This document shows, piece after piece, positions 1 through 64,000 of a stretch of DNA of 64,000 nucleotides. The stretch covers positions 558,001 through 622,000 of the forward strand of contig NZ_JAPKNI010000003.1 of assembly GCF_026343955.1 (NCBI RefSeq), written 5' to 3'. Origin of the DNA: Kaistia defluvii. GTDB taxonomy: Bacteria; Pseudomonadota; Alphaproteobacteria; Rhizobiales; Kaistiaceae. The notes below the pieces were generated by a model, which was given only the letters and a program-made list of their open reading frames with translations, searched no databases and had not been told where the DNA came from. Numbering within the stretch: position 1 is the stretch's first letter; each line of letters begins with the position of its first letter. Both the position numbers and the translations under genes were made by a program.

Positions 1-1484
1 AGCAGGCCGTCAGCGAAGGGGAAGAACGCGTCGGAGGCGACGACAGACCCCTTGGCCAGCGTCTCCGGCAGACCGGCGGTGCGGGCGGCATCCGCCGCCT
101 TCTTGGCGGCGATGGTCGAGCTGTCGACGCGGCTCATCTGGCCCGCACCGACGCCGACGGTGGCGCCGTCCTTCACATAGACGATGGCGTTCGACTTGAC
201 GTGCTTGGCGACGCGGAAGGCGAAGAGCAGGTCGTCGAGCTCGGCGTCGGTCGGCACCCGCTTGGTGACGACCTTCAGATCCGACTTCTGCACGCGCCCT
301 GCGTCGCGATCCTGCACCAGCAGGCCGCCCGCCACGGTCTTGACCGTCAGGCCCTTGGCGGACGCATCCGGCAGGCCGCCAGTGACCAGCAGGCGAAGGT
401 TCTTCTTGGCCGCGACGATGGCGATCGCCTCCTCGGTCGCGTCCGGGGCGATGATGACCTCGGTGAAGATCTCGACGATCTTCTTTGCGGCATCCGCGTC
501 CAGCGTCCGGTTCAGCGCGACGATGCCGCCAAAGGCGGAGACCGGGTCGCAGCGCAGCGCCTTGTCATAGGCCTCGGCAAGCGACGCGCCGGTGGCGACG
601 CCGCAGGGATTAGCGTGCTTGATGATCGCGACGGCCGCCGTCTCGGCCGGGTCGAACTCGGCCACCAGCTCGAAGGCGGCGTCGGTGTCGTTGATGTTGT
701 TGTAGGAAAGCTGCTTGCCCTGCAGCTGCTTCGCGGTCGACACGCCGGGACGAACCTCGCCGGTGGCGTAGAAGGCCGCCTGCTGGTGCGGGTTCTCGCC
801 ATAGCGCATGATTTCGCGCAAGGACCCGCCGAACGAGCGCCAGGCCGGCGCCGGCTCTTCGAGCACACGGGCAAACCAGTTCGAGACCGCCGCGTCATAG
901 GCAGCCGTGCGAGCAAAGGCTTTGGCCGCGAGGCGCTTGCGGAAGGCGAGCGGCGTCGCGCCGCCATTCGCGTCGAGCGCTTCCAGCACCGAGGCATAAT
1001 CGGCCGGGTCGACGACGATCGAGACGAAGCCGTGGTTCTTGGCGGCGGCGCGGGTCATCGCCGGGCCGCCAATATCGATGTTCTCGACGGCGGTGGCGTA
1101 ATCCTCGGTCGAGGCGATGGTCTTCTCGAACGGGTAGAGATTGACGGCAACGAGGTCGAAGCCCTCGATGCCATGCTCCTGCATTTCCGCTGCGTGCTGC
1201 GGATCGTTGCGGATGCCGAGCAGGCCGCCATGGATCTTCGGATGCAGCGTTTTGACCCGGCCGCCGAGGATTTCTGGAAAACCGATGACATCGGCGACAT
1301 TGGTGGCCGGCAGGCCGGCGTCGATCAGCGCCTTGCAGGTCGAACCCGTGGCGACCAGGGCGACGCCGCGCTCATGCAGCGCACGGGCGAAGTCGAGCAG
1401 GCCAGTGGAGTCCGACACCGAAAAGAGCGCGCGCTTCATCGGAACGAGTTCGGGAAGGGCGACCTTTGACGGCGGTACGGCCAT
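1..1484 (-). CDS. purH: Bifunctional phosphoribosylaminoimidazolecarboxamide formyltransferase / IMP cyclohydrolase PurH (3' end beyond window)
   Basis: PurH catalyses the last two steps of de novo IMP synthesis in the cytoplasm: formylation of AICAR with 10-formyl-THF, then ring closure. The ATG is at 1484-1482, and about 494 codons are visible before the window edge; the family is usually about 530-540 aa, so only the C-terminus is missing. The N-terminal MGS-like cyclohydrolase domain begins with the typical [13 protein letters not shown] and contains [16 protein letters not shown]. The transformylase half shows YGENPHQ, the KHANPCG motif and [10 protein letters not shown]. The reading frame is intact. 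It lies 68 bp downstream of the heparinase-like gene on the same strand, so co-transcription is possible. The assignment is secure. Confidence 0.96.
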
Positions 1485-1552
1485 GGAGTCCTCGCGGGTT
1501 CGAATGCTGAAGGCCCGCGCGATACCACGTTTTTTCACGCCATGCAGCCGCT

Positions 1553-3334
1553 TTACGCACCCAGCGGCAGATCGTCTCCGGGATCGTCGTGATTGCGCAT
1601 CCGTCCGCCCGGCTCGACGACGCGATGCAGGATCCATTCGACCGAGGCCTGATGCAACGCCCGGCCATAGACGACTATCTGATCGGTGCGCCGGCTGCCG
1701 CGAATATCGGAGAGGCGAATGCTCTCCTCGAGCAGAACCTCGAGCTCCGGAGTCTCGAACTGCCAGGCCGAACCATCCGGCAAGGCGAGGAAGACGCCGC
1801 GACCATTGTCAAAGCGCGTGGCCTCGACGGCGGGATGCAGGTGGAAACGCAGCGCGAACGCGTCGCGGCCGCCGCGCGCGATGGTGTTGCCGCTCGGCGT
1901 CGTGAACGAATCCACGCCGTCGATGCGGTCGCCATAGGCGGAAAGCACCAGCTTGCGCTCGTGCCGGATGCCGAAGCGCGCCACATAGCCGTCATGCGCC
2001 GCGATCAGCACCGTCTCGCTGCGATTGTCCTGGCGGGAGACGTCGACGCGGGTCGGGCCGGAAAGGATCGCCTCCCCGAGCTTGTCGGCGAGATAGGTCC
2101 CCTTCAGGAAGCGGCAGGACGAGGAATCGTTCAGCGTCACGGTCGAATGCGCCGCCGTGGTGCGTGCCATCCGCCGCAGCGCCGTGGCGCCCGGCCCCGG
2201 CACGCCGCAATTGACGATCAGCGGCTGGCGACCGGAGCTCATCTCGAAGGAGAGGCAGCCGGCATGCGCCTCGAGCGACAGCACCGGGCGCGGCGGCGGG
2301 CCGGTGTCGACCAGCATCACCGTGTCGCCCGCATCGAGCCGCTGATAGCCGGCATAGGGCGCATTCTTGCCCGGCGCGCCGCGCGCGTCGTCATAGGCGA
2401 GGACGGTGGCGAGCAGGCCGAGCTGGGTCTCGCCCATGCCGTTGAACTTGGCGAAGGAACCGTCGCCATGCCGGAAGAAGCGCAGCATCGGCATCATGCG
2501 GTCGATGGCGCCGAGAAGCGCCGGCGAAGGCTGCTGGCCACGAGCGGTAAAGGCCTGGCGAAGCGGCAGCAGGTCGACCAGGATTTCCAGCACCGTGCCG
2601 GGATTGCGGCCGACATGGCCGCCATCCGGCAGGATCTGCCGGGCCAGTTCGTGATCGAGCCAACGCGACGCCTGGCGGACCAGGCGCGGCTGGTCGGAAA
2701 GCGACAGCCCGGCGGCGGCCAGCGCCATCATCACGCGCAGGCGCGGCATGCCGGGGCGCACATCGCGCGCCACCCGGCGCAGATGGCGGACCTGCTTGGT
2801 CAGGGAGCGCATGAAGCGACGGTAGAAGCCGTGATCGCAGCCCTCGAGCACCAAGGGTGTCTGCGCCAGCCAGGACAGGATCCGCCGCGCCATGACGTCG
2901 GGATCACGCGCGATCGGATCATGGCTCTTCTGGAAGCGGATCCATTCGTCGAGCAGTGCGCGGGCATTGGAGCGCGAGACGGCGAGGTCGGAGGCGCGCA
3001 GATGGCGCAGCCAGCCGAAACTGTGCAGCCGCTCGGCCCAGGCGCGCGACGGCGCCTCGATCTCGAACACCGAGAAGCCGGCGACGTCGACAACCTCGCC
3101 GGCGAAGACGAAGCGGCCGGCATAGATATCGTTGGCGATGGTAGGGTCGGCGGTGCGCAGGTCGGTCGGCGCGATCAGCAGCCGCTCGGGCACCTGGCCG
3201 GAATATTTCCACCGATAAAGCGCGCTGGCATGAAACGCGTAGCGCGCTCGTCGCCATGCAGACGCGAGTGCGAAGCGGACGAGCCGACCCCGACCGGATC
3301 CTGCTCCGAACGCCATACCCTCTCGCTCCCTCAT
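1553..3334 (-). CDS. Heparinase II/III family protein
   Basis: This is a 593-residue protein of the heparinase II/III (alginate-lyase-like) family. An alpha-helical toroid forms the N-terminal half (family-typical stretches such as [13 protein letters not shown] and [20 protein letters not shown] near residues 240-260), and a beta-sandwich forms the C-terminal half ([28 protein letters not shown]). Family members cleave acidic polysaccharides by beta-elimination, but many such proteins next to purH/rsmB in Rhizobiales have no known substrate. No clear signal peptide is seen; the N-terminus is arginine-rich. An internal ATG at residue 7 (MAFGAG) is an alternative start. It lies between rsmB and purH on the same strand. 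Function beyond the family is not known. Confidence 0.8.
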
Positions 3335-3440
3335 CTACGGCTGAAATCGTGCTGACCCGATCGTCGACGGTTCGAAACGAATCAGTCGGCCAGCGATTCG
3401 AGCAATCTAATTGCGGATTCGCTCAAATTGAAACCGTTTC

Positions 3441-3460
3441 CCGGCGCCTAGAGGCGCCGG
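3441..3460 (-). other. Inverted repeat spanning the rsmB stop codon
   Basis: CCGGCGCCT and AGGCGCCGG form a perfect 9-bp inverted repeat separated by two bases, and the rsmB TAG stop lies inside it. The minus-strand transcript could form a GC-rich hairpin here, but no U-run follows (GAAACGG comes next), so it is not a classical intrinsic terminator. It may be a weak terminator or an RNA 3'-end stabiliser. Confidence 0.4.
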
Positions 3461-4812
3461 AAGCGGGCGGCGAAGAAGCCGTCGAGCCCGGAAAGCCGCG
3501 GCTCGGCATTCGGCAGGTCGGATGGCAGCGTGCGCAGGAAGCCGTCGCGACAGATGGCTTCGACACCGCCCACCTCCTCCGGCCGGATCGGCTCCAAAAC
3601 CAGCGGTAGGCTGGCCAAGGCCAACGCAACCTGATCCTCGCCCTCGGCCTTCTCCAGCGAACAGGTGCAGTAGACCAGCGTTCCGCCGGAGACCAGCATC
3701 GAGGTGGCGCGCGCGAGCAGCGAGGCCTGCAGATTGGCCAGCGCCTTGATGTCGGCCGGCCGCTTCAGCACGGCGACGTCGGGATGGCGGCGGATCGTGC
3801 CGGTCGCCGAGCACGGCGCGTCGAGCAGGATGGCGTCGAACAGCCGGTTCGGCTGCCAGGTCTCGACATCGGCCGCGATGGTTCCGATCTGCAGCTTGAG
3901 CCGCGACAGATTCTCGCGCACCCGCTGCAGGCGGCCCTCATTGATGTCGACGGCCATCACCTTGGCGCCGGCGGCGGCGAGCTGGGCGGTCTTGCCGCCC
4001 GGCGCCGCGCAGAGATCGGCGACGTCGAGACCCTCGACCTTGCCGAGCAGCTTGGCCGGCAGCGCGGCGGCGGCGTCCTGCACCCACCACTGGCCTTCGG
4101 CGAAGCCCGGCAGTGCGTCAATCGGTCCGTGCGCAATCAGGCGGACGCTGCCGGTCGGCAGGACGATGCCGCCGAGCTTCTCCGCCCAGCCCTCGGGATC
4201 GGACTTGACCGACAGGTCGAGCGACGGCTCCAGCAGATGGGCGGCGGCGATCGCCTGCGTGGTCTCGGCGCCATAGTCCTTGACCCAGCGCTCATAGAGC
4301 CAGTCTGGCACGTTGAGGCGAACCTCATCCTGCGAGGCGAGAATGGCGTCCCGCTGCTCGGTCAGGCGGCGCAGCACGGCGTTGACCAAGCCCTTGAAAT
4401 GGCGCGCGTCGCGATCGGCCTCGGCGGTCTCGACGGCGATCGAGACGGCGGCATGATCGGGCACGTCCATGAACAGGATCTGCGCCGCGGCGACATGCAG
4501 GATCGCCGGCAGCGGGCCGGACTTGCGCGGCAGGGCTTTGTCGAGGAAGCGGCCCAGCGCGTCGTCGATCTGGCCGCGACGGCGCAGCGCGATGCCGAGA
4601 ATGGCCCGCGCCAGGCCGCGCTCGCGCGGATCGAGCGTTTCGAACGGCCCGTCGGTGGCGTCGACGGCGCTATCGAGCGGGCGATGGTCGACCAGCACGG
4701 CCATCAGCGCGGTGGTCGCGGCAAGGCGGGCGGCGACGCCCGGCGCGAGGCGGGGCGCACGCGGCGCGTTGCGGTTCGGACGGGTACCGGCCGGCGTTGT
4801 CTTCTTGCTCAA
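3448..4812 (-). CDS. rsmB: 16S rRNA (cytosine(967)-C(5))-methyltransferase RsmB
   Basis: RsmB methylates C967 of 16S rRNA using SAM. The N-terminal part is a NusB-like RNA-binding domain and the C-terminal part a Rossmann methyltransferase. Visible motifs, numbered from the TTG start, are the SAM loop [10 protein letters not shown] (about 266-275), the catalytic DAPCSATG (about 331-338) and CTCS (about 382-385) with the second conserved cysteine. The likely start is the TTG at 4812-4810 (LSKK...), which overlaps the htpX TGA as TTGA and gives 454 aa; the only upstream ATG (4857) lies well inside htpX. The overlap indicates translational coupling with htpX. Confidence 0.93.
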
Positions 4813-5810
4813 CCCCACGGCCCCCGGCCCTGCGAACCGCCGGAGCCATTGCCCCACGGCCCGCGCGACGCACCCGAAGCGGGACGGCTGGAACGGAAGC
4901 CGCCCGGCAGGTTGACGCCACGGCCAGCGCCCGGACCCGGACCGAAGCCCGCGCCCTGGCTGCCTGTCTCGGCTTCCATCGCCAGCAGCGCCGCGATCCG
5001 GTTGTCGGTATCGGGATGGGTAGAAAAGAGATTGTCCATGCGCTGCCCGGATAGGGGATTGATGATGAAGAGATGCGCGGAAGCCGGATTGGCCTCTGCC
5101 GTCTCGTTGGGGATCTCGTGCGCCCCGCGCGCGATCTTGGCAAGGGCTGTCGCGAGCGAACGCGGCGAACCGCAGATCTCCGCCCCCAGCCGGTCGGCCG
5201 CGTATTCGCGCGTCCGGCTGACCGCCATCTGCACCAGCATGGCGGCCATGGGCGCGACGATCATCATGACGATCGTCCCGATCATGCCGATCCCGCCGCC
5301 CTCGCGGTTGCGGTTGCCACCGAACAGGAAGGCGAAATTGGCCAGCATCGAGATGGCGCCGGCCAGCGTCGCCGCAATGGTCATGGTCAGCGTGTCGTGA
5401 TTCTTCACATGCGCCAGTTCATGCGCCATCACGCCGGCGATCTCGTCGCGGGAGAGTGCCTGCAGCAGGCCGGTCGACGCGGCAACGGCGGCATTTTGCG
5501 GATTGCGGCCGGTGGCGAAGGCATTGGGCTGGGCGGAATCGATCACATAGACCTTCGGCATGGGCAGGTTGGCGCGCTGCGCCAGCTGCCGGACGATGCC
5601 GTAATACTCCGGCGCGCTGCGTTCGTCGACCTCATGGGCGCCGTACATCGACAGCACCATCTTGTCGGAATTCCAGTAGCTGAACACGTTCATGCCGGCG
5701 GCGATGACGAAGGCGATCATCATGCCGCTGGATCCGCCGATCAGATAGCCGATGCCCATGAACAGGGCGGTCAGGGCCGCGATCAGCAGGGCAGTGCGCA
5801 TGATGTTCAT
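4809..5810 (-). CDS. htpX: Zinc metalloprotease HtpX
   Basis: HtpX is a membrane-bound M48 zinc endopeptidase that degrades misfolded inner-membrane proteins and is typically heat- or envelope-stress-induced. The 333-aa protein has two N-terminal membrane segments (about residues 5-25 and 29-46), the zinc motif HELAH at 130-134, two further hydrophobic segments after it (about 145-165 and 178-200), and the [15 protein letters not shown]-like region with the third zinc ligand (Glu). The C-terminal tail from about residue 300 is Gly/Ser/Pro-rich and disordered. Its stop codon overlaps the rsmB start. A 172-bp divergent region separates it from the DUF1674 gene. Confidence 0.95.
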
Positions 5811-5982
5811 CGGGGACTCCGGGAATGACTCCGAGGATGGTTGGCGGACCGGCTGCGTTGCAGCGGCCCGCCGCTTCGACCTATATGATGGGAGGAGGCA
5901 GGTCGACCTGCAAGCGGCGGCTTGGCTGGAATCCGCCGGAAAGCAAGCCGTTTCCCTCCCTTATGCAACGTGCGAGGCCCTC

Positions 5983-6180
5983 ATGAGCGACGAAGTCGAA
6001 ACCCCTATGCCGCCGCGCCCGCTCAGCGACGCCGCCCGCCGCGCGCTGGCCGAGGCGGAGGTCCGCCGGATCGAGATCGACGCGGCGACGAAGCGCCCGC
6101 GCGAAATCCTCGGCCGCTCCGGCCCGGAGCCGATCCGCTATGGCGACTGGGAAAACAAGGGCATCGCCAGCGATTTCTGA
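5983..6180 (+). CDS. DUF1674 protein, SDHAF4-like succinate dehydrogenase assembly factor
   Basis: This 65-residue protein carries the DUF1674 hallmark at its C-terminus, GRSGPEPIRYGDWENKG, followed by a terminal SDF. Eukaryotic members (SDHAF4/Sdh8) protect the flavinylated SdhA subunit during complex II assembly, and alphaproteobacterial homologues are thought to do the same; this is family knowledge, not shown here. The start MSDEVETP at 5983 was chosen over upstream in-frame ATGs because the upstream part is arginine-rich, non-conserved and overlaps the htpX start region. It is probably monocistronic, though the CopG/ParE-like pair follows after 62 bp. Confidence 0.85.
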   Translation: MSDEVETPMPPRPLSDAARRALAEAEVRRIEIDAATKRPREILGRSGPEPIRYGDWENKGIASDF

Positions 6181-6242
6181 GGGCGGGACGGGCGCACTCT
6201 CCTGTGCTAGCCTCCCTCCACACACAGCGGATCGGGAATGCC

Positions 6243-6515
6243 ATGCCATTGTCAGTCAAGCTGGACCCGGATGCCGAGGCGCGCCTGAAGGCGCTGGCGG
6301 AATCACGTCATCTCAATCCGGACGTCATGCTGCAGGAGGCAATCGGGGAATATCTCGATCGCGAGGAAGCACGCCAGGCCTTCAGGACAGAAGCCTTGGC
6401 GTCGCTCAGCGCCTTCCACGAGGACGGGCTGCACGTAACCCTAGAAGAGACTGAGGCTTGGCTCGATAGCTGGGGCACGGATGCGGAAACGCCTCCGCCG
6501 GCTTGCCACAAATAG
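6243..6515 (+). CDS. Ribbon-helix-helix (CopG-type) antitoxin-like protein
   Basis: This 90-aa protein has an N-terminal ribbon-helix-helix segment: the beta strand MPLSVKLDPDAEARL, then helices LKALAESRHLNPDVML and QEAIGEYLDREEAR. The acidic C-terminal part (LHVTLEETEAWLDSWG) resembles toxin-neutralising tails of ParD/CopG antitoxins. It directly precedes and overlaps by 13 bp a ParE/RelE-like gene, the usual antitoxin-toxin order. Such antitoxins normally autorepress their promoter. The assignment is based on fold signature and context; the exact family (ParD or another RHH) is uncertain. Confidence 0.75.
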   Translation: MPLSVKLDPDAEARLKALAESRHLNPDVMLQEAIGEYLDREEARQAFRTEALASLSAFHEDGLHVTLEETEAWLDSWGTDAETPPPACHK

Positions 6516-6796
6516 TCCTGACAGCGGGTGCGCTTGCCGGCATAGAGCGATGCCGTAACCATCTTTTCGCCCGCGACCCCGATGCGGCACGTCGCGCCGC
6601 ATCGGTGATAAGGAACCAGTTGCAGATCCTATCGGGCGCGCCGATGGCAGGCAGGCCCTTTCCCGGCACGCCGGAACTGCGCGAGTTGATAATTCCATTT
6701 GGCCGAACCGGCTATGTCGCGCTTTATCACTACGACATTCCATCGGACCGTGTGCTGATCCTCGCCTTCCGGCATCAGCGAGAGGCCGGCTACTGA
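6503..6796 (+). CDS. ParE/RelE superfamily toxin-like protein
   Basis: This 97-aa protein has RelE/ParE-fold features: TAGALAGIERCRNHL at the N-terminus, a helix with AARRAASVIRNQLQIL, then PMAGRPFPGTPELRELIIPFGRTGYVALYHYD and the C-terminal strand VLILAFRHQREAGY. ParE members inhibit DNA gyrase and RelE members cleave mRNA on the ribosome; which applies here cannot be seen. The start is the TTG at 6503, because no in-frame ATG is available before the conserved N-terminus. It overlaps the antitoxin-like gene, indicating coupling. A strong hairpin overlaps its stop codon. Confidence 0.75.
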   Translation: MPQIVLTAGALAGIERCRNHLFARDPDAARRAASVIRNQLQILSGAPMAGRPFPGTPELRELIIPFGRTGYVALYHYDIPSDRVLILAFRHQREAGY

Positions 6797-6814
6797 GCCG
6801 GCCTCTGCCATTTT

Positions 6815-6815
<1 letters not shown>
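6781..6815 (+). terminator. Hairpin at the toxin gene end, between convergent genes
   Basis: AGAGGCCGGCT (6781-6791) and AGCCGGCCTCT (6796-6806) form a perfect 11-bp stem with a 4-base loop, followed on the plus strand by GCCATTTTC. The stem includes the toxin stop codon. It lies between the convergent toxin and acs genes, so it probably ends plus-strand transcription and may also block read-through from acs. Confidence 0.65.
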
Positions 6816-8755
<1,940 letters not shown>

Positions 8756-8812
8756 CTTGATTCCTCCCTGGCAGCTCCGCTTTCAGCGAAGCACACCTTA
8801 ATGCCGGCGGCA

Positions 8813-9565
8813 TTATGCGAATCCCGGCTCTCCCGGCAAGACAGTCTGGAAACCTTCGCGGTTGTCGAAGCCCAGTATGCGCACCCGCTTCACCGCGGCA
8901 TCCTCGAGGGCGGGATGAACCGGGACGTCATATCGGGCGAGATCACGCACGCGGGCGAGCGGACGATAGGTCCGGTCCGGGTCGCCGGCGATCACCGTGA
9001 CGCCGCTGGTGGCGAGCATTCCCAGCCACGGCAGCAGCCGCGCCGCGAAGCCCGGATCATAGAAGACGTCGCCGGCGAGCAACACGTCGACATTCCCGAT
9101 CGCACTGCCGACAATGTCGGCCTGGCGTACGCGGATATCGCAGCCATTTGCTGCGGCGTTGAGGGAAATTGCTGCAACTGCGAAGGGATCGATGTCGATC
9201 GCCTCGACCTGGGCGGCGCCCGCCTTCGCGGCGGCGATCGCGACCAGTCCGGAACCGGAGGCGAAATCGAGCACACACCTGCCTTTGACGAGTTCCGGAT
9301 GATCCAGGACATAACGCGCCAGCCCCTGTCCGCCGGCCCAGGCAAACGCCCAGAAAGGCGGCGGCATGTCGGCGCGGTCCAGCGCCGCTTCGGTCAGATG
9401 CCAAAGCGCGGTCGCCTCATCTGCTTGATAAATCTGGATTTCCGGAACGAAGGCAACCGGCGCCAGCCGGGTCTGTTCGACGATGAAGCGCGCGGGATCG
9501 TCGAACAATCGCTCGCTCAGATCGAGGCGGGGTCGAGCCCGCCCAGTTCGCAGATCAGCTTCCAT
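8813..9565 (-). CDS. METTL20/ETFB-type protein lysine methyltransferase-like, SAM-dependent
   Basis: This is a class I SAM methyltransferase of about 250 aa. Motif I is LDFASGSGLVAIAAAKAG, followed by EAIDIDPFA; the post-II motif is GDVFYD. The N-terminal stretch LAPVAFVPEIQIYQADEATALW and PPPFWAFAWAGGQ are characteristic of the family of human METTL20 and its characterised Agrobacterium homologue, which methylate lysines of the electron transfer flavoprotein beta subunit. Substrate here is inferred from family similarity. The ATG at 9565 (MEADL) is preferred; it overlaps the 3' end of the EVE gene by 49 bp, and a further upstream in-frame start at 9700 would lie deep inside that gene. Confidence 0.8.
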   Translation of the reverse strand: MEADLRTGRARPRLDLSERLFDDPARFIVEQTRLAPVAFVPEIQIYQADEATALWHLTEAALDRADMPPPFWAFAWAGGQGLARYVLDHPELVKGRCVLDFASGSGLVAIAAAKAGAAQVEAIDIDPFAVAAISLNAAANGCDIRVRQADIVGSAIGNVDVLLAGDVFYDPGFAARLLPWLGMLATSGVTVIAGDPDRTYRPLARVRDLARYDVPVHPALEDAAVKRVRILGFDNREGFQTVLPGEPGFA

Positions 9566-9945
9566 TCGGCTTCCGTCACCGGCTGCACCGAAAGTCGCGA
9601 ATTGCCGACCAGCGCCATGCCCTCCAGCCGGGGCTCGGCCTTGGCCGTCTCCAGCGAATAGGGCTTGGGGATCGGCCGGATGGCGCGCAGGTCGACGCAT
9701 TCCCAGCGGCCGCTGTCATCGGTCGAATCCGGATGGGCCAGCTTCGCCACCTCGACGATCCCGACGATCTCCTTGCCGATATTGGAATGGTAGAAGAAGC
9801 CGCGATCGCCAAGCTGCATGGCGCGCATGTTGTTGCGCGCCTGATAGTTGCGGACCCCGTCCCATTCCTGGCCAGCCGCGCCCTTCTTTACGAGATCATC
9901 GAAGGAAAACACGTCGGGTTCGGACTTGAAGAGCCAATAGGCCAT
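9517..9945 (-). CDS. EVE domain-containing protein
   Basis: This 142-aa single-domain protein begins MAYWLFKSEPDVFSFDDL, the classical start of the EVE family (PUA-like fold), and contains WDGVRNYQARNNMRAM and GDRGFFYHSN. EVE domains bind modified bases in nucleic acids; bacterial stand-alone members often accompany core metabolic genes. It is followed on the same strand by the ETFB-type methyltransferase with overlap and preceded by the YciI-like gene. Its biochemical role in the cell is unknown. Confidence 0.9.
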   Translation of the reverse strand: MAYWLFKSEPDVFSFDDLVKKGAAGQEWDGVRNYQARNNMRAMQLGDRGFFYHSNIGKEIVGIVEVAKLAHPDSTDDSGRWECVDLRAIRPIPKPYSLETAKAEPRLEGMALVGNSRLSVQPVTEAEWKLICELGGLDPASI

Positions 9946-9988
9946 GGGACGCTCCGGTAGAGATCAAGAAGGAAGTCGGGTCGACCGA

Positions 9989-10267
9989 TCAGGCCGGCTT
10001 GCCGACGGCCCAGCGCCAGGGACGAACCACCGTTTCCTTGAACAGTCCGGCCTTGGCATAGGGGTCGGTTGCGAAGACGGCGCGGGCGGCGGCCTCGTCC
10101 TCGGCTTCGAGGATCAGCAGCGAGCCGACCATGTCGCCCTTGTCGTCCAGGAACGGGCCGGCGATCGCCATGCCGGTTTCCTTCAGCCATTCGATGTGAG
10201 CGGGGCGGTTCTCGAGACGAACCGGCAGGCCGTCCTCGCGATCGGTCAGAATGGCAACGAAATGCAT
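9989..10267 (-). CDS. YciI family protein
   Basis: This small protein of 92 aa belongs to the YciI/dimeric alpha-beta barrel family: MHFVAILTDRED at the start, RPAHIEWLKE with the conserved His, GDMVGSLLILEAEDEAAARA and DPYAKAGLF. The ATG at 10267 is preceded by GGAGGTTTT, a good ribosome site; an upstream start at 10294 would include the Shine-Dalgarno region and is unlikely. Related proteins are putative small-molecule enzymes of unknown substrate. It sits between gpsA and the EVE gene. Confidence 0.87.
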   Translation of the reverse strand: MHFVAILTDREDGLPVRLENRPAHIEWLKETGMAIAGPFLDDKGDMVGSLLILEAEDEAAARAVFATDPYAKAGLFKETVVRPWRWAVGKPA

Positions 10268-10315
10268 GAAAACCTCCAAGAATTGCGGCGGCACGGTAGG
10301 CGGCTCGCTCGCTCA

Positions 10316-10346
10316 GGTAAAGACCTCGGGGCCCGACGGCCCGAGG
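10316..10346 (-). terminator. Probable intrinsic terminator of the tsaD-NUDIX-gpsA unit
   Basis: On the minus strand just after the gpsA stop, CCTCGGGCC and GGCCCCGAGG form a stem with one bulged G and a 4-base loop, followed by TCTTTACC. The U-tract is modest, but the place between gpsA and the yciI-like gene fits a terminator. Confidence 0.6.
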
Positions 10347-10348
10347 GA

Positions 10349-11317
10349 TCAGTCGGCCTCGCGCTTCAGCGGACGCAGCATCAGCGCTTCCGCCGCCGCA
10401 TCGATCGAGAGCGTGCCGTCGAGGATGGCGGCGACCGCCTCTGTGATCGGCATCGGCACGCCGAGCCGGCGGGCGAGATCGCGCGCCACCGGCGCCGTCG
10501 CGGCGCCTTCGGCAAGCGCCGGCGGCAGGGTCGCGCCGCTGCCCAGCGCATGGCCATAGGCGAAATTGCGCGATTGCACCGACGAGCAGGTGAGCACGAG
10601 ATCGCCGAGGCCGGACAGGCCCATCAGCGTTTCCGGCTGCGCGCCCTGCGCCTCGCCGAGACGACGCAGTTCGGCGAAGCCGCGCGCGATCACGGCCGCA
10701 CTCGCGCTGGCGCCGAATTCGCGGCCGGCGACGATGCCGGCGGCGATCGCCAGCACGTTCTTGAACGCGCCGCCGATCTCGACGCCCAACATGTCGGTCT
10801 CGGCATAGGGGCGGAAGCTGGCGGAGCCCAGCGCATGGCAGAGCGCCATAGCAAGCCTCAGATCCATGGCGGCGATGGTGACGGCGGTCGGCAGGCCGCG
10901 CGCCACATCGACGGCAAAGCTCGGTCCCGACAGCACGGCGGGGGCGGCGGGCGGCAATGCCTCCGCCAGAACCTCGGTCATCCGCTTGGCGGTGCCGCGT
11001 TCCAGGCCCTTGGCGCAAAGCACGACCGGCGTGTCCTCGGCGATCGCCTCGAGATGGGCCGCCACCTCGCGCAACGTTTGCGCGGGCGTCGCAAGCAGGA
11101 TCGCATCGGCCGCCAGGACATCGCCGATCCGGTCGGTGATCCGCAGCGAAGCCGGCAGCGTCACGCCCGGCAAGTGGGCGGAATTCTCGTGCGTGGCCGC
11201 CATGTCGGCGACGTTGCGGCCCCAGAGCGTCACCGTGCGGCCGGCGCGGTGGGCGGCAAGCGCCAGAGCGGTGCCCCAGGCACCGGCGCCGACGACAGCG
11301 ATATGGTCGATCGTCAT
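10349..11317 (-). CDS. gpsA: Glycerol-3-phosphate dehydrogenase [NAD(P)+]
   Basis: GpsA reduces dihydroxyacetone phosphate to sn-glycerol-3-phosphate for phospholipid synthesis. The 322-aa protein starts [19 protein letters not shown] (nucleotide-binding GxGxxG), with CAKGLERGT, SGPSFAVDVARGLPTA, the catalytic-lysine segment GVEIGGAFKNVLAIAAG and MGLSGLGDLVLTC in order. Its ATG overlaps the NUDIX gene stop by 4 bp (ATGA), indicating translational coupling within tsaD-NUDIX-gpsA, an arrangement common in Rhizobiales. Confidence 0.96.
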   Translation of the reverse strand: MTIDHIAVVGAGAWGTALALAAHRAGRTVTLWGRNVADMAATHENSAHLPGVTLPASLRITDRIGDVLAADAILLATPAQTLREVAAHLEAIAEDTPVVLCAKGLERGTAKRMTEVLAEALPPAAPAVLSGPSFAVDVARGLPTAVTIAAMDLRLAMALCHALGSASFRPYAETDMLGVEIGGAFKNVLAIAAGIVAGREFGASASAAVIARGFAELRRLGEAQGAQPETLMGLSGLGDLVLTCSSVQSRNFAYGHALGSGATLPPALAEGAATAPVARDLARRLGVPMPITEAVAAILDGTLSIDAAAEALMLRPLKREAD

Positions 11318-11763
11318 GGGGCCATCTCCTGCGCGGGCAACTGATCCAGAAACGCATCCAGTTCGCCGAACAGCGCTTCGCTCAGCGGCAGGTCGAGCCA
11401 GTAGAGCGCAAAGCGGATCGGCGGGCCGCCGGCATCGGGGTGCATTTCCATCTGTTCCCAGCTCTCGGCGAACTCGCCTTCGAGCGGCAGATGGAAGTAC
11501 CAGCGCCGATGCTGCCGCGCGGGTCCGCCCGGCGGAGCATAGTGATAGTCGCGCTCGCCAAGCAGCGTCAGGACATCCGGCGCGACCAGCCCGGTCTCTT
11601 CCAGAAATTCCCGCCGCGCCGCCTGTTCGGGCGTCTCGCCGGCTTCCATCGTCCCGCCGGGAACCTGGATGCCATATTCGGGAAAGTCCGGCTCGCGGAA
11701 GACAAGCAGCCTGCCGCGCCAGGTCGCGTAGAGGACAACCTTGCTCTTGCGGATGATGCTCAC
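11314..11763 (-). CDS. NUDIX hydrolase
   Basis: This 149-aa protein has a complete Nudix box [18 protein letters not shown] followed by LEETGL (residues about 36-59), so it is probably an active Mg-dependent pyrophosphohydrolase acting on nucleoside-diphosphate-linked compounds; the substrate is not predictable. It overlaps tsaD upstream and gpsA downstream by 4 bp each, so all three are likely one transcript. Confidence 0.9.
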
Positions 11764-12851
11764 GCCTTCGCCCCCTTGTGGCCGGAGCCGAGCATCGGTG
11801 CCGCCAGTTGGTCGAGCGGCCAGCGCGGGCGAGCCGGAGCCGCGAGATCGTCGAGCAGGCCAAGCGCCAGTCTCTCCGCGCCGGCCCAGGCGATCATGGC
11901 GCCATTGTCGGTGCAGAGCACCAGCGGCGGCGCCACCAGCCGGAACCCGCGGGCCGAAAGCTCGGCATCGAGCCCGGCCCGGAGCGCCTTGTTGGCGGCG
12001 ACCCCGCCGGCCACCACCAGGGTCGGGTCGGCACTATCCGGGAACTCCGACCGGAACCGGTCGAGCGCGTGGCCGATGCGGTCGCGCACCACCAGCGTCA
12101 CCGTGCGCTGGAAGGCGGCGCAGAGGTCGTCGACATCGCTCTCCGACAGCGGCGCGATCGCCTCCGCCTCGATACGCAGCGCCGTCTTCAGGCCCGAGAA
12201 GGAGAAATCGGCGCCGGGCCTGCCGAACATCGGCCGCGGCAACGCGAAGCGATCGAGATTGCCGCGCGCGGCGGCGCGCTCCACGGCCGGGCCGCCCGGA
12301 TAGGGCAGGCCGAGCAGCTTGGCAGTCTTGTCGAAGGCCTCGCCCAGCGCATCGTCGATCGTCGTGCCCCAGCGCTCATACTGGCCGACGCCGCGCACCA
12401 GCAGGATCTGCGTATGGCCACCGGAAACCAGCAGCAGCAGATAGGGAAAGGCGATGCCATCGGTCAGCCGCGCCGTCAGCGCATGGCCTTCGAGATGATT
12501 GACCGCCACCAGCGGCTTGCCGGACGCCAGCGCCAGTGCCTTCGCCGTCGTCAGGCCGACGATCACGCCGCCGATCAGGCCGGGACCGGCGGTGGCCGCG
12601 ATCGCATCGAGATCGGCGAAACCGACGCCCGCCTCGTCCATCGCGGCCTGCACCACGCTATCCAGCGCCTCGACATGGGCGCGCGCGGCGATCTCGGGCA
12701 CTACGCCGCCAAAGGCCGCATGGTCGTCGAACTGCGAGAGGATGACGTTGGAGAGGATTTCGCCATGCCCGTTCGCGTCGCGCGAAACGACGGAGGCCGC
12801 CGTTTCATCGCAACTCGTCTCAATACCCAGAACCAGGACGGACAAACTCAC
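11760..12851 (-). CDS. tsaD: tRNA N6-adenosine threonylcarbamoyltransferase TsaD
   Basis: TsaD transfers the threonylcarbamoyl group to A37 of ANN-reading tRNAs in the t6A pathway, in complex with TsaB/TsaE. The 363-aa sequence begins with [15 protein letters not shown] and contains the metal-binding [18 protein letters not shown], the [13 protein letters not shown] region, [11 protein letters not shown] and [12 protein letters not shown], all diagnostic. It diverges from hemC; the 123-bp space between them must hold both promoters. Confidence 0.96.
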
Positions 12852-12974
12852 ACCGGGGCCTTTCGCCGCGTATCGGGCGGCTTGCTTGCAGATGGGCGCG
12901 TCGTGACTAGACTGGCGCCGAATTTTGCCCTCATGGGCATGTTGAGACAGGCCCTAACATCCGGACCCGACCCC

Positions 12975-13913
12975 GTGCAATCCGAAGCCTCTACGCCCCT
13001 CCTCCGCATTGGTACGCGCGGCAGCCCGCTGGCGCTTGCCCAGGCGCAGGAGACGCGGGCCAGGCTCGCCATCGCCCACGGCCTCGACGAAGCGTCGATG
13101 GAGATCGTCGTCATCAAGACCTCGGGCGACCGGATCCAGGATCGCTCGCTGTCGGAAGCCGGCGGCAAGGGCCTTTTCACCAAGGAACTCGAGGAAGCGC
13201 TGTTCGCCGGCACGATCGACATCGCCGTGCATTCCTCCAAGGACGTGCCGACCTTCCTGCCGGAAGGACTGACGCTGATCGCCTATCTGCCGCGCGAGGA
13301 CGTGCGCGATGCCTTCCTGTCGCCGGTGGCAGCCTCGGTCCGCGACCTGCCGGAGGGTGCGGTGCTGGGCACCTCGTCGCTGCGCCGCCGCGCCATGGCG
13401 CTGCGGCTGCGGCCCGATCTCGTCGTCGTCGAATTCCGCGGCAATGTGCAGACCCGTCTTTCCAAGCTCGAAAACGGCGTCGCCCATGGCACGCTGCTGG
13501 CGCTTGCCGGCCTGCGCCGGCTCGGCCGCGCCGACCTCGCCACCTCGATCATCGAGCTCGATGATTTCCTCCCCGCCGTCGGGCAGGGCGCGGTGGCGGT
13601 GGAAGGCCGCGAGGGGGATGTCCGCGTCCGCGAATTGCTGGCCGCCATCAACGATCCCGCAACCGAGATCGCGCTGCACGCCGAACGCGCTTTCCTGACC
13701 CGGCTCGACGGCTCCTGCCGCACGCCGATCGGCGGCCTCGCGACGCTTTCCGGCGACGACCTGCTGTTTCGCGGCATCGTTCTCTCGCCCGATGGCCGAC
13801 AATCCGAGGAAACGCGCATGACGGCGCCGCTCGCCGACGCGGAACGGATCGGCACGGCGGCGGCGGACGAACTGATCGGCCGCGGCGGCAAGACCTTCTT
13901 CATGACGGGCTGA
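12975..13913 (+). CDS. hemC: Hydroxymethylbilane synthase (porphobilinogen deaminase)
   Basis: HemC polymerises four porphobilinogens into hydroxymethylbilane. It shows LRIGTRGSPLALAQAQ, KTSGDRIQDRSL, GGKGLFTKELEEAL, VHSSKDVP, GTSSLRRRA, and the dipyrromethane-cofactor cysteine in GSCRTPIGG (Cys248). A GTG start at 12975 gives 312 aa, the usual size; an ATG at 12933 would add 14 residues that do not look conserved. Neither start has a strong ribosome site, so the choice is tentative. hemD follows after only 3 bp. Confidence 0.93.
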   Translation: MQSEASTPLLRIGTRGSPLALAQAQETRARLAIAHGLDEASMEIVVIKTSGDRIQDRSLSEAGGKGLFTKELEEALFAGTIDIAVHSSKDVPTFLPEGLTLIAYLPREDVRDAFLSPVAASVRDLPEGAVLGTSSLRRRAMALRLRPDLVVVEFRGNVQTRLSKLENGVAHGTLLALAGLRRLGRADLATSIIELDDFLPAVGQGAVAVEGREGDVRVRELLAAINDPATEIALHAERAFLTRLDGSCRTPIGGLATLSGDDLLFRGIVLSPDGRQSEETRMTAPLADAERIGTAAADELIGRGGKTFFMTG

Positions 13914-13916
13914 GCG

Positions 13917-14648
13917 ATGCGGCTGCTCGTCACCCGGCCCGAGCCCGACGCGACGCGAACCGCCGAGCGGCTGCGTGCGCTGGGCCATGAGCCGGTGATG
14001 GCGCCGCTGCTGGAAACGGCCTTCCTCGACCCGAAGCCCCCGTCTTTCCGCCCTTCGGCCATCCTTCTGACCAGCGGCAATGGCCTGCGCGGCATGCTGC
14101 GCTGGCCCGGCGCGGCCGACTGGCTCGACATAACGGTGCTTGCCGTCGGCGACCGTACGGCCGAGGCGGCCCGCGCGGCCGGCTTCACGCACGTCCTGTC
14201 AGCCGAGGGGGACGGCGAAGCCCTGGCCACGCTCACCATCGCCAGCCTCGATCCCACAGCCGGGACGCTGCTCTATCCCGCGGCAGTCGATCGCGCCGGT
14301 CACTGGCCGGAGCGTCTCGCCGCCGCCGGTTTCACGATCTCGCTGGCCGAGATCTACCGGATGGATCCAGTAGCGAGCCTGCCCGATTCGGTGGTGGCGG
14401 ATCTCCACCAGGGCCGTCTCGACGGCGTGCTGCTCTACTCGCCGCGCACGGCCAAGACCTTCGTGCAGCGAGTGGTCGCGCTTGATCCACAGCCGCCGGC
14501 CGACCATCTGTCGATCTACACGCTGTCGCCGAACGTGGCGTCTTCCGTGACCTTTGGCAGGATTTTCACGGCCCCCGAACCGACCGACGACGCGCTGCTG
14601 GCGCTGATCCCCCAAAGCATGGGAACATCCCCTTCAGGCGTCCGTTAA
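13917..14648 (+). CDS. hemD: Uroporphyrinogen-III synthase
   Basis: HemD cyclises hydroxymethylbilane to uroporphyrinogen III. The family is very divergent; this 243-aa protein is recognised from the N-terminal MRLLVTRPEPDATRTAERL, the LLTSGNGLRG segment, AVGDRTAEAARAAGF, LYPAAVDRAG, the AEIYRMDP motif and LLYSPRTAKTF. Position immediately after hemC supports it. It precedes the mitofilin-like gene by 47 bp and is likely in the same operon. Confidence 0.92.
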   Translation: MRLLVTRPEPDATRTAERLRALGHEPVMAPLLETAFLDPKPPSFRPSAILLTSGNGLRGMLRWPGAADWLDITVLAVGDRTAEAARAAGFTHVLSAEGDGEALATLTIASLDPTAGTLLYPAAVDRAGHWPERLAAAGFTISLAEIYRMDPVASLPDSVVADLHQGRLDGVLLYSPRTAKTFVQRVVALDPQPPADHLSIYTLSPNVASSVTFGRIFTAPEPTDDALLALIPQSMGTSPSGVR

Positions 14649-14695
14649 CGCATGGGCCTATACTGGATGTAGGCGACCGACGAGATCGAGGCGAG

Positions 14696-15928
14696 ATGAG
14701 CGACGACGACACCTTCAAGCCGGCAGGCGAACCATCCGGATCCCGGCGCAAGCGCCCTCCCGTGACGATCGACCTGGCCGCCGAATCGAGCGGCGCGACC
14801 TCTCCGCCTTCGCCGGAGCAGACCGCGCCCGTGTCGACGCCGGACCCGGTCATCGAGCCGGCGCCGGACGCGCCCGTGCCGCCGCCTGCTTATGAACCCG
14901 AAGTCGGCACGCCCGAACCCGCCGCGCCCGTAGCGCGCGAGTCGGCGCCCGGACGCTTCGTGATCCCGGCCATCGCCGCCCTCGGCGGCGGTGTCATCGG
15001 TGGCCTGCTCGTCGCCCTGCTCTCCTCCTCGACCGGCACGAATCCGGTCAACAGCGCCAGCCTCGATTCGCGTTTCGCGGCTGTCTCCGCCCGTCTTGAC
15101 CGCGTCGAAGCGGCAACGACCGAAGCCGCGTCAAGGCCGGCAGCGGCCGGCGGCGTCGACCCGGCCCGGATCGCCGGCCTGGAAAAGGAAATCGCCGCGC
15201 TGAAATCCGCCGCCAGCCAGCCGGTGGCGACCGCCACGGCGCCGAGCGTCGATCTCGGCCCGATCGAGAGCCGGCTTTCTGCGCTCGAAACCCGCCCGGC
15301 GCCGGTTGCGCCGGAGGCCGCCCCCGCGGCGCCGCCGGTCGACCTGACGCCGCTGCAATCGCGCCTCGATGCGCTGACGACGCGGCTCGACGCCGTGGAA
15401 GCCCATCCGCCGGCCGACCCGAAGACCGAAGCCGCCGCCCGCGTCATCGCGGTGACGGCGCTGCGCCAGGCCGCGTCCGGTTCCGGCCCGTTCGCCAATG
15501 AACTCGCCGCGGTCTCGGCCCTCGGCACGGAAGACACGGAGATCGCCGCGCTGCAGCCGCTGGCCGCAACCGGGGCACCGTCCAAGGCTGACCTCATCGC
15601 CGCTTTCCCGGCGGTCGCCGATCAGATCCGCATCGCCGCCGCCAAGGTGGATCCCGGGGCCAGCCTGATCGATCGCCTGACGGCCTCGGCCGGTTCGCTG
15701 GTCAGCGTCAAGCCGTCGGGGCCGATGGCAGGCCCCTCGGCCACCGCCGTGGTCTCGCGCATGGAAGCTGCGGTGAAGGACGGCAATCTGGCCGAAGCGC
15801 TGCGGGAAGGCGACGGGCTCGACGCCATCGCCCGCGCGCCGCTTGCTGATTGGGCGGCCAAGGCCGGCCAGCGCATTGCCATCGATACCGCTCTTGCCGG
15901 CCTCAGCGCCGCCAAGTCTTCGAACTGA
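14696..15928 (+). CDS. Mitofilin/Mic60-like inner-membrane protein (COG4223-type)
   Basis: This 410-aa protein has an acidic, Pro/Ala-rich cytoplasmic head (residues 1-80), one transmembrane helix (about 84-108: FVIPAIAALGGGVIGGLLVALL) and a long periplasmic part with predicted coiled coil (heptad-rich stretches about 120-260, with repeated LESRLSALE/LDALTTRLDAVE-type units) and a C-terminal helical domain like the mitofilin signature. In alphaproteobacteria this gene between hemD and hemY encodes the Mic60 homologue implicated in membrane shaping; that role is family knowledge. Confidence 0.8.
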   Translation: MSDDDTFKPAGEPSGSRRKRPPVTIDLAAESSGATSPPSPEQTAPVSTPDPVIEPAPDAPVPPPAYEPEVGTPEPAAPVARESAPGRFVIPAIAALGGGVIGGLLVALLSSSTGTNPVNSASLDSRFAAVSARLDRVEAATTEAASRPAAAGGVDPARIAGLEKEIAALKSAASQPVATATAPSVDLGPIESRLSALETRPAPVAPEAAPAAPPVDLTPLQSRLDALTTRLDAVEAHPPADPKTEAAARVIAVTALRQAASGSGPFANELAAVSALGTEDTEIAALQPLAATGAPSKADLIAAFPAVADQIRIAAAKVDPGASLIDRLTASAGSLVSVKPSGPMAGPSATAVVSRMEAAVKDGNLAEALREGDGLDAIARAPLADWAAKAGQRIAIDTALAGLSAAKSSN

Positions 15929-15938
15929 CGGAGCGACG

Positions 15939-17528
15939 ATGATCCGCATCCTGGTCTATGTCGCCATCGTCTTCGCGGTTGCCGCGGGATTCGCGTGGCT
16001 TGCCGACCGACCCGGCGATATCGTGCTCACCTGGCAGGGCTTTGACTACAAGACCAGCCTGATGGTCGCTTCGGTAAGCCTGGCCGTCCTGTTCGTGGCG
16101 CTGGCGATCCTGATCTGGATCGTCGTCACGGTGTTCCGTGCGCCAAAACTGTTCGGCGGCTGGCTCTCGGGCCGCAAGCGCGATCGCGGCTACCGGGCGC
16201 TGTCGCGCGGCATGATCGCGATCGGCGCCGGCGACGTGAAGCGCGCCAAGCGATTCGCCCTGGAATCGCGGAAGATCCTGAAGGATGAGCCGCTGACGCT
16301 TTTGCTGGCGGCCCAATCCGCGCAGATGACCGGGGATGGCGCCGGCGCCCGCGCCGCGTTCGAGACCATGCTGGACGACCCGGAAACGCGGCTGCTTGGC
16401 CTGCGCGGGCTTTATGTCGAGGCGCAGCGCAGCGGCGAGCCGGAGGCCGCGCGCCACTATGCCGAGGAAGCCGCCAGGGCGTCGCCGAGCCTCGCCTGGG
16501 CGGGCACTGCCCTGTTCGAGGATCAGGCCGCCAAGGGTGAGTGGTCGGCGGCGCTATCGACGCTGGGCTCCAATCTTCACGCCAAGCTGATCGAACGCAG
16601 CGCGGCGCATCGCCTGCGCGCCGTGCTCCTGACCGCGCGCGGCCTGGAGCTCGAAGCCTCCGATCCGGAGGAGGCGCGCGCCGCGGCGCAGGAAGCCGTC
16701 AAGCTGGCACCCGGCCTCGTTCCCGCCGCGACGCTCGCCTCCCGGCTGTTCGCACGCCAGGGCGACGTCAAGCGCGCCGTTCGCGTCATCGAGACGAGCT
16801 GGAAATTCGAGCCGCATCCCGAGCTTGCCGAAGCCTATGCCAATGTCCGGCCCGGCGACGCGGCCCAGGACCGGCTGAAGCGGGCCGAAAAGCTAGCCTC
16901 GTTGCGTCCCGGCCATATCGAAGGCCATCTGGCCGTCGCCCGCGCCGCGATCGACGCCCGCGACTGGTCGCTCGCCCGGCGCGAACTCGCCGCGGTCCCC
17001 GACCAGGAACGCACGGAGCGCTTCTGCCTGCTGATGGCGGAGATCGAGGAAGGCCCGGACGGCCATCGCGGCCATGTCCGCGAATGGCTGTCGCGCGCTG
17101 TCCGCGCGCCGCGCGATGCGCAATGGACGGCCGATGGTTACGTCTTCCCGGCCTGGGCACCGGTCTCGCCGATCTCCGGCAAGCTCGACGCGTTCGAATG
17201 GCGGATGCCGACCGTGGCCCTGGCCGCGGACCAGCGCCCGGCCATCGATCTCGCCATCGAGGACGAAACGCCGGAGCCGGTCGTGATCGAGGCGCCGGCG
17301 ACGATCGCCGCGCCGAAGCCCGAGCCGGTCAAGGCCGAGCCGGCCCCGACGCCGCCGCGCCCTGCTCCGGCGTCCGAGCCCGCTCGCCAGACATCGCCCG
17401 CTCCGGTCTCGGCCGTGAAGAATAGCGGCTCCGCCGCCCCGGCGGCCGCCGTGGTGGCGCCGATTCCCGACGATCCGGGCATCGACGACGGCGACACCGA
17501 ACCTGCGGATCGGCTTCGTTTGCAGTGA
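15939..17528 (+). CDS. hemY: HemY-type TPR membrane protein of the heme operon
   Basis: This 529-aa protein has two N-terminal membrane segments (about residues 1-20 and 38-63), as in the HemY_N domain, followed by TPR-like helical repeats (about 85-390), the conserved DAQWTADGYVFPAWAPVSP segment and a Pro/Ala-rich acidic tail (about 430-529). This HemY is not the protoporphyrinogen oxidase of the same name; its exact role in heme formation is not established. The ATG at 15939 follows the mitofilin stop by 10 bp with GGAGCG ahead of it, so it is the last gene of hemC-hemD-mitofilin-hemY. Confidence 0.88.
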   Translation: MIRILVYVAIVFAVAAGFAWLADRPGDIVLTWQGFDYKTSLMVASVSLAVLFVALAILIWIVVTVFRAPKLFGGWLSGRKRDRGYRALSRGMIAIGAGDVKRAKRFALESRKILKDEPLTLLLAAQSAQMTGDGAGARAAFETMLDDPETRLLGLRGLYVEAQRSGEPEAARHYAEEAARASPSLAWAGTALFEDQAAKGEWSAALSTLGSNLHAKLIERSAAHRLRAVLLTARGLELEASDPEEARAAAQEAVKLAPGLVPAATLASRLFARQGDVKRAVRVIETSWKFEPHPELAEAYANVRPGDAAQDRLKRAEKLASLRPGHIEGHLAVARAAIDARDWSLARRELAAVPDQERTERFCLLMAEIEEGPDGHRGHVREWLSRAVRAPRDAQWTADGYVFPAWAPVSPISGKLDAFEWRMPTVALAADQRPAIDLAIEDETPEPVVIEAPATIAAPKPEPVKAEPAPTPPRPAPASEPARQTSPAPVSAVKNSGSAAPAAAVVAPIPDDPGIDDGDTEPADRLRLQ

Positions 17529-17635
17529 GGCAGTGGAGAACGGCCGGGGAGGCTTGAAACCCGGATCGAATGTAGCTATGAACCCCGTGGATTTTACAGC
17601 AGCCCTTCGCGGCGCCGGTCAAATCCCTCGGGTAA

Positions 17636-17711
17636 GCCGCTTTAGCTCAGCTGGTAGAGCACATCATTCGTAATGATGGGGTCACAGGTTCGAATCCTGT
17701 AAGCGGCACCA
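17636..17711 (+). tRNA. tRNA-Thr (anticodon CGU)
   Basis: A full cloverleaf of 76 nt is visible: acceptor stem GCCGCTT/AAGCGGC, D-stem GCTC/GAGC with loop AGCTGGTA, anticodon stem CATCA/TGATG with loop TTCGTAA (anticodon CGT at 17669-17671), TTCGAAT in the T-loop, discriminator A, and an encoded CCA (17709-17711). It decodes ACG. Confidence 0.98.
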
Positions 17712-17915
17712 CCACCCCTCCCCCTCCGTGAACGATCTGGCGCCGATGGCGTCAAAGCCGATTCGGCGTGGACCGGATTGGCGGCCCATGGCGACCACGC
17801 GATGCCGGGCAGGCCCGCCGATCGCCGAGGCCGCGAAACCGCTGGACAATCCCTTGGTGCGAAGCGAACAGCGCGGCGCTTCCGCCGGAACCGTGATCTC
17901 GTTCTCGAAGAACGC

Positions 17916-18686
17916 TCAGAGCAAAGGGCGCCCGCCATCGATCGGGATGATCGAGCCGGTGGTGAAGGTCAGAAGGCTGGCGACGGCCAGCACGGCGTTG
18001 GCTACCTCATCCGGGGCCGAGAGACGGGCGAGCGGCGTGTTGGCGGCCTGCCGGTCGCGCCATTGCGGGTCGAGCCCCTTGACGAACTCCGTGTCGACGA
18101 GCCCGGGCGAGACCGAAACGACGCGGATTTGCGGCGCCAGCGCGCGTGCCAGCGACTTGGTCAGGTTGTCGACGGCCGCCTTCGAGGCGCAATAGGCAAT
18201 GTTGCTGCCCATCGCGGTCACGGCGGCGATGGACGAGATGTTCACGACCAGCCCGTCGCCGGATTGCGCCAGCAATTTCCGGAAGGCGCGCACCATCGCG
18301 ATCGGACCGCGAACATTGACCGCCAGCACCCGGTCGATCAGTTCGTCGTCCAGCCCGTCGAGATCGCCATGCGCGACGAAGCGGGTCGTGCCGGCGCAGT
18401 TCACCAGGATGTCGAGCCGCCCGAAGCCGCTCTCGACCTCGGCGGCGAGCCGACCGATCGCGGCCGTGTCGGTGACCGGTGCGGCGAGTGCCCGATGCCC
18501 CGCGCCCGGCAACGAGGCAGCCAGCGCCTCGGCCGCCGCGGCGGAGGCGTTGTAGCCGACGACGACGGTGGCGCCCGCCGCGGCCAGCGCCCGGGCGATG
18601 GCGGCGCCGATGCCGCCCGCGCCGCCGGTGACGAGCGCGACCTTGCCCTGAAGCGCCTTCGCCCCGATCGGTGACGGATGGGTCAT
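17916..18686 (-). CDS. SDR family oxidoreductase
   Basis: This 256-aa classical short-chain dehydrogenase/reductase has the cofactor motif TGGAGGIGAAI near residue 20, NCAG (about 93-96), the catalytic Ser in NISSIAAV and the active-site YCASK. Residue composition after the second beta strand (VVGYNAS) leaves NAD versus NADP preference open. It is the last gene of the LacI-controlled minus-strand operon, starting 1 bp after the upstream dehydrogenase stop, so it probably acts on an intermediate of the same pathway. The specific substrate is unknown. Confidence 0.88.
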   Translation of the reverse strand: MTHPSPIGAKALQGKVALVTGGAGGIGAAIARALAAAGATVVVGYNASAAAAEALAASLPGAGHRALAAPVTDTAAIGRLAAEVESGFGRLDILVNCAGTTRFVAHGDLDGLDDELIDRVLAVNVRGPIAMVRAFRKLLAQSGDGLVVNISSIAAVTAMGSNIAYCASKAAVDNLTKSLARALAPQIRVVSVSPGLVDTEFVKGLDPQWRDRQAANTPLARLSAPDEVANAVLAVASLLTFTTGSIIPIDGGRPLL

Positions 18687-18687
18687 G

Positions 18688-19626
18688 TCAGTCCTTCTGC
18701 GCCTGCTTGTGCGCCACCAGCCGCATCAGCCTGCCATCGCGCCACGCGCGGCGATCGGCGAGCTTGTCGCCGGGCAAAGCCTCGCGCCGCTCGGCGGCAA
18801 CCTTGGCCACCAGGTCCTCCGACCACGGCCTGGGCTCGGTGCGGTCCCGCGCCACCGAGTGGTAGAGCGGCCCAAGCCGCTGGGCATAATCGGCGACGCC
18901 GCCTGGAGCGTTCAGATCGATCGTCTCGAACGGCCCCATGAACGACCAGCGCAGGCCGAGGCCATGCGCGACCGTGGCGTCGATGTCGGCAGCGCTGGCA
19001 TAGCCTTCCTCGAACAGCGCCCAGGCCTCATTCAGGAGGGCGCCCTGCAGCCGGTTCAGGATGAAGCCGGCGATCTCGCGATTGACGACCACCGGCACCT
19101 GGCCGAAGCGCGCCATTTCGGTGCGCAGGAAGGGCACGATATCCGGGTCGGTCCAGGGCGCCGGCACCAGTTCCACCACCGGCACCAGATGCGGTGGATT
19201 GACCGGATGGCTGACCAGGAAGCGGCTGCGATGCACGCAGCCTTCGGTGAAGGCCGAAGCCGGGATACCGGAGGACGAACTGCCGACGATCGCGTCCGGG
19301 CGCATCGCCGCGTCGATCGCAAGAGAAATCGCCGTCTTGACGTCGACACGCTCGAACACGGATTCCTGGATGTAGTCGGCGTCCGATACCGCGTCGGCCA
19401 GCGTGTCGGCCACCGCGATGCGGCCGGCGATGCCGTCGACATCGTCGACGAGCCCGACCTCGCGCATGTCGGCGAGGCTGTCGCGGATGCGGTCCAGCAC
19501 CGAGGCGCGGATCGACGCCTCGGCATCATAGACACGCACCGTCGCCCCGGACCGGGCGAAGACGATCGCCCAGCCCGAGCCAACCAGTCCGGCGCCGACG
19601 ATGGCAACCCTGCGGATCGGCTGCAT
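18688..19626 (-). CDS. 3-hydroxyacyl-CoA dehydrogenase-fold enzyme, lambda-crystallin/L-gulonate 3-dehydrogenase-like
   Basis: The 312-aa protein has the NAD motif GAGLVGSGWA (about 11-20), SSSSGIPAS, the catalytic-histidine segment SHPVNPPHL (about 143-151) and NRLQGALLNEA. The stretch WSFMGPFETIDLNAPGG is typical of the lambda-crystallin (CRYL1) branch, whose members oxidise L-gulonate or other 3-hydroxy acids rather than acyl-CoAs. Its start shares one base with the stop of the MBL gene, so translation is coupled. In context it may oxidise a 3-hydroxy sugar acid released by the lactonase-like protein; this is inference. Confidence 0.83.
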   Translation of the reverse strand: MQPIRRVAIVGAGLVGSGWAIVFARSGATVRVYDAEASIRASVLDRIRDSLADMREVGLVDDVDGIAGRIAVADTLADAVSDADYIQESVFERVDVKTAISLAIDAAMRPDAIVGSSSSGIPASAFTEGCVHRSRFLVSHPVNPPHLVPVVELVPAPWTDPDIVPFLRTEMARFGQVPVVVNREIAGFILNRLQGALLNEAWALFEEGYASAADIDATVAHGLGLRWSFMGPFETIDLNAPGGVADYAQRLGPLYHSVARDRTEPRPWSEDLVAKVAAERREALPGDKLADRRAWRDGRLMRLVAHKQAQKD

Positions 19627-20516
19627 CAGCTTACCTTCGACGTTTCGCCATCGGCGAGGCAGATTTCGGTGATGCGCAGGCCGTCCTCGGTGATGCGCGA
19701 CGGGAAGCGATCGCGCAGGCGCTCCTCATGGATCGGGATGACGCGGCGGGATTCGTAACCGACCTGCTTCATCATCTCTTCGGTCGCCAGAACCAGATTG
19801 GTCTGGCTGCCGGTGGCGAGGCCGACGGGCACGTAGATCGGATCGTCGACGTCGACGGCGCCGCCCGGGCCTTCGATGTTGTCGAAGACATAGACGAGGT
19901 CGCCGGCGAGCACCCAGGTGTCGGACGAGTCGTCCTGCCCGTCATTGCGGACGGTGATCCACTGAGAGCCGAAGGTGTGGCTGTCGAAGGCGGCGTGCAG
20001 GTCGACGCCCGGCAGCACGTTGGCCCGGGCGCCGTCGACGGTGACCAGGCGGCGCTGGCGGGCCAGATCGAGGCCGCGCACGATGTCACCGGGATCGACG
20101 GCGGTCATCATCCAGCGCATCCGGTCCGGCAGCGCCATCGCCCAGGCCCATTTCGCGATTTCGCGCTCCTGGATGTAGAAGGTGGCGTTCGGGAAGTCCT
20201 CGACATTGCCGAAATGGTCGAAATGGGCGTGCGTCACGAAGACGGTATCCACGTCCTCCGGCGTGACGCCGACGCCACCGAGCACGGTGCGCGGCGAACG
20301 CCAGTTCTCGACGCCGAAGCGATCTCCCAGTACCTTGCCATAGTCCTTGTCGTTATAGCCGACGTCGATCATGGCGGTATGGCCGTTGCCCTTGATCAGG
20401 GCATAGCAATAGGGAAGCTTCACATAGCCCTGATTGTGGGCGCCATAGAGAACGCCGCTTTTGTGATAGTTGGTGACATAGCTGTATTCGAGCACCCAGA
20501 TCGAATAGTCGCCCAT
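19626..20516 (-). CDS. Metallo-beta-lactamase-fold hydrolase, N-acyl-homoserine-lactonase-like
   Basis: This 296-aa protein has the metal-binding motif THAHFDHFGN (HxHxDH, about residue 95), a downstream His in FDSHTFGSQW, the metal-bridging Asp in VLAGDLVYVFDN and a C-terminal His in VIPIHEERL. The layout matches the N-acyl-homoserine-lactonase-like MBL branch, which includes many lactonases not involved in quorum sensing. Location in a catabolic operon beside two dehydrogenases suggests hydrolysis of a sugar-acid lactone rather than signal quenching; this is inferred. ATG at 20516 follows GGGAGGAAGTTT. Confidence 0.83.
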   Translation of the reverse strand: MGDYSIWVLEYSYVTNYHKSGVLYGAHNQGYVKLPYCYALIKGNGHTAMIDVGYNDKDYGKVLGDRFGVENWRSPRTVLGGVGVTPEDVDTVFVTHAHFDHFGNVEDFPNATFYIQEREIAKWAWAMALPDRMRWMMTAVDPGDIVRGLDLARQRRLVTVDGARANVLPGVDLHAAFDSHTFGSQWITVRNDGQDDSSDTWVLAGDLVYVFDNIEGPGGAVDVDDPIYVPVGLATGSQTNLVLATEEMMKQVGYESRRVIPIHEERLRDRFPSRITEDGLRITEICLADGETSKVS

Positions 20517-20529
20517 GTAAACTTCCTCC

Positions 20530-21108
20530 CTAGCGCAGTGTTGGTTGGACCATGCATGAACAGCAGGCCTGGCTGAAATCGACCATGCTAAGCCCCGCCT
20601 CCATGTCGGAGGCGCTCCTCAGGGCTTGGTAGGCCGCGTTGATCTCGTTCGAGGCGATGGCGAGCGCCGTCTCGCCGCCGCCGATTTCGCCGAAGCGCCG
20701 GAAATGCCGGAGACCGGCCCCGATATGCGCGAAGGTCGCGTCCAGCTTTGATTTGTGGGCGGCAAGGCCCCCCGGCGCATGAAGCGCCGCCAGCGTTTCA
20801 CCGGCCTTCTGCCAGCGCTCGTCGGCGATCGGCAGATCCGGCAGGTCCAGCACTTCACGCCGGCCGCTGGCCTGGACCAGGATCAGCAGCCCGGCCAACT
20901 GGCCGATGAGCCGGCGAAATGCCTCGTACGCCTTGCCCGCCTCGATGCGGTAGGCGACGACCCGATCGGCAAGCGCCTCGTCGGACCCGCCCGGCACCGC
21001 AACGGCTGTGGCCGTGAACCGCGCCGGCTCCGCCAGGGCCGAGCAATCGTCCCTATGCAGCGTCACGGCACGCTCGAACAACGCCCGCCCCGCCTTGTCA
21101 GTCTGCAT
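20530..21108 (-). CDS. Unrecognised helical protein in the LacI-controlled operon
   Basis: A 192-aa protein I do not recognise. It starts MQTDKAGRALFERAVTLHRDD at an ATG (21108) that overlaps the lacI stop by 11 bp; the in-frame extension upstream is Arg/Ser/Pro-rich lacI shadow. Sequence is mostly amphipathic helix (for example VAYRIEAGKAYEAFRRLIGQ and ETALAIASNEINAAYQALRS) with no signal peptide or membrane span. The C-terminus has a cysteine cluster, QACCSCMVQ, that could bind metal or form disulphides. Tight packing between lacI and the lactonase-like gene makes it a likely member of the same pathway. Confidence 0.7.
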   Translation of the reverse strand: MQTDKAGRALFERAVTLHRDDCSALAEPARFTATAVAVPGGSDEALADRVVAYRIEAGKAYEAFRRLIGQLAGLLILVQASGRREVLDLPDLPIADERWQKAGETLAALHAPGGLAAHKSKLDATFAHIGAGLRHFRRFGEIGGGETALAIASNEINAAYQALRSASDMEAGLSMVDFSQACCSCMVQPTLR

Positions 21109-22141
21109 GGCGATCCCTCGTGGACTGGCGCTCGACGAGGACCGTCGGCGCGATGCGCTGGACGAACGGCTCGGTCGCGGCATGGGCGGAAACCTTGCGG
21201 GCAATATCGACCGTGCTCTTCAACATCGCCTCGACGGGTTGGCGCACCGTGGTCAGGCCGTGCGACGGCCAGGCCGCCATCGCGACATCGTCGAAACCGA
21301 CGACCGAAAGGTCCTGCGGGATGGCGAGGCCCAGTTCGCGGCGCACGCCATCCATGAAGCCGATGGCGAGAATGTCATTGGCGCAGAAGACTCCGTCCGG
21401 TCGGTCGGCAAGCGCGCCATAGGCGGCCGCGGCGCCATAGCCCGCTTCATAGGAGAAGAGCCCGGCTTCGACGCAGATCGGTTCGTCCAATCCGCGCTCG
21501 AGCGTCCGCTCGACGAAGCCTGCCCGCCTTTCGACATTGGTCGAGGCGTCCGGTCGCGCCGCGACATAGGCGAGGCGCCGGTGACCGCGGTCGATCAGGA
21601 AATCGGCGACCATGGCGCCGCCGACGCGGTTGTCGCAGCTGACGCCGAAGCAATGGTCGTCCTCCGACAGCCGATTGAAGAACACGACGGGCGTGCCCTG
21701 CGCCGCGCATTCGTCGCGAACTTCCGGCGACAGGCGCGAGGCGAGGATGATGGCGAGGTCCGGCTGGTAGGTGAGCAGCAGGCGGACGGCGTCATCGATC
21801 TCCTTCGGGGCCTGCGCCGCCACCAGCATGACGTTCATGCCATAGGCGCGCAGGTCCTCGGTCATCCGGGTGACGACCTCCGGATAGAAGGGATTGGTGA
21901 TGTCCGACACCACCAGTCCCACGATGCGCGTCTTCTTGGTGATCAGGCTGCGGGCGAAGGGGTTCGGCCGGTAGCCGATCTCCTGCGCCCGCTTCAGCAC
22001 GGCGTCGCGCGTCTGCTGTGCAATGACCGCGTGCGGATGAAAGGCCCGCGAGACGGTGGACACGGACATGTTGAGGTCGCGCGCCAGATCCTTGACGGTG
22101 ATGCGCGGCTTGCGCTCCCGTCCACTCGCCTTGTCGGCCAT
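21098..22141 (-). CDS. LacI family transcriptional regulator
   Basis: This 347-aa LacI/GalR-type repressor has the N-terminal helix-turn-helix ITVKDLARDLNMSVSTVSRAF and hinge helix (AQEIGYRPNPFARSL), then a periplasmic-binding-protein-like effector domain (IVGLVVSDITNPFYPEV to the C-terminus) typical of sugar or sugar-acid sensing. The ATG at 22141 is preceded by TCGGAGGATTGATC. It lies inside the operon it is expected to control; the palindromes at 24781-24798 and 28431-28457 are the best candidates for its operators. It overlaps the next gene by 11 bp. Confidence 0.92.
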   Translation of the reverse strand: MADKASGRERKPRITVKDLARDLNMSVSTVSRAFHPHAVIAQQTRDAVLKRAQEIGYRPNPFARSLITKKTRIVGLVVSDITNPFYPEVVTRMTEDLRAYGMNVMLVAAQAPKEIDDAVRLLLTYQPDLAIILASRLSPEVRDECAAQGTPVVFFNRLSEDDHCFGVSCDNRVGGAMVADFLIDRGHRRLAYVAARPDASTNVERRAGFVERTLERGLDEPICVEAGLFSYEAGYGAAAAYGALADRPDGVFCANDILAIGFMDGVRRELGLAIPQDLSVVGFDDVAMAAWPSHGLTTVRQPVEAMLKSTVDIARKVSAHAATEPFVQRIAPTVLVERQSTRDRHAD

Positions 22142-22167
22142 GATCAATCCTCCGAGGTCCATGCTGA

Positions 22168-23457
22168 TCAGGCGGCGTTGCGCCCCCCGAATCGACGGAC
22201 GCGGATGTTCGCCTGTTCGGCGTGACCGTGGAATCCTTCCAGCATGCAGAGGCGGGAACAAACTTCACCGACCAGCGCGCTGGCCTCGTCCGTCAGGACC
22301 TTCTGGTAGGTGCAGGTCTTGAGGAACTTGCCGACCCACAGCCCGCCGGTATAGCGGGCGGCCTTTTTGGTCGGCAGGGTGTGATTGGTTCCGATCACCT
22401 TGTCGCCAAAGGCGACATTGGTGCGCGGGCCCAGGAACAGCGCGCCGAAATTGGTCATGTTGGCCAGGAAGTAGTCGGGGTCGCGGGTCATGACCTGGAC
22501 ATGTTCCGAGGCGATCCGGTCGGCTTCCGCCACCATCTCCTCATAGCTGTCGCAGACGATGACCTCGCCATAGTCGGCCCATGACTGGCCGGCCAGCGCC
22601 GCCGTCGGCAGCGTCTGCAGCTGGCGCTCGATCTCGGCCATCGTATCGCGGGCGAGTTTCTCCGAATTGGTCAGGAGAACCGCCGGCGAATTCTTGCCGT
22701 GCTCGGCCTGGCCGAGCAGGTCGGTGGCACAGATCTCGCCATCGACGCTGTCGTCGGCGATCACCAGCGTTTCCGTCGGGCCGGCGAACAGGTCGATGCC
22801 GATGCGGCCATAGAGCTGACGCTTGGCTTCGGCGACGAAGGCGTTGCCAGGACCGACGATCATGTCGACCGGCGCGATCGTCTCGGTGCCGAGCGCCATG
22901 GCGCCAACGGCCTGGACGCCGCCGAGCACATAGATCTCGTCGGCGCCGGCGAGATGCATCGCCGCGACGATCGCCGGATGCGGCCCGCCCTTGAACGGCG
23001 GCGCGCAGGCGACGATGCGCTTCACGCCAGCCACCTTGGCCGTCACCACGCTCATATGGGCGGAGGCGACCATCGGATACTGGCCGCCCGGGACGTAGCA
23101 GCCGACGGCATTGACCGGAATGTTCTTGTGGCCGAGCACGACGCCGGGGAGCGTCTCGACCTCCAGATCGAGAATGCAGGCGCGCTGCTTCTCGGCGAAA
23201 TTGCGGACCTGCGCCTGGGCGAAGCGAATGTCGTCGAGATCCTGCTTCGAGACCTTGGACAGCGCCGCCTCGATATCGGCGTCGCTCAACCGGAAGGCCT
23301 CCGGCGACCAGGAGTCGAAGCGCTCCGAAAGCTCGCGGACCGCCGCGTCGCCGCGCTTGCCGATATCGGCCAGGATGCCTTCCACCGTTGCGCGGACCTT
23401 GGCGTCATTGTCCGCGACCGTGCTCTGATCCTGACCGCGCTTCAGATACTTGGCCAT
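22168..23457 (-). CDS. HisD-like catabolic dehydrogenase (sulfopropanediol/histidinol dehydrogenase family)
   Basis: This 429-aa protein of the histidinol dehydrogenase family has [62 protein letters not shown] and [12 protein letters not shown]. The family oxidises a primary alcohol to a carboxylate in two NAD-dependent steps. The N-terminal MAKYLKRG and its catabolic-operon location place it with HpsN-type and other non-histidine HisD homologues rather than the biosynthetic enzyme. It starts at 23457, after a UUCG-capped hairpin that follows the binding-protein gene. The true substrate, a polyol or sulfonated diol, is unknown. Confidence 0.85.
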
Positions 23458-23484
23458 TCTCGTTCCTCGTCTCGTCAAAGGGAT

Positions 23485-23508
23485 GGTGGACGGCCGAAGC
23501 CGTCCACC
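23485..23508 (-). other. Intercistronic UUCG-capped hairpin after the binding-protein gene
   Basis: GGTGGACGGC (23485-23494) and GCCGTCCACC (23499-23508) form a perfect 10-bp stem; on the transcribed minus strand the loop reads TTCG closed by C-G, an extra-stable tetraloop. It lies just downstream of the binding-protein stop and before the hisD-like gene. Such hairpins commonly protect the upstream binding-protein mRNA and reduce read-through. The tail ATCCCTTTGAC is not a strong U-tract. Confidence 0.6.
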
Positions 23509-23515
23509 GGTTGCA

Positions 23516-24736
23516 TCAGGGACTTACGGTCGGCTGGATCTTGGTCAGCTTGTAGAGATCCGCCGGCGGCTCGCAGTTCTGGCAGTTGATGCCGGGCTCG
23601 TTCGGCGCCTTGACGATCTCGGCCGGCAGCGGCTGGATCGTGGCGCCCGGCGTCGGCTTGCCTTCGAGCGCCGAGAGCAGCGACAATTCGGGCAGCAGTT
23701 CCGGATTGAACACTTCGGTCACGAAGGACGACGGCACCTTGCCATCCGGGAAGGCGTTGCAGCCGTTCTCGAACGTTTCGCCTTCGCAGAGCTTGACCGA
23801 AGCGGCCGGCACCCACGGCAGCGGATATTCGATGTTCGTCGCCTCGAGCTCCCGCTTGCCGGTGAGGATTTCCATCAACAGCTTGAAGGCATAGCCCGAC
23901 TGCGCCGGCGGCGAACCGGCCGAGACGCCCTTCAGGCCCTTGGCCTGCATGTCCGGATTGGCGAGGGCCAGGCGGAAGCCGTTCGAGTTCTCGCCGGTCA
24001 TCGGCACGAGCTTGGTGCCCGCGTCCTGCAAGGCCTGGATCGCGCCGTACTCGCCGGCCTGTGCCCAGATGCCATCGACATCGGGATGGGCGGCGAGCGC
24101 CTTGGCTGTCTCCTGCTGGGTCGTGCGGTCGTCCCAGTAGGAATAGTATTCGGCCGCGATCTCGATGCCCGGATACTGCTTGAAGATATGCATCGCGCCG
24201 TCGGTATGGCGCTTGTCGACCGAGTTGCCCGGCACGCCGCGGCTCAGGAAGATCTTGCCCTTGCCGCCGAGCTCGTTGACCAGCGCCTGGGCCGAATTCT
24301 CGCCGAACCCTGCCGTGATGTAGCTGACATTGTAGGCGCAGGGCTCCGTGACCGTTGCGTCATAGGTGAAGAACTTCACGCCCTGCTCGCAACCGCGCTT
24401 GATGACGCGGTTGAGCGCCGTCGAGGAGATGGGGAAGGTCACGATGCCATCGGCGCCGGCCTCGATCATGCTCTCATAGGCGGAGATCTGGGCCTGCGGG
24501 TCGGTGCCCGAGATGACCTCGATCAGTTCGACCTGCTTGTCATAGGGCGGGGTGGCGGCCAGCGCCTTGACGATGTTCGCCGCCTCGGACTGCCACGCAT
24601 TGCCGCTATAGCTGAGGCTCAGATAGATCTTGAACTTCTTGTCCTCGGCATGCGCCGAACCGACGAGACCGGCCAGCGCCACCGCTGCCGTCGTGCAGAG
24701 CATGGTGGCCCTGCGGATCCGCTTCCAATTCATCAT
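23516..24736 (-). CDS. Sugar-type ABC transporter substrate-binding protein (RbsB-like)
   Basis: The 406-aa periplasmic binding protein has a Sec signal peptide (about residues 1-30, ending VGSAHA before [15 protein letters not shown]). The body has the type-I fold of the ribose/galactose family ([49 protein letters not shown]). It is longer than RbsB because of a C-terminal extension with a Cys pair ([10 protein letters not shown]), perhaps a disulphide. It is the first gene of a unit preceded by its own operator (24781-24798) and starts after AGAGGAGAGGAAAC. Ligand unknown; it partners the ATPase and permeases encoded upstream. Confidence 0.9.
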
Positions 24737-24780
24737 GTTTCCTCTCCTCTTCCCTAACTTTGAATCGACGTCGTGCGTCT

Positions 24781-24807
24781 GGTGAGAACGTTCTCACCGC
24801 CTGTCAA
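24781..24807 (-). promoter_or_regulatory. LacI-type operator in the promoter of the binding-protein unit
   Basis: GGTGAGAACGTTCTCACC (24781-24798) is an 18-bp perfect palindrome centred on CG, as in LacI-family operators. On the minus strand TTGACA (from 24807 to 24802) precedes it, so the palindrome fills the -35 to -10 spacer. The core TGAGAACGTTCTCA recurs in front of the ATPase gene at 28431-28457. Confidence 0.8.
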
Positions 24808-24834
24808 AAAAACGCACGTCCTCGCCGCCTCCCG

Positions 24835-25848
24835 TCAGCTTCGCTTCGGCCGTCGCAGCCTGGCGAAGAACTCCTCGCGCATGAAGAACAGGGCGGCGAC
24901 GATGATCCCGCCCTCGATCACGGTCCGCCAGCCTTGCTCCAGGCCGATCGCCGCGATCACCGTGCCCAGCGTCGTCAGCAGCACCGCGCCGCCGACGGTG
25001 CCGATGAAACTGCCGCGCCCGCCGAGGATCGAAGAGCCGCCGATCACCACGGCCGCGATGCTGGGGAGCAGATAATTGTCGCCCATCCGCAGCGTCGCGC
25101 CATTGGCATAGCCGACCAGCATCATGCCGACGAAACCGGCGCAGATGGCGCTGACGACATAGGCCTGGGTCGTGACGGGACCGATGGCGACACCCGCCAC
25201 CCGCGCGGCCTGGTCATTGGCGCCGATGGCATAGAGCTTGCGGCCGAACACGGTCCGGCTCTGCAGCAGCCAGCCGGCGAGGACGAACAGGAGGACGAAA
25301 TAGACCACGACCGGAATCCCGACCCAGGTCGTCTTCATCAGCGCGGTCATCGCGGCCGGCGAGGCGCCACGCGGCGTACCGCTGGTGTAGCCGAGCGCGG
25401 CGGACGCCAGAATGATCGACGTCGCCATCGTCATGATGAAGGGCGGGATCTTGAGCACGGTGACGCCAAAGCCGTTGAAGGCGCCGACAAGGCCGCAGAT
25501 CGCCAGGATCGCCGGCAGCACGTACCAGTCTCCGCCACCGCCCGCCCAGCCCGTGGCGAGCACGCCGCCCAGCGTGATCACCGCTGGAATGGAGAGATCG
25601 AGGCCGCCGACCAGGATCACGAGCCCCTGTCCGAACGACAGCACGATCAGGAACGAGGCGAGCATCAGCACGGTCAGGACCTGGCTCCAGGAACCGAGTG
25701 CGGGGCTGACGAAGCGCGAGCCGAGGATGAGCAGGATGCTCAATCCGAAGACGATGATGGCGTTGGTAGTCTCTCTCGAAATGCCGCCGCCGCGACGCAG
25801 ATCCGCCGAAGCCTGGAAGGCGGCGCCCTTGGGTTCCGATACGCTCAT
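24835..25848 (-). CDS. Sugar-type ABC transporter permease (RbsC-like)
   Basis: This 337-aa integral membrane protein of the ribose-type permease family has about eight to ten hydrophobic segments. Family-typical stretches are LVILVGGLDLSIPAVITLGG, the cytoplasmic EAA-like loop region FGRKLYAIGANDQAARVAG and GGSSILGGRGSFIGTVGGA. Its start overlaps the preceding permease stop by 4 bp, so ATPase-permease-permease are translated as a coupled set. The operator-promoter for the binding protein follows directly after it. Confidence 0.92.
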   Translation of the reverse strand: MSVSEPKGAAFQASADLRRGGGISRETTNAIIVFGLSILLILGSRFVSPALGSWSQVLTVLMLASFLIVLSFGQGLVILVGGLDLSIPAVITLGGVLATGWAGGGGDWYVLPAILAICGLVGAFNGFGVTVLKIPPFIMTMATSIILASAALGYTSGTPRGASPAAMTALMKTTWVGIPVVVYFVLLFVLAGWLLQSRTVFGRKLYAIGANDQAARVAGVAIGPVTTQAYVVSAICAGFVGMMLVGYANGATLRMGDNYLLPSIAAVVIGGSSILGGRGSFIGTVGGAVLLTTLGTVIAAIGLEQGWRTVIEGGIIVAALFFMREEFFARLRRPKRS

Positions 25849-26852
25849 TTCTTCGCTCCGGCGTTGAACAGGCGCGGCATGAAGCGGCCGAACAGGATGG
25901 CGAGGATCAGGACGAAGCCCTGGAAGATGCCGGTGTAGAAGGACGAGACGCCGCCGGAGAACAGCACCTTCTGCAGCAGCATCAGGCAGCCGGCGCCGAC
26001 GATCGAACCGATCAGCCCGCCCCTGCCGCCGGAGAGCGAGGTGCCGCCCAGCGCCACGGCCGCGAAAACCAGCATCAGGAAGGGCGCGCCGGCATTCGGA
26101 TTGCCGGTTGCCGTCTGCGCGCTGAGCATGAAACCGGCGACGCCATAGAGCATGCCCGCGCCGACGAAGGCGGCGAAGCGCACGCGCGTCACCGACACGC
26201 CGGACAGCATGGCCGCCTGCTCATCCGCGCCGACGGCGTAGATGCCGATGCCGGTATTGGTGCGCAGGAAGACGAGCCAGAGCAGCGCGACGGCGGCAAT
26301 GATCAGGCCGGCGATCGGCACGACGCCGAACAGCGTTCCCGTCAGTTCATAGGAAACCCAGTCGGCAACCATCCCGCCCGGCGCGTCGAGAATGACCAGG
26401 GCCAATCCTTGGCAGACGATCATCGTTCCGAGCGTCGCCGCGATGGTCTGCAGGCGCAGCACGGCGACCAGCCAGCCATTGACCGTCCCCACGACCGCGC
26501 CGATGGCGCAGCAGCCGAGCAGGCTGATCAAGGCCCCGCCGGGTCCTTCCATCGGCCAGACGGCCATGAACACATTGGTCAGGGACACGACGCCGGCGAC
26601 CGACAGGTCGAAGCCGCGGCTCAGAACCACCAGGGTCTCGCCGGCGGCGGCGATCGCCAGCGGCGCGGCGTTGTTGATCAGATTGGTGAAGGTGTAGGAC
26701 GAAAGCGCCCGCGGCTCCCACAGGGCGTAAAGGGCGTAGAGGACGACATAGAGCAGCGTGACGATGGCCGCCCCGCTGGTGAGCGCCCTGACCCAGTTGG
26801 ACTTGCGTCCGCCGCCATTCCGCTCGAGCGGCTGCACCGCGCTGGCACTCAT
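25845..26852 (-). CDS. Sugar-type ABC transporter permease (RbsC-like), second subunit
   Basis: This 335-aa membrane protein is related to, but distinct from, the neighbouring permease, with TLVVLSRGFDLSVAGVVSLTN, GIYAVGADEQAAMLSGVSV and GGTSLSGGRGGLIGSIVGAG. Two different permeases next to one two-domain ATPase suggest a heterodimeric membrane channel. It overlaps the ATPase gene and the next permease gene by 4 bp each. Confidence 0.92.
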   Translation of the reverse strand: MSASAVQPLERNGGGRKSNWVRALTSGAAIVTLLYVVLYALYALWEPRALSSYTFTNLINNAAPLAIAAAGETLVVLSRGFDLSVAGVVSLTNVFMAVWPMEGPGGALISLLGCCAIGAVVGTVNGWLVAVLRLQTIAATLGTMIVCQGLALVILDAPGGMVADWVSYELTGTLFGVVPIAGLIIAAVALLWLVFLRTNTGIGIYAVGADEQAAMLSGVSVTRVRFAAFVGAGMLYGVAGFMLSAQTATGNPNAGAPFLMLVFAAVALGGTSLSGGRGGLIGSIVGAGCLMLLQKVLFSGGVSSFYTGIFQGFVLILAILFGRFMPRLFNAGAKK

Positions 26853-28402
26853 GAACCCGTCTCCAAACCCGCCTTGCGCGGCATACCCTTCGGCACGGCG
26901 GCATGACCCACCAGCGCACCGACCAGGCGCTGCTCCTCAAGATCCTCGCCGTGGAACTCCGCGAAAATCCGGCCGCCATAGAGGACCATGCAGCGATCGG
27001 CGAGATCGGTGACCTCGGGCAGCTCGGATGAATAGAACAGCACCGAGCCGCCGGCATCGGCGAAGCGGCGGATGGCGGCATAGATCGACTGCTTCGTGCC
27101 GACATCGACGCCGCGCGTCGGATCGAACAGCAGCAGCGTCTGCGCGCCGGTCAGCAGGGTCCTCGCCAACAGGGCCTTCTGCTGGTTGCCCCCGGAAAGA
27201 TCGGCGATCGGAAAGGACAGGTAGCGGGCCGCGAGATCGACGCTCCCGGCGACCGAAGCGGCCGCCTTCGCCTCGAGTCCGCTCCAGACGAGGCCGCCGC
27301 GCGAAATGCGGCCGGCCACCGGCAAGGTGATGTTTCCCGCCGCCGTGAGGCTGGACAGAATCCCCTCGGTCTTGCGCTCTTCCGGGACATAGGCGATGCC
27401 TCGGCCGGCCTTCAACGCGCCCTGCGGATTGCGCAGCACGGTCGGTTTGCCGTCGATGTGGATGCTTCCGGCCGCCGGCCTGGCGAGACCGGCGAGGATG
27501 CGGAACAGGTCGCGTTGACCCTGCCCTTCCAGCGCCGCTACGGCCAGCACTTCGCCCTGGCGAAGCGTGAAGCTGACCTCCTTCAACTGCCCGCCAGCAA
27601 GGCCGGCGACGGCAAGGGACGCCGGCGCGGCGGAATCGCGCAACGGACGCGGCGCCTTCTCGTTGCGGACTGCGCGTCCCACCATCATCTCGAAAATGTC
27701 GGCATCGGAAGCACCGGCCAGATCGACCGTCGCGATGCTTCGGCCGTTCCGCAGGACGGTCGCGCGGCTGCAGAGCGCACGGACCTCGGCAAGCCGGTGC
27801 GAGATATAGAGGACGGCCACGCCGCGGGCGGTTATCTGGCGGATCAGGCCGAACAGCCATTCGACCTCGGAAAGGGCGGCCGTCGGCTCGTCGAGCACCA
27901 GAACCCTGGTCGCATGTTCCATGGCGCGGACGATCTCGAGCCGCTGACGATCGGCAAGCGAAAGCGCGGAGACCGTCTCGTCGGCGTCGATGCGCGCGAG
28001 ATCGTAGCGCCGCAGAATTTCGGAAGCCGCCAGGCGGGCCGCCGAAGCGGAAGCGAGGCCGGTCCTGCCCCGCGGCATGCGCGGCATCATCAGGTTTTCA
28101 GCCACCGTCAGGTTCGGCAGCAGGCTCAGTTCCTGAAAGGCCGTGGCGACGCCGTGGCTCCTGGAATCGAGAATGGTGCGCGGCTGAAAGGCGCTGCCGG
28201 CCAGCGTCATCGCGCCGCCATCGGGGCGCACGACGCCACTCAGGATCTTCACGAGCGTGGATTTGCCGGCGCCGTTTTCGCCAAGCAGAGCATGCACTTC
28301 GCCCGGCTGCAAAACGAGGTCCACACCTTCGAGCGCGACGGTGGCGCCATAGGATTTGGAAACAGCGCGGACCGCGAGCGCAGCTTGCCCGTCTCTGACC
28401 AT
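26849..28402 (-). CDS. Sugar-type ABC transporter ATP-binding protein (RbsA-like, two NBDs)
   Basis: This 517-aa ATPase has two nucleotide-binding halves. The N-terminal half has Walker A GENGAGKST (about 38-46), signature LSLADRQRLEIVRAM and Walker B VLVLDEPTAAL. The C-terminal half has a degenerate Walker A (ALEGQGQRDLF) and signature DLSGGNQQKALLARTL, normal for the RbsA/MglA type. The ATG at 28402 follows TTGGGAGGGGCGC. It is the first gene of the importer unit and lies just downstream of the tandem operators at 28431-28457. Confidence 0.93.
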   Translation of the reverse strand: MVRDGQAALAVRAVSKSYGATVALEGVDLVLQPGEVHALLGENGAGKSTLVKILSGVVRPDGGAMTLAGSAFQPRTILDSRSHGVATAFQELSLLPNLTVAENLMMPRMPRGRTGLASASAARLAASEILRRYDLARIDADETVSALSLADRQRLEIVRAMEHATRVLVLDEPTAALSEVEWLFGLIRQITARGVAVLYISHRLAEVRALCSRATVLRNGRSIATVDLAGASDADIFEMMVGRAVRNEKAPRPLRDSAAPASLAVAGLAGGQLKEVSFTLRQGEVLAVAALEGQGQRDLFRILAGLARPAAGSIHIDGKPTVLRNPQGALKAGRGIAYVPEERKTEGILSSLTAAGNITLPVAGRISRGGLVWSGLEAKAAASVAGSVDLAARYLSFPIADLSGGNQQKALLARTLLTGAQTLLLFDPTRGVDVGTKQSIYAAIRRFADAGGSVLFYSSELPEVTDLADRCMVLYGGRIFAEFHGEDLEEQRLVGALVGHAAVPKGMPRKAGLETGS

Positions 28403-28430
28403 GCGCCCCTCCCAAGGTCCATATCGTCAG

Positions 28431-28485
28431 TGAGAACGTTCTCTGAGAACGTTCTCACATTGGCTGACGAAATTTGCCTTGTCAA
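28431..28485 (-). promoter_or_regulatory. Promoter with two tandem LacI-type operators ahead of the importer
   Basis: Two copies of GAGAACGTTCTC (28432-28443 and 28445-28456) lie side by side within TGAGAACGTTCTC-TGAGAACGTTCTCA (28431-28457). On the minus strand TTGACA (28485-28480) is followed after 17 bp by CAATGT (28462-28457), a plausible sigma-70 promoter whose -10 abuts the operators. Sequence identity with 24781-24798 suggests one LacI regulator controls both units. Confidence 0.82.
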
Positions 28486-28604
28486 CCGTAAGAGGGTGCG
28501 CAGCGGACGGCCGCAGCGCCACGGCGATCCCGCTGGATGAGCGCTCGCGCGCAAAGCCCTGGCGGGCGATTCACACGCCGCCAGAGGATGCATCCTCACG
28601 ACAT

Positions 28605-29423
28605 TCAGAGGCCCAGCATGTCATGGACCTGAGCCAGGCTGGTCTCGCGCCCGTAGTCTGCGAGCTGGAAGCTCTCCGCATAAGCGATCGCCGCGCCCCG
28701 CTCCTGGCCATATTTGGCAAGCATCGCCTCCCGCATCGGTTCAGCCGACATGAACTCGTGCCAGTGAGTCAGGATGAACTGCCGACGGATCGCCCAGTCT
28801 TCGCTGGCCGGAACGCGATCGAGAAAGCCGCGCTCGAAGGGGGCAAACTCGAAGAACTGCGTGGCATGCTCGCCGCATGCCCTGAGCTTGCGCTCGATGC
28901 TGGCATCCACATCAACCACGACCTCATGCCGGTGGGTCGCGAGCGCGCCGTAGTCCGTCATTTTCAGACAGACAGGCTCCGCCGCCAGCGGCGGGTAGGC
29001 CGGCACGACGTTGCCGTTGGTGAAGAAGCCGGATGCGTCGCGGACCGCACGACCCGCCATTCGATTGTCGATGTGGCCCGGCTGCTCGTCATGAAACGTG
29101 ATCACGAGATCGGCCTGCCAACGCCGGACGGAGGCGATGATGGCCTTCCGGATCTCCAGATCGGACATCAACTCGCCGTCGTGGATGTCGAGGATCTCGT
29201 AGTCCAGCACGCCGAGATGACGGGCCGCGGCATAGGCCTCGCGAGAACGCCGACGCTTCAACGGTTTGCGCGCCATTTCATAATGACCGGCATCGCCATT
29301 GGTCAGGGACAGGAACTTGACCCCGGCCCCTTTGTCGGCCAGGCGCGCACATGTTCCACCCGCATAGAGCTCGGCCTCATCCGGGTGCGCCTTGATCACG
29401 ATTACCTTGAGCGGATAGGGCAT
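28605..29423 (-). CDS. PIG-L family deacetylase
   Basis: This 272-aa protein has the PIG-L/LmbE zinc motif AHPDEAEL near residues 12-19, TNGDAGHYEMA, and the downstream HIDNRMAGRAVRDA with the second histidine set. Family members remove acetyl groups from N-acetylglucosaminyl conjugates. No signal peptide is seen, so it acts in the cytoplasm. It lies 69 bp downstream of the ROK-family gene on the same strand, consistent with control by or co-transcription with that regulator. The particular sugar conjugate is unknown. Confidence 0.87.
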   Translation of the reverse strand: MPYPLKVIVIKAHPDEAELYAGGTCARLADKGAGVKFLSLTNGDAGHYEMARKPLKRRRSREAYAAARHLGVLDYEILDIHDGELMSDLEIRKAIIASVRRWQADLVITFHDEQPGHIDNRMAGRAVRDASGFFTNGNVVPAYPPLAAEPVCLKMTDYGALATHRHEVVVDVDASIERKLRACGEHATQFFEFAPFERGFLDRVPASEDWAIRRQFILTHWHEFMSAEPMREAMLAKYGQERGAAIAYAESFQLADYGRETSLAQVHDMLGL

Positions 29424-29492
29424 TTCAGCGGAATTCCTCGCAAGAGAGGCGGCGCTGCGAGCGCCAGCATGGATAGGACTGGGGGATGAAAC

Positions 29493-30692
29493 TCAGGGCT
29501 GGCCGCGCGCGGCGCTGCCGCCGGCAAAGAGCCTTTCCCGTGCGTGGTCGAGCGCCAGTTCGACGGCTCCGGCCCGGACCGCATCGACGCCAACGGCCGA
29601 AGGGACGATCTGTGGCAAGGCGATCGGCAATGTCGTCAGGATGCTGGTCACGCCGCGAGACAGGCGGCGGCCGGCGGCATGGCCGATCGCGCCGCCCAGC
29701 ACCACCATTTCGGGATCGAGGATCCCGATAGCTCCGGTAAGTCCGGCTGCAACGCGGTAGGAGAGGTCGGCAAAGAAGGCGGCATGGCCGCCGCCCGTCG
29801 CAGCCCTGGCGACGGCGTCGACGCTGCCGTCGCCTTCGAGCCCATGCTCGTCGATCAGGCGCTCGATGGAGGCGGGACCGAGCAGGTCCTCCAGCAACGC
29901 CATCCGCACCATTTCGCCGGGAGCGGCCATCCGGTCGGGCACCATGGTGCCCCCCAGTTCGCCCGCCATGCCGGTATAGCCGCGCAGAAGTTTGCCGCCG
30001 ACCACGGCGCCCGCGCCGACACCGTCGCCGATCCAGAACAGGATGAAGGATTGCACACCCTGCGCGGAACCGGCTGACATCTCCTCGAGCGCGACGAGAT
30101 TGACGTCGTTCTCGATGATCACGCGGCGATGGCCGACCACGCTTTCCAGCGCCTCGGGAATATGGAAGCCCTGCCAGTTGGGCAGTTGCTGGCCCTTGCG
30201 CAGATTGCCGCTTTCCGTGTCGACAATACCGGGCAGCCCCACCACCAGCTGGTCGATTTTGAGCGGCGAGATGCCGGCCTGGCGGGCGACGTCCTCGATC
30301 ACGACAACCAGGCGCTCCTGCGCGTCATAACGCTCGCCGGGTTCGCAGTGCCGGCTCGAAACCGCGATCGTGCGGCCCGTGACGTCTGCGACGGCAGCCC
30401 GGATTCCATGCACTGAAACGTCGATCCCACCGACAAAGGTCGACGCCGGCTCGATACACCAGAGGCCGGCCTTCGGTCCGAAACTGCCGGCCTTCTCGCC
30501 GTCGCGGCGGATCAGGCTGGCGGCCTCCAGCCGGCGCAGCAGGTCCGACATCGCCGGCTTGGAAAGGCCGGTGAAGGCTTCGAGCTCCATACGCGTCAGC
30601 GGCCCTTCGGAGAGAAGCCGCTTCAAGACCGCGCGTTCATTGAGATTCCGCAGCAGCCTGGGACTGCCGGATAGAGTTTCGATTTCCATCAA
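29493..30692 (-). CDS. ROK family transcriptional regulator
   Basis: This 399-aa protein has an N-terminal winged helix-turn-helix (LKRLLSEGPLTRMELEAFTG, then LSKPAMSDLLRRLEAASLIRR, residues about 23-65) fused to a ROK domain (VGGIDVSVHGIRAAVADVTG, VGLPGIVDTESG, IIENDVNLVALEEM, LGGAIGHAAGRR). The layout is that of NagC/XylR-type repressors sensing sugars or amino sugars; the usual ROK zinc-binding cysteine cluster is not evident. It precedes the PIG-L gene and diverges from the peptide-type ABC operon over a 333-bp regulatory region. Confidence 0.9.
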   Translation of the reverse strand: MMEIETLSGSPRLLRNLNERAVLKRLLSEGPLTRMELEAFTGLSKPAMSDLLRRLEAASLIRRDGEKAGSFGPKAGLWCIEPASTFVGGIDVSVHGIRAAVADVTGRTIAVSSRHCEPGERYDAQERLVVVIEDVARQAGISPLKIDQLVVGLPGIVDTESGNLRKGQQLPNWQGFHIPEALESVVGHRRVIIENDVNLVALEEMSAGSAQGVQSFILFWIGDGVGAGAVVGGKLLRGYTGMAGELGGTMVPDRMAAPGEMVRMALLEDLLGPASIERLIDEHGLEGDGSVDAVARAATGGGHAAFFADLSYRVAAGLTGAIGILDPEMVVLGGAIGHAAGRRLSRGVTSILTTLPIALPQIVPSAVGVDAVRAGAVELALDHARERLFAGGSAARGQP

Positions 30693-30698
30693 ACTACC

Positions 30699-30750
30699 GT
30701 CTGGTAACTTTCTTTACAGTCTGTTACGAGTTATTCCGTCGGACTGTCAA
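30699..30750 (-). promoter_or_regulatory. Candidate ROK promoter with a direct repeat
   Basis: GTCTGGTAAC (30699-30708) and GTCTGTTAC (30719-30727) repeat at 20-bp spacing, two helical turns, just upstream of the ROK gene. On the minus strand TTGACA (30750-30745) lies 17 bp from GTAACA (30727-30722), so one repeat would cover the -10. This fits an autoregulatory site, but the evidence is only the repeat and position. The rest of the 333-bp gap (30693-31025) holds the GntR-type site at 30849-30877 and a TTGACA at 30902-30907 with no good -10; nothing else is evident. Confidence 0.4.
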
Positions 30751-30848
30751 GCGCTCAATCGGTGCCAGAAGCCCCGGCCTCAGATCGAGCCTCAGGCCTT
30801 TGGGCCGATCCCCGCGGCGGACACGCCACGCGGATCGGACGGTAGTTT

Positions 30849-30877
30849 TGTATACATTTTGACCATTTTTTGTACGC
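30849..30877 (+). promoter_or_regulatory. Candidate GntR-type site upstream of the peptide-type ABC operon
   Basis: TGTATAC (30849-30855) and TGTACGC (30871-30877) with an intervening CCAT four bases before TGTACGC. The same arrangement, with one extra base after TGTATAC, is found immediately before the GntR gene at 39394-39423. TTGTATACA-like cores match FadR-subfamily GntR operators. The site is about 150 bp upstream of the binding-protein start. Confidence 0.6.
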
Positions 30878-31025
30878 GCTCGTTTTATTTTCAGTACCCG
30901 GTTGACAGATAAATTGTGCACGATAGCGTTGCTGGCGAAGGCTGGTGGGAACCACACCGGACCGTTTCAGCCCCATGCGGGGCCAATAAAAACAGACTCA
31001 CTTCCTTTCAGATCAGGAGACGGAA

Positions 31026-32603
31026 ATGGTTGCTTGGAGATCGGCCGCGCTGGCGGCGGTACTGGCGGGCGGGCTCGTCGCCCCGGCCAACGCGGGCACG
31101 CTACGATGGGCGCCGCAGCGCGACATCGTCTCGATGGATCCCTACTCGTTCGGCGACACCTTCACCCTGTCGGTGCTGAACCACGTCTATGAGGGGCTGG
31201 TCCGCTACGACGACAAGCTGAAGATCGAGCCGGCGCTGGCCGAGAGCTGGGAAGTCGTCAACCCCACGACCTGGCGCTTCCACCTGCGCAAGGGCGTGAA
31301 GTACCATGACGGCGCCGATTTCACCGCCGACGACGTGCTGGCTTCGCTGAAGCGCGTCAGCGACCCGACCTCTCCGCTGCGCGGCAACGTGCCGTCCTAT
31401 GTCTCGTCGAACAAGGTCGATGACTACACGGTCGATATCGTCGTCACCGAGAACTATCCGCTGCTTCTCAACGACCTGACCAACATCCACATCTTCGACC
31501 AGGGCTGGCTCGTCGCCAACAAGGCCGAGGCGCCGACCGACGTCGCCAAGGGCGTCGAAGGCTATGCCACCAGCCATGCCAACGGCACCGGCCCGTTCAA
31601 GTTCATCTCCCGCAAGCCGGACGCGGAGACCGTATTCGAGGTCAATCCGGACTGGTGGGACAAGCGCAAGCACAATGTCGACCGGATCGTCATGACCCCG
31701 ATCACCTCGGCCGCGACGCGCGTCGCGGCGCTGATCTCGGGCGAAATCGACTTCACCAACCAGGCGCCGCTGCAGGATATCCCGCGGCTGGAAGCCTCGT
31801 CCGACCTCAAGGTTCTGTCGAACAGCGAGCTGCGGACCATCTTCTTCGTGATGAACCAGACGCCCAAGGCGTTCGAATCCGACGTGACGGACAAGAACCC
31901 GCTGCAGGACATCAAGGTTCGCCAGGCGCTCTATCACGCGATCGATGCCGACGCGATCCAGAAGGTCGTGATGGCCGGTCTCTCCCGCACCACCGGTTCG
32001 CTCGTCTCCCCGGCGATCCCCGGCTATGTCCCCGAGCTCGACAAGCGGCTCAGCTACGATCCCGAACTCGCCAAGAAGCTGCTGGCCGAAGCCGGCTATC
32101 CCGATGGCTTCTCCTTCTCCTTCCTCTGCCGAAACACCGAGTTCGTCAACGAGGAGCAGATCTGCCAGGCCGTATCGGCCATGTGGGCCCGCATCGGCCT
32201 CCGTCCGAACCTCAATCTCGGACCGACCACCATCCAGGACGCCAAGTTCGACGCCGGCCAGTTCGACGTCGGTACGCTGGGCTGGGCCAATGAGCCGATG
32301 ATCGACAGCTATTCGATCCTGGTTCAGGTCGTCCATTCGAAGACCGGCAATGCCGGCGTGTTCAACTGGGGCGGATGGAAAGACGCCGAGATCGACGCGC
32401 TGATCGACAAGGCCGGCGCCACGGTCGACCGCGACGAGCGCCTCGCCATGCAGGCGAAGGCCCTGCTGCGCGCCAACGAGCTGTCGATGTTCATCCCCGT
32501 CCACCAGCAGCCCATGGCCTGGGCGACCGGCGCCAACATCGAGAGCGTCCTGCAGCTCTCCGACAACAAGCCGCGCCACTGGCTGACCCGCATGACCGAG
32601 TAG
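31026..32603 (+). CDS. Peptide/opine-type ABC transporter substrate-binding protein (SBP family 5)
   Basis: The 525-aa family 5 binding protein has a Sec signal peptide (residues 1 to about 24, ending APANA). Typical features are LKIEPALAESWEVVNPTTWRF, LRKGVKYHDGADFTADDV, ANGTGPFKF and DVRQALYHAID-like IKVRQALYHAIDADAI. Family ligands include di/oligopeptides, opines, nickel and glycosides. A clear AGGAGACGGAA precedes the ATG. It is first in an operon with two permeases, two amidohydrolases and two ATPases, so the ligand is probably a compound hydrolysed by those amidohydrolases. Confidence 0.92.
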   Translation: MVAWRSAALAAVLAGGLVAPANAGTLRWAPQRDIVSMDPYSFGDTFTLSVLNHVYEGLVRYDDKLKIEPALAESWEVVNPTTWRFHLRKGVKYHDGADFTADDVLASLKRVSDPTSPLRGNVPSYVSSNKVDDYTVDIVVTENYPLLLNDLTNIHIFDQGWLVANKAEAPTDVAKGVEGYATSHANGTGPFKFISRKPDAETVFEVNPDWWDKRKHNVDRIVMTPITSAATRVAALISGEIDFTNQAPLQDIPRLEASSDLKVLSNSELRTIFFVMNQTPKAFESDVTDKNPLQDIKVRQALYHAIDADAIQKVVMAGLSRTTGSLVSPAIPGYVPELDKRLSYDPELAKKLLAEAGYPDGFSFSFLCRNTEFVNEEQICQAVSAMWARIGLRPNLNLGPTTIQDAKFDAGQFDVGTLGWANEPMIDSYSILVQVVHSKTGNAGVFNWGGWKDAEIDALIDKAGATVDRDERLAMQAKALLRANELSMFIPVHQQPMAWATGANIESVLQLSDNKPRHWLTRMTE

Positions 32604-32628
32604 GCTCGGGCTCACGCCCCGCATCGAT

Positions 32629-32656
32629 GGACCGTCGCGCCCCGGCGCGGCGGTCC
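32629..32656 (+). other. Intercistronic hairpin after the peptide-type binding-protein gene
   Basis: GGACCG-T-CGCGCC (32629-32641) pairs with GGCGCG-G-CGGTCC (32644-32656), thirteen pairs including one G-U. It lies 26 bp after the binding-protein stop and before the permease start. No U-tract follows, so it probably stabilises the upstream mRNA or partly attenuates transcription, giving more binding protein than permease. Confidence 0.55.
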
Positions 32657-32705
32657 GGCCCCGTCCTGACGGGCCGACGTCCTTCACTCCGCTGGAGACA
32701 CGCCG

Positions 32706-33695
32706 TTGCTGCTGCTCATCATCAAGCGCATGGCCAATGCCATCTTCGTCATTCTGGCGGTATCGCTGCTCGCTTTCACCATCTTCAAGTTCCTGGGTGA
32801 TCCCGTTCAGCTGATGCTCAATCCGCAGGCCACGCAACAGGAGCGCGATCAGCTCACCGAGCGGCTCGGGCTGAATGATCCCGTCCCGGTCCAGTTTGCG
32901 AAATTCGTCTTCAACGCCGCGCGCGGCGAGTTCGGCATGAGCTATCGCAACCAGATGCCGGTGATGGAGGTGATCGCCCAGCGCTTTCCCGCCACCTTCG
33001 AGCTGGTGCTGGTTTCCTCGGTCATGGCGCTCCTGATCGGCCTGCCGCTCGGCGTCTTCGCCGCCATACGCGGTGGCACGGTCATGGCCCGCGTCTTTCA
33101 CCTGATCTCGATGATCGGCGTTTCGGTGCCCGCCTTCGTCATCGGTATCCTGCTGATCCTGGTGTTCTCGATCGAGCTCAAGTGGCTGCCCGCCTTCGGG
33201 CGCGGCAAGGTGGTCGATCTCGGTTTCTGGACCACCGGCTTCCTGACGCCCAGCGGCCGCGCGGCTCTCGTCATGCCGTCGATCTCGCTCGCCCTGTTCC
33301 AGATCTCCTTCATTATGCGGCTGGTAACGGCGGAAATGCTGGAGGTACTGCGGACCGATTTCATCCGCTTCGCCAAGGCCCGCGGCCTCAAGGCGCGCGC
33401 GATCTATTTCCGCCACGGCCTGCGCAACTGCATGATGCCGGTCGTGACGATGACAGGCATGCTGATCGGCGACCTGATTGCTTTCACGCTGGTGACCGAG
33501 ATCGTCTTCCAGTGGCCCGGCATGGGCTTCCTGTTCGTTCAGTCGGTGCAGTACGTCGATATCCCGGTCATGGCGGCCTACCTGATGATCGTCTGCTGCA
33601 TCTTCATCACCATCAACCTGATCGTCGATTTGATCTATGTCGTGGTCGATCCGCGCGTCGATCAGTTGGTGCGTGGAGGCGGCAATGGCCACTGA
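32706..33695 (+). CDS. Peptide-type ABC transporter permease (DppB-like)
   Basis: This 329-aa membrane protein has the DppB/OppB layout: an N-terminal helix (LIIKRMANAIFVILAVSLLA), a long periplasmic loop with ERLGLNDPVPVQFAKF, then five more membrane segments, and the EAA-loop TDFIRFAKARGLKARAIYFR. The start appears to be TTG at 32706 with GGAG about 9 bp upstream; an ATG eight codons later (32730) is possible but cuts the first helix. It overlaps the next permease by 11 bp. Confidence 0.92.
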   Translation: MLLLIIKRMANAIFVILAVSLLAFTIFKFLGDPVQLMLNPQATQQERDQLTERLGLNDPVPVQFAKFVFNAARGEFGMSYRNQMPVMEVIAQRFPATFELVLVSSVMALLIGLPLGVFAAIRGGTVMARVFHLISMIGVSVPAFVIGILLILVFSIELKWLPAFGRGKVVDLGFWTTGFLTPSGRAALVMPSISLALFQISFIMRLVTAEMLEVLRTDFIRFAKARGLKARAIYFRHGLRNCMMPVVTMTGMLIGDLIAFTLVTEIVFQWPGMGFLFVQSVQYVDIPVMAAYLMIVCCIFITINLIVDLIYVVVDPRVDQLVRGGGNGH

Positions 33696-34632
33696 ACTTT
33701 CCCCCGCCCGTCCGAGCCTGCTGCAGCGCCTCTGGGCCTTCTACGACAGTGACCTGATCTGGAGCTTCCGCCACAGCCCGATGGCGATCCTCTCGGCGGC
33801 GCTTCTGGCGATCGTCGCCTTCACCTCGCTCTTCGCCGCATGGCTGATGCCGCAGAACCCGTTCGACATCACCCAGCTCTATCTCGACAAGGCCAACCTG
33901 CCGCCGATCTGGATCGAGGGCGGACAGATGCCCTATCTGCTGGGCACCGATCTCCAGGGTCGCGACATCCTGTCGGCCATCGTCTACGGATCGCGCATCT
34001 CCCTCATCATCGGCGTCGCCAGCGTCGCGCTGTCGATGACCATCGGCGTGCTGGTCGGACTGATGGCCGGCTATGTCGGCGGCGCGCTCGACAATTTCCT
34101 GATGCGCATCGGCGATGCCGTCATGTCGATCCCGACCCTGCTTGTCGCCATCCTGATCAGCGCGATCTTCCGCGGAATGCTGCCGGTCGATTATCGCGAC
34201 GCGGCCGCCCCGCTGATCCTGGTCGTTGCGCTGTCGCTGACCAGCTGGGTCGTCTATGCCCGCATGATCCGCGCCGCCACCATGGTCGAGGCGGGCAAGG
34301 AATATGTGCTGGCCGCCCGGATCATCAAGGTACCGCGCCGGCGGATCATCCTCCACCACATCCTGCCGAACGTGCTGACGGCGGCGCTGGTGACGGCAAC
34401 TCTCAATCTGGGTCTCGCCGTGCTGGCCGAGGCGACGCTCTCCTTCCTGGGTGTCGGCATGCCGAGCGCCCAGCCGTCGCTGGGCACGCTGATCCGTATC
34501 GGCAACCAGTTCTTCTTCTCGGGCACCTGGTGGATCGTTCTGTTTCCCGCCCTCCAGCTCACCCTGATCATCCTGGCCGTGAACCTGCTCGGCGACTGGC
34601 TGCGCGACGCGCTCAACCCCAAACTGAAGTAG
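33685..34632 (+). CDS. Peptide-type ABC transporter permease (DppC-like)
   Basis: This 315-aa membrane protein has the DppC signature: N-terminal cytoplasmic stretch and first helix (MAILSAALLAIVAFTSLFA), LLGTDLQGRDILSAIVYGSR, then five membrane segments, and EAA-loop VEAGKEYVLAARIIKVPRRR followed by HILPNVL. The ATG at 33685 overlaps the previous permease's 3' end; an earlier in-frame start would be in the permease shadow. It forms the channel with the DppB-like protein. Confidence 0.93.
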   Translation: MATELSPARPSLLQRLWAFYDSDLIWSFRHSPMAILSAALLAIVAFTSLFAAWLMPQNPFDITQLYLDKANLPPIWIEGGQMPYLLGTDLQGRDILSAIVYGSRISLIIGVASVALSMTIGVLVGLMAGYVGGALDNFLMRIGDAVMSIPTLLVAILISAIFRGMLPVDYRDAAAPLILVVALSLTSWVVYARMIRAATMVEAGKEYVLAARIIKVPRRRIILHHILPNVLTAALVTATLNLGLAVLAEATLSFLGVGMPSAQPSLGTLIRIGNQFFFSGTWWIVLFPALQLTLIILAVNLLGDWLRDALNPKLK

Positions 34633-34639
34633 GAAGACC

Positions 34640-35833
34640 ATGACCGATCTCGTCATCCGCAGCGTCCGTCCGCTGGGCAAGGCGGCCACCGATATCGCCA
34701 TCGCCGAAGGACGCATCGCCGCCATCGGGCCAAACCTTCCCGCCAATGGCGCTGCCGAGGAAGACGGCGGCGGCGCGCTGCTCCTGCCCGGCCTGATCGA
34801 AGCCCATACCCATCTCGACAAGACCCTGCTCGGCATGGACTGGGTCGAGAACCGCGTCGCCTCCAGCATCCGCGCCAAGATCGACAACGAACGCGAGATG
34901 AAGGGCGTGCTCGGCCTCGATCCGGCGCTGCAATCAGCGCGGCAGGTGGTGATGTCGATCGCGCGCGGCACGACCGCGATCCGCAGCCATGTCGACATCG
35001 ACACCACCTATGGCCTCGCCGGCTTCGAAGGCGTCGCCGCTACGCGCGCCCGCTACGCCGACGTCATGGACCTGCAGATCGTCGCTTTCCCGCAATCGGG
35101 CATGATGATCCGCGAGGGCACGATCGAACTGATGGACGAGGCGCTTCGGCAGGGCGCCGACGTCGTCGGCGGCCTCGATCCCTGCGCGATCGATTTCGAC
35201 CCGAAGGGCCATCTCGACGTCGTGTTCGACCTGGCGGTCAAGCATGGCAAGCCGATCGACATCCACCTGCATGAGCCCGGCGAGCTCGGTGTGTTCACCT
35301 TCGGCTTGATCCTCGAGCGTACCCGCGCCCATGGCCTCGCCGGCAAGGTGACCGTGAGCCATGCCTTTGCGCTCGGCATGAATGATTATCTTCGTATCGG
35401 CCAGTTGCTGGACAATATCGCGGCGGCGGGCGTGATGCTGATGTCGACGGGGCCGGCCGGCGTCCCGGTTCCGCCCCTGATCCGGGGCCTCGACGCCGGC
35501 ATCACCTTCTGCTCGGGCACGGACGGCATGCGCGATCTCTGGAACCCCTATGGCAATGCCGACATGCTGCAGCGCGCCCAGATCCTGGCCGACCGCAACA
35601 ATCTGAGCCGCGATGTCGAGATCGAGCGGGCGCTGGATGTCTGCACCTTTGGTGGCGCCAAGGTGATGGACCTTCCCGATTATGGCCTCGAAATCGGCGA
35701 CTTCGCCGACCTCGTTCTGGTCGAGGGCCGCACGCTCACCGAGGCCGTCGTCACGCTGCCCGAGCGCAAGCTGGTGGTGAAGCGCGGCCGCATCGTGGCG
35801 CGCGATGGCGAAGCCCTGGTCGAGGCGGCATGA
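34640..35833 (+). CDS. Amidohydrolase, cytosine-deaminase-like
   Basis: This 397-aa metal-dependent hydrolase has the first-strand motif PGLIEAHTHLDKTL (HxH), later histidines in IDIHLHEPG and VSHAFAL, and the catalytic Asp in CSGTDGMRD, in the order of the CodA/cytosine deaminase branch. It may deaminate or hydrolyse a heterocycle or amide. All metal ligands appear to be present, unlike the second amidohydrolase of the operon. It lies between the permeases and ATPases and overlaps the first ATPase gene by 4 bp, so it is firmly part of the transport operon. Confidence 0.87.
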   Translation: MTDLVIRSVRPLGKAATDIAIAEGRIAAIGPNLPANGAAEEDGGGALLLPGLIEAHTHLDKTLLGMDWVENRVASSIRAKIDNEREMKGVLGLDPALQSARQVVMSIARGTTAIRSHVDIDTTYGLAGFEGVAATRARYADVMDLQIVAFPQSGMMIREGTIELMDEALRQGADVVGGLDPCAIDFDPKGHLDVVFDLAVKHGKPIDIHLHEPGELGVFTFGLILERTRAHGLAGKVTVSHAFALGMNDYLRIGQLLDNIAAAGVMLMSTGPAGVPVPPLIRGLDAGITFCSGTDGMRDLWNPYGNADMLQRAQILADRNNLSRDVEIERALDVCTFGGAKVMDLPDYGLEIGDFADLVLVEGRTLTEAVVTLPERKLVVKRGRIVARDGEALVEAA

Positions 35834-36841
35834 TGAACCAGCCGCTCGCGCGCCAGGCCTCCGCCGAAAGGCCCGTTGCACCGCTGCTGACCGTGCGCGG
35901 ACTGAGCGTCGAATTCGTCACCCGTCGTGGCAGTTCACGCGCGCTCGACCGCGTCAGCTTCGACATGGCGCCGGGCGAGATTCTGGGGCTGGTGGGGGAA
36001 TCCGGCGCGGGAAAGTCGCTCTCGGGCAACGCCATCATCGGGCTGATCGACCCGCCCGGCCATGTGGTGGAAGGCGAGATCAACTTCGAAGGCAAGCGGA
36101 TCGACAATCTGGCGCCCAACCAGATGCGCAGGCTGCGCGGCAGGCGGATCGCCGCCATCTTCCAGGATCCGCTGACGTCGCTCGACCCGCTGATGCGCAT
36201 CGGCGACCAGATCACCGAAACCATCCTCACGCATCTGTCGATGTCGCGCGCCGCAGCCCGCGCCCGGGCGCTCGAGCTGCTGAAGGCGGTCGGCATCCCC
36301 GCCCCCGAGGTTCGCATCGACCACTATCCGCATCAGTTCTCCGGCGGCATGCGCCAGCGCGTCGTGATCGCACTGGCGGTCTGCGCCGATCCCAAGCTGA
36401 TCATCGCCGACGAACCGACCACGGCGCTCGACGTCTCGATCCAGGCGCAGATCACCGCCCTGCTCAAGACGATGTGCCGCGAGCACGGCACCGCCATCCT
36501 GCTCGTCACGCACGACATGGGCGTCATTGCCGACACGGCCGACCGCGTCGCGGTGATGTATGCCGGGCGGCTGGTCGAAATCGGCCCGATCGAGGAGGTG
36601 CTGCGCTCGCCCCGGCATGTCTATACCGCCGGCCTGATCGGCTCGATTCCCAGCCTCAACCGCCGACGCGAGCGGCTGGTGCAGATCGATGGATCCATGC
36701 CCCGGCCGGGCGCCGTGCCTTCGGGCTGCGCCTTCGCCCCGCGCTGTCCCAAGCGCATTCTGAAATGCGACGAGCGGCCGGAGCTCATGCCCTTCGGCAA
36801 TAGCCAGGTCGCCTGCTGGCGCGCGGAAGAGAGCCATTCCT

Positions 36842-36849
<8 letters not shown>
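35830..36849 (+). CDS. Peptide-type ABC transporter ATP-binding protein (DppD-like)
   Basis: This 339-aa ATPase has Walker A GESGAGKSLSG (about 56-66), Q-loop AAIFQDPLTSLDPL, signature FSGGMRQRVVIALAV, Walker B LIIADEPTTALD and the C-terminal oligopeptide-transporter region with Cys-rich GCAFAPRCPKRILKCDE, which in DppD/OppD proteins binds an iron-sulphur cluster or metal. It overlaps its neighbours by 4 and 8 bp and works with the DppF-like partner. Confidence 0.94.
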
Positions 36850-37855
<1,006 letters not shown>

Positions 37856-37869
37856 AAGGACCGGCACGA

Positions 37870-39351
37870 ATGGATTCCACGGGACGCACGCTGCTCTCGG
37901 CGAAATGGATCGTCGGCCACGACGATGGCAAGCACACGCTGGTGCATGATGGCGAAATCGTCTTCGAGGACGGCGCCGTGATCTTCGTCGGCCATGATTT
38001 CCCTGGCGAAGTCGCCCGCCGGATCGACTATGGCAACGCCCTGATCAGCCCCGGCTTCATCGATCTCGACGCCCTGTCCGATCTCGACACCACCGTCTTC
38101 TCCTATGACAACCACCCGGACTGGCAGAAGGGTCGGACCTGGCCGCAGAGCTATATGGATCGCGGGCCGTACGAGATGTACGACGCAGAGGAACTCGCCT
38201 TCCAGAAGCGCCACGCCTTCACGCGGCTGATCCGCAACGGCATCACCACAGCCATGCCGATTGCTTCGCTCTACTACCGGCAATGGGGCGAGACCTATGC
38301 GGAATTCGCCGACGCCGCCAAGGCCGCCGACGATCTCGGCCTCAGGGTCTATCTTGGTCCCGCCTACCGAACCGGCAATCCCATCGTTGGCGAAGACGGC
38401 GCCATCAGCCTCTATTTCGAGGAGCCGCGCGGCCTCGCGGGCCTTGCCGACGCCATCCGCTTCTGCCGGGATTTCGAGGGCAAGGCGAACGGCCGCATCC
38501 GTACGATGCTGGCGCCCGACCGCATCGAAACCTGCACGGCGGAACTGCTGCGGCAGACCGCCCATGCCGGGCGCGACCTCGGCGTTCCCGTGCGCCTGCA
38601 TTGCAACCAGGGTCGCTTCGAGCGCGACACGGTGCGACGCCTGCATGGCAAGACCTCGGTCGAGTGGCTGGACAGCCTCGACTTCCTGACGCCGCGAACC
38701 CTGCTGCCGCACGGCACCTATGTCAGCCCGTCCCGCAATATGGACGAGCCTGGTAACGATCTGTTAACCCTCCTCGATCGCGGTTCGGTGGTCGTGCATT
38801 GCCCGCTAGTGGCAGCACGACACGGCGACGCCCTGGCGAGCTTCGCCAGCCACAAGGCGATGGGACTGCGCATGGCGCTCGGGACCGATACGGCGCCGCC
38901 CGACATGATCCTCAACATGCAGGTCGGCATGATGATCTCGCGCGTGCTCGACCGCGAGATCGCCAACATCCGCTCCGAGGACTATTTCGACGCCGCGACG
39001 CTGGGCGGCGCCGATGCGCTGGGCCGGCCGGATCTGGGGCGGCTCGCGCCCGGTGCCCGGGCCGACATCACCGTGTTCGACCTCGGCAATCCCGATCTCG
39101 GCCAGATCATCGACCCGATCCAGACGCTGATGCTGACGGGGAGCGGCCGCGACGTGCACAGCGTCTTCATCGACGGCCGCCTGGTGATGGCGGATCGCAC
39201 GCTTCCCGGTGTCGATTTCGCCGCCGACAGCGCCCGAGCGCAGCGCCAGTTCGAGGGCCTGATCTCGAAATATCCGGAGCGAACCGTCGGCCATCCGCCG
39301 GTCTCCGAGATCTTCTCCTCGGCATACAGGATCGTTGAAGCGCCGAACTGA
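37870..39351 (+). CDS. Amidohydrolase-superfamily protein lacking the N-terminal HxH motif
   Basis: This 493-aa protein has the chlorohydrolase/cytosine-deaminase-like fold. The N-terminal beta part leads to NALISPGFIDLDALSDLDTT, where family members have PGxxxxHxH; here both histidines are replaced (LDALSD). Other landmarks remain: VRLHCNQGRF (strand-5 His), LLPHGTYVSP (strand-6 His) and ALGTDTAPPDMI (strand-8 Asp), then a C-terminal LAPGARADITVFDL. It may use an altered metal site or be a distinct subfamily. It is the last gene of the ABC operon and precedes the GntR gene by 105 bp. Confidence 0.8.
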   Translation: MDSTGRTLLSAKWIVGHDDGKHTLVHDGEIVFEDGAVIFVGHDFPGEVARRIDYGNALISPGFIDLDALSDLDTTVFSYDNHPDWQKGRTWPQSYMDRGPYEMYDAEELAFQKRHAFTRLIRNGITTAMPIASLYYRQWGETYAEFADAAKAADDLGLRVYLGPAYRTGNPIVGEDGAISLYFEEPRGLAGLADAIRFCRDFEGKANGRIRTMLAPDRIETCTAELLRQTAHAGRDLGVPVRLHCNQGRFERDTVRRLHGKTSVEWLDSLDFLTPRTLLPHGTYVSPSRNMDEPGNDLLTLLDRGSVVVHCPLVAARHGDALASFASHKAMGLRMALGTDTAPPDMILNMQVGMMISRVLDREIANIRSEDYFDAATLGGADALGRPDLGRLAPGARADITVFDLGNPDLGQIIDPIQTLMLTGSGRDVHSVFIDGRLVMADRTLPGVDFAADSARAQRQFEGLISKYPERTVGHPPVSEIFSSAYRIVEAPN

Positions 39352-39393
39352 CGCGGAAATTATGCCTGTTTTCGCGCCATAATCAGCAATTTA

Positions 39394-39423
39394 TGTATAC
39401 TAATTTAGCCATATCTTGTACGC
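39394..39423 (+). promoter_or_regulatory. Candidate GntR operator before the GntR gene
   Basis: TGTATAC (39394-39400), CCAT (39409-39412) and TGTACGC (39417-39423), the same elements as at 30849-30877, ending just before the first possible start (39424) and 33 bp before the likely GntR start at 39457. The region is AT-rich compared with its surroundings. It is probably bound by the encoded GntR regulator. Confidence 0.62.
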
Positions 39424-39456
39424 ATGGGTGACAATCCGAGGACAAGAGGTCTTCCC

Positions 39457-40194
39457 ATGGCGCGTCCCTCCCCGCGTATCGAAGTGGCCCATGAAGCGCT
39501 CCGTCAAGCGATCATCGAGCAGGCCCTGAAGCCGGGCACCAAGCTGCCGGAGGACGTGATCGGCGAGCAGTTCGCCATGAGCCGCACGCTGGTGCGCGCC
39601 GTTCTGGCGAAGCTTGAGGCCGAAGGCCTCGTCGACGCCAACCCGAAGCGCACCGCGACGGTGGCGCAGCCGACGCTGGCCGAGGCGCGCGATGTGTTCG
39701 AGGTGCGCCGCGCCCTGGAGGCGGAGGCCGTGCGCCTGGTCGCGAAGCGCTGGCAACCATCCTTTGCCGACGAACTGGACAGCCTGCTGCGCCAGGAAGA
39801 CGAGGCGCGCGCGCGCCAGGACGAGCGCGTCTCGATCCATCTCGCCGGCGAATTTCACCTCCGCCTCGCCCAGTTGAGCGGCAACGCCCTGCTGGAGCGA
39901 TATCTGCGCGAACTGATCACGCGCTGCTCGCTGATCCTTGCCGTGTTCGGCCGGCCGCATTCATCCGATTGCGCGATCGAAGAACATTCGGCGCTGATCG
40001 CCGCCTTGCGGAAGGGGGATGCCGATGGCGCCGTGGCGATCATGCATTCCCATCTCGGCGCCGTCGAACGCCGCGCCCTGCTGGGTGGCGACGACGAAAA
40101 GCCGGCAGCCCTTGGCGACGTGCTGTCGCGCTACGCCGCCGCGGTCACCGCGCGACAGACAACCAAGCCTCCCAGGACGGCGAACCAGCCATGA
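39457..40194 (+). CDS. GntR family regulator (FadR subfamily, FCD domain)
   Basis: This 245-aa regulator has an N-terminal winged HTH (ALRQAIIEQALKPGTKLPED, FAMSRTLVRAVLAKLEAEGL) and an FCD effector domain (EARDVFEVRRALEAEAVRL, FHLRLAQLSGNALLERYL, EHSALIAALRKGDADGAVAIMHSHL) with conserved Asp/His positions for a metal-bound carboxylate ligand. ATG 39457 is preferred to 39424 because the latter touches the candidate operator. It overlaps the flavin reductase gene by 4 bp. It probably controls itself and the peptide-type ABC operon through the shared motif. Confidence 0.9.
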   Translation: MARPSPRIEVAHEALRQAIIEQALKPGTKLPEDVIGEQFAMSRTLVRAVLAKLEAEGLVDANPKRTATVAQPTLAEARDVFEVRRALEAEAVRLVAKRWQPSFADELDSLLRQEDEARARQDERVSIHLAGEFHLRLAQLSGNALLERYLRELITRCSLILAVFGRPHSSDCAIEEHSALIAALRKGDADGAVAIMHSHLGAVERRALLGGDDEKPAALGDVLSRYAAAVTARQTTKPPRTANQP

Positions 40195-40847
40195 ATGCTC
40201 ATTCGCACGGCCACGTGCATTTCGACTTTGCCGAACTGACCGAGCGCCAGCGCTACAAGCTGCTGATCGGCACGGTCATTCCCCGCCCGATCGCCTTTGT
40301 CAGCACCGTCGACCGTGACGGCCGCCGCAATGCGGGGCCGTTCAGCTTCTTCAACGTGCTCACCCACGATCCGGCCATCGTCGCGATCGGCGTCGAGAAC
40401 TATGACGACATGCGCTTCAAGGACACGTCGCGCAACATCCGCGACACCGGGGAATTCACAGTCCACATCGTCGACGAGGCCCTGGTCCAGCAGATGGAGA
40501 TCTGCGCGATCAAGTTCGGCCCGGAGGTCGACGAGATCGCCGAAGCGGGGCTGACGACAGTTCCAGGACTGAACGTGAAAAGCCCCCGCATCGTCGAAGC
40601 GCCGGCGGCGCTCGAATGCCGGCGCTACATGACGCTGGAACTCGGCCGGGCCCGCGAGATCATCCTGGGCGAAGTGCTGGGCGTCTTCGTCCGCGAGGAT
40701 GCCGTCGACCCGCAGAGCCTGCACATCGATCAGATCAAGATGGATGCGATCGGACGGATGGGCGGACACACTTATGCATCGACCAGAGAGCAGTTCGACA
40801 TCAAGACCCTATCCGTCGCCGAATGGCGGAGCCGCCAAGGCGAGTGA
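40191..40847 (+). CDS. Flavin reductase family protein
   Basis: This 218-aa protein has the flavin-reductase-like (DIM6/NTAB, FMN-binding split barrel) fold: YKLLIGTVIPRPIAFVSTVD at the start, NAGPFSFFNVLTHDPAIVAIGVE, KDTSRNIRDTGEFTVHIVDE. Such proteins supply reduced FMN to monooxygenases or act as stand-alone flavoproteins. No monooxygenase is encoded nearby. ATG overlaps the GntR stop (ATGA), so it is regulated together with GntR. The N-terminal HSHGHVHF is His-rich. It converges with the RraA-like gene across a 29-bp gap. Confidence 0.87.
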   Translation: MNAHSHGHVHFDFAELTERQRYKLLIGTVIPRPIAFVSTVDRDGRRNAGPFSFFNVLTHDPAIVAIGVENYDDMRFKDTSRNIRDTGEFTVHIVDEALVQQMEICAIKFGPEVDEIAEAGLTTVPGLNVKSPRIVEAPAALECRRYMTLELGRAREIILGEVLGVFVREDAVDPQSLHIDQIKMDAIGRMGGHTYASTREQFDIKTLSVAEWRSRQGE

Positions 40848-40876
40848 GAATCGGTCGGAGTACCGCCGGCTCGCCC

Positions 40877-41611
40877 TCACAGGCCGCGCTCCTTACGCCA
40901 CCGGGCGTAGTCGGTCTGCGCCTTTTCGCTGGTGGGCGGGTAGAGGCCGATGATCGGCGCGCCGGCCTCGACCTGTTCGAGCACGAACACCTCGAACTGC
41001 TCCATGCCGGCGCATTCGTTGGCGATCTCATCCGCGAGGTGGGCGGGAATGACCATGACGCCGTCGCCATCGCCGACCAGCACGTCGCCGGGGAAGACCG
41101 CCGCGTCGCCGCAGGCGATCGGCACATTGATGTCGAGCGCCTCGTGCAGCGTCAGATTGGTCGGCGCGCTGGGGCGCTGGTGGTAGGCGGGCATGTCGAG
41201 CTGGCCGATACCCTCGGCGTCGCGAAATCCGCCATCGGTGACGACGCCGGCGCAGCCGCGCCTGGCCAGCCGCGTGATCAGGATCGAGCCCGCCGAGGCG
41301 GCGCGCGGATCCTTGCGACTGTCCATCACCAGCACGTGGCCGGGCGGACAGGTCTCCATCGCCACGCGCTGCGGATGCTCGGGGTTGCGGAAGACCTCCA
41401 TCGGGTTGCGGTCTTCGCGCGCAGGGATATAGCGCAGCGTGAAGGCCTGGCCGACCATGTTACGGCCCTTCCAGCGGACCGGGCTGACGCCCTGGATGAA
41501 CTGGTTGCGCAGGCCGCGCTTGTACAAAGCGCTGGCGACGGATGCGGTCGAGATCTTCGACAGCTTCGCCCGCGTCTCGTCGGAAAGGATGTAGGTGCTC
41601 ATGTCGCTCAC
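40877..41611 (-). CDS. RraA family protein / 4-hydroxy-4-methyl-2-oxoglutarate aldolase-like
   Basis: This 244-aa protein has the RraA/HMG-aldolase fold: GQAFTLRYIP, HVLVMDSRKDPRAASAG, GCAGVVTDGGFRDAEGI (DGGxRD, substrate/metal-binding) and DVLVGDGDGVMVIP. Members in catabolic operons cleave or decarboxylate 2-oxo acids; true RraA inhibitors of RNase E lack the motif context. It is the last gene of the sugar-acid operon and lies 15 bp after the IlvD/Edd gene, so it probably acts on that pathway's oxo-acid. Confidence 0.85.
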   Translation of the reverse strand: MSDMSTYILSDETRAKLSKISTASVASALYKRGLRNQFIQGVSPVRWKGRNMVGQAFTLRYIPAREDRNPMEVFRNPEHPQRVAMETCPPGHVLVMDSRKDPRAASAGSILITRLARRGCAGVVTDGGFRDAEGIGQLDMPAYHQRPSAPTNLTLHEALDINVPIACGDAAVFPGDVLVGDGDGVMVIPAHLADEIANECAGMEQFEVFVLEQVEAGAPIIGLYPPTSEKAQTDYARWRKERGL

Positions 41612-41626
41612 GATCTCTTCAAGGCG

Positions 41627-43360
41627 CTAGTAGATGACCGGCTCGTCGACGGGGCGGCCATATTCGGTGCGTAGGAAGTCGAAGTCGCAACCCTTGTCGG
41701 CCTGCTCGATATGCCTGGAGAACATCAGGCCATAGCCGCGTCCGTAGCGGGGCGGCGGCGCGATCCAGGCCGCGCGGCGCGTCGCAAGCTCCTCATCGCT
41801 GACCAGCATGTCGAGCCGGCGCGCCGGAATGTCGAGCTCGACCCTGTCGCCGGTCTTCAGAAGAGCGAGCGGGCCGCCGACATAGGATTCCGGCGCGACA
41901 TGCAGGACGCAGGCGCCGAACGAAGTGCCCGACATGCGCGCGTCCGAGAGGCGCACCATGTCGCGCAGGCCCAGCTTCAGCAGCGCCTTGGGCATCGGGA
42001 TCATGCCCCATTCCGGCATGCCCGGCCCGCCCTGGGGCCCCGCATTCCGCAGCACCAGCACGGTGTCTGGCGTCATCGGATAATCCGGATCGTCGATGAT
42101 CTTCTTCAGTTCCGGATAGCTGTCGGCGACCAGCGCCGGACCGACATGCTTGTGGAATTTCGGGTCGCAGGCGGCCGGCTTGATGACGGCGCCGTCGGGA
42201 CAGAGATTGCCCTTGAGAACGGCCAGCGAGCCCTCGTGATAGACCGGGTTGGAGAGCGGCCGGATCACGTCCTCATTGTAGATCTTCACGTCCTCCAGTC
42301 CCTCGACCAGCGGCCGGCCGGTCACCGTGATGGCCGAGGCATCGAGCTTGTCGCCCAATTGCTTCATCAGCGCGCGCAGGCCGCCGGCATAGAAGAAATC
42401 CTCCATCAGATATTGCGTGCCGGAGGGACGGATGTTGGCGAGGACGGGCGTCGTGCGGCCGATCCGGTCGAGGTCGTCCAGCTCCAGCGGAATGCCGGCC
42501 CGCCGCGCCATGGCGATCAGATGGATGATGGCGTTGGTCGAACAGCCGGTCGCCATGGCCACCGTGACGGCGTTTTCCACGGCGGCGGGGGTGATGATCT
42601 TTTCCGGCGTCAGGTCTTCCCACACCATCTCGACGGCGCGCCGGCCGCATTGGGTGGACATGCGCTGGTGATTGGCGTCGGCGGCGGGGATCGACGACGA
42701 ACCCGGCAGCGACAGGCCCATCGCCTCGGCGATCGCGGTCATCGTGCTGGCGGTGCCCATGGTCATGCAGTGGCCGTAGGAGCGCGCGATGCCCGCCTCC
42801 ATGCCCATCCATTCTTCCTTGGTGATGGTGCCGGCGCGCCGCTCGTCCCAATATTTGAACATGTCGGTGCCGGAGCCGAGATATTTGCCGGCATAATTGC
42901 CGCGCAGCATGGGCCCGGCCGGCAGGAAGACGAAGGGCAGGCCGACCGAGATCGCGCCCATGACCAGCGCCGGCGTGGTCTTGTCGCAGCCGCCCATCAG
43001 TACCGCGCCGTCGATCGGATGCGAGCGCAGCAGCTCCTCCGTCTCCATCGCCAGCATGTTGCGATAGAGCATGGTGGTCGGCTTGACCCAGCTTTCCGAG
43101 AGCGACATGGCGGGCAGTTCGATGGGAAAGCCGCCCGCCTGAAGGATGCCGCGCTTCACCCACTCCACGCGATCCTTGAAATGGGCGTGGCAGGGCTGCG
43201 CGTCCGACCAGGTATTGATGATGGCGATGACCGGCTTTCCTTCCCAATCGGCCGGGTCGTAGCCCATCTGCAGCGTGCGCGAACGGTGCCCCGATGACCG
43301 TTGGTCGTCCGGCGCGAACCAGCGCGAGGAGCGGAGCTGGTCATAGGTCTTGCGGGTCAT
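41627..43360 (-). CDS. IlvD/Edd family dehydratase, probable sugar-acid (L-arabinonate-type) dehydratase
   Basis: This 577-aa protein contains the [2Fe-2S] ligands Cys57 (AQPCHAH), Cys125 (GGCDKTTP) and Cys198 (GHCMTMGTAST), the catalytic-serine region SDARMSGTSFG and the opening KTYDQLRSSRWFAPDD that is close to pentonate/L-arabinonate dehydratases rather than biosynthetic IlvD. It would convert a sugar acid to a 2-keto-3-deoxy acid. ATG 43360 overlaps the epimerase stop by 4 bp (ATGA); the upstream in-frame extension is not conserved. Exact sugar acid is unproven. Confidence 0.9.
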   Translation of the reverse strand: MTRKTYDQLRSSRWFAPDDQRSSGHRSRTLQMGYDPADWEGKPVIAIINTWSDAQPCHAHFKDRVEWVKRGILQAGGFPIELPAMSLSESWVKPTTMLYRNMLAMETEELLRSHPIDGAVLMGGCDKTTPALVMGAISVGLPFVFLPAGPMLRGNYAGKYLGSGTDMFKYWDERRAGTITKEEWMGMEAGIARSYGHCMTMGTASTMTAIAEAMGLSLPGSSSIPAADANHQRMSTQCGRRAVEMVWEDLTPEKIITPAAVENAVTVAMATGCSTNAIIHLIAMARRAGIPLELDDLDRIGRTTPVLANIRPSGTQYLMEDFFYAGGLRALMKQLGDKLDASAITVTGRPLVEGLEDVKIYNEDVIRPLSNPVYHEGSLAVLKGNLCPDGAVIKPAACDPKFHKHVGPALVADSYPELKKIIDDPDYPMTPDTVLVLRNAGPQGGPGMPEWGMIPMPKALLKLGLRDMVRLSDARMSGTSFGACVLHVAPESYVGGPLALLKTGDRVELDIPARRLDMLVSDEELATRRAAWIAPPPRYGRGYGLMFSRHIEQADKGCDFDFLRTEYGRPVDEPVIY

Positions 43361-44277
43361 CGTCTGTGCCTCGTGGTGGAAAAGGGCATCGCGCGGAGGG
43401 GCATGGCCCGGATCGTCATCGTGCCGGCCATCGCCTCGCCGGGCGCAAGCCTGTGCATGGCGTTGGCAATGCCGAGTTCGGGGCGGTGGATCGCGTCGGG
43501 GGCGTGGCTCACCGGTTCCGCGCAAAGGACGGCGCGATCATCCGGGACGAAGACATGGATATGGCGGAAGGCGCCCTCGGCTTCCAGCTCCAGGGCCAGA
43601 TCGTCCTCGGGCCGCTGCAGCCGCGCCCGGCGGGGCTCCCAGCCATCCAAGAATCCGTCGAACCAGGGCAGCGTCGCGAGGGGAGCCGGGGATGCGGGTT
43701 CAAAAGCCGGCACCGTCCGCGGCGGCAGGATCGGCAGGCCGCGCGCGTCCCGTCCCAGCACGCCGCGCGAGGCAATGGCCAGCGTGGTGCGGGGCGATTT
43801 GGGAAACCAGGGGTGAAAGCCGATGCCGAACGGCATGGCGCGCGCGCCGTCATTGCGCACGGAGAGCGACAGACGAAGCCCCGCCTCGGAAAGAGTGATC
43901 TCCTGCCGGGCGTGATAGCCATACGGGTTGTCCGCGCGCTCGAAATCCTGTTCGAGCGTCAGCGTGGCGCGGTCCTGCGTCGTGACGCGCCAGGGGTTCT
44001 CTCGCCCGAAACCATGGATTGCCATCGCCTCGGCGGGGTGATTGACCGGCACCGCATAGTCGTGTCCTTCGAAACGGAAGCGGCCATCCGCGATGCGGTT
44101 GGCAAACGGGACCATGGCGAAACATCCGGCCTTGAAGGGCGTCAGCCCCTCCGTCATCGGCTCCAGCACGGCAACCTTGCGGCCGTCGGGGGAGCGCCAG
44201 TTCGCCGAGAGGATGGCCCCACCCTGAGCGGGATCCACCGTCGCGTCGTAGCTGCCGGCTGCCAACGCGACGGTCAT
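43357..44277 (-). CDS. Aldose 1-epimerase family protein
   Basis: This 306-aa protein of the galactose mutarotase-like fold has CFAMVPFANRIADGRFRFEG (substrate-binding Asn-Arg), MAIHGFGRENPW (catalytic His), FGIGFHPWFP and a C-terminal LCAEPVSHAPDA with the catalytic Glu. It would interconvert anomers of the imported sugar or uronate before oxidation by Udh. Start ATG 44277 overlaps the udh stop and its end overlaps the dehydratase start, so all three are coupled. Confidence 0.88.
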   Translation of the reverse strand: MTVALAAGSYDATVDPAQGGAILSANWRSPDGRKVAVLEPMTEGLTPFKAGCFAMVPFANRIADGRFRFEGHDYAVPVNHPAEAMAIHGFGRENPWRVTTQDRATLTLEQDFERADNPYGYHARQEITLSEAGLRLSLSVRNDGARAMPFGIGFHPWFPKSPRTTLAIASRGVLGRDARGLPILPPRTVPAFEPASPAPLATLPWFDGFLDGWEPRRARLQRPEDDLALELEAEGAFRHIHVFVPDDRAVLCAEPVSHAPDAIHRPELGIANAMHRLAPGEAMAGTMTIRAMPLRAMPFSTTRHRR

Positions 44278-45065
44278 GGCTCTACGTCGCCCTTCGTGTA
44301 ATCCTGAGCGGTGAAGCTGCCGCCCTGAAACCGCCGCGTCACGGCATCGCCCGCCTCGGGCAGCGGCGCGAAGCGCTCGGCGTCGTCCTGCGGGACATAG
44401 CCGATGCGCGCGGCGTGATCCTCGCCCCACCACGATTGGCGGTTGGCCGAGACGCCCCACACGATGGCGTGGCCCGGGCTCTCGGCCTCCAACGCGGCGA
44501 TCACCAGGCGCTCGAGATCGTCATGCGACAGCCAGGTCGACAAGTGGCGGGCCTCGGTCGGCTGCGGAATGCAGGTGCCGATGCGCATGTGAACGCTTTC
44601 CAGCCCATGCTTGTCGAACATCATGCGGGCGAGCAGTTCGCCATACGCCTTGGAGAGACCGTAATAGCCGTCCGGCCGCATCGGGTCGCGGACGGACAGC
44701 GTCTCGCCCCGCTCGTAAAAGCCGATGGCGTGGTTGGAGCTGGCAAAGACGATGCGCTGGCGATCCTGCCGCGCGGCTTCGAACAGATGGGTGAGGCCGA
44801 GTATGTTGGCGTCGAGGACGGGCCGGAACGGCTTTTCGACGCTGATGCCGCCCAGATGAATGATCTGGTGCGTACCCTGCACCAGCTCCCGGACGGCGGC
44901 CTCGTCCCGCAGATCCGCCGGCACGAACGTTGAGCCTTCGGGCAAGGGATCGGGAAAGGCCGCGATGTCGGAAAGGCGCAGGGCGTAGCCCTTGCGCGCC
45001 AGGCGCGGGGACAGCATGCGGCCCAGCGTGCCGGAAGCGCCGGTGAGCAGGATCGTGCGCGTCAT
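44274..45065 (-). CDS. udh: Uronate dehydrogenase (NAD-dependent epimerase/dehydratase fold)
   Basis: This 263-aa protein matches characterised uronate dehydrogenases closely: TGASGTLGRM (NAD loop, 9-18), IIHLGGISVEKPF (69-81), RIVFASSNHAIGFY (104-117), the active-site Tyr135 and Lys139 (YYGLSKAYGE) and LSTWLSHDDLERL. It oxidises D-glucuronate or D-galacturonate to the aldarolactone. Position beside an aldarate-type dehydratase and KdgD-like lyase supports the oxidative uronate pathway. Its stop overlaps the epimerase start. Confidence 0.93.
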   Translation of the reverse strand: MTRTILLTGASGTLGRMLSPRLARKGYALRLSDIAAFPDPLPEGSTFVPADLRDEAAVRELVQGTHQIIHLGGISVEKPFRPVLDANILGLTHLFEAARQDRQRIVFASSNHAIGFYERGETLSVRDPMRPDGYYGLSKAYGELLARMMFDKHGLESVHMRIGTCIPQPTEARHLSTWLSHDDLERLVIAALEAESPGHAIVWGVSANRQSWWGEDHAARIGYVPQDDAERFAPLPEAGDAVTRRFQGGSFTAQDYTKGDVEP

Positions 45066-45108
45066 GTCATGGCTCCGTTCATCCGGGCGCGGCTGCCGAC
45101 CCGGCCCG

Positions 45109-46308
45109 TCACGATGTCCTCGTGGTCCGACGGATCACCTCGGGATGATCGAGCACGAAGTCGGATAATTCCAGCCCGAGGCCGGCGCCCTCGAAGGGAT
45201 ATATTTCGCCGTTCTCGATGCGCGGCATCACCGTGACGAGATCGCGATACCACGAGGTGTAATAGGCGCGCACGGATTCCTGGTAGATCGCATTCGGCAG
45301 GTTCAGCGACAGGTGGATCGAGGCGGCGAAAACCACGGGGCCGGTGCAGTCATGCGGCGCGACCGGCCGCTGGAACGTCTCGGCCATGGTGCCGATCTTC
45401 TTGGCCTCCGACAGGCCGCCGCACCATGACACGTCGAGCATCACATAGTCCGTGGCGTCGGCCTTGAGCACGTCGAGGAACTGCGATCGCGTCGCCAGCG
45501 TCTCGCTGGCGCAGACCGGAATGCCGGACTGGCGGGCATAGATCGCCAGGGATTGCGGGTTGACCATCTTGATCGGGTCTTCGGCCCAGAACGGGTTGAA
45601 CTCGCGCAAACCCCGCGCGATCGCCAGCGCCGAGGTCAGATCCCACATCGAATGCAGCTCGACCATGACCTCCATCCTGTCGCCGACCGCCTCGCGGATC
45701 TGGCGGAAGGGCAGCAGCGCCTTGTCGAGATCGGTGGCGTGGATGAAATTGCCGCCATTGGCGACCGCGAACGGGTCGAAAGGCCAGATCTTCATCGCCG
45801 TGATGCCTTCGGACAGCAGGCTTTCGGCCAGCGCGCCGGCATCCCTGTGGAAGGCCATCTGGTCCTCGTAGGGCCCTTCCTTCGCGTCGTCGCCATCGCC
45901 GATGTAACGCCGCGCGCCGCTCTTGTTGTAGGTGTAGCCGGCGCAGGTGTTGTAGGTGCGGATCGATGGCCGCGACAACCCGCCGAGCAGCTGGTGGATC
46001 GGCTGGTTCACCGCCTTGCCGAAAATGTCCCACAGCGCGACGTCGATCGCCGATGCCGCGCGGATCTCGACGCCCGACGAGCGAAAGCCGACATAGGGCG
46101 ACAGCAGCAGGCTGGAGATGCGATCGATCTCCAGCGGGTTCTGGCCGATCAGCAGCGGCGCGATATCGCTGTGAATGTAGGCCGCCACCGCATTGGCGCC
46201 GCGGAACGTCTCGCCCAGACCGACAATGCCTTCATCGGTATGCACCTGCACCCAGAGGATGTTGTTGAGGTGCGGCAGCTGGATGGTTTCAATCGCTTGG
46301 ATCTTCAT
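45109..46308 (-). CDS. Enolase-superfamily (mandelate racemase/muconate lactonizing) dehydratase-like
   Basis: This 399-aa protein has a capping domain and TIM barrel. Visible residues are Lys173 in AMKIWPF (K-x-W instead of the common KxK), metal ligands Glu217 (VELHS), Glu243 (WAEDP), Glu269 (CASET) and the His-Asp dyad His319 (APHDCTG) with Asp292 (VMLDVSW). The pattern fits the mandelate-racemase subgroup that dehydrates sugar acids such as aldarates or cycloisomerises their lactones. It lies between the permeases and udh. Substrate not determined; residues 120-150 look like an insertion in the cap-barrel linker. Confidence 0.88.
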   Translation of the reverse strand: MKIQAIETIQLPHLNNILWVQVHTDEGIVGLGETFRGANAVAAYIHSDIAPLLIGQNPLEIDRISSLLLSPYVGFRSSGVEIRAASAIDVALWDIFGKAVNQPIHQLLGGLSRPSIRTYNTCAGYTYNKSGARRYIGDGDDAKEGPYEDQMAFHRDAGALAESLLSEGITAMKIWPFDPFAVANGGNFIHATDLDKALLPFRQIREAVGDRMEVMVELHSMWDLTSALAIARGLREFNPFWAEDPIKMVNPQSLAIYARQSGIPVCASETLATRSQFLDVLKADATDYVMLDVSWCGGLSEAKKIGTMAETFQRPVAPHDCTGPVVFAASIHLSLNLPNAIYQESVRAYYTSWYRDLVTVMPRIENGEIYPFEGAGLGLELSDFVLDHPEVIRRTTRTS

Positions 46309-46359
46309 GGAATTTTCCAGGGCATTGCGGGAGGGGCGGCCTGCGCCGCCCCCGGGACG

Positions 46360-47205
46360 TCAGTGGGTCGAGGCTTCCGACCGGCCGCGCGCGACGATCT
46401 GCGTCGGGTTCACGAAGCGGAGCGCGATCAGCAGCCAGACCAGCGAGGTCACCATGTAGATCACCGCCATGGCGTCGATCGACTGCACCGAGCGGACGCC
46501 GGCGGCGAAGACCGAGTAGTAGAGCGCGACCACGAGGGTCTGGCTCGTCGGACCCGCCGTGAGGAAGGTCAGCTCGAACATCGCGACGGTGCGGACCAGC
46601 ACCAGCAGCATCGAGGCCAGCATGCCGGGAAGCAGCATGGGCAGCAGCACGTGACGGAAAAGCTGGAACGTGCCGGCGCCGAACACGCGCGCCGCGGCTT
46701 CGACCTTGGGGTCGATCTGCTCGATGAACGGGATCATCACCAGGATGACGAAGGGCACGGTCGGCACGAGATTGGCCAGCACCACGCCCCAGAACGTGCC
46801 GCCGACGCCGGCCATGTAGAGCACGGTCGCGAGCGGGATGCCGAAGGTGATGGGCGGCACCAGCAGCGGCAGCAGGAAGATCAGCAGCACGAGCTTCTTG
46901 CCGGGAAAATTCCGCCGCGCCATCGCATAGGCGGCCGTCACGCCGAGCAGCCCCGACAGGATCACCACGGTGAAGACGATCTGGAAGGTGACCAGCAGCA
47001 CATGGTCGAGCTGGAACTCGGCCCAGGCCGCCGCATACCAGCGGATCGTGAAGGCATCGGGCAGCCAGCTGCGCAGCCAGCGCGTGCCGAAGGACGAGAC
47101 CACCACGGCTGCGATGACGGCGATGACGTTGAGGACGAACAGACCCGTGACGACCCAGACGACCGTGATCCAAAGCTTGGAAAGAAGGGAGGTATCGCGA
47201 ACCAT
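46360..47205 (-). CDS. ABC transporter permease (PotC-type)
   Basis: This 281-aa membrane protein of the binding-protein-dependent permease type has six hydrophobic segments and the EAA-loop KVEAAARVFGAGTFQLFRHVLLP. It pairs with the upstream-encoded permease in a spermidine/putrescine- or iron-type importer that in this operon presumably takes up a uronate or related acid. It follows the other permease by 3 bp and precedes the enolase-superfamily gene by 51 bp. Confidence 0.92.
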   Translation of the reverse strand: MVRDTSLLSKLWITVVWVVTGLFVLNVIAVIAAVVVSSFGTRWLRSWLPDAFTIRWYAAAWAEFQLDHVLLVTFQIVFTVVILSGLLGVTAAYAMARRNFPGKKLVLLIFLLPLLVPPITFGIPLATVLYMAGVGGTFWGVVLANLVPTVPFVILVMIPFIEQIDPKVEAAARVFGAGTFQLFRHVLLPMLLPGMLASMLLVLVRTVAMFELTFLTAGPTSQTLVVALYYSVFAAGVRSVQSIDAMAVIYMVTSLVWLLIALRFVNPTQIVARGRSEASTH

Positions 47206-47208
47206 GGG

Positions 47209-48132
47209 TCAGCCTTTCCCGCCGGCGGTCGAGCCGCGGTAGAACATTGAGCGCACGCCAAGCAGGCCGGCTACGACGAGGAGCTGGACGGCGGCCATGA
47301 TCATGGCGATCGCCGAGGCCTTGGAGGGGTTGTATTCCTCGAACGCGGCCTGCGCGGCGGCGATGGAAATGACCCGCGTCGGCCCCGAAGGCGCACCGAG
47401 CAGCACGGCGGAGGGGAAGACCGAGAAGGCCTGCACGAAGGTGAGACAGGCGGAGACCACGAGGCCCGGGATCAGCAGCGGCAACAGCACATGGCGGAAG
47501 CGCTGCCAGCTATTGGCGCCATGGGTGGCGGCGGCGCGCTCCAGCGCCGGGTCGACGCCGGAGATATAGGAGAGCGTCAGCAGAAAGGTGAACGGGAAGA
47601 CGGTGATCACCAGCGAGACGAAGACGCCCCAGTAATTGTTCGTCAGGCGCAGCGGGCTGTCGATCAGACCGATGGTCATCAGCGTGCGGTTGAACCAGCC
47701 CTGCGCGCCCAGATAGTTCAGCAGGCCCTCGGCGACGAGCACCGTGCCGAGCGTGATCGGCAGCACGAGAATGGTGGTGAGCAGCCGCTGGCGCTGGAGC
47801 AGGCGCACCCGCATCGCGATCGGCACCGCCAGGATGCCGCTGAGGAGCGTCACCGGAACGGCGAGCTTAAGCGTCGCGCCGATCGTGTTGTAGAGATAGG
47901 GGTCCGAGAAGAATTCGCGATAATTGGCGAGGGCGTCGCCTTCGAGGGGATGGAACGACAGCACCAGCCCGTACAGGAACGGGTAGACGAAGATGCCGAG
48001 CACGAAGAGAAGGGCCGGCAGGATCATCAGCGTGACGCCGTCTATGCCCCGGTTGGCTAGCCGACGGCGCAGGCCCGGCCGGTCCGGCTCCGCGTTGACG
48101 CGCGGCCGTGTCTGGATCGCCTCGACGCTCAT
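47209..48132 (-). CDS. ABC transporter permease (PotB-type)
   Basis: This 307-aa membrane protein has a cytoplasmic N-terminus of about 35 residues, six membrane segments and EAA-loop ALERAAATHGANSWQRFRHVLLPLL. Its start overlaps the ATPase stop by 4 bp. It is the partner of the PotC-type permease encoded downstream. Confidence 0.92.
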   Translation of the reverse strand: MSVEAIQTRPRVNAEPDRPGLRRRLANRGIDGVTLMILPALLFVLGIFVYPFLYGLVLSFHPLEGDALANYREFFSDPYLYNTIGATLKLAVPVTLLSGILAVPIAMRVRLLQRQRLLTTILVLPITLGTVLVAEGLLNYLGAQGWFNRTLMTIGLIDSPLRLTNNYWGVFVSLVITVFPFTFLLTLSYISGVDPALERAAATHGANSWQRFRHVLLPLLIPGLVVSACLTFVQAFSVFPSAVLLGAPSGPTRVISIAAAQAAFEEYNPSKASAIAMIMAAVQLLVVAGLLGVRSMFYRGSTAGGKG

Positions 48133-49208
48133 GCTGCCCTCCCTGTGGCGAAAACCAGGGCTCTCAGGGCGTCGATCTCCAGGCTGATGCGGCTGCCGAT
48201 ATCGACCTGGCGCGGCCCGTGGAAGACGAGCTCCATGTCGGTGGCGGTGCGGGCGGTGCCGACATATTCGCGGCCGCGATATTCGATGGTCTCGACCGTC
48301 GCCTGAATGGCGTTTGCGCCCGAAGTGCCCTCGATCACGTCGTCCCCGCGGGCGGCGAGCACGGCATCGTCGCCGGGCTTCAGGGCGTCCATGGCGCGGC
48401 CGGTCAGTTCGCGTCCCTCGGTCGAGATGGTGGCGACGCCGTTCGCGACGCCAACGACCTTGCCGACGACACGGTTGCGGAAGCCCATGAACTCGGCCAC
48501 GTCGAGATAGAGCGGGCTCTCGTAAAGCTCATGCGGCGTGCCGACCTGGCGGATCGACCCGTCGCGCAGCACCACGATGCGATCGGCCAGCGACAGCGCC
48601 TCGTCCTGATCGTGCGTGACGTAGATCGTGGTCGCGCCAAGCTGGTTGTGGATGCGGCGGATCTCGGCGCGCATTTCCAGGCGCAGCTTGGCGTCGAGGT
48701 TGGACAGCGGCTCGTCCATCAGCACCAGAGGCGGTTCGATGACGATGGCGCGGGCGATGGCGACGCGCTGCTGCTGGCCGCCGGAGAGCTGGCCCGGAAG
48801 CTTGTCGGCCTGGCCCTGGAGACGCACCAGCGCGAGCGCCGCCTGGGCGCGGGTCTCGATCTCGGCGCGCGGCAGGCCGCGCATCTTCAGGCCGAAGCCG
48901 ACATTCTGCAGCACGGTCATGTGCGGAAACAGCGCATAGTTCTGGAACACCATGCCGAAGCCGCGATCTTCCGGCTTGAGCTGGTCGATGCGCCGGTCGT
49001 CGATGTAGATGCCGCCGCCGGTGGTGCCGAGCAGTCCGGCGATGCAGTTGAGCGCGGTCGACTTGCCGCAGCCCGACGGGCCGAGCAGCGCGACGAACTC
49101 GCCCTTGCCGATCACGAGTTCGATCTGGTTCAGCGCATGGAAGCTCCCGAAAGCCCGGCTTACGCGGTCGAGACGCAGTTCATTGAAGGACATTGAGGCG
49201 AGCGACAT
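48129..49208 (-). CDS. ABC transporter ATP-binding protein (PotA/UgpC-type)
   Basis: This ATPase of about 359 aa has Walker [14 protein letters not shown]-loop [13 protein letters not shown], signature [15 protein letters not shown], Walker [14 protein letters not shown]-loop [11 protein letters not shown], and a C-terminal TOBE-like domain (about 240-359). Start ATG 49208 ([11 protein letters not shown]) chosen; 49193 (MSFNEL) is also possible. The longer upstream extension overlaps the intercistronic hairpin and is not conserved. Confidence 0.92.
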
Positions 49209-49244
49209 GCCGTTATTCCGTCCGAAACAGGGATCCAGGGCGTT

Positions 49245-49275
49245 GCTGCCGCGGACCCGAAGGGCGCGCGGCAGC
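49245..49275 (-). other. Intercistronic hairpin after the uronate-operon binding-protein gene
   Basis: GCTGCCGCG (49245-49253) and CGCGGCAGC (49267-49275) form an outer 9-bp stem; inside it CCC and GGG close a loop that on the minus strand reads TTCG. It lies between the binding-protein stop and the ATPase start, like the hairpins at 23485-23508 and 32629-32656 in the other two transporter operons. Confidence 0.55.
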
Positions 49276-49294
49276 GACCATGAGGAGCAGCCGG

Positions 49295-50464
49295 TCAACC
49301 GGCGGCGACGTCCTCGTCCCAGCGACGGAACGCCACCACCAGGGCTTCGGGCTCGAGCGGCAGCTCGATCGGGTTGTTGGCGATCCAGTCCGCATATTCC
49401 GGACGGCCAAACTCGGCGATGATGTCCTGGCTGGCCTGGGGCGCCATGCTCAGCGGCACATCCTTGACGGCCGGGCCCGGATAGAAATAGCCGGCGTCAT
49501 AGGAGTAGGCCTGCTGTTCCGGCTGGAGCGCGAACTTGATGAACTCCAGCAGCACCGCGACCTTCTCGGCCGGAACGCCCTTGGGAATCGCGAAATAATG
49601 CGCGTCGCAGACCCAGTGGAAGCCATCCAGCTTGCCGACGGCGGCTTCCTTCGGCACGACGCCGAGGGCGCGCGGATTGATGTCCCAGCCGGTGGTGGTG
49701 ACGGTCATGTCCCGCGTGCCTTCGCCGAACTCCTTCATCAGCGCGCCGGTGCCGGCCGGGTAATATTCGATCTGCTTGTGCAGTTCCTTGAGATAGGCCC
49801 AGGTCTTGTCCCAGCCCTTGGCCGGATCCTTGGGATTGGAATCGCCCAGCAGGTAGGGCAGGCCCATCAGGAAGGTGCGGCCGGGGCCGGAATTGGCCGG
49901 GCGCGCGTAGATGAACTTGTTCGGGTTCTGGCGCGTCCAGTCCAGCAACTCCTGGGCCGTCTTCGGTACGTTCGGAACACGGTCGGGCATGTATTCGAGC
50001 AAGGGGCCCGAGGGGTAGTAGGAGACGACGACGCCCTTGCCCTGCCCCTGTTGCTGCATGCGCCAGGCCGGGTCGAGATAGATGTCCTGCAGCTTGGGCA
50101 GGCCGTTCTCGGGCAGGGCGATGATGTCGGTCCAGATGTCGTCGGCAAGGCCGGCCGACAGCGCATCCGGGCCGATGATGACCATGTCGATATCGACGCG
50201 ATTGGCGCGCTGCTGGGCGCGGATCTTGCCCGGTAGTTCCGGCGATGGAGCCTTGTTGAAGGTGAAGCGCGACACGAGATTGCTGTGCTTCGACGCGAAA
50301 TTGTCGAAGATCGGCTGCGTCAGGGCCAGATTGCCGGCGGCGTCGATGACGTTGAGGGCGACCGGCGCGCCTTGCGCGAACGCGCCCCGCGGCAGGATGA
50401 GCCCGGCGCCGGCCGCGAGGCCCGCTCCGGCCATGAAGCGGCGACGTGAAACCTTGTTGAACAT
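49295..50464 (-). CDS. ABC transporter substrate-binding protein with Tat signal
   Basis: The 389-aa extracytoplasmic binding protein (spermidine/putrescine- or iron-type fold) has a twin-arginine signal: SRRRFMAGAG then a hydrophobic stretch ending PRGAFAQ (about residue 31). Tat export suggests folding before export. The mature part shows DIDMVIIGPDALSAG and GGRTF-like SGPGRTFLMGLPYLLGD. It follows the KdgD-like gene by 69 bp in the operon and is followed by an mRNA hairpin. Ligand inferred, not seen: a uronate or aldarate. Confidence 0.88.
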   Translation of the reverse strand: MFNKVSRRRFMAGAGLAAGAGLILPRGAFAQGAPVALNVIDAAGNLALTQPIFDNFASKHSNLVSRFTFNKAPSPELPGKIRAQQRANRVDIDMVIIGPDALSAGLADDIWTDIIALPENGLPKLQDIYLDPAWRMQQQGQGKGVVVSYYPSGPLLEYMPDRVPNVPKTAQELLDWTRQNPNKFIYARPANSGPGRTFLMGLPYLLGDSNPKDPAKGWDKTWAYLKELHKQIEYYPAGTGALMKEFGEGTRDMTVTTTGWDINPRALGVVPKEAAVGKLDGFHWVCDAHYFAIPKGVPAEKVAVLLEFIKFALQPEQQAYSYDAGYFYPGPAVKDVPLSMAPQASQDIIAEFGRPEYADWIANNPIELPLEPEALVVAFRRWDEDVAAG

Positions 50465-50533
50465 GACGTACTCCTCCCAGTGGTTGTCATGAACGCCGCG
50501 CGCCTCCTCCCAGATGACGCGCGGCGCTGGCTT

Positions 50534-51445
50534 TCAGGCGAGCGCGGATTCCTTCCAGCTTTCCAGAATCCGGCCGAGCGTCTGGCGATCGGCTGTCTCG
50601 AGTTCCGGCAGGCCGGGAAGGCGCACCGCCCCGACCTCTGCACCGCGAAGGCGCAGAGCCTCCTTCACGACGGTGACGTTGGCGCCGTTGTTGTATTTCG
50701 TGCGCATGGTCTCGAACGGCGCGATGCGATCGACGTAGTCGCGCGCCGCCGCATAGTCGCCCGCTTCCAGCGCCCGCCAGACCGCGAGCGAAAGCGCCGG
50801 CGCGATATTGACGAGGCCCGAGGTGAAGCCCTTTCCGCCCAGCGCGTAGAAGGGCAGCGCCCAGCTTTCCGCCAGACCGCAGATCCAGGTGGCGTCGGTG
50901 CCCTCGGTGGCGCGGGCGCATTCGGCGAAGCGCATCGTGTTGGTCGACGCGAACTTGACGCCCGCGACGGCCGGATGGCTGCCAAGGCGCACCATCTCGT
51001 CCAGCGGGATCAGGTCGGAGCGGACATAGGCGACGAGCGGAAGATCGACGGCTTCGGCAATGGCGATGAAGTAATCGACCTGCGAATGCGGGGCGGCAAA
51101 GGGATCGAGCGGATGGTGGATCATCACGCCATCGGCGCCGGCTGCCTTGGCAGCCTTTGCCACCGTGATCGCCTCGCGGACGGAGCGGCCGGCCCCGGCG
51201 GTGACCGCCGAACGGCCATCGACAGCTGCGACAGCGATGTCCTGCAGGCGGATGACCTCGTCCGTGGTCAGGCTGAAGAACTCGCCGGTATTGCCGCCCG
51301 TCACGATATTGTGGACGCCGGCCGCCGCGATGTCGGACACGATGCGGCCCGTCAGCTTCGGCTCGATCTCGCCACGGTCATCGTAAGCGGTGACATGCAC
51401 GCCGGATATGCCGTGCAGGACGCGGCGGTACGCCTCGAACTTCAT
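50534..51445 (-). CDS. DHDPS/NAL family lyase, probable 5-dehydro-4-deoxyglucarate dehydratase (KdgD-like)
   Basis: This 303-aa TIM-barrel aldolase/dehydratase has TGGNTGEFFSL (substrate carboxylate loop), LPLVAYVRSD (catalytic Tyr) and VAGVKFAS (Schiff-base Lys). KdgD members turn 5-keto-4-deoxyglucarate into 2-oxoglutarate semialdehyde, which follows Udh and aldarate dehydratase chemically; context makes this the favoured role over dihydrodipicolinate synthase. It starts 22 bp after the GntR gene. No 2-oxoglutarate semialdehyde dehydrogenase gene is in the window. Confidence 0.82.
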   Translation of the reverse strand: MKFEAYRRVLHGISGVHVTAYDDRGEIEPKLTGRIVSDIAAAGVHNIVTGGNTGEFFSLTTDEVIRLQDIAVAAVDGRSAVTAGAGRSVREAITVAKAAKAAGADGVMIHHPLDPFAAPHSQVDYFIAIAEAVDLPLVAYVRSDLIPLDEMVRLGSHPAVAGVKFASTNTMRFAECARATEGTDATWICGLAESWALPFYALGGKGFTSGLVNIAPALSLAVWRALEAGDYAAARDYVDRIAPFETMRTKYNNGANVTVVKEALRLRGAEVGAVRLPGLPELETADRQTLGRILESWKESALA

Positions 51446-51467
51446 TGTATTCCTCCCTGTAAGCCGA

Positions 51468-52160
51468 TCAGAAGACCAGCTCGATATGCGTCTTCCCCGC
51501 GTCCATGATGTGCTGGCGCATCAGCCTTTCGGCCTCATCCTCGTTGCGGGCGACGATCGCCTCCATGATCGCTTCATGTTCATGGAACGACGCCCGGCGA
51601 ATGTCCTCGCTGGACAGCACGGTGATGCGGGCGGCGTGATCGTAGGTGCGCTGGGCGTTCTGAAGCCGGCGCAGGTAATCGCAGCCGGACGCCTCGTGGA
51701 TCGTGTCGTGGAACTGCTCGTTCAGCGCGATGAGCTGCTCGACGCTGCCCGTTTCCAGCACGATGCGCATCTGGTCGACGACCGCGCGCAGCCGGGCAAA
51801 GGCGGCGTCCGGCGCGTGCTTGGCGGCCTGGCGCGCGATGATGCTTTCCAGCGCGGCGCGCGCGAGCGTCATCTCCTCGGCCTGCCGGGGCGAGAAGGTC
51901 ACGTAGCTGCCGCGGCGCGGCTCGGTCCGCACGAGACCTTCGGCCTCGAGCTGGCGCAGCGCTTCCTTCAGCGGGCTGGTGCTGGTTCCCAGATCCGCCG
52001 CGAGCTGGCGCTCGTTCAGCTTCGCGCCCGTCTTCAGGCGACCCGAGATAATGGCTTGGCGGAGTTCGTCATGGATGTGCTCGCGCAGGCTGCGCATGCG
52101 GATCGGTTCGAGAACGCGCTCGCTTCGCTGTTCCCTGTCGTCCACCACGTGACCATCCAT
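51468..52160 (-). CDS. GntR family regulator (FCD domain) of the sugar-acid operon
   Basis: The 230-aa regulator has an HTH (LREHIHDELRQAIISGRLKT, LGTSTSPLKEALRQLEAEGLV) and an FCD domain (ARAALESIIARQAAKHAPDA, ALNEQFHDTIHEASGCDYL, FHEHEAIMEAIVARNEDEAE, MRQHI) with conserved ligand/metal histidines. Start ATG 52160 (MDGHVV) chosen: AGGAG lies about 12 bp upstream and the longer extension would run through the inverted repeat at 52198-52238. It is the first gene of the eleven-gene operon. Confidence 0.9.
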   Translation of the reverse strand: MDGHVVDDREQRSERVLEPIRMRSLREHIHDELRQAIISGRLKTGAKLNERQLAADLGTSTSPLKEALRQLEAEGLVRTEPRRGSYVTFSPRQAEEMTLARAALESIIARQAAKHAPDAAFARLRAVVDQMRIVLETGSVEQLIALNEQFHDTIHEASGCDYLRRLQNAQRTYDHAARITVLSSEDIRRASFHEHEAIMEAIVARNEDEAERLMRQHIMDAGKTHIELVF

Positions 52161-52197
52161 TCCATCATCTCCTAGGGCGGGAGCGAATCTGTAGCCG

Positions 52198-52238
52198 TTG
52201 AAATCTGATCCGTCAATTTGTGATGTATCAGATTTCAA
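52198..52238 (-). promoter_or_regulatory. Perfect inverted repeat upstream of the sugar-acid operon
   Basis: TTGAAATCTGAT (52198-52209) and ATCAGATTTCAA (52227-52238) are perfect 12-bp arms with a 17-bp spacer, AT-rich within GC-rich DNA, 38 bp before the GntR start. It is probably the operator of the GntR regulator and the core of the operon promoter. The rest of 52161-52458 holds no other clear feature. Confidence 0.65.
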
Positions 52239-52458
52239 GCGCAGTCGCGTGTTGCAGATCGATCCGGCGCACCCACGAAACCCGCCCTTCCCCCGATTCA
52301 GCCGCTTGCGACGATGGAGCGGGATCGGCTCGATGCAACGCGAACGCTTCATTCCGATGGGTCGTCGCAGCCTTCAGGCCGATTTCGGGACGCCAGGGGA
52401 GCGATCCGGCTGGCGCCCCGACCGGGGCGTATCCCTACGGATCGACCACGCCAGGGCC

Positions 52459-52992
52459 TCAGTGACGGGTCCAGCGCACCATGCTGACGTCATAGCCAAG
52501 CGACCGGACGCGGCTTTCGATGCACCTCCGAACCGGACCGGATGGCGTCGGGGTCCGCGTCAGGATCCGGAGATAGCGGCCGGAGCCTTCTCCCACGATC
52601 GACCAGGCGTAATCCGGCGCATGATCCAGCACCCAGTAATCGCCCAGAAAGGGCCCGAAGAAGGAGACCTTGAACTTGGCGTTTCCACTTCCCGCCACCA
52701 CCCGGGCGCGGCCCACCGCGACCCGCGCCTTGCCGTCGATGCCGCCGGCGCGGCAGGTATTGACCACCGTGACCAGGCCATCCCGGCGCAGGCTGTAATC
52801 GGCCGTCACCGCCTCGCAACCCCGCTCGAAACCGTTCTCATAGCGGCCAAGCTCGAACCAGCGGCCGAGATATCGCTCGATTTCGACGCTCTTGGCCGGT
52901 GGCGGCACAGCGGCGTTGCCGACCGGGCCGGACGGGCCGCAAGCGGCCAACAGGCAGGCGGCGAAAAGCGGAAGAATTCTTCCTGGGGTCAT
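52459..52992 (-). CDS. Lipocalin family lipoprotein (Blc-like)
   Basis: This 177-aa protein has a lipoprotein signal peptide with lipobox LLAAC (about residues 14-18). The lipocalin signature YLGRWFELGRYEN (GxW) is at about 41-53, and later family stretches are CEAVTADYSL, KFKVSFFGPFLGDYWVLDHAPDY and WSIVGEGSGRYLRILTRTP. Bacterial Blc lipoproteins are outer-membrane-anchored and bind fatty acids or lysophospholipids during envelope stress. It diverges from the phosphatase gene (141-bp gap). Confidence 0.9.
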   Translation of the reverse strand: MTPGRILPLFAACLLAACGPSGPVGNAAVPPPAKSVEIERYLGRWFELGRYENGFERGCEAVTADYSLRRDGLVTVVNTCRAGGIDGKARVAVGRARVVAGSGNAKFKVSFFGPFLGDYWVLDHAPDYAWSIVGEGSGRYLRILTRTPTPSGPVRRCIESRVRSLGYDVSMVRWTRH

Positions 52993-53133
52993 GCTGTCCA
53001 AGTCGACCGGCGGGCCTGAGTTCCCTCGGGAGCTGACGGTGCGACACATACGATCTGGCCCGAGGCTGCCGTTTCCGCTAATTTGCACGGGCGTTGCCAG
53101 GGGGTGCGCGGCAAGGCGGGAAACGGCCGGAAC

Positions 53134-53700
53134 ATGAGCAAGAAGCGAATTCTGTGGTGCGGCGCCGCCATACTGGCCGTGCCGGTGGTGCTCGGCATCT
53201 ACATCGCCACGCTGCTTCTGACGGGCAATTTCCACACCGTCATCGCCGGCGAACTCTACCGGTCGGCGCAGCCGACGCCGAGCGCGCTGGAACGGTACTC
53301 CCGCGATTTCGGCATCAAGACCGTCATCAACCTGCGCGGGGCCAATGAAAAGGCAGGCTGGTATCGCGCCGAGATCGACGAATCGAACCGGCTCGGACTG
53401 GTGCATGAGGACTTCCGCATGTCCTCGCGGACGGAACTGACGCAGAACGAGGCAGCGGCGCTGATCGAGCTGTTCAAGACGGCTCCGAAGCCGATCCTGA
53501 TTCATTGCACCGATGGCAGCGACCGGACCAGCCTGGCGTCCGCGCTCTACATCGCCGCCGTGGCCCGGCTGGGCGAGGAGGCCGCCGAAGATCAGATCTC
53601 GATCCGCTACGGCCACATCGCGCTGCCGCTCAGCCCGACCTGGCCGATGGACATGACTTTCGAGGCGCTGGAGCCTTGGCTGGGGTTTCACGATTCATGA
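53134..53700 (+). CDS. Dual-specificity/tyrosine phosphatase-like membrane-anchored protein
   Basis: This 188-aa protein has one N-terminal membrane segment (about residues 8-30) and a phosphatase domain with the HCX5R P-loop in ILIHCTDGSDRTS (about 127-139). LYRSAQPTPSALE and KTVINLRGANE are typical of the bacterial DSP/PTP group found with Blc and other envelope genes. The catalytic domain probably faces the periplasm or cytoplasm depending on topology, which is unresolved. ATG 53134 follows GCCGGAAC. It overlaps the next gene's ATG by 4 bp. Confidence 0.83.
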   Translation: MSKKRILWCGAAILAVPVVLGIYIATLLLTGNFHTVIAGELYRSAQPTPSALERYSRDFGIKTVINLRGANEKAGWYRAEIDESNRLGLVHEDFRMSSRTELTQNEAAALIELFKTAPKPILIHCTDGSDRTSLASALYIAAVARLGEEAAEDQISIRYGHIALPLSPTWPMDMTFEALEPWLGFHDS

Positions 53701-54053
53701 CCGCCTGCGTACCGCCAGACCGCCTGAAAAGAAGCTGGCGCAGCCGTGCCCGGCTGATCGTCGCGATCGGAATGCTGCAGCTTCCCTCGGCTGCCATGGC
53801 CGATGCCTGGCCGCCGCTCGTCGCCCCCTCGCTCGCCGACAAGCCGGCCGTCGCCGCGGGGACGAACGCGCCTCGGCCGCCGCGAGCGCCCGAAGCGGAA
53901 CCTTCGGATGACGACCCGCATTACGAGAGAATATGCGACGCCTTCGGCGAGGGCTTCTCCTATTCGCCGGGGTCCGGGGCGTGCATCAAGATCGGCGGTT
54001 CCGTGAAGTCCGGCACCAGTTTCGGCAGCAGAAGGTCGACACGGACTGATTGA
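53697..54053 (+). CDS. Small exported protein ending in a porin-like N-terminal motif
   Basis: This 118-aa protein has a probable signal peptide (RARLIVAIGMLQLPSAAMADA, about residues 17-37), a Pro/Ala-rich linker, then YERICDAFGEGFSYSPGSG and ACIKIGGSV. The latter strongly resembles the start of mature Rhizobiales porins (CDAYGxGFYYIPGTDTCLKIGG), but the reading frame stops about 20 residues later instead of forming a beta barrel. It is either a porin remnant or a small periplasmic protein that kept the motif. It overlaps the phosphatase stop (ATGA). Confidence 0.6.
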   Translation: MTACVPPDRLKRSWRSRARLIVAIGMLQLPSAAMADAWPPLVAPSLADKPAVAAGTNAPRPPRAPEAEPSDDDPHYERICDAFGEGFSYSPGSGACIKIGGSVKSGTSFGSRRSTRTD

Positions 54054-54080
54054 ATATGGAAGCTGACCATTCAAGATGGG

Positions 54081-55202
54081 ATGACGGACAAGGCGGCCTC
54101 TGACGGGATCCCTCCGGCAAGCGATTCGCCTCCCGACGCTGGTGTAGCGCCCGACACGAAACAGGCATGGCAGATGGCTTCCGCGAACCTTCCCTCCCCG
54201 CTCCTCACCGGCACCACCCCGCCTCCGGCGCTCGAGCAGGCGATCGACGATGCGGAACCGGGACGTGGCCGACTGGCCAACGCCCCGGCGGATATTCCCG
54301 CGCGCGGCTGGAAGGACATCGTGTGGCGGGTCTGGGAAAGCTCGCTCGAGGATCGGGTCATGACCGTGGCCGGCAGCATGGCCTTCTTCTGCCTGCTGGC
54401 GATTTTTCCAGGTCTCTCCGCCCTCGTGACCCTGTACGGCCTGGTGGCCGACAACTCGACCATCAACAGCCACCTCTCCGGCCTTGCCTTCGTGCTGCCG
54501 GCCGGCGCCTTCGAGCTGATCTCCGATCAGGTCAACCTGGCGATCCGCGCCTCCAGCGGCGCCCTCAGCTTCAGCTTCGCTCTCTCCTTTCTGTTCTCGA
54601 TCTGGAGCGCGAATGCCGGCATCAAGGCGACGATCGACGGCCTCAACGTCGCCTATGGCGAGCGCGAGCGGCGAGGCGTCATTGCCCTCAACGTTGAGTC
54701 GCTGATCTTCACCCTGCTGGCGATCGTCGCCGGCATCGGCGCCATCGCCTTCATCATCGCGGTGCCGATCGCGTTGCGCTTTCTCGACATCGGCCGTTCT
54801 TCCGAGGTCTGGATCAATGCCCTGCGCTGGCCCATCCTCGGCTTCTTCGTCTGGGCGGCGCTGGCGATCCTCTATCGTTTCGGCCCGTGCCGGGAACAGC
54901 CGAAATGGCGTTGGGTGACCTGGGGCAGCACCGTCGCCGCGGCGCTGTGGATCCTCACCTCGATCAGCTTCTCCTGGTACGTCTCGAGCTTCGGCAGCTA
55001 CGACCGAAACTACGGCGCCCTCGGTGCGATCATCGGCTTCATGACCTGGATCTGGCTGTCGTCGACGGTTCTGCTGCTCGGGGCCGAGCTGAATGCCGAG
55101 ATCGAGCATCAGACGGCGCGCGATTCAACGGTCGGCCGGCCCAAGCCGCTCGGCAAGCGCGGCGCCGTGATGGCCGATTCGATCGGCGAGGCGCTGGACT
55201 GA
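54081..55202 (+). CDS. YihY/virulence factor BrkB family membrane protein
   Basis: This 373-aa protein has a cytoplasmic N-terminus of about 85 residues, then six membrane segments with YihY-family motifs: VAGSMAFFCLLAIFPGLSAL, SIWSANAGIKATIDGLNVAY, NYGALGAIIGFMTWIWLSS and LLLGAELNAEIEHQT. Molecular function is not established; it was once misannotated as RNase BN. It begins 27 bp after the porin-like small gene. Confidence 0.9.
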   Translation: MTDKAASDGIPPASDSPPDAGVAPDTKQAWQMASANLPSPLLTGTTPPPALEQAIDDAEPGRGRLANAPADIPARGWKDIVWRVWESSLEDRVMTVAGSMAFFCLLAIFPGLSALVTLYGLVADNSTINSHLSGLAFVLPAGAFELISDQVNLAIRASSGALSFSFALSFLFSIWSANAGIKATIDGLNVAYGERERRGVIALNVESLIFTLLAIVAGIGAIAFIIAVPIALRFLDIGRSSEVWINALRWPILGFFVWAALAILYRFGPCREQPKWRWVTWGSTVAAALWILTSISFSWYVSSFGSYDRNYGALGAIIGFMTWIWLSSTVLLLGAELNAEIEHQTARDSTVGRPKPLGKRGAVMADSIGEALD

Positions 55203-55368
55203 CGGCGCGCGGGAGCGAATCCGCCAGATTCTTTCGTCCGCATGCAACCACCAGCCTGCTTGCGCATTGCCGGAGATCGGGGAGAAGGGTCGCGCTGCAA
55301 AACGCGATCCGATGGATGCGGATTGACGCCACCGTCTGCTCCCGTTTCCCGCAACGCGAGTCCCGTCC

Positions 55369-56478
55369 ATGGCAGATCCCCTGAGAATCGAGATCCCGAC
55401 CACGGAAACGGTTGCGTTGGAGCCCCCGGAACTGACGGGGGAAGACGGGCCGCTCTCGTCCGATCCCAAACTGGTGATCCAGGCCTGCCTGCTGGTTCTG
55501 GCGGTGCTGGCGGTCTGCTATTTCGCTTCCGACATCATCCTGCCTGTCGTTTTCGCCATCGTGCTGAAGCTGCTGTTCCAGCCGGCGATGCGGGTGCTGG
55601 AGCGGTTCAACGTACCCAGGACCCTGGCAGCGCTGCTCCTGATCCTGACCGTATTCGGCGTCATCGTCGGCGTCGGCGCCGCGCTATCCGGTCCCGCGAC
55701 GGCCTGGGGTGAAAAGCTGCCCGGCGGCGTGCAGCGCCTGGAGGAGCGGCTTAAATTCCTGAGCCAGCCGATTGGCGCACTGCAGAAATTCCTGCACCAG
55801 TTCGATGGCGTGGCGACCGGCACAGGCGGCGGCCCGGCAGGCCCGACACTGGCCGAGACGCTGATGAAGGGGACGCAACACTTTGCCAGCGGCTTCTTCG
55901 AGACGATCCTGATCCTGTTCTTCCTGCTCGTCTCGGGCGACACCTTCCTGCGGCGCATGGTGGAGATCGTCCCGCGATTCAGGGACAAGCGGCGGGTGGT
56001 CGACCTGTCGCAGCAGATCGAGGAAAACGTCTCGGCCTATCTCGTCACGATCACGCTGATGAATGCGGGGGTGGGCATCGCGACCGGCTTCGCCATGTGG
56101 GCCTGCGGTCTCGGCGACCCGATTCTATGGGGCACCGTGGCCTTCCTGCTCAATTACGTGCCGATCATGGGACCGGTGGTCGGTGTTGGCCTCTTCCTGT
56201 TCGCCGGCCTGCTGACCATCGATCCGCTCTTCCAGGCCTTGCTGCCGGCCGGCCTTTATCTGCTGATCCATCTCGTCGAGGGCGAGGCGATCACGCCGAT
56301 GCTGCTCGCAAGGCGCTTCACGCTCAACCCGGTGCTCGTGATCATCTCTCTGATCTTCTGGTTCTGGATGTGGGGCGTGCCGGGCGCCGTTCTCGCCGTG
56401 CCCATGCTGGCCATGGCCAAGATCATCTGCGACGGCGTGCGCCCGCTCAATGCCGTGGGCCACTTCCTGGAAGGATAG
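55369..56478 (+). CDS. AI-2E family transporter
   Basis: This 369-aa polytopic membrane protein of the AI-2E (TqsA/YdiK) family has about eight membrane segments. Family features are LVIQACLLVLAVLAVCYFAS, VLERFNVPRTLAALLLIL, LNYVPIMGPVVG, HLVEGEAITPMLLARRFTLN and FWFWMWGVPGAVLAVPMLA. Members export small molecules or ions, and only a few really transport autoinducer-2. It is 166 bp after the YihY gene. A bidirectional region with a terminator for the facing gene follows. Confidence 0.92.
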   Translation: MADPLRIEIPTTETVALEPPELTGEDGPLSSDPKLVIQACLLVLAVLAVCYFASDIILPVVFAIVLKLLFQPAMRVLERFNVPRTLAALLLILTVFGVIVGVGAALSGPATAWGEKLPGGVQRLEERLKFLSQPIGALQKFLHQFDGVATGTGGGPAGPTLAETLMKGTQHFASGFFETILILFFLLVSGDTFLRRMVEIVPRFRDKRRVVDLSQQIEENVSAYLVTITLMNAGVGIATGFAMWACGLGDPILWGTVAFLLNYVPIMGPVVGVGLFLFAGLLTIDPLFQALLPAGLYLLIHLVEGEAITPMLLARRFTLNPVLVIISLIFWFWMWGVPGAVLAVPMLAMAKIICDGVRPLNAVGHFLEG

Positions 56479-56501
56479 CGGGCCGATCCCGCGAGAGGGA
56501 C

Positions 56502-56534
56502 AAAGAAAAGCCGGCGCCTGTTGAGGGCGCCGGC
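56502..56534 (-). terminator. Intrinsic terminator of the convergent small exported-protein gene
   Basis: On the minus strand GCCGGCGCC and GGCGCCGGC form a 9-bp stem with a 7-base loop, followed by TTTTCTTTG. It lies between the convergent AI-2E transporter and the minus-strand gene starting at 56965, and fits an intrinsic terminator for the latter. Confidence 0.8.
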
Positions 56535-56569
56535 CGGAAGCGTTCAAGCCCGGGTCGGACGATGCCGGC

Positions 56570-56965
56570 CTATTTGCACTGGGCGTTGATGGTGCCGGCA
56601 ACCGCGACGGCGCTGCCCATGCCGGGGCTGGACAACACCATGCGCACCGACGAACCCTCGACCAGCGTGGCATAGCCGGACGGCATTCCCACCTCGCCCT
56701 TGGTGCCGTTGGAGCGGGTATATTCCAGCACGACCGAAGCCTTGGCCGGGACGCCAGCGACCGAGACGCGCCAGACGCGGTCCTGGCCACCCTCGGCAAT
56801 CGTCTTGGCACCCGCGCCCCTGAGTTCCCAGCGCGACTGCTTGCAGGAGGCATCGCGCGCGGGAGCCGCCGCGGCGGCCTTCGACTTGGCGAAGCTCTCG
56901 CCGGCGGAAAAGGCCGCGACGACCGAAACGGCGGCCAGAGCCAGCGGAAGTGCGAAGCGGTTCAT
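56570..56965 (-). CDS. Exported protein of unknown function
   Basis: This 131-aa protein has a signal peptide (MNRFALPLALAAVSVVAAFS to about residue 26) and a mature domain with CKQSRWELRGAGAKTIAEGG, VWRVSVAGVPAKASVVLEYTRSNG and a terminal AGTINAQCK; two cysteines could form a disulphide. I do not recognise the family. It has its own terminator downstream and probably its own promoter upstream. Confidence 0.78.
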   Translation of the reverse strand: MNRFALPLALAAVSVVAAFSAGESFAKSKAAAAAPARDASCKQSRWELRGAGAKTIAEGGQDRVWRVSVAGVPAKASVVLEYTRSNGTKGEVGMPSGYATLVEGSSVRMVLSSPGMGSAVAVAGTINAQCK

Positions 56966-57086
56966 ACTATGTCCTCGTCGAAATGATCGGCATAGCTACC
57001 AAGACGAAGCCCGACGCGGCAAGCCTGCGCGGCGCAACGGCGTTATTTTGCGCGGATGTGTGGCCGTCGGATCGCGCCCGTCGGCC

Positions 57087-58409
57087 CTACTGGAGCGGCG
57101 GCGGCATGGGCTGGTAGTCGCCCGCGCCGACCGTCACGCCATCCGCCGGCGCCGCCTTGGCGGGGGCAACCGACGCGGTCGGGGTCTGGTCGACGAATTC
57201 GACATCGACGCCGGGCTTGACCAGCTTCACGAGTTCCTGCGCGTCCCAGTTGGTCAGACGGAGGCAGCCATGGCTGTTGGTCTTGTCGATCTTGCTCGGC
57301 TCCGGCGAGCCATGAATGCCATAGGTCGGCTTGTCGAGTCCGATCCAGACGGTGCCGACGGGATTGTTGGGGCCCGGTGCCAGCCGCAGCGGCTTGTCGT
57401 TGTTGCCCTGCTGGAAATTCACTTTCGGCCGGTACCAGTATTCCGGGTTTTCCGCGACCGCCTTGACTGCATGAATGCCGGACGGCGAGGGCAGATCGGC
57501 GCTGCCGATCGTCGCCGGATACGCCACCACGACGTCCCAGTTCTCGTTATAGCCGAGCAGCTGACGGGTGCTGGCGTCGGCCACCAGATGCGCAACCCTG
57601 GCCTTGGCGTTCGGCCCGACATCGACCACCGTGATGATGGTGCCGGCCATGGTGAAATCGGCGTCGGGATTGAGATTGCGCAGGAAGTTCTCGTCCATGT
57701 GGAACTTCTCGGCCAACAGTTCGACGGGATCGCGATAGGCGAGCTTCGGCAAGGCCGCCATCTCGGCATAATCCTTCGGCATGACGGGCACGAAGGGGCC
57801 GGCGACATCCCTGTCGCTGATCGTGTAGTCCATCAGCACGGGCCGGTCGGCCGCCACCTGCAGCAGGTCCCAGATCTCGGGACCAAGCCGGCCGTTCGGC
57901 GGCAGGTTGTGCATGCTCTGCAGCGCCGAGATCGCCTTGTTGAGATTGCCGCCCTGGCGGCCGTCGATCACGCCGGGCGAGACATGGACGCGGTCGAGCA
58001 GAACCTGCAGCTTCAGGACCTGCGGGTCGGGCTTTCCACTCTTGGCCGGAATGCCATCCATGGGCGCCTGATTGGCCTGGACGATGAAGTCGGCCGAGAG
58101 CGGCGCCGTGGCGCGGCGGAGGGGAGCCGCGGGGGCGGGCGCAGATTCCGGCGCGGCCGGCTCGCCATAGCGCGGCGCTTCGGCCGGCGCATAACCGGGT
58201 TCCTGATAGGCCGGCTCGCGATAGGCTGGTTCACGATAGGCAGGCTCGGAATAATAACGGTCCGGCTGGGCCTCCTCAGGGTATGGCTCGCGCCATTCCT
58301 GGGCCTGAAGAGAGGCGCTGCCAAGCGCCAGCAGCAGGGAGGATACAAGCGCCACGCGGATCCAGGCGACGAACAAGGCGAACTCTCCATGCCGCCGGAC
58401 GCGGCGCAA
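57087..58409 (-). CDS. L,D-transpeptidase (YkuD domain) with peptidoglycan-binding domain
   Basis: This 440-aa exported enzyme has an N-terminal hydrophobic segment (about residues 15-35), a Pro/Tyr-rich linker with repeats of EPAYR (about 55-75), a peptidoglycan-binding-like helical region (about 130-185, PNGRLGPEIWDLLQ) and a YkuD catalytic domain (about 270-400) with HGSPEP (366) and SHGCLRL (379-385, Cys382 nucleophile). It would form 3-3 cross-links or attach proteins to peptidoglycan. It diverges from the YoaK-like gene. Confidence 0.92.
   Translation of the reverse strand: MRRVRRHGEFALFVAWIRVALVSSLLLALGSASLQAQEWREPYPEEAQPDRYYSEPAYREPAYREPAYQEPGYAPAEAPRYGEPAAPESAPAPAAPLRRATAPLSADFIVQANQAPMDGIPAKSGKPDPQVLKLQVLLDRVHVSPGVIDGRQGGNLNKAISALQSMHNLPPNGRLGPEIWDLLQVAADRPVLMDYTISDRDVAGPFVPVMPKDYAEMAALPKLAYRDPVELLAEKFHMDENFLRNLNPDADFTMAGTIITVVDVGPNAKARVAHLVADASTRQLLGYNENWDVVVAYPATIGSADLPSPSGIHAVKAVAENPEYWYRPKVNFQQGNNDKPLRLAPGPNNPVGTVWIGLDKPTYGIHGSPEPSKIDKTNSHGCLRLTNWDAQELVKLVKPGVDVEFVDQTPTASVAPAKAAPADGVTVGAGDYQPMPPPLQ
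58205..58249 (-). repeat. Three 15-bp tandem repeats in the L,D-transpeptidase linker
   Basis: Three near-identical 15-bp units, GATAGG(C)CGGCTCGC and variants (58205-58219, 58220-58234, 58235-58249), encode the EPAYR repeats of the linker. Such in-frame repeats can change copy number by slippage without breaking the frame. Confidence 0.7.
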
Positions 58410-58439
58410 CGAACGGATTTCACCCGCAATTTAGGCAGA

Positions 58440-58463
58440 CACGGTTAACAATTCTTAACCGTG
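58440..58463. promoter_or_regulatory. Inverted repeat between the L,D-transpeptidase and YoaK-like genes
   Basis: CACGGTTAA (58440-58448) and TTAACCGTG (58455-58463) form perfect 9-bp arms around CAATTC, in the divergent intergenic space. It could be an operator or a small hairpin in the leader. TTAA-N6-TTAAC misses the CtrA spacing (N7) by one base. Confidence 0.4.
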
Positions 58464-58540
58464 AAGCTGTATTCCTTTACGTCTCCCTTACCTTGCGGTC
58501 CCCGCACCTCATCCCGCTATCCTCACGACGGCCAACGCAG

Positions 58541-59164
58541 ATGATTGATTACTCGAACAGGCAGAAGGCGCTCGCCTATATCCTCGCCGGCATCGCCGGC
58601 TACGTCGACGCGATGGGTTTTCGACATCTGGGCGGCGTGTTCGTGTCCTTCATGAGTGGCAACACCACCCGGCTCGGCGTTGACATCGCCCTGCACGACT
58701 GGAGCAAGGCGGGACAGGTCGCCGGCATCATCGCGCTGTTCGTCGTCGGCGCCGCGCTCGGGGCATGGGTCGGCAAGGACGGGCGCCGCGACCGCCGCGC
58801 CGCGATCCTGTGGACCGAGGCCGGATTGCTGGCGGTTGCAGCCCTCTCGGACAATTTCTCGCTGGCGATCGTCGGAAACGTCGCCATGGCGCTCGCCATG
58901 GGGGTGGAAAACGCTGTGTTCCAGCGCAATGGCGCCCCGGGTATCGGCCTGACCTATGTGACGGGCGCCCTCGTCAAGGTCGGCCACCGCATCGCCGTGG
59001 CCCTGGAGGGCGGCGACAAATGGGGCTGGGTCGCCAGTCTCCTGCTGTGGGCCTCGCTCTGCCTCGGCGCGATTCTGGGCGCCTCGGTCTATGGCATGGT
59101 GGGCCTGGCCGGCCTGTGGGCGGCCTGTGCCGTCATCGTGGTTCTGGCGATCCTGGCAGGCTGA
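58541..59164 (+). CDS. YoaK family (DUF1275) membrane protein
   Basis: This 207-aa protein has about six membrane segments. YoaK/DUF1275 features are ILAGIAGYVDAMGFRHLGGVFVSFMSGNTTRLG at the N-terminus (within residues 13-45) and GVENAVFQRNG-APGIGLTYVTGALVKVG in the centre. Function unknown; some members are near small-molecule efflux genes. It may be transcribed from the inverted-repeat region at 58440-58463. Confidence 0.88.
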   Translation: MIDYSNRQKALAYILAGIAGYVDAMGFRHLGGVFVSFMSGNTTRLGVDIALHDWSKAGQVAGIIALFVVGAALGAWVGKDGRRDRRAAILWTEAGLLAVAALSDNFSLAIVGNVAMALAMGVENAVFQRNGAPGIGLTYVTGALVKVGHRIAVALEGGDKWGWVASLLLWASLCLGAILGASVYGMVGLAGLWAACAVIVVLAILAG

Positions 59165-59187
59165 ACCCCGGAACGACCAGGCCGGCA

Positions 59188-59205
59188 CCTGACGTGAACG
59201 TCAGG
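59188..59205 (+). other. Hairpin downstream of the YoaK-like gene
   Basis: CCTGAC-GTGAAC-GTCAGG (also readable as CCTGACGT-GA-ACGTCAGG) lies 23 bp after the YoaK stop, followed by CATATTTGTG. It may be a weak terminator; the U-tract is broken. Confidence 0.4.
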
Positions 59206-59388
59206 CATATTTGTGCACTGCAACAAATTGCGAGCGATCGATGCTGCTCTGCATTCAGCGCAATGCTGGCATGACTTTTTTCACACTGCTCATCCATCGA
59301 GACCGGGACTAAATTCCAATCATCAGAACGGCGACAGAGAAATCCGGCGCGGTTCTGGGAAGTAGCGGTTGGTAGGGAAAGGGATCGG

Positions 59389-59544
59389 ATGATGGCTATG
59401 AACCTCATGAACTCTTACAAGACCTGGCTCAAGTATCGCGAGACCCGCAGCGAATTGTCGCGCCTCGACAATCGCGAGCTCGCTGATCTGGGCATCAGCC
59501 GCCACGACATCAACGCACTTGCCAAGCAAGCTGCCGGTTACTGA
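59389..59544 (+). CDS. DUF1127 small protein linked to CcsR/cuckoo RNA
   Basis: This 51-aa basic protein, too short for ordinary ORF cut-offs, reads SYKTWLKYRETRSELSRLDN and RELADLGISRHDINALAKQ, the DUF1127 signature. ATG 59389 is taken; 59392 and 59398 are also in frame. In Rhodobacter the DUF1127 protein CcaF1 is RNA-binding and is made from the same transcript as the CcsR small RNAs; here three hairpins with the same CCUCCUCCC loop follow, so the same arrangement is likely. The family link is established knowledge; the role in this organism is inferred. Confidence 0.88.
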   Translation: MMAMNLMNSYKTWLKYRETRSELSRLDNRELADLGISRHDINALAKQAAGY

Positions 59545-59561
59545 GTTTTCACGGTTCGTCT

Positions 59562-59628
59562 GGGAACAAACCTCCTCCCTTGTTCCCTGCGATTAGGTGC
59601 CCACAAACCTCCTCCCTTGTGCGGCACC
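59562..59628 (+). ncRNA. CcsR/cuckoo-type small RNA, two hairpins with CCUCCUCCC loops
   Basis: Hairpin 1: GGGAACAA (59562-59569) / TTGTTCCC (59580-59587), loop ACCTCCTCCC. Hairpin 2: GGTGCCCACAA (59596-59606) / TTGTG-C-GGCACC (59617-59628) with one bulge, loop ACCTCCTCCC. The loop motif CCTCCTCCC (59571-59579, 59608-59616) is complementary to Shine-Dalgarno sequences and defines the alphaproteobacterial CcsR/cuckoo RNA family. It begins 18 bp after the DUF1127 stop. Confidence 0.85.
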
Positions 59629-59635
59629 ATCAACT

Positions 59636-59675
59636 AAAGCGCCCGTCGACCTCCTCCCCGACGGGCGCTTTTTTT
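59636..59675 (+). terminator. Third CCUCCUCCC hairpin, intrinsic terminator of the DUF1127-sRNA unit
   Basis: AAAGCGCCCGTC (59636-59647) pairs with GACGGGCGCTTT (59660-59671); the loop contains ACCTCCTCCCC (motif 59650-59658), and seven T residues (59669-59675) follow. It is a strong rho-independent terminator that also carries the third copy of the anti-SD loop. Confidence 0.92.
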
Positions 59676-59864
59676 ATGCGCGATTCCGCAAGCCGATGTT
59701 TTTGCCGGCCGGAACGCCAGAGCGCCAAAGGCTGCAGGCCGCCGCGCGCCGTCCCTCCCCTGCCAAGTTTTGGCCCGCCCCTTGAATCGAATACCCGCGC
59801 ACGCCCATCTTCCGGTGCCGCAGCCGCGTGACGGATCCCGCCACGCCCAGCATCCGAGATCATC

Positions 59865-60368
59865 ATGGCGCTATCAATCTACGAGGCCTCCATTCCGGTC
59901 TTCATCCGGGCATTCGGAAATCTCGAGGCCATTCTCGACAAGGCCGTGGCGCAGAGCACCGCGGACGGCATCGACCCGCAGAGCCTGGTCGATGGCCGCC
60001 TGGCGGCCGACATGCTGCCGCTCGCCGGCCAGATCCAGCGCGCCAGCGACACCGCCAAGGGCGCCGGGGCGCGGCTGTCGGGCGTCGACAATCCGAGCTT
60101 TGCCGATACGGAGACGAGTTTCGCCGAGCTGAAGAGCCGAATCCGGCGCACGGTCGAGTTCCTGAAGTCCATCCCGCCGGAGGCGCTCGACGGCAGCGAA
60201 TCCCGGACGATCTCGATGCGAAACGGCGCCGTGCAGCTGGACGGCAAGACCTATCTGCTGCGCCACGCGCTGCCGAACTTCTTCTTCCACGTCACCACCG
60301 CCTACGACATCCTGCGCCACAAAGGCATCGCCGTCGGCAAGGCCGACTATCTCGGCAGCTTCGACTAA
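59865..60368 (+). CDS. DUF1993 family protein
   Basis: This 167-aa protein reads MALSIYEASIPVFIRAFGNL at the start, DMLPLAGQIQRASDTAKG, the DUF1993-typical SFAELKSRIRRTVEFLKSI and the C-terminal LLRHALPNFFFHVTTAYDILRHKG with histidine-rich end. The fold resembles the DinB four-helix bundle. Function unknown. It lies between the DUF1127 unit terminator and the small minus-strand exported gene. Confidence 0.85.
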   Translation: MALSIYEASIPVFIRAFGNLEAILDKAVAQSTADGIDPQSLVDGRLAADMLPLAGQIQRASDTAKGAGARLSGVDNPSFADTETSFAELKSRIRRTVEFLKSIPPEALDGSESRTISMRNGAVQLDGKTYLLRHALPNFFFHVTTAYDILRHKGIAVGKADYLGSFD

Positions 60369-60389
60369 CCCCGCTCCCGGCGAGGCCGG

Positions 60390-60620
60390 TCAGCGCACAT
60401 TGTTGATCGAGTTCTTGACCGTGTCGTGCTTGGTCTTGAGCTTGCGATCCTGGGATGCCTTGCCGTCCAGCGCATCGCGGGTCGGCACGCAGCGGTCGGT
60501 CCGCGGGCATTCGCCTGCCGCCGGCGGGTCGGCCGGCGGCGCGGTTTCGGCCCGAACGCCAGGGATGGCGACGCCGGAGAGAAGCAGGACGGCGAAGAAT
60601 CGTCCGATCGTATGGGGCAT
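60390..60620 (-). CDS. Small exported protein of unknown function
   Basis: This 76-aa protein has a signal peptide (IGRFFAVLLLSGVAIPGVRA to about residue 24), a Pro-rich stretch, CPRTDRCVPTRDALDGK with a possible disulphide pair and a basic Lys/Asn-rich end (KLKTKHDTVKNSINNVR). Strong ribosome site TAAGGAGGTTGCC before the ATG supports a real gene. No family recognised. Confidence 0.7.
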   Translation of the reverse strand: MPHTIGRFFAVLLLSGVAIPGVRAETAPPADPPAAGECPRTDRCVPTRDALDGKASQDRKLKTKHDTVKNSINNVR

Positions 60621-60702
60621 GGCAACCTCCTTACGGAAGTCGCCATTGTATCCCTTTTCCCTTACGGAACAGTGACGATGATCACGCCGTAGACGCTGTC
60701 CG

Positions 60703-62193
60703 TCATGCAGTCGTCAGCGTTCGGCGGACGGCATCGCGCCAACTCGCCAGCTTGGCTTCGCGCTTTTCGCTGGCCATGTCGGGCAGGAATTTCCGGTTGA
60801 GCCGCCAGCTCGCCGCGAACCCCTCCTCTGCCGGCCAGACGCCGGCCTGCCGGCCTGCCAGCCACGCCGCCCCGAGCGCCGTCGTCTCCAGCACCATCGG
60901 CCGATCGACCGGGGCATCGAGAATGTCGGCAAGGCGCTGCATGGTCCAGTCGCTCGCCACCATCCCGCCGTCGACGCGCAGCACCGTCTCGCCGGCGCGC
61001 GCCCAGTCGCGCCGCATGGCGTCGAGCAGGTCGCGGGTCTGGTAGCAGACGGATTCAAGCGCCGCGCGGACGAACTCGTCCGGCCCGGTGCCGCGCGTCA
61101 GCCCGAACAGCGCACCCCGTGCCTCGGCGTCCCACCAGGGCGCGCCAAGGCCGGTGAACGCCGGCACCAGGTAGACATCCTGGTGCGGATCGGCCTTCGC
61201 CGCCATCGGCCCGGCCTGATCGGCCCGATCGAGGAGGCCCAGCCCATCCCGCAGCCATTGGATCGCCGCACCAGCCACGAAGATCGAGCCTTCCAGCGCA
61301 TAGGTCGTCCTGCCGTCGAGTCGGTAGGCGATGGTCGTCAGCAGCCGGTTCTTCGACACCACCCGATCCGCCCCGGTGTTGAGCAGCGCGAAGCAGCCGG
61401 TGCCATAGGTCGATTTCATCATGCCGGGCTGGAAGCAGGCCTGGCCGAGCGTCGCCGCGTGCTGGTCGCCAGCCATGCCGGCAATGCGGATCGAAGCGCC
61501 GACGATCGCCGGATCGGTGACGCCGAAATCGTCCGCCGAATCCTTCACCTCCGGCAGGATGGCCCTGGGCACCCGCAGGAGCGCCAGCAATTCGTCGTCC
61601 CATTCCCCGGTACGGATGTTGAACAGCATCGTGCGCGAGGCATTGGTGGCGTCGGTCGCGTGCACGCGCCCGCCCGTCAGCCGCCAGAGCAGGAAGCTGT
61701 CGACGGTGCCGAAGGCCAGTTCGCCGCGCTCGGCCCGCGCGCGGGCGCCGGGCACCTGGTCGAGGATCCAGGCGATCTTGGTGCCGGAAAAATACGGATC
61801 GAGCAGAAGGCCGGTCTTTTCGGTCAGTCCCGGCTCGGCGCCTTCCGCCTTCAGGGCGTTGCATCGATCGGCCGTTCGCCGGTCCTGCCAGACGATGGCG
61901 TTGTGGATCGGCTTGCCGGTCTCGCGGTCCCAGAGAATCGTCGTCTCGCGCTGGTTGGTGATGCCGATCGCGGCGATATCCGACAGCGACACGCTGGCAT
62001 GGGCGAGCGCGAAGCGCATCGTCTCGAGCACGGTGCGCCAGATGTCCTCCGGATCATGCTCGACCCAGCCGGAGCGCGGAAAATGCTGCGGAAATTCCTG
62101 CTGGCTGACGCCGCGCACATGATAGCTGCCATCGAAGACGATGGCGCGCGTCGAGGTCGTGCCCTGGTCGATCGCCAGAATGAAGGGGCTCAT
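60703..62193 (-). CDS. glpK: Glycerol kinase
   Basis: GlpK phosphorylates glycerol to glycerol-3-phosphate. The 496-aa protein has [78 protein letters not shown] and [18 protein letters not shown] 62193 is the likely start; a six-codon longer form at 62211 is possible. It is divergent from the ABC protein across 251 bp. The usual glycerol transporter or glpD genes are not seen here. Confidence 0.95.
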
Positions 62194-62444
62194 GAGGTCC
62201 TCCCGAACCATCGTGTCGATCCGGATCTGCGCCTGCCGGATTGTGGTTATGCCGGAATCCTAGCGCCTCGCCGGGGCAGGCGCGAGGTGGGACGGGGCGT
62301 CCGGTCGCACCCGGTTGATTTGATGTGCTTCTGCAACAGTTTGAACGGGAATGCGGCATTCGCCGCGACACCGGGCAGAATGATGCGCGATTTCGTCCCC
62401 ACGGGCGGTATGCTCGCCTGCGCCGAAGCCGGATAGTCGAGGCA

Positions 62445-64000
62445 ATGACGGAACGACCTGATGAAAGCAGCCCGGGTGCCAGCGATGGCGTGACGGACGA
62501 AATCGCGGAACTGGCCCAGCAATTCAAGGCCTTCATCTCCGCGCTCTGGAATTCGTCCGGACGACGCGACTTTGTGTTGCTGACCATCGGTATCGTCACG
62601 GTCATCGTCGCCACGGCGGGCATGCAGGTGGTGCTCAACGCCTGGAACAGCCCGTTCTACAACGCGATCGAAACGCGAAACTTCACGTCTTTCCTTTACT
62701 ACCTGATGGTCTTCTTCGGCATCGCCGGTGTGCTGCTGGTCCTGAACGTGGCCCAGACCTGGCTCGCCCAGATGATCACCCTGCAATCCCGGCAATGGCT
62801 GACGCGCGACCTGATCGCGCAGTGGCTGACGACGCGGCGCCTGGTCCTGCTCGGAGACGCGGGCCAGATTGGCGTCAATCCCGACCAGCGCGTGCATGAG
62901 GACGCCAAGCACCTGGCCGAGCTGTCCGCCGGCCTCGGCATCGGACTGTTCCAGTCCACCCTGCTCCTGTTCAGCTTCGTCGGGGTGCTATGGGTCCTGT
63001 CGAGCGGCGTCGTGCTGCGGCTCGGCGGCTACAGCTTCATGATTCCCGGCTACATGGTCTGGTGCGCGCTGATCTTCGCCGCCACCGGCTCGTGGGTGAG
63101 CTGGCGCATCGGCAGGCCGCTGATCGGCATCGGTGTCGAACGCTATGCCCGCGAGGCGGATCTCCGCTTCGCCATGGTCCAGGTCAACGAGAACGCCAGC
63201 GGCATCGTTCTCAATGCCGGCGAGCCCGACGAGAAGCAGCGCCTCGACGACGAACTCGCCCGCGTCATCGACATCACCCGCCGCTTCGTCAATGCGCTGG
63301 CCAGACTGACCTGGATCACCGCCGGATATGGCTGGATCGGCCTGGTCGCGCCGATCGTCATCGCCGCGCCCGCCTATTTCGGCGGCACGCTCTCCTTCGG
63401 CGAACTGATGATGGTGGTGGGCGCCTTCAACCAGGTGCAGAACAGCCTGCGCTGGTTCGTGGACAATTTCAGCTCGATCGCCGACTGGCGCGCGACGCTC
63501 GCCCGCGTCATGAGCTTCCGCCATGCCCTGGTGACCCTGGAACAGCCCCGCTCCACCGGCGAGCGCATCGAGTATGATCTGGAACCGCTGGGCAATCTGG
63601 AGCTCCAGAATGTCGCCGTCGACTGGACGGGAGAACGGGCCGCCCTCGACGAGGCCGATATCGACATCCGGCCGGGCGACCGCGTCCTGATCGTCGACCA
63701 GACCGGCTCCGCCCATGGGGCGCTGTTCTCGGCCCTCGCCGGCCTCTGGCCCTGGGGATCGGGCAGGATCAGCCTGCCGCCGCGCTCCCGGGTGATGTTC
63801 ATCCCGGAGCGGCCCTATGTGCCCGATGGCTCGCTGCGCGCCGCCCTGACCTATCCCTCCGCCCCCTCCGGCTTCAACGATGAGGAACTGATCGAGGCGA
63901 TGCAGCGGGTCGGTCTCAGCCGCCTCACCGGATCGCTCGATCGCAAGGCGCGCTGGGCCAAGGAGATTTCCTATAGCGACGAGGAACGGCTCACCTTCGC
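62445..64000 (+). CDS. SbmA/BacA/YddA-type ABC transporter with degenerate ATP-binding motifs (3' end beyond window)
   Basis: About 518 residues are visible of an ABC protein with an N-terminal transmembrane domain of the SbmA/BacA type (AWNSPFYNAIETRNFTSFLY, MITLQSRQWLTRDLIAQW, NPDQRVHEDA, GAFNQVQNSLRWFVDNFS) fused to an NBD. The NBD is abnormal: the Walker A position reads VLIVDQTGSAHGALF (no GKS/T), the Q-loop position has PERPYVPDGSL (Glu for Gln), and the signature reads SYSDEERLTFA instead of LSGGE/LSLGEQ. Walker B is beyond the edge. ATG 62445 follows GTCGAGGCA. Homologues import peptides or vitamin-B12-like compounds. Confidence 0.85.
   Translation, partial: MTERPDESSPGASDGVTDEIAELAQQFKAFISALWNSSGRRDFVLLTIGIVTVIVATAGMQVVLNAWNSPFYNAIETRNFTSFLYYLMVFFGIAGVLLVLNVAQTWLAQMITLQSRQWLTRDLIAQWLTTRRLVLLGDAGQIGVNPDQRVHEDAKHLAELSAGLGIGLFQSTLLLFSFVGVLWVLSSGVVLRLGGYSFMIPGYMVWCALIFAATGSWVSWRIGRPLIGIGVERYAREADLRFAMVQVNENASGIVLNAGEPDEKQRLDDELARVIDITRRFVNALARLTWITAGYGWIGLVAPIVIAAPAYFGGTLSFGELMMVVGAFNQVQNSLRWFVDNFSSIADWRATLARVMSFRHALVTLEQPRSTGERIEYDLEPLGNLELQNVAVDWTGERAALDEADIDIRPGDRVLIVDQTGSAHGALFSALAGLWPWGSGRISLPPRSRVMFIPERPYVPDGSLRAALTYPSAPSGFNDEELIEAMQRVGLSRLTGSLDRKARWAKEISYSDEERLTF

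Follow-up and report, generated by a model that had tools for sequence, protein, structure and literature searches.

A 51-aa DUF1127 gene with three look-alike hairpins directly behind it raises the question of which kind of RNA this locus of Kaistia defluvii encodes and what controls it. The locus was analyzed within a window of 64,000 nucleotides (the whole stretch presented here), whose numbering is used throughout for the locus. As a locus it represents known biology, met here in a new genome; the less expected part is the promoter upstream. The gene and its hairpins are as follows.

59389..59544, + strand: DUF1127 small protein gene, 51 aa (PF06568, 50.6 bits, E 1.6e-13)
59551..59673, + strand: ar14-family small RNA (RF02344, 75.9 bits, gathering score 58.8, model positions 1-123 of 123)
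59562..59587, + strand: hairpin 1 with anti-SD loop 59571-59579; double changes in 3/8 pairs, 91.4% of cells paired
59596..59628, + strand: hairpin 2 with anti-SD loop 59608-59616; double changes in 7/10 pairs, 92.3% of cells paired
59639..59675, + strand: hairpin 3 (59639-59668) with anti-SD loop 59650-59658 and T tract 59669-59675, an intrinsic terminator; double changes in 4/10 pairs, 100% of cells paired

The earlier note on this DNA had described three hairpins with identical ACCUCCUCCC loops directly after a 51-aa DUF1127 gene, the third being an intrinsic terminator, and each element was recovered at the positions claimed. The motif CCTCCTCCC fills all three loops, occurs five times over the two strands of the 64-kb window taken together against 0.87 expected, and reached five or more occurrences in 0 of 100 shuffles. 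In the predicted fold of 59545-59675, all three hairpins form, with an energy of -55.2 kcal/mol (z -8.88) that 0 of 200 shuffles equaled. Seven T directly follow hairpin 3, which is absent from the list of a simple terminator scan because its 10-nt loop exceeds the scan's loop limit of 8. The DUF1127 reading frame has an alternative start at ATG 59392, which would give 50 aa, and the neighbors of the locus are genes for DUF1275 on the 5' side and DUF1993 on the 3' side.

A covariance-model search, proposed in the earlier note as a check, placed the RNA in a family: the Rfam ar14 model matches end to end and above its gathering score. The stem covariance among relatives on which that note had staked its reading was also found. 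In an alignment of 34 of the 60 genus and family loci, picked by eye for regular spacing with 26 left out, standard pairs occupy 94.9% of pair cells, versus 37-53% when the partners are slid, and 14 of the 28 stem pairs show changes on both sides, so that structure is conserved rather than sequence. The number of further pair types is not above that of shuffles (24 versus 25.7, with 455 of 500 shuffles reaching 24). The loops hardly vary, although some loci carry a single change, for example ATCTCCTCCC; single folding of 57 loci gave three CTCC loops in 50 and two in 7.

The CcsR loop of Rhodobacter carries the same sequence as the hairpin loops of the window, and the Rhodobacterales CIN1 loci listed below show the same motif. 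The name CIN1, after Reinkensmeier & Giegerich 2015, denotes the association of a short DUF1127 gene with a CcsR-like RNA (PMC10253847), and the ccaF1-CcsR1-4 locus of R. sphaeroides is described there as a short DUF1127 gene followed directly on the same strand by hairpins and a terminator. Four homologous RNAs with RNase E/DUF1127-dependent maturation are found at that locus, whereas the three hairpins here form one ar14 unit. Such a three-hairpin form, with CCUCCUCCC in each loop and the third hairpin as terminator, is the described form of the alpha-r14/NfeR1 family (PMC10746234). The K. defluvii locus is a further instance of the known CIN1 kind, a DUF1127 gene with a cuckoo RNA, whose RNA is of alpha-r14/NfeR1 type. 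The earlier reading of a CcsR/cuckoo-type locus therefore stands as regards DUF1127 plus cuckoo RNA; its suggestion that three hairpins represent a different arrangement does not, as this form is already in Rfam. A difference from NfeR1 is that the S. meliloti RNA is described as transcribed from its own promoter (PMC10746234), whereas here the RNA is predicted to form the 3' part of the DUF1127 transcript.

Scanning the genome for further copies, another suggestion of that note, yielded three ar14 loci (on C15, C17 and C1), each directly 3' of one of the five DUF1127 genes. Two DUF1127 genes of this genome (G000:C1:109593-109685 and G000:C20:127301-127393) have neither ar14 nor the promoter pattern described below. 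Among 61 genomes of the genus, family and order, ar14 was present in 37 and DUF1127 in at least 53. Linkage was taken as a listed DUF1127 match upstream of ar14 on the same strand within 450 nt. Above the ar14 cut-off, at least 39 of 40 matches were linked in the genus (related loci, so that these counts are not independent), at least 10 of 11 elsewhere in the family and at least 1 of 6 elsewhere in the order; below it, the figures were at least 4 of 6, 2 of 5 and 7 of 14. Among the DUF1127 matches listed, all five unlinked order matches above the cut-off lie in one genome, G049. Two weak, unlinked ar14 matches in the genus (L230, L231) may be due to chance.

Comparison of the DUF1127 upstream regions in genus and family revealed a conserved promoter, which precedes the DUF1127 gene and not the RNA directly; its predicted start lies about 230 nt 5' of the RNA. 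Its parts in the window are listed here.

59214..59222, + strand: upstream palindromic site TGCACTGCA, of the form TGC[AG]N[CT]GCA, seen by comparing promoters
59242..59273, + strand: conserved promoter element TGCTGCTCTGCATTCAGCGCAATGCTGGCATG with overlapping LysR-type half sites, from genus/family conservation and a pattern scan
59262..59274, + strand: box resembling the VtlR/LsrB site, A-N3-CA-N3-ATGC (GCAT-N3-TG-N3-T on the complement); the predicted start puts it at about -59 to -47
59286..59291, + strand: weak -35-like CTGCTC, read by eye, 17 nt before the -10
59309..59314, + strand: -10-like CTAAAT with conserved spacing; transcription would start at about 59321

A sigma70 consensus scan of 58900-60000 returned no promoter. 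The genus consensus, drawn from 37 of 43 promoters, reads TGcTGCtcTGCaTca.gCGCA..gC.GcCATGcG.tTTTTCgcagTGCTCat and then CTA.ATT, with TGCTC conserved at the -35 position. Among the 53 genus and family promoters examined, the TGC of the box and CTA are 59 nt apart in 45 cases and 58 nt apart in one, and 46 have the palindromic site upstream of the TGC, at 36 nt in 37 of them and at 35 nt in 9. This palindrome might be a PhaR site. Written as the pattern TGYTGCNNTGCN7GCANNNCNGSYATG, the promoter matches three times in the own genome, all at DUF1127-ar14 loci, and 41 times in the 61 genomes; the reversed control pattern matches in neither set. Forty of the 41 matches lie within 450 nt 5' of ar14, the remaining one stands before a DUF1127 gene that is truncated where its contig ends, and the rest of the order (G028-G060) has no match. 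Among the DUF1127 matches listed, the pattern precedes 33 of the 43 genus genes linked to ar14 and none of the 24 without such a link; because it was built from some DUF1127-ar14 loci, matches there are expected, and the informative part is its absence elsewhere.

In sequence, the window promoter looks like the promoters activated by LsrB/VtlR and unlike the RpoHI/RpoHII promoter of ccaF1-CcsR. Published boxes are GCAT-N3-TG-N3-T at -61 to -49 in PabcR1 (LsrB/VtlR; PMC8844928), TGCA-N6-GCAT at -72 to -57 in PnfeR1 (LsrB; PMC10746234) and CAATGCAGCCATGCA for Brucella VtlR (PMC12595884). As in the alpha-r14/NfeR1 family, a putative LsrB-like box stands before a sigma70-like core, and as at the VtlR/LsrB-activated DUF1127 genes and AbcR RNAs of Brucella, Agrobacterium and Sinorhizobium, this similar putative box lies at the same distance from the predicted start. 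The window also has TGCATTCAGCGCA at 59250-59262, about -71 to -59 from that start. Of the seven fixed positions of the box, five are matched in the window, five in the C1 paralogue and all seven in the C17 paralogue. A strict form of the box was found in 15 of the 43 promoters from the genus and in 6 of the 10 from the family (2.5% of shuffles), and a looser form, chosen after the sequences had been seen, in 38 of 43 and 8 of 10, the window included (7.5% of shuffles).

A regulator of this kind is encoded in the genome. LsrB is reported to activate NfeR1 (PMC10746234), and VtlR to activate DUF1127 genes in Brucella and, in Agrobacterium, the orthologue atu1667 (PMC12595884, PMC7486931). When the LysR protein beside AbcR in G049 was used as the query, 55 of 61 genomes had a match, and the own-genome LsrB/VtlR orthologue (G000:C1:327481-328386) was the sole match at E<=1e-60, with 61% identity to the G049 protein. 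Its gene follows a Pyr_redox_2 gene taken as trxB, which is related to the gene at the corresponding position in three other Hyphomicrobiales checked. The regulator gene thus lies beside a thioredoxin-reductase-like gene as in the known VtlR/LsrB systems, a thioredoxin reductase gene being placed beside the VtlR gene in Brucella (PMC12595884) and beside the LsrB/VtlR gene in Agrobacterium. Unlike in those systems, the DUF1127 gene and the anti-SD RNA are here predicted to share one promoter, and ar15/AbcR, which was found in G049, gave no match in six family genomes that have the orthologue (G000, G001, G005, G014, G017, G020). In those six genomes, the chief anti-SD RNA may be ar14, provided that no diverged AbcR escaped the search. 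Going by the title of a 2021 paper by Eisfeld, a LysR-type regulator reportedly controls numerous small RNAs in Agrobacterium.

We consider it probable that one short, LsrB/VtlR-driven operon gives both the DUF1127 protein and an RNA that keeps ribosomes from binding. The RNA family, its structure, its linkage to the gene, the conserved promoter and the LsrB/VtlR orthologue are observed, and transcription, processing, binding and targets are predicted from them. A LysR activator of the LsrB/VtlR kind would bind 59242-59274 and drive transcription from about 59321, giving a single transcript with the DUF1127 coding part that would end at the third hairpin. The 3' part would be the alpha-r14 RNA, probably freed by a cut within the short segment that follows the stop codon, and its three equivalent CCUCCUCCC loops would base-pair with G-rich ribosome-binding sites, thereby preventing several mRNAs from being translated.

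How far such a box extends beyond the family was also considered. A weight matrix trained on 37 of the 43 genus promoters transferred poorly and was set aside, despite 9 of 10 held-out family promoters beating all 100 shuffles; among the loci listed, it succeeded at 9/22 Hyphomicrobiales CIN1 clusters, 29/67 solo, 2/13 farther DUF1127 and 7/19 Rhodobacterales CIN1. Because of this poor transfer, the published Brucella motif was taken as an outside test. A contig scan for three CCTCCTCCC in a row gave at least 120 loci. Eight triples in non-alpha records (L073, L118, L119, L145, L155, L183-L185) were set aside as probable tandem repeats because their spacing is regular and short. The 112 others were sorted by record title, with L097 and L123 placed in Rhodobacterales by array form and L071, L078 and L171 counted as Hyphomicrobiales though their titles do not say so. 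Among the loci listed, a DUF1127 gene lies within 100 nt of the first motif at 20 Hyphomicrobiales and 19 Rhodobacterales loci and at 101-500 nt at 7 and 1, respectively. None was found nearby at 2 listed Rhodobacterales loci and at 63 of 90 Hyphomicrobiales loci, including four (L069, L136, L140, L175) where at most 150 nt upstream were examined and such a gene is possible.

Allowing three mismatches in up to 260 nt upstream, the Brucella box was found among the listed Hyphomicrobiales at 15/20 CIN1, 4/7 farther DUF1127 and 31/61 solo ar14 loci, and among the listed Rhodobacterales at 18/18 CIN1 (of 19), 0/1 farther and 1/2 solo loci. Shuffles reached 0-2.5% over all groups and 0.8-2.5% for the two CIN1 groups and the Hyphomicrobiales solo ar14 loci; they permute dinucleotide blocks, which is less exact than a dinucleotide shuffle. 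Allowing four mismatches, the listed Hyphomicrobiales CIN1 loci rose to 19/20, with the search region moved 5' of the first gene at seven loci with two DUF1127 genes in series (13/22 before the move), and 17 of the 61 solo ar14 loci listed had no box within that limit. With exact dinucleotide shuffles (percentages in brackets), four mismatches gave 33/43 in the genus (14%) and 6/10 in the family (3%), and among the loci listed 18/18 for Rhodobacterales CIN1 (19%), 46/67 solo clusters (15%), 5/13 farther DUF1127 (9%) and 1/8 non-alpha; random genomic pieces gave 43/360 and 10/88. The window box has four mismatches to the Brucella 15-mer, and 10 of the 43 genus promoters have five. At the Brucella rhizosphaerae locus (L144), four loop motifs lie 27 nt beyond the stop codon of a DUF1127 gene, and the box is present with two mismatches. 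In most listed Rhodobacterales loci the site is TGCATRGCAGCATTG, and in 15 of 18 it differs by one or two letters from the Brucella box read as its reverse complement. The sequences hint that many such loci may share one conserved kind of regulator.

The Rhodobacterales loci also bear on an alternative in which the same operon is transcribed under the heat/oxidative-stress sigma factor RpoH, the upstream element serving another factor. A TTG...CAT core follows the box, as judged by eye, in the 18 that could be anchored of 22 listed Rhodobacterales loci; its sequence is compatible with the reported RpoH promoter, and the box and RpoH could thus coexist. The ccaF1-CcsR promoter itself is described as RpoHI/RpoHII-dependent (PMC10253847). 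However, the window promoter core does not appear RpoH-like by eye: the -35 position of the genus consensus, read in the same way against the RpoH form, is TGCTC and not TTG, and the conserved element takes the position of the LsrB box in PabcR1 and PnfeR1. We therefore regard RpoH control in K. defluvii as unlikely. Because the promoter resembles LsrB/VtlR-activated ones, nutrient or redox signals rather than heat would be the first expectation; oxidative stress remains a plausible signal because, in Brucella, DUF1127 genes under VtlR control reportedly increase in response to H2O2 (PMC12595884).

The regulator of the Rhodobacterales loci may be another LysR protein. LysR homologues are present in 24 of the 24 genomes searched behind named loci, with 38-44% identity in 17 Rhodobacterales. 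A 2015 paper by Sheehan is said, by its title, to describe the LsrB/VtlR regulator as highly conserved among alpha-proteobacteria. Another LysR protein is possible because LsrB has been called unique to Rhizobiales (PMC11975290) and the best LysR homologue was not beside trxB in any of the six Rhodobacterales checked.

The relation between RNA and protein gene can be followed where the gene has been lost. In one genome of the genus (G013:C3, L197), the ar14 array and the same promoter occur without a DUF1127 gene, and the counterpart in G005 (C1, L212) has it. The two loci align over 312 nt of flank (92.6%), 114 nt of promoter (86%) and 177 nt of array (87%), with 211 nt of leader and gene in G005 against 9 nt in G013; about 100 nt between flank and promoter are likewise present in G005 and absent from G013. 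As the other linked genus loci have the DUF1127 gene, we infer a deletion in G013 rather than an insertion in G005. Arrays resembling ar14 without a recognizable DUF1127 gene were also found in G019, G021, G023 and G025. At one locus, L243 (G021:C209), the same kind of promoter is present, and the DUF1127 position seems, by eye, to hold a small, basic, unrelated reading frame. Multiplication was observed as well: four DUF1127 genes stand in a row at G034:C130, three of them with ar14-like matches below the cut-off behind; two ar14 units follow one DUF1127 gene at G018:C16 and G022:C35; and two DUF1127 genes in series precede the array at L088, L104, L117, L132, L164, L180 and L103.

Alternatively, the hairpins could be mainly a 3' UTR or terminator of the DUF1127 mRNA, serving stability, attenuation or as a site for the DUF1127 protein, with no trans-acting RNA. 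The array ends in a terminator, its first motif lies 23-89 nt after the DUF1127 stop codon in the 38 genus loci that have two or more exact motifs, and CcaF1, the DUF1127 protein of Rhodobacter, is reported to bind RNA and to act in sRNA maturation (PMC10253847). We consider this quite unlikely, given that the loops are nearly invariant while the stems change, that promoter and RNA persist in G013 without the gene, as do arrays at the 63 of 90 listed Hyphomicrobiales loci without one in the upstream sequence examined, and that NfeR1 is described as acting in trans through the same loops (PMC10746234). That the DUF1127 gene is the sole functional part and the hairpins are functionless repeats deserves almost no credence: DUF1127 proteins can work by protein contacts, such as that of the Agrobacterium protein with PhoR (PMC12501420), but strong covariation and nearly invariant loops argue against it. 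By analogy, the 51-aa protein of the preferred LsrB/VtlR-driven operon may assist RNA processing, as CcaF1 does in Rhodobacter, or may act elsewhere.

As for the mRNAs that such an operon would silence, the three loops of NfeR1 are reported to act redundantly in silencing mRNAs at their ribosome-binding sites (PMC10746234), and the loops here would be expected to behave likewise. In the own genome, GGGAGGAGG placed 3-9 nt before ATG starts gave five matches versus four for the reversed control, which is no enrichment. One of the five opens a long reading frame of 411 codons, the others having at most 60. It encodes a solute-binding protein of the ABC-transporter kind (SBP_bac_1) whose ribosome-binding site lies at G000:C18:190092-190107, and the predicted pairing with the loop amounts to -19.5 kcal/mol. 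Sixteen matches to this protein were found in 14 genus genomes, the start not being located in G006; at its ribosome-binding site, the loop could form nine pairs in four cases (the own genome, G009, G012 and a second G012 copy), eight in two, seven in seven and five in two. The solute-binding protein is the best single candidate target in the own genome, although the pairing is suggestive only because G-rich SD sites are common.

Taken over the wider set of loci, we lean slightly toward one ancestral cassette of the Alphaproteobacteria, a VtlR/LsrB-type box with a DUF1127 gene and an anti-SD hairpin array, behind NfeR1, the VtlR-activated DUF1127 genes and ccaF1-CcsR; the array would have grown by duplication or expansion, and on more than one occasion the protein gene would have disappeared, so that the old promoter came to serve a small RNA standing alone. 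The retention of the array where the gene is missing suggests that the RNA can serve without the neighboring protein. No publication linking VtlR/LsrB to a cuckoo RNA behind a DUF1127 gene was found in a literature search that left out key subscription papers and is no proof of priority. If the reading of the promoter is true, it joins three findings that, in the sources cited, have so far been linked in pairs: LsrB with NfeR1 (PMC10746234), VtlR with DUF1127 (PMC12595884) and DUF1127 with CcsR-like RNAs (PMC10253847). A LysR activator besides RpoH would then be conceivable at the CcsR locus of Rhodobacter. Furthermore, the phenotypes of VtlR/LsrB or DUF1127 mutants might partly stem from the anti-SD RNA of the same transcript.
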